From positions 1 through 32,036 of the forward strand of contig PGYD01000012.1 of assembly GCA_002839495.1 (NCBI GenBank): 32,036 nt of DNA, in the 5' to 3' direction. The position numbers and the translations under genes are program-made. The DNA is from Planctomycetes bacterium HGW-Planctomycetes-1. Lineage in GTDB: Bacteria; Planctomycetota; Phycisphaerae; Sedimentisphaerales; UBA12454. The notes under the pieces are model-generated. The model made no database searches and was not told where the DNA came from. It was given only the letters and a program-made list of their open reading frames with translations. Each line of letters starts with the position of its first letter. The stretch's first letter is position 1. Below, one piece after another: positions 1-32,036 of the stretch.

Positions 1-183
1 AAAATCGGTTTTGGCTGTACGAATAAAAAAGATATTCAGATTGTCGGCGATGAAATTTTGCCCGCCGATGTGGTAAACGTCGTCCCTGCTAAACTAACGT
101 CGCTTATGTTTACGCCTGTCAGGATTGCCAAAAGCATATTGAAGCAGATTTTGATACTTATGAAAACAGGCAAAAAGCCTTAA
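1..183 (+). CDS. C-terminal fragment of an unidentified protein, possibly DUF362-like
   Basis: An open frame enters from the left edge and ends at TAA 181-183, giving the last 60 residues of a protein whose start lies outside the window. The tail contains a GFGCTNKKDIQIVGDEI stretch followed by a hydrophobic, basic end (SILKQILILMKTGKKP). The 'G-G-x-x-x-x-D-I-x-I-V-G' pattern resembles the C-terminus of DUF362 iron-sulfur-type proteins, but too little is visible for a firm call. Codon use is like that of tsaD downstream. No terminator hairpin follows; the tsaD promoter begins only 13 bp later. Confidence 0.45.
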   Translation, partial: KIGFGCTNKKDIQIVGDEILPADVVNVVPAKLTSLMFTPVRIAKSILKQILILMKTGKKP

Positions 184-196
184 AATATCACCTGAA

Positions 197-225
197 TTGA
201 CTTATTGTCGTTTTTGCATTATCAT
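197..225 (+). promoter_or_regulatory. Sigma70-type promoter for tsaD
   Basis: TTGACT (197-202), a 17-bp spacer, then TATCAT (220-225). The predicted transcription start is near 232, just before the inverted-repeat element at 239-344. The element would therefore form nearly the whole 5' leader of the tsaD mRNA. Before that insertion the start codon (now the ATG at 234) would have lain only 8 nt from the -10 box. Confidence 0.6.
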
Positions 226-238
226 TCCGTCCAATGAA

Positions 239-344
239 TCCCGCACCTTCTAAATATTCAGGAATTATTCGGGTTTTACTAAGAAGTGGAGCGGTTGTAT
301 GATATGAAAGATTTTAGGAAAAATGAAATGAAAGAAGGTGCGGG
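239..344 (+). mobile_element. Start-codon-associated inverted-repeat element, copy A
   Basis: A 106-bp element with perfect terminal inverted repeats: CCCGCACCTTC at 240-250 and GAAGGTGCGGG at 334-344. It is flanked by the direct repeat ATGAA at 234-238 and 345-349; the right copy is the tsaD start codon plus two bases. The right terminal repeat acts as Shine-Dalgarno (GAAGGTG), 4-6 nt from the ATG. The left ATG (234) opens a 22-codon ORF beginning MNPAPSKYS that stops at 300-302. Sister copies lie at 20744-20854 and 25694-25963, in the same orientation relative to their genes. No transposase is encoded, so it is MITE-like. Confidence 0.8.
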
Positions 345-1379
345 ATGAAAACCGATATCAATATCCTCGGCGTAGAAACAAGCTGTGATGAGACTGCCGC
401 GGCCGTAGTACGCAACGGCTCGGAAGTGCTTTCGAGTATTGTTTCGTCGCAGATAGAAATTCATCAAAAATACGGCGGAGTTGTTCCGGAAATCGCATCG
501 CGGGCACATATCGAAAAGATTTATCCGATTGTCGCCGAGGCAATAAAGCAGTCCGGCCTCGATAAAAGCGATATCGATGCAGTAGCGGTCGCAAACCAGC
601 CGGGTCTTACCGTTGCTCTTATTGTCGGATTGACTGCCGCAAAGACGCTTGCGCTTGTCCTTGAAAAACCGCTGATTGCAATCAATCATATACACGCCCA
701 TTTGCAATCGGCGATGATGGACGAAAAAAATTTACAGCTTCCGGCTGTGGCTCTTATCGTTTCCGGCGGACATACGAGTCTTTATGACTGCGAGAGTATT
801 CTTGAACTTAAACTGCTCGGCTCGACAATTGATGATGCGGCTGGCGAGGCCTTTGACAAAGTCGCATCGATTTTAAACCTGCCATACCCCGGCGGGCCGA
901 GTATCGAAAAAATTGCCAAAGAAGGTAATCCCAAAGCGGTTAATTTTCCCCGGTCTATGCTCGCCAAAGATTCGCTTGATTTTTCGTTCAGCGGGTTAAA
1001 AACAGCGGTTCTTTATCACTGCTGCGGCAAGGATATGAAAGGTGAAAATCGCGTAGGTAAAATGAGCCAAAAAGAGATTGCCGATATTGCCGCCTCTTTT
1101 CAGGCCGCCGTTATAGATGTTTTGGTGAAAAAGACCGAGATGGCGGCGGAAAAAATTGGAGCCAAAACAATCCTTCTCGGCGGGGGGGTTGCGGCAAACA
1201 GCCTTTTAAGGGAAGAACTTGAAAAAATGACGCAGCAAACAGGAAGAAATCTGCTGGTTGCGCCCAAAAAATACTGTACGGATAACGCGGTTATGATAGC
1301 TTCTCTTGGGTATCATAAATATAAGGCCGGTCTTTTCGCCGATATGACGCTCGAAGCGAAAGCCGGCTGCGAAGATTAG
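345..1379 (+). CDS. tsaD: tRNA N6-adenosine threonylcarbamoyltransferase TsaD
   Basis: TsaD (Gcp/YgjD) transfers the threonylcarbamoyl group from TC-AMP to A37 of ANN-decoding tRNAs, in the cytoplasm together with TsaB and TsaE. The 344 residues match the usual bacterial length. The N-terminal ASKHA start is visible (GVETSCDETAAAV, residues 9-21), as is a metal-binding histidine cluster NHIHAHLQS (His115, 117, 119), the VSGGHTSL loop near 140 and GGGVAANSLLR near 280. The ATG at 345 is supported by family N-termini and by the GAAGGTG directly upstream, which belongs to the inverted-repeat element at 239-344. Neither tsaB nor tsaE is in the window. Translation may be affected because the element's two ends can pair over the ribosome-binding site. 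Confidence 0.97.
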   Translation: MKTDINILGVETSCDETAAAVVRNGSEVLSSIVSSQIEIHQKYGGVVPEIASRAHIEKIYPIVAEAIKQSGLDKSDIDAVAVANQPGLTVALIVGLTAAKTLALVLEKPLIAINHIHAHLQSAMMDEKNLQLPAVALIVSGGHTSLYDCESILELKLLGSTIDDAAGEAFDKVASILNLPYPGGPSIEKIAKEGNPKAVNFPRSMLAKDSLDFSFSGLKTAVLYHCCGKDMKGENRVGKMSQKEIADIAASFQAAVIDVLVKKTEMAAEKIGAKTILLGGGVAANSLLREELEKMTQQTGRNLLVAPKKYCTDNAVMIASLGYHKYKAGLFADMTLEAKAGCED

Positions 1380-1421
1380 ACAATACTGCCTGTGAATACA
1401 GGTATCTCTATCGGCGTTTTA

Positions 1422-2183
1422 TTATTTTCCCGCTACTACCAGCATTTCAAGATTTTCGGTTGTTAATTTATCGTTTCGGCTGAAAGCGCCGAGCGTTGAG
1501 CCGTAGATATCGACTGTCTTGAAGTTTAGCGTCTTTAACAGCCAGGTTATTTCAGAGGGCGCATAATATCTTTCGCTGCATTGCAGCTCCTTTTTGTTTC
1601 CGGTATCGTCTTCAAAACAGATAGTACTGTGCTCACGAAAGATCGTCAGGTCAAATGAACTGCTGCCGTATGCGGCATTGCCTTCTTTTGTCTCTGAATT
1701 GAGGAAGTCTTTAACGGAATGGTAGAGCGGAAACAGGGCGTTCAGCGCGTTAAAAATCAGTTTTCCGCCCGGTTTTAAGGCATTGGCGGCGTTTCGGAGA
1801 ATCTGAAAATTCATCTCATCGGTTTCCATCAGGGAGAACGCGCCTTCGCAAAGCATTATAGCCATATCGAATTCATTAGAAAAAGTAAGATTTCTCGCAT
1901 CGTGTTTCTGAAAGACGATTTTTAGGCCTTGCGAAGAGACCTTTTCTTTTGCCCGTTTCAAAAGAGCATCCGATAAATCTATCCCGACAACGGAATATCC
2001 TCTGCCGGCCAGTTCAATCGAATGTCTGCCTGTGCCGCACCCTATGTCAAGGATTTTAGCTTCCTTGTTATATCCGATTTCTTTTTCGATAAAATCGCAC
2101 TCTCCGACAGTCCCTTTGGTGAAACACTCGTTATCATATTTCATTCCGTAGTTTTCAAATAACTCTTCGTACCACTGTTTCAT
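1422..2183 (-). CDS. Class I SAM-dependent methyltransferase
   Basis: A 253-residue Rossmann-fold methyltransferase. SAM-binding motif I is ILDIGCGTGRHSIELAGRG (about residues 44-62), followed by the acidic end of strand 2 (VVGIDLSD) and a motif-II-like FDMAIMLCEGAFSLM. A post-motif LKPGGKLIFNALN is also present. The substrate cannot be read from the sequence; the family includes small-molecule and quinone-type methyltransferases. The ATG at 2183 is preceded by AAAGG at good spacing. The gene runs convergently with tsaD and is transcribed from its own minus-strand promoter at 2254-2281, divergent from nnrD. Confidence 0.88.
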   Translation of the reverse strand: MKQWYEELFENYGMKYDNECFTKGTVGECDFIEKEIGYNKEAKILDIGCGTGRHSIELAGRGYSVVGIDLSDALLKRAKEKVSSQGLKIVFQKHDARNLTFSNEFDMAIMLCEGAFSLMETDEMNFQILRNAANALKPGGKLIFNALNALFPLYHSVKDFLNSETKEGNAAYGSSSFDLTIFREHSTICFEDDTGNKKELQCSERYYAPSEITWLLKTLNFKTVDIYGSTLGAFSRNDKLTTENLEMLVVAGK

Positions 2184-2253
2184 ATAGCTGCCTTTGTCGA
2201 GAATAAGAAGGTCATATGCCGCTTTAGGGTTTATTTTTTTCTAATAGGTTCTA

Positions 2254-2281
2254 AGTATAAACCTTGCCTTGCCCTTGTCAA
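2254..2281 (-). promoter_or_regulatory. Promoter of the methyltransferase gene
   Basis: On the minus strand: TTGACA (2276-2281), 16-bp spacer, TATACT (2254-2259). The predicted start near 2247 leaves a leader of about 64 nt before the ATG at 2183. It is arranged back to back with the nnrD promoter; the two -35 boxes are about 22 bp apart. Confidence 0.6.
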
Positions 2282-2303
2282 ATCTTTATGGGCGATTATG
2301 CAA

Positions 2304-2332
2304 TTGACTATACCCTGCATTATTTGTAATAT
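2304..2332 (+). promoter_or_regulatory. Promoter of nnrD-aroF
   Basis: TTGACT (2304-2309), a 17-bp spacer and TAATAT (2327-2332). The expected transcription start is about 2339, on top of the first ATG (2338). Either the mRNA is leaderless or translation starts at the second ATG (2353). Confidence 0.6.
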
Positions 2333-2337
2333 ACTGT

Positions 2338-3225
2338 ATGAAACGAGTTTATATGCAGATAATAGAAAACATCCCAAAGCTAAAGCCAAGAGCGGTCGAT
2401 GCCCATAAGGGCGATTTCGGAAAGGTCTGTATAATCGCAGGCAGCATGGGCTTCAGCGGTGCCGCGGCGATAGCCGCCAAAAGCGCACTGCGAAGCGGCT
2501 CAGGTCTTGTCAGGCTTGCCGTGCCTGAAAGTATCCTGCCGATTGTCGCGGCAATCGAGCCCTGCTATACGACAATTCCGCTTGCCGAGGATTCGACAGG
2601 CAAAATCAGCGGCAAGGCAGTTGATACGGTTTTGAAAGCAGTTGAAGAAAATGATGTTATTGCCTTTGGGCCGGGAGTCGGAGTATCCGGCGGCGTAAAA
2701 ACTGTGCTTGAAAATCTCTTGCGGCTTGAAGGCCTAAGGCTCGTTATTGACGCCGACGGCCTGAATAATCTGGCGCTTTTGAAAAACTGGCCTGATATAA
2801 ATAAAGCAAATCTTATTCTAACGCCTCACCCCGGCGAGATGAAAAGGCTTTGGGAAGGACTATTGCGAAAACCGATGCCGCAGGAAAGAGAGGCTATTAC
2901 CGCTGAATTTGCCGAAGCTGCAAAAGCCGTTATTGTTCTTAAAGGGCATAATACGGTTGTCGCCGCCGGCGAGAAAGTTTATGTCAATACTACCGGCAAT
3001 CCGGGAATGGCAACGGCAGGGGCGGGTGATGTGCTTACGGGAATAATTACGGCATTATGCGGACGGGGACTTGCTCATTTCGATGCCTCTGTATTAGGGG
3101 TTTATGTTCACGGTCTTGCGGGTGATTTGGCGGCCAAAGACAAAGGGCAGATAAGTTTAATCGCGACAGATATTATTGATTATCTGCCGTCGGCGTTCAA
3201 AACTGCCGCGGGAGAAAAAATATGA
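2338..3225 (+). CDS. nnrD: ADP/ATP-dependent NAD(P)H-hydrate dehydratase (YjeF C-terminal type)
   Basis: Repairs damaged nicotinamide cofactors by dehydrating (S)-NAD(P)HX at the expense of ADP or ATP. It has the ribokinase-like YjeF_C fold: HKGDFGKVCIIAGS near the N-terminus, GPGVG, VIDADGLN, LTPHPGEMKRL, and the nucleotide/catalytic loop NPGMATAGAGDVLTGII near the C-terminus. The 295 residues contain only this domain; the YjeF_N epimerase domain, often fused to it, is missing. The in-frame ATG at 2353 is a likely alternative start because the promoter's transcription start falls at about 2339. The gene overlaps aroF by ATGA, implying translational coupling. Confidence 0.94.
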   Translation: MKRVYMQIIENIPKLKPRAVDAHKGDFGKVCIIAGSMGFSGAAAIAAKSALRSGSGLVRLAVPESILPIVAAIEPCYTTIPLAEDSTGKISGKAVDTVLKAVEENDVIAFGPGVGVSGGVKTVLENLLRLEGLRLVIDADGLNNLALLKNWPDINKANLILTPHPGEMKRLWEGLLRKPMPQEREAITAEFAEAAKAVIVLKGHNTVVAAGEKVYVNTTGNPGMATAGAGDVLTGIITALCGRGLAHFDASVLGVYVHGLAGDLAAKDKGQISLIATDIIDYLPSAFKTAAGEKI

Positions 3226-4241
3226 TAGTGGTAATGAAACCCGGCGCAACGGAGCAGGATGTCCGTCACGTTGTAGATTTGGTAAACGAATTCGGCCTTA
3301 AAGAGCACATCATATACGGCACGAACAGAACGGTTATAGCCTGTCTGGGCGATAAGCGGATGGTGGATAAAGGAGCGATTGAAAACGCTCCGAATGTCGA
3401 GCGTATTGTGCCGATACTTGCGCCGTATAAAATTGCGTCGCGTGAAGTTCAAAAAGAATATACGCAGATAAAAATCGGCCCCAAGGACTTCGGGCTCGGA
3501 GGTACGAAAATAGGCGTAATCGCAGGCCCCTGCGCGGTAGAGAATGAAAAACAGCTTTTGCAGACTGCTGAAAAAGTTTCCGCCGCCGGCTGTATCGGCC
3601 TGCGGGCGGGGGCGTTCAAGCCGAGAACAAGTCCTTACAGTTTTCAGGGGTTGGGTGTGGAAGGACTAAAAATTCTGGCGAAAGCGAAAAAACAGACCGG
3701 CCTGGCCGTTGTTACCGAAGTTGTCGCGGTCGAACACGTTGAGACCGTTGCCGAATATGTCGATGTTCTGCAAATCGGCGCCCGAAATATGCAGCATTAT
3801 CCGCTGCTCGAAGCGATGGGAAAAGTCAAAAAGCCGGTGCTGTTAAAACGCGGTATGAGCGCACAGCTCGATGAGTTTTTGCTTGCCGCCGAATACATAA
3901 TCAACGCGGGAAATTCGCAGGTTATTCTCTGCGAAAGGGGGATACGAACCTTCGAGGAATATGTCCGCAATACCCTTGCCCTGGCGGTTGTGCCGGAGCT
4001 TAAAGACAAGACCCATCTGCCTGTAGTTGTTGACCCGTCGCACGGAACCGGCCATGCCCATCTTGTACCTGCGATGTGCAGGGCGGCTGTGGCGGCAGGC
4101 GCCGACGGTTTGCTTATCGAATGCCATCCCGACCCTGAACACGCATTAAGCGACGGGGCACAATCGATTACTCCTGCAAATCTTTCGGAACTTATGCCGC
4201 AGCTTAAAAAAATCGCGCAGGCTATCGGCAGAGATGTTTAA
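3222..4241 (+). CDS. aroF: 3-deoxy-7-phosphoheptulonate (DAHP) synthase, type I-beta
   Basis: Condenses phosphoenolpyruvate and erythrose 4-phosphate in the first step of the shikimate pathway. Residues 1-70 form the ferredoxin-like N-terminal regulatory domain (MIVVMKPGATEQDV start) typical of the Thermotoga-like subgroup that is feedback-inhibited by aromatic amino acids. The TIM barrel follows: metal ligand Cys104 in AGPCAVEN, LRAGAFKPRTSPYSFQGLG, LLKRGM, VVDPSHGTGH and ECHPDPEHALSDGAQS. Length (339) is normal. The ATG at 3222 overlaps the nnrD stop (ATGA) and has GGGAG upstream. The gene is convergent with mscS, only 15 bp away. Confidence 0.96.
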   Translation: MIVVMKPGATEQDVRHVVDLVNEFGLKEHIIYGTNRTVIACLGDKRMVDKGAIENAPNVERIVPILAPYKIASREVQKEYTQIKIGPKDFGLGGTKIGVIAGPCAVENEKQLLQTAEKVSAAGCIGLRAGAFKPRTSPYSFQGLGVEGLKILAKAKKQTGLAVVTEVVAVEHVETVAEYVDVLQIGARNMQHYPLLEAMGKVKKPVLLKRGMSAQLDEFLLAAEYIINAGNSQVILCERGIRTFEEYVRNTLALAVVPELKDKTHLPVVVDPSHGTGHAHLVPAMCRAAVAAGADGLLIECHPDPEHALSDGAQSITPANLSELMPQLKKIAQAIGRDV

Positions 4242-4256
4242 TCGACGCAGCTGTCA

Positions 4257-5381
4257 TTATTGGTCTTTTTTTACATAAAGAGTCTGCGTCGGGAAGGCAA
4301 ACTCGATTCCTTCAGCGTCGAATCTTTTGAGGATTTCGAAATTGACACGCTCGTTTGTCTCGAACCATTTCCAGTAATCGACCGGGCTGAACCAATAGGA
4401 CATATAGATATTCAGCGAGCAATCGTTGAAATTGCTGAAATACACTCTTGGCGGTTTGTCCGGATAGTTATTTATTTCGGGTATGCCGGCAAGTATTTCT
4501 TTAATTATGCCGGTTGCTTTTTGTGTTTTTTCGAATCCGCTGTCGTAGGTGATTGTGATATTCGATGTTCTGCGGATAAAAGGCCGCTTACCGATGTTTT
4601 CTATTGTTTCGTTTGCCATCATACTGTTGGGAATAGTAATTAGATGTCCCTCGAATGTGCGGATTCTCGAACTTCTGAGCCCCACCTCTTCGATTGTTCC
4701 GGTGTGCTGGCCGACTTTGACTAAATCGTTGATTTGAAAAGGCCTGTCGGCAAAAATTGTTATCGAGCCGAAGAAATTGGCTATGGTTTCTTTTGCGGCG
4801 AATGCAATCGCTATTCCGCCGACTCCGGCGCTTAGCATAAGTGATTTTATATTGTCTGCGCCGAGGATGTTCTCGGCAATCAGCAAAGCGGCGATAACGG
4901 CGATGGCTATTCTAATGCTTTTCCGCAGTACCGGCACGAGCATATCGTCAAGTTTGTTTTCTGTTTTTCCGACAGCCTTTTGCAGGTAATATTCGGCGAC
5001 ATCTACCATACGATACAGCGCATAAGCCAAAGCGATGGCGATTACCGCTTCGGCGACCTTGTCCCATTTGCCTGCAATAGACGTGTTGATGCCCAGTTCA
5101 TCGCTGAAATACAGCGGCATTTTGCATATTGCAATTCCGATTCCGATTATCAGCACACAAGCGGGCTTGCTGAGGGCTTCTGTGGTGAGCGTTATCAGGT
5201 TTATGCCGCGCTTGGCCTTGATTTTCTGCGAATACGAATAAAGGATCACTTGCAGTATTTTTGCCGCCGCCAATATAAACAGAATGGCCAGCAGCATCAG
5301 TCCCAGCCGCCACAGCGGGTTGCCCTTTATAACTTCGTAATTTATAATCGACTGTAACGAATTTACCGCGGTCATAAGCAT
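4257..5381 (-). CDS. MscS-family mechanosensitive ion channel
   Basis: Inner-membrane channel that releases solutes on hypo-osmotic shock. The 374-residue protein shows hydrophobic segments at about 27-50, 70-88, 108-125 and 155-175. Next comes the pore-lining TM3 signature (AGVGGIAIAFAAKETIANFF, about 186-205), the beta domain (RPFQINDLVKVGQHTGTIEEVGLRS, LITIPNSMMANETI) and a C-terminal alpha/beta domain. This puts it closer to the mid-sized YnaI/YbdG-like members than to the 286-residue E. coli MscS. The ATG at 5381 has GGAG about 10 nt upstream. It is the last gene of a minus-strand series that starts at hup. Confidence 0.93.
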   Translation of the reverse strand: MLMTAVNSLQSIINYEVIKGNPLWRLGLMLLAILFILAAAKILQVILYSYSQKIKAKRGINLITLTTEALSKPACVLIIGIGIAICKMPLYFSDELGINTSIAGKWDKVAEAVIAIALAYALYRMVDVAEYYLQKAVGKTENKLDDMLVPVLRKSIRIAIAVIAALLIAENILGADNIKSLMLSAGVGGIAIAFAAKETIANFFGSITIFADRPFQINDLVKVGQHTGTIEEVGLRSSRIRTFEGHLITIPNSMMANETIENIGKRPFIRRTSNITITYDSGFEKTQKATGIIKEILAGIPEINNYPDKPPRVYFSNFNDCSLNIYMSYWFSPVDYWKWFETNERVNFEILKRFDAEGIEFAFPTQTLYVKKDQ

Positions 5382-5476
5382 TATTTGAGCTCCTGTATAA
5401 AATTATGTCGGCTTATTCTAAGCCCAAAGAAGAGAATTGTCCAGCCGTAAGCTGTTATGCTGTCGGGAAATAGCCG

Positions 5477-6094
5477 TTAGAAAAAATCAGCGGTTTTTCG
5501 GGCGGCTTCGACGGCAGCAGATTGCGCATCGGCAGAGGTCTTTTCATCGGCCAGCGTCGGCTGACAGATGATTGTTTTTATATCCGTAAAACCGATGAAG
5601 CCGAAGATGAGGTCGAGATATTTTTTCTGAAAATCCATCGGGGAATTATCATCGTAACTTCCGCCCCGGGCGTAGATTATGCATAATGGTTTTCCGCCCG
5701 CCAATCCTTTGTAACTTCCGTGTTCGGCGGAAAATGTATAGCCCGGCTGAACTATGATATCGATGTAATGTTTGAGCTTGTAGGGGATGCCGAAGTTCCA
5801 CATCGGCGTTGAAATTAAATATTTATCTGCGGATTTGAATTGCTCTATTATTTTTTCGATTTGTGTCCACTTTTTAACCTGTTCGGCGGTTTTTTCCCTG
5901 CCGTGCATAATGGCGTATTTCGATTCCGCCGCGAAATTATCGAATTCCGGCAGCGATTGGGCGAAAAGGGCTATAGTTACGATTTTATCCTGCGGATTTT
6001 TCTGCTGATATACGGACAAAAATGCCTTTGCCGCAGTATGAGAATGGCTTCTGTCGGTTCTTGGCGATGATTTTATATAAAGCAGCGTCTTCAT
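5477..6094 (-). CDS. azoR: FMN-dependent NADH:quinone oxidoreductase / azoreductase
   Basis: A flavodoxin-fold reductase of 205 residues. The N-terminal FMN phosphate-binding loop is YIKSSPRTDRSHSHTAAKAF (residues 6-25). The family signature TPMWNFGIPYKLKHYID is followed by TFSAEHGSYKGLAGGKPLCIIYARGG, which binds the isoalloxazine ring. AzoR enzymes reduce quinones and azo compounds with NADH and are usually linked to thiol or quinone stress. AAGGGGAA precedes the ATG at 6094 with good spacing. Neighbours are HNH upstream and mscS downstream on the same strand, with gaps of 39 and 95 bp, so co-transcription is possible but not shown. Confidence 0.92.
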   Translation of the reverse strand: MKTLLYIKSSPRTDRSHSHTAAKAFLSVYQQKNPQDKIVTIALFAQSLPEFDNFAAESKYAIMHGREKTAEQVKKWTQIEKIIEQFKSADKYLISTPMWNFGIPYKLKHYIDIIVQPGYTFSAEHGSYKGLAGGKPLCIIYARGGSYDDNSPMDFQKKYLDLIFGFIGFTDIKTIICQPTLADEKTSADAQSAAVEAARKTADFF

Positions 6095-6133
6095 AAATTC
6101 CCCTTTTTATGAAAAAGTATTTTTCGGCGATTT

Positions 6134-6784
6134 TTATGTGAGCTCGACCGACCAGTATGCGTGGTCGAGGAATTGTTTCCAGCTGTGATATTTTTTACTG
6201 CTCAAATGAAGGTGAACGGTCGGATTGCGTTTTGGTTTTGCCGGCAGCTTTACAAGTGTCATTCTCGCTTGTTTGGGCGTTCTGCCTCCTTTTTTGGCGT
6301 TGCAATTGGTGCAGGCGCAGACGAGGTTTTCCCAAGCGGCGGTTCCGCCCATACTTTTCGGGATTACGTGGTCGAGGGATAATTCAGATGTTGGAAATTT
6401 TTTGCCGCAGTACTGGCACCGGTTAGCGTCGCGGGCAAAGATGTTGCGCCTGTTAAATTTGACTTCGTTTCTCGGCAGACGGTCATAAAAAAGCAGCCTG
6501 ACTATTCGAGGAACGGCTATATGAAAATTAACCGTCGAAATCCAGTCGTGTTCGTCCGGCTCGAAGGATTTTTTTATCTGGCTGATATCTCTCCAGCCTG
6601 CAAAGTCGTAATTGTAATATTGACCCTGCTCGTAAGATATGACTTCGGCCAAATCCCTGCACAGCATACAGAAAGCGCGTTTGACATCTATGATGCGCAA
6701 CGGCATATAGTGCTTGTTGAGTACAAGTACGTTGCAGTTCAGAGCGGATTGAGGTTCGATAAATATCATTCTCTCTTCACTCAT
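6134..6784 (-). CDS. HNH endonuclease family protein
   Basis: A 216-residue protein with a C-terminal HNH nuclease domain. Two zinc-ribbon pairs are visible: CQYCGKKF, then [12 protein letters not shown]. Between them lies the catalytic stretch [22 protein letters not shown], containing the DH and N of the HNH triad. The N-terminal part ([20 protein letters not shown]) is typical of chromosomal HNH proteins of unknown role common in several phyla. The true start may be the sixth residue (ATG at 6769): GAAGAG lies just upstream of it, whereas the ATG at 6784 has no clear ribosome site. The DNA target and function are not known. Confidence 0.88.
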
Positions 6785-6817
6785 CCATTTCAGGCGTCAA
6801 ATACGAATAACAGCCCT

Positions 6818-7021
6818 TTATTTCTCGAGAACCACCGCATCGGCTCGCGGGCCTTTTTCGCCCGGTATAATTTCAAAACTGACCTTATCGCCCTGATTGA
6901 GGGTTCGCAGTTCTTTGCTTTTAAAATTTGTATGATGAACAAATATGTCAGGCTGACCATTGCCGTCTATAAAACCGTAACCCTTTTTTGGGTCAAACCA
7001 CTTGACAACTCCCTCTGCCAT
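6818..7021 (-). CDS. Cold-shock domain protein, CspA family
   Basis: A 67-residue single cold-shock domain protein that binds single-stranded RNA or DNA and acts as an RNA chaperone. Both RNA-binding motifs are present: RNP1 KGYGFIDG (13-20) and RNP2 DIFVHH (25-30), preceded by VVKWFDP. The length is typical. AAGGAA lies 8 nt upstream of the ATG at 7021. The 114-bp leader back to hup contains the inverted repeat AAGCTGC (7089)/GCAGCTT, which might fold in the mRNA. HNH follows 33 bp downstream. Confidence 0.95.
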   Translation of the reverse strand: MAEGVVKWFDPKKGYGFIDGNGQPDIFVHHTNFKSKELRTLNQGDKVSFEIIPGEKGPRADAVVLEK

Positions 7022-7135
7022 CGGATATTCCTTACAAAATCCCCTGTAATTTCAGGCTCTTACACAAATACAGCCTGTACATATCTTTAAGCTGCGAGAA
7101 GATATTACCGGGGTTTTTTATTCGCCGGCAGCTTA

Positions 7136-7426
7136 TTAGATTTTGCTACCAAGTTTTTCTTTCATCAACCGGCCCATCTTGAATTTCACGGTACGCTTTG
7201 CCGGAACTTCAACTCTTTCGAGTGTCTTTGGGTTCTGGGCCACCCGTGCCTCGCGAGTCCTCACCTCGAAGACTCCGAAGTCGCGGAACTCAAGACGGTT
7301 GTTCCTGATGAGCTCCGAGATAATCTCATCGAGAAATAACTGAACAACTCGCTTTACCACAACTCTTTTGGCCTGGGTCTGTTCGGCAATCCGGTCGATT
7401 AATTCTTTCTTTGTTACTGTTCCCAT
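7136..7426 (-). CDS. hup: HU/IHF-family DNA-binding protein
   Basis: A histone-like nucleoid protein of 96 residues that bends DNA as a dimer. The helical N-terminus (TKKELIDRIAEQTQ) is followed by ELIRNNRLEFRDFGVFEVRTREARVAQNPKT, the signature region leading into the beta arm. The arm carries a proline-containing VEVPAKRTVKF end. HU and IHF subunits cannot be separated with certainty; the arm sequence fits a general HU. The ATG at 7426 is preceded by GAGGT. A promoter is predicted at 7459-7487. Confidence 0.94.
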   Translation of the reverse strand: MGTVTKKELIDRIAEQTQAKRVVVKRVVQLFLDEIISELIRNNRLEFRDFGVFEVRTREARVAQNPKTLERVEVPAKRTVKFKMGRLMKEKLGSKI

Positions 7427-7458
7427 AGGGTACCTCGTGTCATCAGAGAGTTTCAGGA

Positions 7459-7487
7459 ATTATTTTTTCTAAGCTGTTTAGCTCCAA
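7459..7487 (-). promoter_or_regulatory. Predicted promoter of hup
   Basis: Minus strand: TTGGAG (7482-7487), a 17-bp spacer, AATAAT (7459-7464). The leader to the ATG at 7426 would be about 27 nt. The same TTGGAG -35 occurs upstream of murJ (15801-15806). Confidence 0.45.
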
Positions 7488-7695
7488 TAAGTTCGTACGT
7501 TTATTAAATCCGGTTTTTGTTATTGTCGATTTATCGAATCGCCAGTTTCAAAAACCGCAAACCACTATACAATAAAGACTTCTAATCAGCAAGCACTTTT
7601 TTAAAGGATTTTTTAAGTAAATATATCAAAAAACAGCTCAAAAACGGGGTTTTTTATTTTTGCTTCATTCTGATGTGAAAAATTGGTATAATTAC

Positions 7696-7724
7696 TTGAC
7701 CAATTGCCGAAAATCGGCAATAAT
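7696..7724 (+). promoter_or_regulatory. Promoter of nfnAB with a palindromic operator in the spacer
   Basis: TTGACC (7696-7701), 17-bp spacer, AATAAT (7719-7724). The spacer is filled by a perfect inverted repeat ATTGCCGA-AAA-TCGGCAAT (7703-7721), the classical position for a repressor site. A second TATAAT lies at 7687-7692 without a good -35. This sits in the 337-bp gap 7427-7763 between divergent hup and nfnA. The rest of that gap (about 7500-7680) is AT-rich and shows nothing else recognisable. Confidence 0.5.
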
Positions 7725-7763
7725 CCCGCTTTTTAAGTTAAATTCAACCGAAAGGCAGCGAAT

Positions 7764-8612
7764 TTGTCTCATAAGTTATTATCTAAAAAGCAGTTATGTC
7801 CAGACGTCTATGTGGCCGACATTGCCGTTCCGCTTGTCGCCTCTGCCGCCAAGCCCGGCCAGTTTGTTATTGTTTGCCTAAAAGGCACTTACAGCGAACG
7901 GATACCTTTGACAATCGCCGGCTCTGACGCCGAAAAAGGCTCAATCCGTCTTATCTGGCAGGCTGTCGGAAAAAGCACGGCAGAGCTCGGCCATTTAAAG
8001 GTCGGCGACGAGGTGGAAAATATCCTCGGACCCCTCGGCAAACCCACCCATATCGAAAAATTCGGTACGGTTGTCTGCGTCGGCGGCGGTATCGGTAACG
8101 CTCCGCTTCTGCCGATAGCGGCAGCGATGAAAAAAGCAGGCAATAAAGTTATCAGCATCCTCGGCGCAAGGACAAAAGAGCTTTTGATTCTCGAAGACGA
8201 ATTTAAAGCGTTCAGCGATGAAATCATTATTGTTACCGATGACGGCTCGTACGGCAAAAAGGCGCTCGTAACAGAACCTTTAAAAGAAATTTGTCAGCGT
8301 CCCGACAAACCTAATCTTACCGTTGCTATAGGCCCTGCGATAATGATGAAGTTCTGCTGCGCAACTACGAAGCCATTCGATGTCCCGACAGTCGTTTCAC
8401 TTAATACGATTATGATTGACGGAACGGGAATGTGCGGCGGATGCAGAGTCGAAGTAGGCGGACAAACGAAATTTGTCTGCGTTGACGGGCCGGAATTCGA
8501 CGGCCATAAAGTAAATTTCGATTTGATGATGAAGCGTATGCAGGCCTATAAAAAACAGGAAGCACAGGCGCTCGAAGAATATAAAAAACACAGATGCAAA
8601 ATCGGCTTATGA
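7764..8612 (+). CDS. nfnA: Ferredoxin:NADP oxidoreductase small subunit (NfnA/SudB type)
   Basis: The FAD/NAD(H)-binding and [2Fe-2S] subunit of the Nfn complex, which couples NADH and reduced ferredoxin to NADP+ reduction by flavin-based electron bifurcation. Older names are sulfide dehydrogenase or dihydroorotate dehydrogenase electron-transfer subunit. Seen: FAD-site RIPLTIAGSD, nucleotide-binding VCVGGGIGNAPLLPIAAAM, and three cluster cysteines as CxxC-x11-C in MCGGCRVEVGG...FVCVDG near residue 220. Length 282 is normal. The start codon is TTG at 7764, with AAAGG 10 nt upstream and no better ATG in frame. The nfnB gene lies just downstream. Confidence 0.92.
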   Translation: MSHKLLSKKQLCPDVYVADIAVPLVASAAKPGQFVIVCLKGTYSERIPLTIAGSDAEKGSIRLIWQAVGKSTAELGHLKVGDEVENILGPLGKPTHIEKFGTVVCVGGGIGNAPLLPIAAAMKKAGNKVISILGARTKELLILEDEFKAFSDEIIIVTDDGSYGKKALVTEPLKEICQRPDKPNLTVAIGPAIMMKFCCATTKPFDVPTVVSLNTIMIDGTGMCGGCRVEVGGQTKFVCVDGPEFDGHKVNFDLMMKRMQAYKKQEAQALEEYKKHRCKIGL

Positions 8613-8617
8613 AAATA

Positions 8618-8667
8618 ACACGGATTTACACTAACTTCTTAGACACGGATTAACGCGGATTTACACT
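8618..8667 (+). repeat. Degenerate CACGGATT/TTACAC intergenic repeat
   Basis: The stretch contains CACGGATTTACACT, CACGGATTAACG and CGCGGATTTACACT close together. Similar text occurs after nfnB (10304-10331) and before lptG (19605-19629). It appears non-coding and looks like a dispersed low-grade repeat. No function is visible. Confidence 0.5.
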
Positions 8668-8693
8668 GTAAGTAAAAAATATAATCTCTGTGG

Positions 8694-8738
8694 TCGGCGC
8701 CTGCCCTGTGAGATGTCGCAACTATCTCATCAGGGTGT
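8694..8738 (+). mobile_element. 45-bp hairpin element with 9-bp direct repeats
   Basis: The direct repeat TCTCTGTGG flanks it at 8685-8693 and 8739-8747. The insert folds as CCCTGTGAGAT (8704-8714) against ATCTCATCAGGG (8724-8735), with one bulged base. The duplication suggests insertion of a miniature palindromic unit into the leader of nfnB, just before its ATG at 8750. An apparent GTG-started N-terminal extension of nfnB from 8690 is only a translation of this insert. Confidence 0.5.
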
Positions 8739-8749
8739 TCTCTGTGGCT

Positions 8750-10264
8750 ATGAATAAAAATTTTTACTCGGTGGCTAAAAAGGATACTAAATTGAACGAG
8801 CAGCAATTACTCGATGAGCTTTTAAAGAAATACAAAGACGGCACATTAAAGCCTTCGGACAGATACGCTATTCCGCCTCAGCCTATGCCCCAGCAGGATT
8901 CGGTCAAGCGTCGCAGCAATGTCAATGAAGTTGCGCTCGGTTATACCGAAACGCAGGCCCGGCTCGAAGCCCTGCGGTGTTTGCAGTGCAAAAACGCACC
9001 CTGTGTGGCAGGCTGTCCGGTCAGAATAAAGATTAAGGATTTCATCGCTCCAATCGTCGAGGGCGATTTCCAAAAAGCGCTCGATATAATCAGAGAAAAT
9101 TCGCTCCTGCCCGCCGTTTGCGGAAGAGTTTGTCCGCAGGAAGTGCAGTGCCAGCTTCCCTGCACTGTAGGAAAGAAATTCAAGGATGTCGATAAAGCCG
9201 TCTCAATCGGCAGGCTCGAAAGATTCGTCGCCGACTGGGGCAAAAAACAGCACGAACATACAATCCCGACAGTCGCCGCCCAAACAGGCAAGAAAGTCGC
9301 CGTAATCGGTTCAGGCCCCGGCGGAATCGTCGTCGCTACCGATGTCCGCAGAGCAGGGCACGATGTAACTGTATTCGAGGCGTTTCACAAGTCCGGCGGA
9401 GTAATGGTTTACGGCATTCCGGAATTTCGTCTTCCAAAAGCCATTGTGCAGGAAGAAATCGACCAGCTCAAAGCGATGGGCGTCAATATCATCTGCAATT
9501 TTGTCGTCGGCAGGACAAAAACTATAAAACAGATTATGGAAGAAGATGGTTTTGATGCCGCTTATATCGGCGTAGGGGCGGGACTGCCGATGTTTATGAA
9601 TATCGAGGGCGAGCACCTTGTCGGCGTTTACAGCGCAAATGAATATCTCACAAGAGCAAACCTTATGCGTGCCTACGATTTCGGCAAAGGAGCCGATACT
9701 CCTATCGCGATGTCGAAAAAAGTCGCGGTTATCGGCGGCGGAAACGTCGCTATGGACTCTGCCAGAACTGCCGTCAGACTCGGCGCCGAGAAGGTTTATC
9801 TTGTCTATCGCCGAAGCGAAAAGGAAATGCCCGCAAGAGTTGAGGAAGTCCACCACGCAAAAGAAGAGGGAATCGAATTCCATCTTTTACGCAATCCCAA
9901 ACGAATCCTCGGCAATTCCGAAGGCGTCGTAACGGCAATCGAATGTCTCAAATACGAGCTTGGCGAACCAGACGCATCCGGCAGGCGCAGACCTGTGCCG
10001 ATACAAGGCTCTGAATTTACAATCGATGTCGATACGGTTGTTGTCGCTATCGGCAACGGCGCAAATCCGCTCATCGGCCAGACAACGCCGGGACTGGAAC
10101 TGAACAAATGGGGCAATATTATCGTCGATGAAAACTGCAAAACCGCTCTTGATGGCGTTTACGCAGGCGGAGATATTGTTCTTGGCGCGGCGACCGTAAT
10201 TTTAGCAATGGGTCAGGGCCGAACCGCTGCCGCCGCGATTAATGAGTATTTGAAAACAAAATGA
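8750..10264 (+). CDS. nfnB: Ferredoxin:NADP oxidoreductase large subunit (NfnB/GltA type)
   Basis: The NADPH-binding large subunit of Nfn, annotated in many genomes as NADPH-dependent glutamate synthase small chain (gltA). The N-terminal domain carries two [4Fe-4S] sites: CLQCKNAPCVAGCPV, then CGRVCPQEVQCQLPC. Two Rossmann folds follow: VAVIGSGPGGIVVATDVRRAGHDVTVFEA for FAD and KVAVIGGGNVAMDSARTAVRLGAE for NADPH. The end is the FAD-contacting YAGGDIVLGAATVILAMGQGRTAA. With the ATG at 8750 the protein has 504 residues, slightly long because of about 45 extra N-terminal residues before PQPMPQQD. Pairing with nfnA supports Nfn rather than glutamate synthase, whose large subunit is absent. Confidence 0.93.
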   Translation: MNKNFYSVAKKDTKLNEQQLLDELLKKYKDGTLKPSDRYAIPPQPMPQQDSVKRRSNVNEVALGYTETQARLEALRCLQCKNAPCVAGCPVRIKIKDFIAPIVEGDFQKALDIIRENSLLPAVCGRVCPQEVQCQLPCTVGKKFKDVDKAVSIGRLERFVADWGKKQHEHTIPTVAAQTGKKVAVIGSGPGGIVVATDVRRAGHDVTVFEAFHKSGGVMVYGIPEFRLPKAIVQEEIDQLKAMGVNIICNFVVGRTKTIKQIMEEDGFDAAYIGVGAGLPMFMNIEGEHLVGVYSANEYLTRANLMRAYDFGKGADTPIAMSKKVAVIGGGNVAMDSARTAVRLGAEKVYLVYRRSEKEMPARVEEVHHAKEEGIEFHLLRNPKRILGNSEGVVTAIECLKYELGEPDASGRRRPVPIQGSEFTIDVDTVVVAIGNGANPLIGQTTPGLELNKWGNIIVDENCKTALDGVYAGGDIVLGAATVILAMGQGRTAAAAINEYLKTK

Positions 10265-10271
10265 CGCAGTC

Positions 10272-10291
10272 ATTCCCGCGAAAGCGGGAAT
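10272..10291 (+). repeat. REP-like hairpin ATTCCCGC-GAAA-GCGGGAAT after nfnB
   Basis: A perfect 8-bp stem with a GAAA tetraloop, 7 bp after the nfnB stop. A related hairpin lies downstream of the aminotransferase (18351-18371). It may protect or end the nfnAB transcript. There is only a weak T-run (TTTT at 10295-10298), so terminator activity is uncertain. Confidence 0.6.
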
Positions 10292-10339
10292 CCATTTTAA
10301 TTAACCACGAGTTTACACAAATATACACGATATTTATTT

Positions 10340-10570
10340 ATGAAACCTGAAGTTGTAAATATCTCGCAGCATGGCTTTTGGATTTTGTTCAATGGCAAGG
10401 AATATTTCCTGCCGTTTGAAAAATTCCCGTGGTTCAGGAAAGCGTCTATTGCCGATTTAACAAATATCCAGCTCCTGCATAAAACGCATCTTTACTGGCC
10501 GAGCCTCGATGTTGACTTGTCTATAAGTATTATTGAATCTCCCGAAAAATATAAACTGGTGGCAAAATAG
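10340..10570 (+). CDS. DUF2442 domain-containing protein
   Basis: A 76-residue small protein. It has the DUF2442 pattern: GFWILFNGKEYFLPFEKFPWFRKASI in the first half and LYWPSLDVDLSISIIESPEKY near the end. Members are often found beside DUF4160 genes or toxin-like partners, but no DUF4160 gene is seen here. The ATG is preceded by a degenerate repeat (10304-10331) and lacks a clear Shine-Dalgarno. The biochemical role is unknown. A GC-rich stem GCCGCC/GGCGGC lies just downstream (about 10578-10596) and may end the transcript. Confidence 0.8.
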   Translation: MKPEVVNISQHGFWILFNGKEYFLPFEKFPWFRKASIADLTNIQLLHKTHLYWPSLDVDLSISIIESPEKYKLVAK

Positions 10571-10603
10571 GCAGAACCGCCGCCATCAGAGGCGGCAAGC
10601 TGA

Positions 10604-10825
10604 GGGAAAATCGACCCGACAAAACTGGACGAAACCGTAACGGCCTACCTCGATGTTACCGTAGCGTTTCCAATTATGACAGCTTATGCCATACAGTCCA
10701 CTAAACCCAAGAAATTAAAAAGGTTATATGACAGAGGCGATGAACTGCATAAGAAGTTAATCAAATCATACCTTGAAAATAATAAGGAAGTTGAGAAACT
10801 CAAAGCTTTAATAAAGAAGCTTTGA
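10604..10825 (+). pseudogene. Possible 5'-truncated remnant of a small charged protein
   Basis: A 73-residue open frame follows directly after an in-frame TGA at 10601-10603, without an initial start codon. The translation looks protein-like: DPTKLDETVTAYLDV, then MTAYAIQ, then a Lys-rich helical end (KKLKRLYDRGDELHKKL..NNKEVEKLKALIKKL). The only ATG (10676) would give 49 residues and has no good ribosome site. I do not recognise the family. It could be the tail of a gene whose 5' part was lost, or a short real gene starting at 10676. Confidence 0.35.
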
Positions 10826-11177
10826 GAAGTGAAAAGTTAAAAGTGAATAGTGAAAAATTGAGGAGTCGCCTTCGGCGGGCAAAATTTGTTGATGTTTTAT
10901 TGCCGGTAAAGTAAAATATTTTCAAGCAAAAAGTGTGGTAGATTTGTTAAGAATACAGAACTCAGAATACAGCAGACAGAATAAGGAACCCCGCCAAAGG
11001 CGGACAAGTTTTGGTTGTCTTTGCAAAGAAACAGAGATAGAATTCTTGTAAAGCATTGGTTGAATAAAAAAAGGCGATTGACAGATAGGATATCAAACTA
11101 TGGAAAAAGTAGAAATAAAGAAAATCGGGAATCATTAAGAGCCACGGTTGACTGTGGTGAATTGAGAGGAATAAAGA
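10826..11177. other. Intergenic stretch without recognisable gene
   Basis: About 350 bp of AT-rich sequence. It holds two small GC-rich motifs of the 'GCCTTCGGCGGGC' and 'CCCCGCCAAAGGCGGAC' kind (near 10868 and 10989), typical of dispersed intergenic repeats. A possible TTGACA at about 11077 has no good -10 partner. GAGAGGAATAAAG just before 11178 is the ribosome site of the next gene. Confidence 0.5.
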
Positions 11178-11549
11178 ATGGGTTTTTTTGATAAGTTGCT
11201 TAGAAAGATGCCTGGTGGCCCAATTAGCGTAGCGGAGACATTGTTGCGAGCTTATAGAAAATACCAAGCAGAAAATCCACAAGCTGGTAAAAAAGATGCC
11301 TTCAGATATGTGCTTGAAACACGTTATCGGATAATAAAATCAATGGGCTCTGCGGAAATGGAGTCAATATTAGAAGAAGCAAATACTTTGGGTCATTTGA
11401 CGTTTTTGGTTGTTGCACATGATAATCCAGTTGCTGCTAAACCAATATTCATGAAGCAGACCGTTCTTGACTTATATGGATTCTTCGAAAAGAATGCTCC
11501 TGAAAAATTAGGGGGTTTAGATTCTTTGAAGAAAATCGTTTCTGTTTGA
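11178..11549 (+). CDS. Hypothetical protein, 123 residues
   Basis: I do not recognise this protein. It starts MGFFDKLLRKMPGGPIS and continues as a mainly helical sequence with no transmembrane segment or cysteines. The middle part reads YRIIKSMGSAEMESILEEANTLGHLTFLVVAHDNPVAA and the C-terminus is LGGLDSLKKIVSV. A strong ribosome site (AGAGGA, 8 nt upstream) supports the start, so it is probably a real gene. Its base composition is more AT-rich than the housekeeping genes around it. It lies in the accessory patch between DUF2442 and the PDDEXK nuclease. Confidence 0.6.
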   Translation: MGFFDKLLRKMPGGPISVAETLLRAYRKYQAENPQAGKKDAFRYVLETRYRIIKSMGSAEMESILEEANTLGHLTFLVVAHDNPVAAKPIFMKQTVLDLYGFFEKNAPEKLGGLDSLKKIVSV

Positions 11550-11602
11550 AGGATGGGGTGCTAAACGAATGGCGGATTTATCGCGGCGGCTTGTCCAGCC
11601 TC

Positions 11603-11666
11603 CGTCCCGATTTTATCGGGACGAATCGGGACGTTAATAATAATAAATAGGGACAGCCACCTATTT
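11603..11666 (+). repeat. Two intergenic inverted repeats
   Basis: First CGTCCCGAT-TTT-ATCGGGACG (11603-11623), a 9-bp perfect stem. Then AAATAGG (11645-11651) paired with CCTATTT (11660-11666), around GACAGCCA. The second resembles the 'AAATAGG..GACAG..CCTATTT' palindromes found near REP-associated transposases in other genomes, but no transposase is present here. A TCCCGATAAATCGGGA hairpin recurs inside the nested element at 25718-25872. Confidence 0.5.
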
Positions 11667-11780
11667 CCGATAGGCCAGTTGAAAAGTTTTTGGATTGATT
11701 GGGGGCGGGCATTTTTCTTGATTAAATCAACCCTACCGATTATAAGAAATTACTGTTTTTTTAGGGATTTTACAGGAAAT

Positions 11781-12836
11781 ATGAAGGAAAGACTTATCAA
11801 GTCGGCTAAGAGGCAGATAGTGAATGAAACGATTGGCAAGGGGTATCATTCGCTATTAAAGAATATTAAGGAACGCATCCGTTCTGCCCAATATGAGGCT
11901 CTTAAAGCCGTCAATAAAGAAATGATTCGCCTTTACTGGGATATCGGACAAATGATTGTCGAGAGACAAAAGGGCGAAAATTGGGGCAAATCTGTCGTTG
12001 AAATGCTTGCAAAAGACCTGCAAAATGAATTTCCGGGAGTTGCCGGTTATTCATCGGATAATCTTTGGCGTATGCGTAAATTTTATCTGAATTTTAAGGA
12101 TAATGAAAAACTTGCACCATTGGTGCAAGAAATAAGCTGGGCGAAGAACATTGTTATTATGGAAAGCTGCAGAGATGATTTAGAACGCGAATTTTATATC
12201 CGAATGACACGCAAAATGGGGTGGAGCAAAAATGTTCTAATTCATCAGATTGAAAATAAAACGTATAAAAAAACATTATCGAGTCAAACTAATTTCGATA
12301 AGGCAGTACCTGTCAAAATCCGCAATCAGGCAAAACTTGCCGTAAAAGATGAATATACCTTTAATTTTCTCGAACTCGGTGAAGAACACAGTGAAATGGA
12401 ACTTGAACGGGCGATTATATCGAGAATCAATCAGTTTTTAATTGAAATGGGCGGGACTTATGCTTTTATGGGAAATCAGTATCGGCTGGAAATAGCAGGC
12501 AAAGAATATTTTATTGATATTTTACTTTATCACCGTCATCTTAAATGTCTTGTTGCTATCGAGTTAAAAGTTGGAGAGTTTCAGCCGGAGTATGTTGGTA
12601 AAATGCAGTTTTATCTTGCGGCACTTGATGATACGATAAAATTAAAAGGAGAAAATCCGGCGATTGGTATTATCCTATGTAAAGAGAAAAATCGCACAAT
12701 TGTTGAATATGCCTTGAGAGAAACTAAAAAACCCATTGGCGTAGCAGAGTATAAAATAGTAACCAGATTGCCTAAAGAACTCAAAGGGCAGCTTCCTTCG
12801 CCACAACAAATTGAGAAACTAATGGAAAAGATGTAG
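11781..12836 (+). CDS. DUF1016/YhcG-type PDDEXK nuclease
   Basis: A 351-residue protein with the two YhcG domains: an N-terminal DUF1016_N helical domain (NKEMIRLYWDIGQMIVERQKGENWG, YSSDNLWRMRKFYLNF) and a C-terminal PD-(D/E)xK nuclease-like domain. The catalytic pattern is visible as FIDILLYHRHLKCLVAIELKVGEFQPEYVGKMQFYL, with D, then E-x-K. The family is a predicted nuclease often found in mobile or defence contexts; its target is unknown. The ATG at 11781 has AGGA upstream; an upstream in-frame TTG at 11679 looks spurious. Codon use is more AT-rich than in the adjacent decarboxylase gene, consistent with acquisition. Confidence 0.87.
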   Translation: MKERLIKSAKRQIVNETIGKGYHSLLKNIKERIRSAQYEALKAVNKEMIRLYWDIGQMIVERQKGENWGKSVVEMLAKDLQNEFPGVAGYSSDNLWRMRKFYLNFKDNEKLAPLVQEISWAKNIVIMESCRDDLEREFYIRMTRKMGWSKNVLIHQIENKTYKKTLSSQTNFDKAVPVKIRNQAKLAVKDEYTFNFLELGEEHSEMELERAIISRINQFLIEMGGTYAFMGNQYRLEIAGKEYFIDILLYHRHLKCLVAIELKVGEFQPEYVGKMQFYLAALDDTIKLKGENPAIGIILCKEKNRTIVEYALRETKKPIGVAEYKIVTRLPKELKGQLPSPQQIEKLMEKM

Positions 12837-12839
12837 CAT

Positions 12840-13982
12840 ATGCGAAACGAGCTAATCAAACTGGCCAGAGATAATGGGACGCCGTTGTTTATTCTTGACC
12901 ACGCTAAAATTCGGGAAAATTTTCAGGTCTTTAAGAAAAACCTACCGAACGTGCAGGCCTATTACGCCGTAAAGGCAAACTCCAATCAGGAAATAATCAA
13001 AACCCTGTTCAATGAAGGAGCAAGTTTCGATGTCGCCTCCTATAACGAGTTTATGCAGATTTATAATCAGATAAAAAGCTTCAAAAAAGCGGAAAAAGAC
13101 TTCTTTATCTGGGACAAAATCATCTTCTCCAATACCATCAAAGACAAGGACACCCTAAAGAAAATCAAAAGGTACAAACCGCTCGTTACTTACGATAACG
13201 CCGAAGAAGTGGACAAAATCAAGGAAAATTGCGAGACGGCGGGGCTGGTATTGCGATTGAAGGTGCCGGATACCGGCTCGCAGGTGGAGATGAGCTCGAA
13301 ATTCGGGGCAGAACCTGCCGATGCGGCGGCGCTGATAAAAAAGGTGTTCGATTCGGGGCTTGCGGTCGAGGGATTGAGTTTTCACGTGGGAAGCCAGTGT
13401 ACGAATTTCGATAATTACGCGACCGCGCTGCAGATAACGGCTGAGATTTTCAACGATGCCCGCAAAAAAGGCTACGAGCTGAAAATAATCGATATCGGCG
13501 GCGGATTTCCGGCGGCTTACGATTCGAATGTGCCTCGGTTCGAGCGGCTTGCAGAGGTTATAGAGTCGGAAATTGCAAGGCTGTTTCCGGCGGATGTGGA
13601 AGTTATAGCCGAGCCGGGCAGGTTTATGGTGGCGACGACAGCGGTACTCGTTTCGGAAATTATCGGCAAGGCGGTCAGGAACGGAAAAATCTTCTATCAT
13701 ATTAACGACGGCGTTTATCATACTTTTTCAGGCATTGTTTACGACCATTGGATTCCGAATTTTACGCCGCTGAGCAACGGCAGAGATTCCGAGACGGAAG
13801 TTTGCGCGGTTGTCGGGCCGACGTGCGACAGTTTCGATAAGATTTCGCTTTCGGAGCAATTGCCGGCGGGTCTTAAGCTCGGCGATTTGCTTTATACCGA
13901 GAACATCGGGGCATACAGCGTCGCATCATCGACAAAATTCAACGGCTTCGAAGGAGCGAAGATACTGCATATAAATAGCTAA
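12840..13982 (+). CDS. Type III PLP-dependent ornithine/lysine decarboxylase
   Basis: Makes putrescine or cadaverine by decarboxylation of ornithine or lysine. The fold is the alanine-racemase-like barrel plus beta domain: the PLP lysine is Lys45 in AYYAVKANSN, followed by SFHVGSQC, DIGGGFP and AEPGRFMVA. The catalytic cysteine, Cys329 in GPTCDSFD, belongs to the ornithine/lysine decarboxylase group and speaks against diaminopimelate or carboxynorspermidine decarboxylase. At 380 residues it is a normal length. It starts 3 bp after the nuclease stop with only a weak ribosome site, so it may be translated by read-on from that gene or from its own unseen promoter. No other polyamine gene is nearby. 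Confidence 0.9.
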   Translation: MRNELIKLARDNGTPLFILDHAKIRENFQVFKKNLPNVQAYYAVKANSNQEIIKTLFNEGASFDVASYNEFMQIYNQIKSFKKAEKDFFIWDKIIFSNTIKDKDTLKKIKRYKPLVTYDNAEEVDKIKENCETAGLVLRLKVPDTGSQVEMSSKFGAEPADAAALIKKVFDSGLAVEGLSFHVGSQCTNFDNYATALQITAEIFNDARKKGYELKIIDIGGGFPAAYDSNVPRFERLAEVIESEIARLFPADVEVIAEPGRFMVATTAVLVSEIIGKAVRNGKIFYHINDGVYHTFSGIVYDHWIPNFTPLSNGRDSETEVCAVVGPTCDSFDKISLSEQLPAGLKLGDLLYTENIGAYSVASSTKFNGFEGAKILHINS

Positions 13983-14049
13983 ATCCAAAGCACGAAATTC
14001 AAAAGGCTCAAAACGATTTCGAACATTTAAAAGTTAGAATTTTGAATTT
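13983..14049. repeat. Dispersed 'GCACGAAATTC' palindromic repeat, copy 1
   Basis: AAATTCAAAA (13995-14004) pairs with TTTTGAATTT (14040-14049). The flanking AAAGCACGAAATTC matches the end of a longer copy at 15886-16022, in inverted orientation. The two copies bracket murJ. They look like diverged copies of an intergenic repeat family, not coding sequence. Confidence 0.5.
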
Positions 14050-14085
14050 ATTTCCACCGTTGGGTGTCCTGCGGAGAATTTCGAG

Positions 14086-14138
14086 TTTTAGGTTATTGCG
14101 TCCTAACAGGCTTGTGGGTTCGACTCCCTCCACTCGCA
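14086..14138 (+). other. tRNA-Leu(UAG)-like 3' fragment (pseudo-tRNA or att-like remnant)
   Basis: TTTTAGGT (14086-14093) looks like an anticodon loop with UAG. GCGTCCTAAC and a variable-arm-like GGCTTGTG follow, then a T-arm (GGGTTCGACTCCC, 14116-14128) and an acceptor-like end CACTCGC plus discriminator A (14131-14138). The matching 5' acceptor GCGAGTG and a proper D-arm are missing upstream; only a poor GCGGAgAATT resemblance remains. No CCA is encoded. It is therefore a broken tRNA gene or a tRNA 3' end left by integration or recombination. Confidence 0.5.
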
Positions 14139-14141
14139 TTT

Positions 14142-15767
14142 TTATTGTTGAACGTCCTTTTTTATTCCACCCATAAGTTCTTTTAACTCTGGTGCCTTGA
14201 GCAGCCATAAAATAAATACAAATACCCCTGCCCCCGCAGGTACACATACCCCCAAAAGAACCAGATTATTCATATCTTTCATATACCCTTTTAAGAAATA
14301 CACAACCCCAGCCATTACGGCACAGGCAATCGCCGCCCTGACAAGGCTGGCCGCGATTTTTCGCCCGCCGATACGTCCGAGCCGTTCGTGCAATATATAA
14401 ATCAAAACTATCACATTTATCGCGAAAGTTATCGATGTCGAAAGTCCGAATGCGCCAGGTCCAATCCCCGGCACCCATACAAATGTCAGAAGCAATATCA
14501 GATTTACAACCGCCAGAATACACGAAACTTTAAGAGGTGTTTTTGTGTCCTTGCAGGCATAAAACGCCCGTGCCAAAATCTGATAACTGCAATACGCCCA
14601 CATTCCGAGCACATAAGTTTTCAATACAAACGCCGACTGCATAGCGTCATCTACAGAAAACCTGCGGCGTGCGTAAATCATCATAATCGGCTCGGCAAGT
14701 ATGAAAAGCCCGACTCCCGTTGCCAGTCCTTCCACCAGCGAAAGACGTATTGCACGATTGACGCTGTCCCGCAGGTTCGGAATATCGCCGCGGGACGCGT
14801 ATCGGCTCAAAAGCGGAAACACCGCCACGCCCAGCGAGATTGCCAGCACACCCATCGGAAACTGATAAAACGCACGGGCCGCCCCGACCCGCACAATTAC
14901 ACCCGCCGTCAGCGGACAGGGAATTATCCAGCCGAAAAGATTAAGACTGGCCGACTCTTCCGTTACGGTAAGATTCCAAGCTATGATATCCTGAAAAAAT
15001 TCTGAAAACTGCAAAAAACCAAGCCCTATCAGCATCGGCGTAATAAGTTTAAGTATCGGCCCGATTCCGGGCTCTACCGGCTTTAAACGCGGACGAAGAA
15101 AAAGCCCGACTCCTTTGAGCAGCCACAGCACCGCCGCGAGCTGCACCACGCCGGCGACAACTACACTGAACGCCACAAGAACAAGCTGATGCTGAAGATT
15201 TTCCTTAAGAAGCGGCGCCAGCCACCACGCCGCGATAATCCCGAAAATATTGAATATTATCGGCGCAAATGCCGGAAATACGAAATGTCCTCTCGCGTTA
15301 AGGGCCGCCGAACAAAGCGCAAGCAGGCAAACCGTGAACATATAGGGATACATAATTATAATTAACAGCATCAGGAATTCCCTGTCTTTCGGCCCCGGCA
15401 CAAGCGAATAAAGAAAGAATATCAGCTCTCCGATAACCAGCAGGACCGCAAGAAAAACAGCCAGCATAGCAAACGCATTAGCAAGCAGCAGACGGGCCTT
15501 TTCGAATCCGTTTTTTTCGTGCACATCGGTAAAAACCGGCACAAACGCCGAGGCAAGCGCGCCTTCGCCGAACAGACGCCTGAAAAGATTGGGAATTTTA
15601 AACGCAAGGCCGAACGCATCGTTGTAGCGGGTAGCACCGAGCGAAACGATGCCCATATCACGGAAGAAACCGAATACGCGCGAAATCAGCGTTATGCCCG
15701 CCACGACCTTAGCGGCGTTGAAAAAATGTTCGCGTTCTTTATGTTCGCTTTGAGCCTTTAAGTCCAT
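14142..15767 (-). CDS. murJ: Lipid II flippase MurJ
   Basis: Flips lipid-linked peptidoglycan precursors across the inner membrane; MOP superfamily. The 541-residue protein is hydrophobic throughout, consistent with about 14 membrane helices. The N-terminal signature is clear: VAGITLISRVFGFFRDMGIVSLGA...DAFGLAFKIPNLFRRLFGEGALASAFVPVF. The charged first 15 residues are cytoplasmic. A TATAAT box lies only 9 nt before the ATG (15767), and no Shine-Dalgarno is seen, so the message may be nearly leaderless. The gene is monocistronic, ending beside the tRNA-like fragment. Confidence 0.95.
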   Translation of the reverse strand: MDLKAQSEHKEREHFFNAAKVVAGITLISRVFGFFRDMGIVSLGATRYNDAFGLAFKIPNLFRRLFGEGALASAFVPVFTDVHEKNGFEKARLLLANAFAMLAVFLAVLLVIGELIFFLYSLVPGPKDREFLMLLIIIMYPYMFTVCLLALCSAALNARGHFVFPAFAPIIFNIFGIIAAWWLAPLLKENLQHQLVLVAFSVVVAGVVQLAAVLWLLKGVGLFLRPRLKPVEPGIGPILKLITPMLIGLGFLQFSEFFQDIIAWNLTVTEESASLNLFGWIIPCPLTAGVIVRVGAARAFYQFPMGVLAISLGVAVFPLLSRYASRGDIPNLRDSVNRAIRLSLVEGLATGVGLFILAEPIMMIYARRRFSVDDAMQSAFVLKTYVLGMWAYCSYQILARAFYACKDTKTPLKVSCILAVVNLILLLTFVWVPGIGPGAFGLSTSITFAINVIVLIYILHERLGRIGGRKIAASLVRAAIACAVMAGVVYFLKGYMKDMNNLVLLGVCVPAGAGVFVFILWLLKAPELKELMGGIKKDVQQ

Positions 15768-15776
15768 CGGAGTAGA

Positions 15777-15806
15777 ATTATAATTTCAATCCCGTATTAA
15801 CTCCAA
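15777..15806 (-). promoter_or_regulatory. Predicted promoter of murJ
   Basis: Minus strand: TTGGAG (15801-15806), 18-bp spacer, TATAAT (15777-15782). The -10 box ends 9 nt before the ATG, leaving a leader of only a few bases. The -35 matches that of hup. Confidence 0.5.
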
Positions 15807-15885
15807 ATAAAAATCCGGCGTTTTTTTATCGATTTTCAGCTCGTTTAAGCTATAATATTTGAGCGCGGGTCTTTAACAGGATAAA

Positions 15886-16022
15886 ATCCGAAATCCTAAT
15901 ACCGAAATCCGAAACAAATTCCAATCACCAAAACCTAAAAATGACCCAAACAACTGTTTTGAACATTCCGGTTTTGAATATTTGATATTATTTAGAATTT
16001 CGGATTTCGTGCTTCGCATTTT
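15886..16022. repeat. Dispersed 'CGAAATCCGAAA' palindromic repeat, copy 2
   Basis: Left part: AAATCCGAAATCC and CGAAATCCGAAAC (15886-15914). Right part: AATTTCGGATTTCGTGCTTCG (split across 15998-16018) in inverted orientation, with AACTGTTTTGAACATT between. The arms are imperfect. The element ends exactly where the homology of the following metallophosphoesterase fragment begins, so it marks the breakpoint of that truncated gene. Confidence 0.6.
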
Positions 16023-16023
16023 A

Positions 16024-16308
16024 GATATAGACCCGTTAAAATTTAAAGTGCTTCTTTCGCACAGACCCGTTTCGCTTAAAACGCTTTCACAAATGAAAAT
16101 CGACCTTGCGTTATGCGGCCACACCCACGCAGGCCAGATATTTCCGTTTAATTTCATCGTCGGCCTGTTCCATAAACCCGTATCAGGTCTGCACAAATAC
16201 GAAAACAGCCGGCTTTATGTAACGTCAGGCACGGGAACGTGGGGGCCTCGAATGAGATTAGGCTCAAGAAACGAGATAGTCTTTATACAAATCAGAAAAG
16301 ATTATTGA
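16024..16308 (+). pseudogene. C-terminal remnant of a metallophosphoesterase
   Basis: About 94 residues with the end of a calcineurin-like phosphoesterase: KVLLSHRPV, the metal-binding GHTHAGQIFP, and the C-terminal LYVTSGTGTWGPRMRLGSRNEI. The family normally starts with a GD-x-H and GNHD half of about 150-200 residues plus, in YkuE-like members, a membrane anchor; all of this is missing. Upstream lies only the palindromic repeat at 15886-16022. A start codon cannot be assigned and the fragment overlaps the 3' end of typA. It is most likely a dead gene truncated by repeat-mediated rearrangement. Confidence 0.75.
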
Positions 16309-18161
16309 CCGTTCTTACGGGCGGCTCTGCGGCGGTCTTCCTCTTTCAAAAATCTCTTGCGGATGCGAATTGAATGGGGGCAAATTTCGACAAGCTCATT
16401 AGCCTGGATATATTCCATCGCTATTTCGAGGCTCATCTTTCGTGCGGCTTTGACCCTTGCGGCCTCGTCTTTGCCGGACGCCCGCATATTGCTCATCTGT
16501 TTTACTTTCACCGGATTTACAGGTATGTCGTTGTCCTTGCAGTGTTCGCCGACTACCTGACCTTCGTAAACCGTCTCGCCTGGCTCAACAAAAAAAGTAC
16601 CTCTGTCGTACAAAGCATCAAGCGCGTAAGCCGTAACCTGTCCGGTATTTGTCGCAATCATAACGCCGTTCTTTCGCTGCGGAATCGAACCCCGCATCGG
16701 CTCGTATCTTTCGAATGAATGATGCATTATCGCCTTGCCCTGCGTGGCGTTCAGCATTCTTGCGTGAAGCCCGAACAGCCCGCGGGACGGTATCAGAAAT
16801 TCCATATGAATAAAACCGCTTGTCCCGTTTTTGGCGTCCATCTTAACAACTTCGCTGCGCCGCTCGCCTAAAAGGCTCATCGCCGCGCTTTGACAATCCA
16901 ACGGGCAGTCTATCGCAAGCAGTTCTATCGGCTCATGATGTATGCCGTCAACTACTTTCAAAATCACTTCCGGTTTGCCGACGCAGATTTCATAACTTTC
17001 ACGCCGCATATTCTCCAGAAGTATCCCAAGATGCATAAGTCCTCTGCCGGAAACGGTATATTCCTCCGGCGTCAGCCCCGGCTCGACCCGCAGCGCGACA
17101 TTATGCTGAAGCTCTTTTTCGAGTCTTTCGCCGATTTGCCTGCTGGTTACGTATTTGCCGTCCTTGCCCGCGAAAGGCCCGTCATTGACCCTGAATGTCA
17201 TCGACATCGTCGGCTCATCGACTGCGATAACCGCCAGCTTCGAGGGTTTGTCCGCGCAGGCAATAGTGTTAGCGATATCGACGGGGTCAAGGCCGGATAC
17301 CGCGCATATATCGCCTGCCAAAACTGTCGGAACCTGCTTTCGGCCAAGGCCGTCGAACAAATGTATATGCATCACCTTTTGTAAAGTATGTACATTATCG
17401 GTATCAATTACCGTAACGTTCTGGCCTTCGCTTATCCGGCCTGCGAAAACCCTGCCGACCGCGATGCGTCCGACATAATCGGAATACTCAAGACTGGTTA
17501 CGAGCATCTGCAGCGGAGCGTCTGGAATAACTTTCGGCGGAGGAACCTTATCTATAATAGTCTCGAATACCAGCTGCATATTATTGGTTTTTTTGTCGGG
17601 GTCGGTCGATGCCCAGCCCTGTCTTGCGGATGCGTAAATAACGGGAAAATCCAGAGCATCATCATCAGCTCCGAGCTGAACGAGCAAATCGAACACCTCA
17701 TTGACAACCTCGTGCGGCCTGCTGTTTTCGCGGTCTATTTTGTTGATTACCACTATCGGTTTTAACTTGTTTTCAAGGGCTTTGGTCAATACGAATCTTG
17801 TCTGCGGCATAGGCCCCTCGAAAGCATCGACCAAAAGCAATACGCCGTCGGCCATTTTCAAAACGCGTTCCACCTCGCCGCCGAAATCCGCGTGCCCGGG
17901 CGTATCGACTATATTGATTTTATATTCCTCGCCTTGCAAATTGGTATAGTTAACTGCGCAGTTTTTGCTCAGAATTGTTATACCCCGTTCACGTTCGATG
18001 GGGTTGGAATCCATAATCAGACCTTCCACCCCGCCGGCCAGCTTGTCAAGGTCTTCTGTCCGAAACATTCCGGACTGATACAATAGCCTGTCCAGCAGTG
18101 TCGTCTTGCCGTGGTCAACGTGGGCGATTATCGCTACATTACGGATATAATCTGAATACAT
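16302..18161 (-). CDS. typA: Translational GTPase TypA/BipA
   Basis: Ribosome-associated GTPase of the EF-G family that assists 50S assembly and growth under stress such as cold. GTPase motifs are complete: [16 protein letters not shown] (G1, residues 12-27), RERGITI (G2), [16 protein letters not shown] (G3), [13 protein letters not shown] (G4) and YASARQGWA (G5). The beta-barrel, two alpha/beta domains and the BipA-specific C-terminal domain follow ([30 protein letters not shown]). Length 619 is standard. The ATG is preceded by a GAG at good distance. Its stop overlaps the metallophosphoesterase remnant on the other strand by 7 bp. A promoter with an inverted repeat is predicted at 18227-18255. 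Confidence 0.97.
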
Positions 18162-18226
18162 AAAAATCTCAAAAAAGGTTAGTTAATAATCAGGACGTGT
18201 TGTAATCCCAGTTATAGAAACAGGTT

Positions 18227-18255
18227 ACTTTACCCGACCGGCGGGTAATTGTCAA
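18227..18255 (-). promoter_or_regulatory. Promoter of typA with inverted repeat in the spacer
   Basis: Minus strand: TTGACA (18250-18255), 17-bp spacer, TAAAGT (18227-18232). A perfect 7-bp inverted repeat TTACCCG-ACCGG-CGGGTAA (18230-18248) fills the spacer and reaches into the -10. The leader to the ATG at 18161 would be about 60 nt. Confidence 0.5.
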
Positions 18256-18350
18256 TTTGTTTTTTTATCCAGGCAGTTAGGGCTAAAACAACATAATCTA
18301 TCTCGCAATCGCTTAACGGTTTGTTTTTAGCGATGCCGTGCCATTTGTGG

Positions 18351-18371
18351 ATTCCCGCTCAAGTCGGGAAT
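18351..18371. repeat. REP-like hairpin after the aminotransferase gene
   Basis: ATTCCCG (18351-18357) and CGGGAAT (18365-18371) form a stem 8 bp beyond the minus-strand stop at 18379. With its flanks (GGATT...AATGAC) it is the same family as 10272-10291, in the opposite orientation. In both places it directly follows a stop codon. Confidence 0.6.
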
Positions 18372-18378
18372 GACATTA

Positions 18379-19575
18379 TTAACCTTTTTGGATGTATTTT
18401 TTGATATTGCGAAAAGCCTGTCTGAGACGGTTTTCGTTTTCGACGAGCGCAATTCGCATAAACCCTTCGCCATTTTCGCCGAAAGCTCTGCCGGGCGAGA
18501 CAACGACATTAGCGTTTTCCACCAAATCCATCGCAAAATCAATCGTACCTTTGCCCTTTAACTGCTCATCGGGAACCCTTGCCCAGACGAACATCGAGGC
18601 GCGGGGTTTTTCGACCTGCCAGCCAACTCGGGATAAACACTCGCAAACAACGTCTCTTCGCATCGCGTATTTTTTATTCTGCTCGAGCATATCGTTTTCG
18701 CAATGGCGCATCGCAATAATAGCTGCGATTTGAGCGGCCTGGAAAATGCCGTAATCGTAATAGCCCTTAATCGTTGCGAGGGCCTCAATCATCTGCTTGT
18801 TGCCGGCTGCAAAGCCTATACGCCAGCCAGCCATATTGTAAGCCTTGCTAAGCGTGGAAAATTCGACGCCGACGTCCTTAGCGCCCTTTACGGAAAGGAA
18901 ACTCGGAGCCTTGTAGCCGTCGAAGCAGGTATCGCCGTAAGCGAAGTCGTGAATAACAGCGATATTGAATTTTCTGGCGATGTCAACGACGGTTTCGAAA
19001 TAGCTGATGTCGTCGAGTGTCATCGCGGTCGGATTGTGCGGGAAATTCAGAATCATCATTTTCGGACGCGGGAAATGTTTTTCGCAAACTTCCTTAATGA
19101 TGTTTAAAGATTCCTGCGTATTGCCGAGCGGGACAGTAACGACATTTGCGCCTGCCAGCGCGACGGCGTAAATATGAATTGGAAAAGCGGGGTCGGCGAC
19201 GATAACGGTATCGCCGGGGCCGAGCATCGCAAGACATAAATGACTGAAGCCTTCCTTGCTTCCGATACAGGCGAGAACTTCGCTGTTGGGGTCAAGCTCG
19301 ACGTTGTATTTTTTAGCGTATTTAATAGCGACCTCTTTGCGGAGGTTGAAAATTCCGCGGCTTGCGGAGTAACGCTGGTTGCGGGGGTCGCGAGCGGCTT
19401 CGCAGAGCTTGTCAACGATGACCTGCGGGGTCGGGTCGGAAGGATTTCCCATACCGAGGTCAATAATGTCGATTTGCTGCTGCCGCTTTTCGAGTTTGAG
19501 GGCGTTTAGCCTGCCAAACAGGTAAGGGGGCAGCCTTTTAATTCTTTCGGACGGTTCTATTTTGAATTCTGTCAT
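18379..19575 (-). CDS. Class I/II aminotransferase, alanine/LL-diaminopimelate-aminotransferase-like (AlaC type)
   Basis: A 398-residue fold-type I PLP enzyme. The N-terminus has PPYLFGRLNALK and IDLGMGNPSDPTP; RYSASRGIFNLRKEVA follows. The PLP lysine lies in EFSTLSKAYNMAGWRIGFAAGN, near residue 240. Cofactor contacts include the LNFPHNPTAM loop and an aspartate in HDFAYGD. The sequence is of the AlaC/YfdZ group, which includes glutamate-pyruvate transaminases and close relatives of LL-diaminopimelate aminotransferase. Substrate choice between alanine, methionine and LL-DAP synthesis cannot be settled here. It is followed on the same strand by typA, which has its own promoter. Confidence 0.88.
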   Translation of the reverse strand: MTEFKIEPSERIKRLPPYLFGRLNALKLEKRQQQIDIIDLGMGNPSDPTPQVIVDKLCEAARDPRNQRYSASRGIFNLRKEVAIKYAKKYNVELDPNSEVLACIGSKEGFSHLCLAMLGPGDTVIVADPAFPIHIYAVALAGANVVTVPLGNTQESLNIIKEVCEKHFPRPKMMILNFPHNPTAMTLDDISYFETVVDIARKFNIAVIHDFAYGDTCFDGYKAPSFLSVKGAKDVGVEFSTLSKAYNMAGWRIGFAAGNKQMIEALATIKGYYDYGIFQAAQIAAIIAMRHCENDMLEQNKKYAMRRDVVCECLSRVGWQVEKPRASMFVWARVPDEQLKGKGTIDFAMDLVENANVVVSPGRAFGENGEGFMRIALVENENRLRQAFRNIKKYIQKG

Positions 19576-19604
19576 ATATATTTCTCACAAAACCAATATA
19601 TTTA

Positions 19605-19629
19605 GCCACAAATTTCACGGATTTCAAAG
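19605..19629. repeat. CACGGATTTC degenerate intergenic repeat
   Basis: GCCACAAATTTCACGGATTTCAAAG in the 61-bp gap between lptG and the aminotransferase resembles 8618-8667 and 10304-10331. No function is visible. Confidence 0.35.
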
Positions 19630-19636
19630 GGGAAAA

Positions 19637-20743
19637 TTATGTTTTCATCGAATCGAGCTCGATAAACGCGATGGGCAGAAAGATAAAGATAGGCAGCCAT
19701 GCCCATAATTCCGGGATAATTCTGCCGGCGATGGAAATTTCAGCGGCGAGGATTTTACTGAGGAAAGTCATAATATAGCAGGCTCCGGTGAGTCCGAAGC
19801 TGATAAAGACGGCGGATTTAAGGCCTTTTGGGTCTCTGCAGACAAGAATCGGCAGTGAAATCATCAGCATAATGAAGTTTATAAGGGGGTCTGTGATGCG
19901 GAAATTTTTCTGGGCGTAGAGCTTCGCGATGTCCTTCGGATTTTGACGGGCGAGCTTCATAAGGTCGTAAGAACTGAGCAAATCCATATAAGTTGACTTT
20001 CTCCTGACGGGAATATCTTTTGGGGCCAGGTCGCTTTTACAGGATTTTACGGTCTGGTACGGTTTGTCCGACAACTGGCGGGAGACGGCCATAAACAAAC
20101 CGTTTTTGAGAACCCAGGATTCTGTGTCGTGGTCATAATGCGCGGAATCGGCCTTAATGATTCCGGTAACGTCCCAAAGGACAGGCTGATTTTCCTGTCT
20201 TGTTCTGGTTATTATCGTCGGGTTCTGGATTACGGCCTCGCCGACATTAAACTGCGGCGAGCAGAAAAGATTGCCCTGACTGTCGGAGATGAACCACATA
20301 TCGTAAGTAAGGGTTTCGTCAATGGAGTCGTGCGAACGGACGAGCTTGTCGGCCATCGGAGGGATAAAAAATTCCTGATTGACGACGTGCAGTCCGGTAA
20401 ATGCAAGAGACAAAAACAGGATAGGAGCGATGATGCGTTTGAGACTCATACCTGATGCCATAACGGCTATAAGCTCGTTGTTTTTTGTCATTTTTCCGAG
20501 CGAAAAAACGGCGGCTACAACCGTAATCATACCCGCAAAGTCTCGGAAATATAAAAGGCTGGACCTGCCGTAAAATACAGCGATATTCGCTAATACACGA
20601 AAGGTGCCGAGCTGTGCGTTTTCGGTGAACTCATCGATATTTACAAACAAGTCAATCATAATTCGCAGTCCCATAAGGACGAGAAAGGCGATAAGATAGC
20701 CTGTGAGAAAAGTTTTCGTTACATATTTATCGAGGATTTTCAT
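19637..20743 (-). CDS. lptG: LptF/LptG-family permease (LptG-like)
   Basis: Inner-membrane subunit of the Lpt ABC exporter, which extracts lipopolysaccharide for transport to the outer membrane. At 368 residues it is close to E. coli LptG. The pattern is typical: a short basic N-terminus (MKILDKYVTKTFLTGYLIAFL), three N-terminal helices with FSLGKMTKNNELIAVMASGMSLKRI, a periplasmic jellyroll, then three C-terminal helices. The ATG at 20743 is preceded by GAAGGTGCGGG, the end of inverted-repeat copy B, which separates it from lptF. Before insertion the two genes would have been separated by only about 2 nt. LptB, LptA and LptC are not in the window. Confidence 0.93.
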   Translation of the reverse strand: MKILDKYVTKTFLTGYLIAFLVLMGLRIMIDLFVNIDEFTENAQLGTFRVLANIAVFYGRSSLLYFRDFAGMITVVAAVFSLGKMTKNNELIAVMASGMSLKRIIAPILFLSLAFTGLHVVNQEFFIPPMADKLVRSHDSIDETLTYDMWFISDSQGNLFCSPQFNVGEAVIQNPTIITRTRQENQPVLWDVTGIIKADSAHYDHDTESWVLKNGLFMAVSRQLSDKPYQTVKSCKSDLAPKDIPVRRKSTYMDLLSSYDLMKLARQNPKDIAKLYAQKNFRITDPLINFIMLMISLPILVCRDPKGLKSAVFISFGLTGACYIMTFLSKILAAEISIAGRIIPELWAWLPIFIFLPIAFIELDSMKT

Positions 20744-20854
20744 CCCGCACCTTCTTTTATTCTGTTTTTAGGAGATATATCTTTATAAAAGATACTATTC
20801 TTTCTGTTTCTTGAAAGGTATATCTGAAATATTGAATATGTAGAAGGTGCGGGA
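20744..20854 (-). mobile_element. Start-codon-associated inverted-repeat element, copy B
   Basis: A 111-bp element between lptF and lptG. Terminal repeats: GAAGGTGCGGGA at 20843-20854 and CCCGCACCTTC at 20744-20754 (plus strand). On the gene strand it is flanked by ATGAA at 20859-20855 and again at 20743-20739, the latter being the lptG start. The upstream ATG (20859) lies 2 nt after the lptF stop and opens a 38-residue ORF (MNPAPSTYS...KEGAG) whose TGA overlaps the lptG ATG. The TTCTANATATTCA end is distal to the gene, as in copies A and C. Confidence 0.8.
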
Positions 20855-20861
20855 TTCATTT

Positions 20862-22457
20862 TCAGTTTCTTAATATTTTTCTGTAAAGAGAGACGGCAAC
20901 GATAGAGAGAATGAACAGGCCGAGCCACATAAAAGCTACGCCGATTTCGTCTCCGAAGCCGGAGCGCTGATTTTTAGTTATATTTTTTCCCGCCATAATA
21001 AAGATAAGCAGTGCGGCAGCGGGAATAGAGCTGAACCCAAAGGCAGTAAGCAAATGGCCGCCTCTGTATTTAATGCCGAGCTCAATACCGATGAGAATGA
21101 GAGTAATACATCCGATTCCGAAGACGAGTCTCGAATGTATTTCGGCTTTTATTTCGACGAGAGTTACGCGTATTTTTCGTTTCATTTCGGCGATGAGCGC
21201 CGAGAGTTTCTTAGAAGGGTTGTCAAGATAGAGATGTTTTTTGGCGGTGTCGATGACATCCTCGCCGAGTTTCGCGGCGACCGAATCCGGCAGGACAAGG
21301 TCTTTTGCCGTGTATCTGGGCTTCATATATTCGATGCCCCTGTCGAGCCAGACGGCATTTGGGAAAGTAAGGATTATTTTAGAACTTGGCCTGACGGCGG
21401 TTTCTGCGGAGAGCTGTATGACGAGTTTTTCTCCGCGGTAGTTTTTTGCAAGCTCGCCGGTGCTTTTAGAGTACTCGAATAAGACGACCTTGCCGACAAT
21501 TTCTATTGTGCTGTTAGCGTTGTTAAGGACGGTTTTTTCGCCGGTGAACCTTATTAGCGATTCATCGTTGTGCAATTGATAGAAGTTTGCGGTTTCTGCA
21601 CTGAGGACGTTGTTTATTTCGCCAAAGAGCATTTCGAGAGTGAGCTGCTCATAAGCGTTCCATGCGGTAAGGGCGACGGGATAATAATTAATCGGCGCGG
21701 CTTTGATGGCGTTCATCTGGTCGATTTTGCGGAATTTTACGCTGTCGGACATAGGCGATTCAAATTCACCGATAATGGAAATAGCCTTGAAGAAAGCTCC
21801 GCCGTACTCGTCGAACTGGAAAGCGTTTTTAGCGAAGACCTTGACCTCGTTGGTTTTTGCGGTATCGTCGAAGTTTATAGTCGCGGATTCAGCGGTGATG
21901 AGCCTTTTTTCTCTGGATTTATCGGCGTCAATAATAGCTACGCCGAGGAGGCCGGAATTTTTGACATCTACGGCATCGGCATAAATCCTGAACTGTCCGC
22001 CGGGCAGGCAATAGTATCCCTGTCTTTGGATATTTCGAAATAATATTTGTTTTGCATCCGCTTTGACGGCGGCTTCTGCCTTTCGGACATAAACCGGCAC
22101 GACATGAAAACTCAAAAGCAGATTTGCAATTGAGACAATAATGGCGAGAATAAGACCGGGGTAAAATAACATAGCGGGACTGATTCCGCTCGCCTTGCAG
22201 GCGTCGAACTCGTTATCGGCGGCAATTCTGCCGTACACAAGAGAAGTCGCGAAAAGGGCGGCAACGGGTAGGACGAAGGTTAAGGTAATCGGCATAAAAT
22301 AATAGAGCAAATCGAGAACCTGCTTGGGACCTACGCCGTATTCCTGAACGGGCCGAAGCAGACTTCCCAGACTCATAATGACGCCCAAAGCCATCGCCGA
22401 GAGGACGAAGACCTTGAATAACTCACGAAAAATATACCTGTGAAGAATAAATACCAT
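20862..22457 (-). CDS. lptF: LptF/LptG-family permease (LptF-like), enlarged
   Basis: Partner of LptG in the inner-membrane LPS extractor. From the ATG at 22457 (MVFILHRYIFRELFKVF) it has 531 residues; E. coli LptF has about 366. The N-terminal helices and the NEFDACKASGISPAML motif are normal, as are the last three helices (LVFGIGCITLILIGIELGI, LTAFGFSSIPAAALLIFIM, VAFMWLGLFILSIVAV). The extra length lies in the periplasmic part, about residues 115-430. The upstream in-frame start at 22544 would add 29 residues with no homology and is unlikely. It is divergent from chbG. Confidence 0.88.
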   Translation of the reverse strand: MVFILHRYIFRELFKVFVLSAMALGVIMSLGSLLRPVQEYGVGPKQVLDLLYYFMPITLTFVLPVAALFATSLVYGRIAADNEFDACKASGISPAMLFYPGLILAIIVSIANLLLSFHVVPVYVRKAEAAVKADAKQILFRNIQRQGYYCLPGGQFRIYADAVDVKNSGLLGVAIIDADKSREKRLITAESATINFDDTAKTNEVKVFAKNAFQFDEYGGAFFKAISIIGEFESPMSDSVKFRKIDQMNAIKAAPINYYPVALTAWNAYEQLTLEMLFGEINNVLSAETANFYQLHNDESLIRFTGEKTVLNNANSTIEIVGKVVLFEYSKSTGELAKNYRGEKLVIQLSAETAVRPSSKIILTFPNAVWLDRGIEYMKPRYTAKDLVLPDSVAAKLGEDVIDTAKKHLYLDNPSKKLSALIAEMKRKIRVTLVEIKAEIHSRLVFGIGCITLILIGIELGIKYRGGHLLTAFGFSSIPAAALLIFIMAGKNITKNQRSGFGDEIGVAFMWLGLFILSIVAVSLYRKILRN

Positions 22458-22564
22458 AACGATACCAATGTTATTTTCGTCAAATAAAGTGTTTTTGCAA
22501 CAAAAATAATAAAAGCCGGCCGCGAGCCGAAAGCAGACGGGCAATTTTACTCTTGTTTCTTATG

Positions 22565-22594
22565 CCCTTATGTCTTATGCTCTTATGTCTTATG
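22565..22594 (+). repeat. 15-bp tandem repeat carrying alternative ATG starts of chbG
   Basis: CCCTTATGTCTTATG (22565-22579) is followed by CTCTTATGTCTTATG (22580-22594), after a partial unit at 22556-22564. Each unit ends with an ATG in the chbG frame (22562, 22577, 22592). The period is a multiple of three, so changes in copy number would keep the frame. Confidence 0.65.
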
Positions 22595-23443
22595 ACAAGA
22601 CAAATGATTATAAACGCGGACGATTTCGGACTTTGCGAAGGTGTGAACAAGGCGGTGGCGCAGGCCCACAGTAAAGGAGTGCTGACCAGCGCAACACTTA
22701 TGGCCAATACGCCGGCTACGGATAAGGCGATAGCGATAGCTGAGCAAATGCCGAGCCTGGGGGTGGGGATACATCTGAATTTGACGGAAGGCAGGCCGAT
22801 ATCGTCTGACCCGCTGGTCGAACCTCTCATAAATGAAAAGGGCGAGTTCAAATATTCGGTCTATAAACTGGCGGCTAAAAGCGCTATGAGCGAAAGACTG
22901 CTGAGCGCGATAGAAATGGAACTTACGGCCCAGATAGAGGCGATAATCAATAAGGGTATAAAACCGACCCATCTGGATTCGCATAAGCACTTTCATTGTT
23001 TCGGGCCGATATATAAGATAGTATGCTCTCTTGCGGAAGGGTTCGGCATCGGGGCGATACGCTGGCCGTGGGAGCCTGCGACGGTTTGCAGCGGCGATTG
23101 GCCGAGAGTAGGGACGGCAGCCAGGATTCGGGCCTTGCTGCTGAGGCAGATGACATTAAACTGTCAGAAGGCAGACAGCCGATTTATAAAAAACAATATA
23201 TTCTTCGGAGCGGCCCATACGGGCAGAATCGACGGGGCGTTCTGGGAAGAAATGGGCAGGACACAGTTTGCCGGGACAGCGGAAGTGATGACGCATCCTG
23301 GATACGCACAAGGTCTTGAGAATACGAGGCTGGTCGGACAAAGAGAAGCAGAGCTTAAATGGCTCTGCGAGCCGAAGACGAAAGAGATACTCAGCGGAGC
23401 GGGGATAGAGCTTATTCATTACGGTCAGATTGACGGGAAGTAA
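22592..23443 (+). CDS. ChbG/HpnK (YdjC-like) carbohydrate deacetylase
   Basis: A metal-dependent deacetylase of N-acetylated sugars; family members act on chitooligosaccharides (ChbG) or on N-acetylglucosaminyl hopanoids (HpnK). The metal and catalytic motifs are present: IINADDFGLCEGVN at the N-terminus, HLNLTEGRPIS, THLDSHKHFHCF and TAEVMTHPGY. From the ATG at 22592 (MTRQMIINADDFG) it has 283 residues, as usual. No Shine-Dalgarno precedes this or the two upstream in-frame ATGs, which lie in a tandem repeat. It is first in a three-gene operon: the GT2 gene begins 2 bp after its stop. This favours a substrate in a lipid-linked glycan. Confidence 0.9.
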   Translation: MTRQMIINADDFGLCEGVNKAVAQAHSKGVLTSATLMANTPATDKAIAIAEQMPSLGVGIHLNLTEGRPISSDPLVEPLINEKGEFKYSVYKLAAKSAMSERLLSAIEMELTAQIEAIINKGIKPTHLDSHKHFHCFGPIYKIVCSLAEGFGIGAIRWPWEPATVCSGDWPRVGTAARIRALLLRQMTLNCQKADSRFIKNNIFFGAAHTGRIDGAFWEEMGRTQFAGTAEVMTHPGYAQGLENTRLVGQREAELKWLCEPKTKEILSGAGIELIHYGQIDGK

Positions 23444-23445
23444 AA

Positions 23446-24417
23446 ATGACTGAAACAGCAGTTAAATATTCGGTAGTCGTTCCTTTGTACAACGAGGAAT
23501 CGGTTGTGCAGGAGCTTTATAAACGTCTGACAAAAGTGATGAGGGATACGAATAAAAGTTATGAGCTTGTGCTTGTCGATGACGGCAGTGTTGATTCGAC
23601 GCTTGAAAAACTGAAAAAAATCGCCGAAGACGACGAACATTTGGTGGTGGTTCATCTTCGCAGGAATTTCGGACAAACGCCTGCACTGGCGGCGGGGTTC
23701 GACCATACGAAAGGTGAAGTAATAATCAGTATGGACGGGGATTTGCAGCATTTACCTGAAGAGATACCGAATTTTCTGAAGAAGATAGACGAAGGATACG
23801 ATGTTGTGAGCGGGTGGCGTGAAAAACGGGTCGATAACCTTATTATGCGCAAGATACCGAGCAGGGCGGCGAACTGGCTGGCGTCGAAAATAAGCGGGGT
23901 CGATATTCACGATTTCGGCACGACATTTAAGGCTTATAAACGACAGATAATCCAGGATTTGCGGCTGTACGGAGAGATGCACCGTTTTATACCTGCGATT
24001 GTATCGTTCGGAGGGGCGAAAATAATCGAGATACCCATCAAGAATATCGAAAGGCCCGCCGGCAAGAGCAATTACGGCATATCGCGGACGTTCCGGGTGG
24101 CGTTCGATTTGATAACACTTCGATTTTTACTCGGCTATATTACGAGGCCGCTGCATTTTTTCGGCAAGGCGGCGTTTTACTGTATAGCGGCGGCAAGTTT
24201 GGGTTTTGCTTATGTTCTGTTCGATAAATTTTATTTTAACGTGCCTATATTAGAGGCTCACGGGCCGATAGCGGCGGTGGGACTGGTTCTGCTTCTGATA
24301 GGTTTGGGTTTTATTTCTACCGGTCTTATCGGCGAGATGATAAGCAGGGTGTATTTCGAGGCGACCGACCGGAAAATTTACGCGGTCAGAAATGTTTACA
24401 GGAAACTGGGCGGATGA
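23446..24417 (+). CDS. GT2 family polyprenyl-phosphate glycosyltransferase (DPM1/GtrB/ArnC-like)
   Basis: Transfers a sugar from a nucleotide donor to a polyprenyl phosphate at the inner face of the membrane. The GT-A core has YSVVVPLYNEESVVQELY, VDDGSVDSTLE, RRNFGQTPALAAGFDHTKGE and the DxD-type SMDGDLQHLPEEI. SGWREKRVDNLIMRKIPSR and DFGTTFKAYKR are typical of this subgroup. Two transmembrane segments near the C-terminus (about 235-255 and 275-298) anchor it. Length 323 is normal. GGGAAG lies upstream of the ATG. Its stop overlaps the next start by ATGA, so expression is coupled to the pseudophosphatase. Confidence 0.92.
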   Translation: MTETAVKYSVVVPLYNEESVVQELYKRLTKVMRDTNKSYELVLVDDGSVDSTLEKLKKIAEDDEHLVVVHLRRNFGQTPALAAGFDHTKGEVIISMDGDLQHLPEEIPNFLKKIDEGYDVVSGWREKRVDNLIMRKIPSRAANWLASKISGVDIHDFGTTFKAYKRQIIQDLRLYGEMHRFIPAIVSFGGAKIIEIPIKNIERPAGKSNYGISRTFRVAFDLITLRFLLGYITRPLHFFGKAAFYCIAAASLGFAYVLFDKFYFNVPILEAHGPIAAVGLVLLLIGLGFISTGLIGEMISRVYFEATDRKIYAVRNVYRKLGG

Positions 24418-24965
24418 AAAAAAAGAAAAGCTCCATTGTCGGATGGGTATGGCTGATAATAATCGTTCTGGTTATAACGGGACTTGTCAGACATTTTCAT
24501 ATAAAGAATTTCAATGTGGTAAAGCCGGGAGTGCTTTATACGAGCGGTCAGCCGCGGGGGATGGATTATACTCGGCTTTTATATAAATATCATATTGCCG
24601 CGGTTGTGAACCTGCGGAATCCGGACGAACATCGAGAGCATAACTGGTATAACGAAGAAATAATATGGATGAAAGATAACGGCGTAAAATATATAGAGCT
24701 TCCGGTAGAAAAAAATGTTCCAAGTGATGGTATTCCCGATACGGAGTCCTGCCGGCAGTTTCTTGAAATAATGAGTGATAATGCCAATCTGCCGATACTT
24801 TTGCACGACGGCAGCGGCAAAAAAAGAGTTGCATATCTTGCAGCGGTATGGATGCTGAAATCGGGCGGGTTCGATTTGCAGGAAACGATGAAAAAGGTCG
24901 AAAAAATTCAAAAAGAGCCGCTTAGCGAGCAGGAGATAGAATTTCTGAAATCTTTTGTGAATTAA
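24414..24965 (+). CDS. Membrane-anchored dual-specificity-phosphatase-like protein lacking the catalytic cysteine
   Basis: 183 residues: a basic N-terminus, one membrane helix (about 9-26, WVWLIIIVLVITGL) and a phosphatase-like domain outside or inside the membrane. The fold markers of bacterial DSP/PTP proteins are visible: GVLYTSGQPRGMDYTRLL, AAVVNLRNPDEH, KYIELPVEKNVPSDG. The P-loop that should read HCx5R reads HDGSGKKR (131-138): Asp132 replaces the catalytic Cys (codon GAC), while His131 and Arg138 remain. It is therefore probably not a cysteine phosphatase, but a binding protein or an enzyme with altered chemistry. It overlaps the GT2 gene by ATGA, third in the chbG operon, and converges with rsmE. 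Confidence 0.82.
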   Translation: MKKKKSSIVGWVWLIIIVLVITGLVRHFHIKNFNVVKPGVLYTSGQPRGMDYTRLLYKYHIAAVVNLRNPDEHREHNWYNEEIIWMKDNGVKYIELPVEKNVPSDGIPDTESCRQFLEIMSDNANLPILLHDGSGKKRVAYLAAVWMLKSGGFDLQETMKKVEKIQKEPLSEQEIEFLKSFVN

Positions 24966-24973
24966 AAAGCGAA

Positions 24974-25693
24974 TTATTTTTTTCTCATAGCTGCAAGAAC
25001 GGCGGCGAAAGTAATTGCCGCTGTTTCAATTCTCAACACCGTTTCAGTAAGTTTAACAGGCTGAGCGTTTGTTTGCTTCAGCATATTTTCTTCAGTTTCC
25101 GTCAGGCCGCCTTCGGGGCCGATGAAAGCTATAATCTCATTCAAAGCGGAGTCGAAATTTATAATGGATTCGGCATTTTGGGTCAAAGAGCCGAAGATAA
25201 TTTTTGCGTTCGGGTAGTCGGCTCGCAGTTTTTCAATTGCCTGCGACAGGCTTATCGGCGAATCAATTATCGGCAAGAATAACCGCTGACACTGTTTTGT
25301 CGATTCAAGGGCGATAGTTTCAAGGCGGCGATGCTGGAGCGATTGCTTTACTGTTCTTTCGAAAATGACAGGTACGATTCTGTCAATACCTAATTCAGTG
25401 CATTTTGCGACAAGAAGTTCAAAGCGGTCTCCCTTGGCAATGCTCGAAGCGATGATTATTCTTTGCTGGGTTGGTTTCGGATGATTTTCGATTGTTTTGA
25501 CGAGCAAGACGGCCTGAGATTTTTCGATTTTTTCAATGATTGCCTGCGCGAGTGTGCCTTTGCCGTCGAAAAGCTCGACAGAGTCGCCGATTTTGAGCCT
25601 GAGTACCTTTGTCAGATGGCGAAACTGTACATCAGTAAGGATTGTGCCGGTATCGCGGTGAATCGAATCACAAAAAAATCTTGCCGTTCTCAT
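24974..25693 (-). CDS. rsmE: 16S rRNA (uracil1498-N3)-methyltransferase RsmE
   Basis: SPOUT-fold enzyme methylating N3 of U1498 in 16S rRNA. The N-terminal PUA-like part has RFFCDSIHRDTGTILTDVQFRHLTKVLRLKIGD. The C-terminal SAM knot carries FIGPEGGLTETEE and KLTETVLRIETAAITFAAVL, the RsmE signature. Length 239 is normal. The start at 25693 is supplied with a Shine-Dalgarno by inverted-repeat copy C (GAAGGTGCGGG). Before that insertion its ATG would have overlapped the parA stop (ATGA). It is the last gene of the ribH-nusB-parA-rsmE series. Confidence 0.95.
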   Translation of the reverse strand: MRTARFFCDSIHRDTGTILTDVQFRHLTKVLRLKIGDSVELFDGKGTLAQAIIEKIEKSQAVLLVKTIENHPKPTQQRIIIASSIAKGDRFELLVAKCTELGIDRIVPVIFERTVKQSLQHRRLETIALESTKQCQRLFLPIIDSPISLSQAIEKLRADYPNAKIIFGSLTQNAESIINFDSALNEIIAFIGPEGGLTETEENMLKQTNAQPVKLTETVLRIETAAITFAAVLAAMRKK

Positions 25694-25963
25694 CCCGCAC
25701 CTTCTTTATATTCTATATTGCTTTGTAGAAAAACGGTCATTTCGACCGGAGTGAGTCCCGATAAATCGGGACGAACGAAGCGGAGAAATCTGCTTTTTTT
25801 ATAGATTTCTCGACTACGGCTGCTTCGCAGCCTTCGCTCGAAATGACAAAAAGAAAGTTTTCTACAAAGCAATTCTATATTTATTAAATTAGATGTGATG
25901 CTGTTAGACTTTAAGTTGTTTAAAAGATATGGATAATTCATTGAATATATAGAAGGTGCGGGA
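25694..25963 (-). mobile_element. Start-codon-associated inverted-repeat element, copy C (interrupted)
   Basis: Terminal repeats GAAGGTGCGGGA (25952-25963) and CCCGCACCTTC (25694-25704, plus strand). On the gene strand it is flanked by ATGAG at 25968-25964 and again at 25693-25689, the rsmE start. Copies A and B have ATGAA; the changed base is present at both ends, which is what a target-site duplication predicts. The 270 bp include a nested 155-bp MITE plus a 7-bp duplication; without them the element is 108 bp. The distal ATG overlaps the parA stop (ATGA) and opens a 92-codon ORF (MSPAPSIYS...KEGAG) whose TGA overlaps the rsmE ATG. Confidence 0.82.
25718..25872. mobile_element. Nested MITE, 155 bp, with 15-bp terminal repeats
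   Basis: Perfect terminal inverted repeats TTGCTTTGTAGAAAA (25718-25732) and TTTTCTACAAAGCAA (25858-25872), flanked by TTCTATA at 25711-25717 and 25873-25879. The interior is largely palindromic: GTCATTTCGA against TCGAAATGAC, GAGAAATCT against AGATTTCTC, plus the small hairpins TCCCGATAAATCGGGA and GCTGCTTCGCAGC. It has no coding capacity for a transposase. GTCATTTCGA...GAGAAATCT palindromes are widespread intergenic repeats in unrelated genomes (general knowledge). Confidence 0.8.
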
Positions 25964-25964
25964 C

Positions 25965-26807
25965 TCATATTCGGGATTCTAAGGCTGCTGTGTCCTGCGG
26001 GTTGTCGGGAGCGGGAGGAATTGTTCCATTATTCAGATAATCGCCAATGAGTTTATAGTCTTCTGCGCCGTGACAGCCGGGGGCGTATTCGAAAATTGTT
26101 TTTCCATAGCTGGGAGCCTCGGCAAGTTTGATATTTCTTCGTACGAAGACAGGAATGATTTGCGCTTTGCTCCAGGGACAATCGGATTCCCTTGCTCCGG
26201 TGAGAAATTTATTGATATCGTTTTTGACCTCTTCGGACAGCGATGTTCTGCTGTCGAACATACAGAGGAGAACTCCGCTAACGCAAAGGGAAGGATTTAT
26301 TCTCCTGCCGACAAGGGTTACGGTCTGGAGAAGTTTGCCCAGGCCCTGAAGCGCGAGAAAGTGCGGCTGAAGCGGAATAATTACCTCTTCGGCGGCGGCC
26401 AAGGCGTTGAGAGTTAAAAGGCCGAGCGAGGGAGGGCAATCTATAATCATATAATCGAAATTCAATTTTGATTTTAAGACGGCTTCACGGAAGATTGTTT
26501 CTCTTCCGACGACGCTGACCAGTTCGCTTTCGGCTCCGACAAGATGAATATTTGCTCCGAGCAGAAACAGATTAGGTCTTACTTCGATTAAGGCGTCGTC
26601 AAAATCCACAGAGCCGGTCAATAATTTGTATGTCCCCGATTCGACGCTGTCTGGTTCGACACCGAGGTGGATTGTAAGATGAGCCTGCGGGTCGAAATCG
26701 GCGGCGACGACTTTTGCGCCGCTTTGAGCAAGAGCGGCGGCGATGTTGACAACAGAAGTGGTTTTGCCAACGCCGCCTTTCTGGTTTAACATCGCTATTT
26801 TTCGCAT
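25965..26807 (-). CDS. ParA/Soj-family ATPase
   Basis: A 280-residue deviant-Walker ATPase. The Walker A box is MLNQKGGVGKTTSVVNIAAAL (residues 6-26), with the signature lysine of the ParA/MinD group. Walker A' DFDPQAHLTIHLG and Walker B YMIIDCPPSLGLLTLNAL follow. RRNIKLAEAPSYGKTIFEY near the C-terminus is typical of Soj-like proteins. No ParB gene is next to it; it sits between nusB (13-bp overlap) and rsmE. It may serve chromosome segregation with a ParB elsewhere, or position another cargo. Its stop overlaps the ATG of the small ORF in element copy C. Confidence 0.92.
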   Translation of the reverse strand: MRKIAMLNQKGGVGKTTSVVNIAAALAQSGAKVVAADFDPQAHLTIHLGVEPDSVESGTYKLLTGSVDFDDALIEVRPNLFLLGANIHLVGAESELVSVVGRETIFREAVLKSKLNFDYMIIDCPPSLGLLTLNALAAAEEVIIPLQPHFLALQGLGKLLQTVTLVGRRINPSLCVSGVLLCMFDSRTSLSEEVKNDINKFLTGARESDCPWSKAQIIPVFVRRNIKLAEAPSYGKTIFEYAPGCHGAEDYKLIGDYLNNGTIPPAPDNPQDTAALESRI

Positions 26808-27235
26808 TGGTTGTCCGAATCCGTTCTTAATTTTCTATAAATTGCGTCCAGCACTCCGTTTACGAAGCCTGAGGACGATCCCGCGCTGAATTTTTTAGCC
26901 AGTTCGATTGCCTCGTTAATCACCACTTTTGCCGGGATGTCCGGACAGTATTTTAACTGATAGGCACCGAGTCGAAGGATACTTCTATCGACCTGATTAA
27001 GTCTCGACAGTTCCCATTTGACGGCGGCCTCGGCGATAAGACTATCGCAGTCGGCGACGACCTGCCAAGCACCTTTGGTCCATTTTTCAGCCATTTCCCT
27101 GATAGCGGGCTCATCGGTATTTTCAGCTAAAAAAATTCCGAGCATATCCAAAGCGGCATCACCCTGAACGTCCATCTGGCAAAGGACCTGCATCGCAAGC
27201 TCTCTTGCCCGGGTTCTTTTGTCGGCTGTAGGCAT
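26795..27235 (-). CDS. nusB: Transcription antitermination protein NusB
   Basis: A 146-residue all-helical RNA-binding protein that, with NusE (S10), binds boxA in rRNA leaders and prevents premature termination. Visible signatures: RTRARELAMQVLCQMDVQG at the N-terminus, VDRSILRLGAYQLKYCPDIPAKVVINEAIELAKKFS and GFVNGVLDAIYRKLR at the C-terminus. Length is standard. It follows ribH with an 18-bp gap, a very common ribH-nusB pairing, and overlaps parA by 13 bp. Confidence 0.95.
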   Translation of the reverse strand: MPTADKRTRARELAMQVLCQMDVQGDAALDMLGIFLAENTDEPAIREMAEKWTKGAWQVVADCDSLIAEAAVKWELSRLNQVDRSILRLGAYQLKYCPDIPAKVVINEAIELAKKFSAGSSSGFVNGVLDAIYRKLRTDSDNQCEK

Positions 27236-27253
27236 ACTAATCCGAATTTCTTT

Positions 27254-27718
27254 TTATATTTGACAGAGCACGTCAACCATTTCCATAGCATTGGCAGCGG
27301 CAGTAGCGCCTGCGTTGCCGGCTTTAGTACCGGCACGTTCGATAGCCTGCTCGATAGTGTCGCAGGTAAGAACGCCGAAGATAGTCGGCACGCCGGTATC
27401 GTAATTAATCTGGCCGATACCTCTGCTGACCTGCTGGCCGACATATTCGTAATGATGAGTCTGACCTCGAATAATTGCGCCGATACAAATTACGGCGTCG
27501 AATTTTCCGCCGGCAGCGAGCTTCTTTGCAGCCGGCGTGATTTCGATTGAGCCGGGAACCCAAATAACGGTAATCTGCTTGTCAGAAGCGCCGTGCCTCT
27601 GCAAAGCGTCAATAGCACCGGCCAAAAGCTTGGAGGTTATAAACTCGTTAAACCTGCTTACAACTATGGCGAATTTCGCCTTGCCAGCGGTAAGCTTTCC
27701 ATGTATCTGCTTTATCAT
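27254..27718 (-). CDS. ribH: 6,7-dimethyl-8-ribityllumazine synthase
   Basis: Penultimate step of riboflavin synthesis: condenses 5-amino-6-ribitylaminouracil with 3,4-dihydroxy-2-butanone 4-phosphate. The 154 residues show [54 protein letters not shown] (with the conserved histidine) and [20 protein letters not shown]. The protein normally assembles into pentamers or 60-mers. First gene of the nusB-parA-rsmE series. The 332-bp upstream region shows no FMN riboswitch consensus that I can recognise. Confidence 0.96.
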
Positions 27719-28050
27719 AATCGATTACTCCTTTTTCAAGTCCGCCATCTGCGGATAAACCTTAAAATTATTGGAGCATTATAAGACCAAAACCAACTAT
27801 TTTCCAGAAAAAGGCACAAAACAGGATTTAAAATTTAATATTTAATATTTAAAATTTATACAACTCATTGTTTTTAAATGGCTTATGGACAATAGCAGGT
27901 CTTTCGGTCTGTCTTATTTAGATTTTAAAAAAGCCTGATTTTAAGCATTAACAGGGGCGGGTTTTCTGCCGATTTGGCTCTTGGATAAGTCCGCCCCTCA
28001 TACGGCGGGCAAGCTTCGGCGGATAAACCTCTATTTTACAGGGAAATTAT
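27719..28050. other. Divergent intergenic region between ribH and the TPR gene
   Basis: It must hold the ribH and TPR promoters. An AT-rich, nearly palindromic stretch (TTAAAATTTAATATTTAAT and following, 27827-27858) could act as an UP element or promoter. An 8-bp inverted repeat AGGGGCGG (27953-27960)/CCGCCCCT (27991-27998) encloses a 30-nt loop. GCGGATAAACC is repeated at 27751 and 28018. AGGGAAATTAT before 28051 is the ribosome site of the TPR gene. Nothing else is recognisable. Confidence 0.5.
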
Positions 28051-29418
28051 ATGAATTTCGAGAGCGAATTCGAGCAGTTTAATTCGTGGGACCAGGCAGA
28101 ACGAAAAGCCATAAGGGCTTACGAGCTTTATGAAGAGGGGCAAATGAGCGAGGCGCTTTCTGCGATGGACGAGGCGATTGAGATAAATCCGTCCAACGAC
28201 AGATGGCATTTCAATAAGGCACTTACGCTTGACGCGATGGAGGGATTCGACCAGGCAATCGAAGAGTATAAACTTGCGCTGGAGCTGAACCCGCACGATG
28301 TTGAGATGCTTAACTGTCTTGCGGTGGATTATACGCGTGTCGGTCAATACGATTTGTCACTTGAGATATTCAGACAAATCGAAGAAATCGACCCGAACTT
28401 CGAGCCGGGCTTCTGCAACAGGATAATTACCTATACGGAGATGGGCAATTACGAAATGGCTGAGCAGATGTTTTATCTTGCCCAGCAAATCGATGGATCC
28501 TGTCCGCTGTGCTTTTACAATATCGGCAATTCATTTTTCATTCAGGATAATTTCAGAAAAGCGGTATGGTGCTGGGAAAAGACGGCCTATCTGGAGCCGG
28601 AGCATCCGCAGATTAATTATCATATCGCGCAGGGATACTGGAATCTGGGCGAGAAAGAAAATGCGCGGCAGTATTTTATCAGGGAATTGAGGAAAAATCC
28701 GGGCGATAAGGAAGTGGTTTTCGATTTCGGACTGTTTCTGCTTCACTGCGGCGATGTAATTTCGGCGGCTGAGAAATTCCGCAGGATACTCGAAATCGAG
28801 CCGAGCTGCGCGACGGCGGTGTTTTATCTTGGCGAAATAGAATTACACGCAGGCAGGCAAAAAGAGGCGGAAGAGCTGTATTTGGAGGTTGTAAAGCTCG
28901 ACAGGAATATGGCGGGGCCGAGGTTTCGTCTTGCCCAGCTTGCGTTTGAACGGGGGCAAAAGGACGCGGCGTTTTCGCTGCTGGCCGCTGAGCTCGAACT
29001 TGATATACGCCGGCCGGAAGTTTTACAGGCAATCGGCGTGATGATGATGGAACTGGGGCAGACTGATTACGCGACCCATTGTTTTCTACGGGTTTCCGAA
29101 CTGGGCTCGGCAGACGCGATGAATTATTTTTATCTCGGCAAAGCGCTTGCCGTTCGCGGAGAGTTCGAAGACGCAGAGCAGTTTTTAGATTATGCGCTCG
29201 AATTTGACGCGGCGAATTACGAACTTTTCAGAGATGTGCTGCTGGTTTATCTGAAGACGAAAAGACCGGAAAAGGTTCTCGATTTGATGGCAGTAATAAA
29301 CGTGGAGGGGAACAGCACTTTTGAGCTGAATATTATCAAGGCGATAGCACAGTTGAAAATATATTCCAGGAGACTCAAACTGCTGAAAATTTTCAGGAAG
29401 CAAAAAACCACCGGTTAA
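28051..29418 (+). CDS. Tetratricopeptide-repeat protein
   Basis: A 455-residue protein built almost entirely of TPR units of about 34 residues, starting near residue 20 (AYELYEEGQMSEALSAMDEAIEINPSNDRWHFNKALTL). At least nine or ten units can be counted, each ending in the typical L/I-(E/D)-P pattern (INPSN, LNPHD, IDPNF, LEPEH, IEPSC). No signal peptide or membrane helix is seen, so it is probably a cytoplasmic protein-protein interaction scaffold. The partner is unknown. AGGGAAATT precedes the ATG. The 3' end of the gene overlaps a terminator hairpin. Confidence 0.9.
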   Translation: MNFESEFEQFNSWDQAERKAIRAYELYEEGQMSEALSAMDEAIEINPSNDRWHFNKALTLDAMEGFDQAIEEYKLALELNPHDVEMLNCLAVDYTRVGQYDLSLEIFRQIEEIDPNFEPGFCNRIITYTEMGNYEMAEQMFYLAQQIDGSCPLCFYNIGNSFFIQDNFRKAVWCWEKTAYLEPEHPQINYHIAQGYWNLGEKENARQYFIRELRKNPGDKEVVFDFGLFLLHCGDVISAAEKFRRILEIEPSCATAVFYLGEIELHAGRQKEAEELYLEVVKLDRNMAGPRFRLAQLAFERGQKDAAFSLLAAELELDIRRPEVLQAIGVMMMELGQTDYATHCFLRVSELGSADAMNYFYLGKALAVRGEFEDAEQFLDYALEFDAANYELFRDVLLVYLKTKRPEKVLDLMAVINVEGNSTFELNIIKAIAQLKIYSRRLKLLKIFRKQKTTG

Positions 29419-29433
29419 AACCAGTGGTTTTTT
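29402..29433. terminator. Bidirectional Rho-independent terminator
   Basis: AAAAAACCACCGG (29402-29414) and CCAGTGGTTTTTT (29421-29433) form a 13-position stem with one C-A mismatch. A-runs and T-runs lie on both sides. The TPR stop codon (29416-29418) lies in the loop. It would serve the TPR gene and also the convergent TonB-dependent receptor, which stops at 29472. Confidence 0.75.
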
Positions 29434-29471
29434 GCTATGACAGATGCCGGTTTTATGCCTGGCAGTTGCTA

Positions 29472-31637
29472 TTAGAATGTATAGGTTACGGATACGCCAA
29501 ACGCCGGCGCCACTGTCCAGTACTCCTCATTACCCTCAGTGTGCACCTTGACTGCGTTGATGTCTTTGTCGAAGAAGCCCATGATGTTATAGGCGTCAAA
29601 TCGTACGAGGAGGTTTTTGTTCGCCTTGTACTGAGCGCCAAGATTCAGAAACGCACCGCCGTTATACATGGCTTTTGAATGGGTGACCCCACCCCAGTAC
29701 TGTTGTTGCACCTTGACCCAACCTCTCTTGCCTGGACAGCCCCAATAGACCTGCATTGAGCCATCGACGCTTAAGCGTTCGGTAACGTCATACTCAGCAC
29801 GCAATTTGGTGCTGTGATTGTCATAGTTGGCAAAGTCCATACTACCGAAGCCCATTCCTGCGGCCGAGTAATACTGCTTGGTGACATCGCTTGCCTGGGA
29901 GTAACTGTGCAGCTTTGTATAGTTGTGCGAAAAGATGATGCGCATCCGGTCTGTGCGGTAGATTGCTTCGAGCTCGACGCCGATGGACTTCATCTCACCC
30001 AGTTGCATTACCCTGCCTCCAGTCGCCGTGTCTCCCCAGGCCACGGGGTTGTGGATGTGATAGAACAGAGAACTCGCCAGCCACAGTTTATCGGTGTGTT
30101 GTCGCTCGTAGCGCAGTTCGTAGGCCTCGAGGGTTTCAACATCAGTCTGGTCTGACCTACTGTTATCGGCTTTATGCAGGATATATCCTTGACGCATCAC
30201 CGAATCGGTATTGGCACGAGAAGCCTTCGTGTACATCAGCTTGACCGTATTCTTCTCGTCAGGGGTCCATACTAAGGCCGCTCGCGGGGAGAACATCTTA
30301 TCAGATATGTAATTATGCCAGTCAAGGCGTCCGCCCAAAAACATTGTCCATGCATCAGACATACGCCATTGGTACTCACCCATAAAACTTGTCAAATCGG
30401 TATAGAAAGGGCTGTTCCCAATGTCGGTAAGATCGCCATCAGGCACCACATTCGCCCAGCTCCCTTTCTTGTTGTTGACAGCGTGCGACCACTCGCCCCC
30501 GACCGTAACTTGATGGTTGTCATTGGGTGTCCAATCTAACATCAACTTAGTATTGAAGTCATTGCGCCGCCAGCTATTGGCTTTCCTCATCCTGTACTCC
30601 TCATAATCCTCATGGATGTCGAAGCTGAAAGAGGGGGTTACCGCGAGTGTCGGACTGATTTCAAAGCGATTGCCGACATAGCCGGTGAGTTTTCGATATG
30701 CGTCCGCATCGGGTCGGTATTCTGTTGTCTGCCCGGGTCCGGGCGCCCACACAGTGTCCGCGGTGTAGCGATAATGACCGCCCTGCGTGTACCGTATCCA
30801 GGTTTCGAGCCCGCCCCGGTTATACTGGGCATGTACCTTGACCTTTGGTATGGTGGCCCGATTCCCAAAGCCGTAACTGCCGTAGAGCTTTTTACCTTCA
30901 CGGTACCAGTCCGAGTACACGCGTTGGGCATCATCCCCGCTGGCACCGGGGTACTTGCTAAGGCCCCCATATAAGAACACACCCTCGTCGTCGGCGATTC
31001 GATGACCGTATTTGAGTTCACCAGAGTAATACTCTTCAATGGAACCCAATCGGGCTGTAGCCTCCAGACCCTGGAATGTCAGAGCGTTATCTGTGGTGAT
31101 ATTGATTACCATACCGATTGCGCCGGGACCGTATATGGAGGAACCCGGCCCGCGGACGACATCAATGTGGTGAATATCCTTCAGCATGGGTAAATCGCGC
31201 TCGGCCATAGCGCCATAGAAAAACCGCTCATTCATCAACCTGCCATTAACGAGCAGCAGGTATTTATCGTCACGGTCACTCATAATGCCCCGGATGCCTA
31301 TATGCTCATACTCATACCGGTGGAACTGTTTTTGGAGCCCCGGCACTGTGATCAGTAGGAGTTCGTCCAGACTGCGGGCGCCCGTTCGCTGGATGTCTTC
31401 CTTGGTAATAGTGGTCATAGTTGCAGGGACCTTTCTTCGAGTCGTCTTCGTCAGAGAGCCTGAACCGGAGATTTCAGTGTTCATTAACTCCTCAAGAGAC
31501 ATCTCGAAGTAATCTTTATTTTCTTTATTATTCGGGGCATTCTCTTCTGCTGCAAATGCTGCTTCTATACTAAAACAGCAAATCAACGCTAACACCAAGG
31601 AAAACAAAAACCAACTTATTTGCTTTTGTACGAACAT
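29472..31637 (-). CDS. TonB-dependent outer-membrane receptor
   Basis: 721 residues. A signal peptide is visible (SWFLFSLVLALICCFSIEAAFA, about 9-30). The plug domain follows: SLEELMNTEISGSG, KVPATMTTITKEDIQRTGARSLDELLLITVPGL, and the conserved VVRGPGSSIYGPGAIGMVINITT. The rest is a 22-strand-type beta barrel with aromatic-rich strands, ending in VTYTF with the terminal Phe needed for outer-membrane insertion. The ligand is not evident; no siderophore, cobalamin or sugar genes are adjacent. Its codon use, less rich in the TTCGA and CGGC words of neighbours, hints at a different history. GAAAGGAATT precedes the ATG, which lies in a potential hairpin (31634-31659). Confidence 0.92.
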   Translation of the reverse strand: MFVQKQISWFLFSLVLALICCFSIEAAFAAEENAPNNKENKDYFEMSLEELMNTEISGSGSLTKTTRRKVPATMTTITKEDIQRTGARSLDELLLITVPGLQKQFHRYEYEHIGIRGIMSDRDDKYLLLVNGRLMNERFFYGAMAERDLPMLKDIHHIDVVRGPGSSIYGPGAIGMVINITTDNALTFQGLEATARLGSIEEYYSGELKYGHRIADDEGVFLYGGLSKYPGASGDDAQRVYSDWYREGKKLYGSYGFGNRATIPKVKVHAQYNRGGLETWIRYTQGGHYRYTADTVWAPGPGQTTEYRPDADAYRKLTGYVGNRFEISPTLAVTPSFSFDIHEDYEEYRMRKANSWRRNDFNTKLMLDWTPNDNHQVTVGGEWSHAVNNKKGSWANVVPDGDLTDIGNSPFYTDLTSFMGEYQWRMSDAWTMFLGGRLDWHNYISDKMFSPRAALVWTPDEKNTVKLMYTKASRANTDSVMRQGYILHKADNSRSDQTDVETLEAYELRYERQHTDKLWLASSLFYHIHNPVAWGDTATGGRVMQLGEMKSIGVELEAIYRTDRMRIIFSHNYTKLHSYSQASDVTKQYYSAAGMGFGSMDFANYDNHSTKLRAEYDVTERLSVDGSMQVYWGCPGKRGWVKVQQQYWGGVTHSKAMYNGGAFLNLGAQYKANKNLLVRFDAYNIMGFFDKDINAVKVHTEGNEEYWTVAPAFGVSVTYTF

Positions 31638-31659
31638 AATTAATTCCTTTCAATTATGT
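31634..31659 (-). promoter_or_regulatory. Hairpin burying the start codon of the TonB-dependent receptor
   Basis: In the mRNA (minus strand), ACATAATT pairs perfectly with AATTATGT across a 10-nt loop. The AUG of the receptor lies in the 3' arm and the Shine-Dalgarno AAGGAA lies in the loop. The stem has seven A-U pairs and one C-G pair, so it would be weak and possibly sensitive to temperature or protein binding. Confidence 0.4.
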
Positions 31660-31744
31660 GCTGCTCTTCTCCTAATCGACTAAAGTCTTTCTTTTTAACC
31701 ACGCATACGCATATTTATTTACCTTAACTTAAGCCTCTAATATT

Positions 31745-31861
31745 ATGAGACTATACATTGTGATCATATTATCGGCTTTATCAATAACTTTAGTCAACTA
31801 TTTTATGGGAATTTTTATAAGAATTATGGGGGATAAAGCTGAATATTTTTTTGAGAAGTAA
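31745..31861 (+). CDS. Candidate small membrane protein, 38 residues
   Basis: ATG at 31745, TAA at 31859-31861. The product begins MRLYIVIILSALSITLVNY, a hydrophobic helix of about 20 residues, then FMGIFIRIMG and a charged end DKAEYFFEK. That composition fits a single-pass small membrane protein. No clear Shine-Dalgarno precedes the ATG; a TAATAT lies right upstream. Two terminator-like palindromes follow on the same strand, and no other plus-strand gene is nearby to account for them. It may instead be a small RNA. Confidence 0.3.
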   Translation: MRLYIVIILSALSITLVNYFMGIFIRIMGDKAEYFFEK

Positions 31862-31908
31862 TTACAAAAGGGTCATAATGATATGAGAAGCCGTTTTAAA
31901 ACTCCAAG

Positions 31909-31942
31909 AAACCGCATTATCAGTACTGATAATACGGTTTTT
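31909..31942 (+). terminator. Terminator-like long palindrome
   Basis: 31909-31924 and 31925-31940 are complementary at 15 of 16 positions (one C-A mismatch), centred on CAGTACTG. The stem is followed by a short T-run. It lies 47 bp after the candidate small ORF. Confidence 0.55.
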
Positions 31943-31960
31943 GCATAGTGCAAGGCGTAT

Positions 31961-31986
31961 AACATAAGCTTATGTTCGGTTTTTTT
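31961..31986 (+). terminator. Second palindrome followed by a T-run
   Basis: AACATAAGCTTATGTT (31961-31976) is a perfect 16-bp palindrome, followed by CGG and seven T residues (31980-31986). It is oriented for plus-strand transcripts, in tandem with 31909-31942. Confidence 0.45.
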
Positions 31987-32036
31987 GATGCGCGATTATC
32001 ATCTCTGTGAAGGTTTCGGAATTCGATAGAAAAAAA

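Follow-up and report, generated by a model that had tools for sequence, protein, structure and literature searches.

How have tsaD, lptG and rsmE, three genes of a single planctomycete contig, come to start inside the arms of the same inverted repeat? The window, that is, the whole stretch of DNA analysed here, covers 32,036 nt of contig PGYD01000012.1 of Planctomycetes bacterium HGW-Planctomycetes-1. An earlier note on this DNA had interpreted the arms as an mRNA stem that forms a translational switch common to the three genes. We find instead that a mobile element of about 107 bp ends in these hairpin arms, which are its terminal inverted repeats (TIRs). This small element is probably derived from a GIY-YIG nuclease element, inserts at start codons of the NTGAA type with a 4-bp target-site duplication (TSD), and rebuilds the start codon that it takes.

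The pairing itself is as previously described: in the window, ATCCCGCACCTTC at 238-250 is the exact reverse complement of GAAGGTGCGGGAT at 334-346, and the arms in front of tsaD thus pair without mismatch. The paired ends include the Shine-Dalgarno sequence and extend into the start codon, and the same arms precede lptG (20742-20855) and, apart from one outer mismatch, rsmE (25692-25964), the three hosts being identified by Pfam as TsaD, LptF/LptG and an RsmE-type methyltransferase. With up to two mismatches allowed, the arm is matched seven times in the window against 0.83 expected, a number reached in none of 100 shuffles. The arms can be reduced to two 12-mers, TCCCGCACCTTC on the left and GAAGGTGCGGGA on the right. 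The 1.83-Mb host genome contains 48 exact copies of GAAGGTGCGGGA and none of its reversed control; most of the matches form pairs about 95-110 bp apart, always in this same orientation, and genomes of the same family also contain the arms. An ATG of its own, overlooked in the earlier note, precedes the distal arm (ATGAATCCC...). The features at tsaD are the following:

197-225, + strand: tsaD promoter, TTGACT (197-202), 17 nt, TATCAT (220-225), from the sequence and a similar stretch in relatives
234-302, + strand: upstream open reading frame (uORF) of copy A, MNPAPSKYSGIIRVLLRSGAVV and a stop codon, beginning at the old tsaD start codon, as located from the empty site in G004
235-238, + strand: left TSD of copy A, TGAA
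239-345, + strand: copy A, a 107-bp MITE flanked by the old and the rebuilt start codon of tsaD, from its ends and the empty orthologous site L135
239-250, + strand: left TIR of copy A, TCCCGCACCTTC, the distal stem arm
334-345, + strand: right TIR of copy A, GAAGGTGCGGGA, comprising the Shine-Dalgarno sequence and the A of the rebuilt ATG, the gene-side arm
346-349, + strand: right TSD of copy A, TGAA, overlapping tsaD codons 1-2
345-1379, + strand: tsaD, host of copy A (Pfam TsaD, E=8e-97)

Comparison with genome G004, in which the tsaD site is empty, gives the structure of the insertion directly: the empty site reads …ccgccaaATGAAAACGGAT, and the filled site of the window reads …ccgtccaATGAA[107 bp]TGAAAACCGAT. 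The promoter at 197-225 lies directly upstream of the upstream ATG, and many tsaD orthologues are preceded by a similar TTGAC...TTATCAT stretch, which bears out its earlier assignment; the 5' end of the native tsaD transcript would fall almost on the ATG. From that old start codon the uORF of copy A runs for 22 codons and stops 42 nt upstream of tsaD.

The same anatomy recurs well beyond this locus. Our main set consists of 67 paired copies from six genomes, with a threshold of at least 60 aa for the host ORF, the compared genomes being largely metagenome assemblies. Typical flanks read NTGAA/TCCCGC … GCGGGA/TGAA, the slashes marking the junctions. The right junction is the host start codon in 56 of the 67 copies, across 47 host gene families that include tsaD, murG, ruvC, efp and recR, and 48 of these 56 show an exact 4-bp duplication, the variants TGAG, TGTA and TGGA being duplicated likewise. 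Only about 8 of the 59 TGAA sites that lie outside coding interiors in the window are gene starts, so that the location of 84% of the copies at starts is far above chance; selection against insertions elsewhere could add to this excess besides targeting. Empty sites are found in relatives for tsaD, lptG and rsmE and for the orthologues of many other hosts.

The two ends of the element play different parts at the captured start codon. On the left, the start copy keeps the native upstream signals and begins an ORF that extends into the element (MNPAPS…); a Shine-Dalgarno match of at least 4 nt is retained in 30 of 54 copies versus 14 of 54 in a control interval. On the right, the element supplies GAAGG as Shine-Dalgarno sequence, then TGCGGG, and finally an A that completes an ATG with the duplicated TG, and the host protein is unchanged by the insertion. 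At the L005 host, the left copy is GTG and the start after insertion is ATG. We regard this anatomy, the past mobility, the start-codon placement and the rebuilding of the start as well supported, mobility being read here from sequence as a past event. Tandem elements are seen at L328 (G009 recR) and L044 (G009:C11), where a second insertion occupies the rebuilt start codon of the first or lies directly beside another copy. The start codons of ruvC, efp, a thioredoxin-like gene and the L006 host hold different TIR families in different genomes and may be preferred sites.

The two further copies of the window are on the reverse strand:

20743-20854, - strand: copy B, 112 bp, at the start codon of lptG, TSD TGAA; site empty in G004 and others, filled in G003
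20740-20859, - strand: uORF of copy B, MNPAPSTYSIFQIYLSRNRKNSIFYKDISPKNRIKEGAG and a stop codon, whose TGA overlaps the lptG ATG (ATGA)
19637-20743, - strand: lptG, host of copy B (Pfam LptF_LptG, E=5e-40)
25693-25963, - strand: copy C, 271 bp with its nested repeat counted in, at the start codon of rsmE, TSD TGAG
25718-25872, - strand: nested repeat in copy C, 155 bp, with ends TTGCTTTGTAGAAAA/TTTTCTACAAAGCAA and a 7-bp duplication TATAGAA, from the sequence
25690-25968, - strand: uORF of copy C, 92 codons, uninterrupted by the nested repeat, its stop overlapping the rsmE start
24974-25693, - strand: rsmE-type 16S rRNA methyltransferase gene, host of copy C (Pfam Methyltrans_RNA, E=5e-39, and PUA_4)

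Copy C reaches 271 bp because a second repeat of 155 bp, missed by the earlier note, is nested inside it; this repeat is missing from the orthologous rsmE copies of G003 and G004, which are 109 bp long, and the site is empty in G009. The core of the nested repeat resembles other gcgaag...gagaaatct repeats in these genomes. Another inverted repeat of the window, at 15872-15914 and 15998-16040, has 43-nt arms that are 72% complementary.

What the element derives from is indicated by a longer form with identical ends. In G006, locus L102 holds a 297-bp element whose single ORF of 95 aa starts from the captured host ATG (MNPAPSQYSIYHVYLLKSKADNSLYIGYTNNLNRRLDEHN…) and encodes a GIY-YIG nuclease (Pfam PF01541, E=4e-17). 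A second PF01541 match (E=4e-13) also supports this domain, as do the conserved Y, YxG, R and E positions (A1), and the nearest solved structures are the UPF0213 proteins 1ZG2 and 1YWL; PHROGs and NCBIfam searches gave no match. L076 of G003 occupies the start codon of the same host (…MKTAFLGI(T/N)GSGKST) with a 106-bp form that aligns to L102 with internal deletions and matching flanks. Only 4 of 60 MITE bodies (L058, L060, L046 and L076) outscore all 100 of their own shuffles against the nuclease gene, most being too decayed to align, and Pfam returned no GIY-YIG match for eight short MITE uORFs; the derivation therefore rests on a few copies that align at the DNA level and on the site that the long and short forms share. 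Together with the 12-bp TIRs, the 4-bp duplication at 48 start codons and the occupation of 47 host gene families by paralogous bodies up to 93% alike, this pair at one start codon makes it a well-supported reading that the forms of about 107 bp are internally deleted derivatives (MITEs) of the GIY-YIG element. An intact GIY-YIG copy of this first TIR family is found only in G006, with none in the genome of the window.

The first family is narrowly distributed: its paired form occurs in 5 of 248 genomes of the class, all five in the window's own family, and it is absent from all sampled class genomes outside that family. Two other TIR families each combine forms of about 100-134 bp with GIY-YIG-coding forms. 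The second, from the same clade, has the ends TCCCGTTAGACC…GGTCTAACGGGA, sits at start codons and has the TSD TGAA. It is represented in the window's own genome by L124 (G000:C163), an intact 90-aa GIY-YIG element with TCCCGTTAGACC ends at the start codon of a gene that we take, from its sequence, to be nusA-like, the stop codon of the nuclease overlapping the host ATG. The third family (TCCCACACATAAC) belongs to Patescibacteria: the genome of L192 (G261), about 0.7 Mb in size, contains several MITEs of 107-134 bp and a 295-bp GIY-YIG element, all at ATGAA starts with the TSD TGAA, and the same ends occur in the L158 genome of Sungiibacteriota (Patescibacteria). Single GIY-YIG elements of the same layout are found in Azambacteria, Aminicenantes and others. 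A GIY-YIG element bounded by ACCCTCACACCAATGG is placed exactly where a phosphofructokinase-like gene begins (L105/L151, G009:C33), and the end of this element seems to contain the GTG that serves the gene as start codon. Related GIY-YIG elements with inverted ends lie beside tRNA genes (L150, L164, L168), rnpB (L167) and terminator-like sequences (L179, L189), which suggests that targets differ between subfamilies.

Based on these data, we consider it very likely that the element inserts at NTGAA starts, as well as at TGAG, TGTA and TGGA, and duplicates 4 bp. The GIY-YIG protein would cut the target and move both the full-length and the deleted forms. Translation of the host gene would then begin at the new ribosome site, which in some copies would involve termination and reinitiation where the two reading frames overlap at ATGA. 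The RNA stem would chiefly be a side effect of the inverted repeats, and ribosomes starting at the old AUG would open it. In its broader form, which we favour by a modest degree, the proposal is that GIY-YIG nucleases are the transposases of undescribed, phylum-spanning transposons of about 300 bp with TCCC/GGGA ends, which express the nuclease from the host gene's start, rebuild that start behind them, and so can invade essential genes almost without harm and give rise to MITEs.

To our knowledge, GIY-YIG nucleases do not act as transposases on their own, and the most serious competitor is an ordinary, unseen transposase that moves the MITEs in trans, with the GIY-YIG gene as a mere passenger. 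TIRs with a short target duplication are indeed typical of DDE transposons, and no GIY-YIG transposase is described in the open-access PMC papers searched. Against this stands the content of the elements themselves: the full-length members of three TIR families from different phyla carry a GIY-YIG ORF only, which begins at the captured start in two of the families and spans the element from end to end in the TCCCGTTAGACC family, and the full-length form encodes no DDE transposase. No longer, autonomous element with these ends is found around 20 regions with unpaired ends. We consider the passenger scenario unlikely.

A second alternative to nuclease-driven targeting concerns the uORF. In 20 of the 56 start-codon copies, against about 2.5 expected from shuffles, the uORF is open in frame to a TGA that overlaps the host ATG (ATGA). 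This holds for 13 of 48 forward copies (1.5 expected) and for 7 of 8 inverted copies (1.0 expected), which are never GIY-YIG-coding in that direction and which reflect only about four independent insertions. Such an overlap suggests translational coupling via the uORF. Coupling is plausible in general; we rate it as likely at lptG and rsmE and as uncertain at tsaD. In five pairs of orthologous copies the frame has stayed open despite 72 substitutions; these are mostly non-synonymous, so that the frame rather than the uORF peptide may be kept, and we reject conservation of the peptide. Copies might accordingly persist at start codons through a host benefit of ATGA coupling and not through targeting, as the excess of open uORFs, the five pairs and the frame of copy C, open through its nested repeat, could be taken to indicate. 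The uORF is nevertheless broken in more than half of the copies, including copy A, which are at start codons all the same, and intact GIY-YIG elements sit at start codons in other phyla too. Adaptive retention as the main cause is thus improbable, and start-codon targeting remains the reading that we follow.

The stem itself is the predicted minimum-energy fold of copies A (-36.4 kcal/mol, z -4.7) and B (-37.0 kcal/mol, z -7.9), and the folding proposed earlier does form in silico, as is expected of any transcribed pair of inverted repeats. Because most copies had been located through exact ends, which biases arm conservation, the pairing statistics use copies reached by orthology. At these filled sites the arms are intact in 7, altered in 10 and lack a detectable distal arm in 2. 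The last two, G004 recR and G010 cysG, have an exact gene-side arm and show the decay that the earlier note named as telling against a regulatory stem; the other orthologous copies keep both arms or alter either. Pairs are broken by a distal A>T at G003 lptG, which still folds (z -4.2) despite its one mismatch, by a gene-side G>A at G003 tsaD, whose fold is weakly better than shuffles (z -1.35), and at three pairs of G010 tsaD. Altered positions mostly break the pair; three give G-U, and two, both inner pairs of G009 recR, are compensated. Among the exact-end copies, biased as they are, the outer T-A pair is C-G in 4 and changed on one side only in 3 others. The compensatory changes for which the note had called are thus present in these few pairs and do not extend to the stem in general. 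Among orthologues of tsaD, lptG and rsmE, 5 of 120 arm positions differ versus about 14% in the loop and body, so that some constraint is possible, for which a switch is not required.

A domesticated switch, in which the stem hides the ribosome site of the three genes and opens on a signal, could draw on the predicted fold, the less variable arms and the few compensated pairs, and we judge it very improbable: TIRs and target duplications explain both the pairing and its sharing between genes, pairs are lost at tsaD and elsewhere, the distal arm belongs to a uORF begun at the native start codon, and Rfam has no match in the window. No function is common to the 47 host gene families, and for this reason we reject a shared regulon; the suggestion that tRNA modification, LPS export and rRNA methylation are switched together is not supported.

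Start-codon insertion by a GIY-YIG element would matter in several ways. Transposons in dense bacterial genomes must spare genes, and docking at start codons appears to solve this problem: the element takes the native start and returns a new one to the gene, even in tsaD, murG, ruvC, efp and recR. Should the GIY-YIG protein be what moves the element, it would represent a new class of transposition enzyme, and a role would be at hand for the many small multi-copy GIY-YIG proteins of Planctomycetota, Patescibacteria and other groups. For annotation, uORFs such as MNPAPS… flag insertions and place the true old start codon upstream.

We know of no transposon class that combines these features. Within open-access PMC, as distinct from preprints and subscription papers, we found neither a MITE that targets start codons nor a TIR element with GIY-YIG as its only gene, and look-ups in a GIY-YIG phylogenomic study (PMC1564403) and in a MITE review (PMC10969869) gave no such element. 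To the extent that the enzyme assignment and this partial literature coverage hold, the element type would be categorically new. Several known systems come close to it in part. Penelope-like retroelements employ a GIY-YIG endonuclease in transposition, but they are eukaryotic and have a reverse transcriptase, and none is encoded here. UPF0213/YhbQ-type proteins (PDB 1ZG2, 1YWL) consist of the same minimal GIY-YIG domain, whereas the present ORF lies between inverted repeats and is placed at start codons captured from host genes. Stand-alone GIY-YIG homing endonucleases, such as the phage Seg proteins, are small mobile genes without an intron. The gene described here is likewise small, mobile and intronless, but in place of one long, fixed, allelic site it has inverted repeats, a TSD and a short degenerate target, and it occupies ectopic NTGAA start codons of dozens of genes that are unrelated to each other. 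Rickettsia palindromic elements are short repeats compatible with host reading frames (PMC10969869); their insertions lie within ORFs and extend the host protein by a peptide, whereas the host protein is unchanged here. With bacterial MITEs our elements share a length of about 100 bp, TIRs, a target duplication, many copies and an origin by internal deletion from a coding parent. In contrast to these MITEs, the parent encodes a GIY-YIG protein and no known transposase, and almost every copy lies at a start codon, where it rebuilds both ribosome site and ATG.
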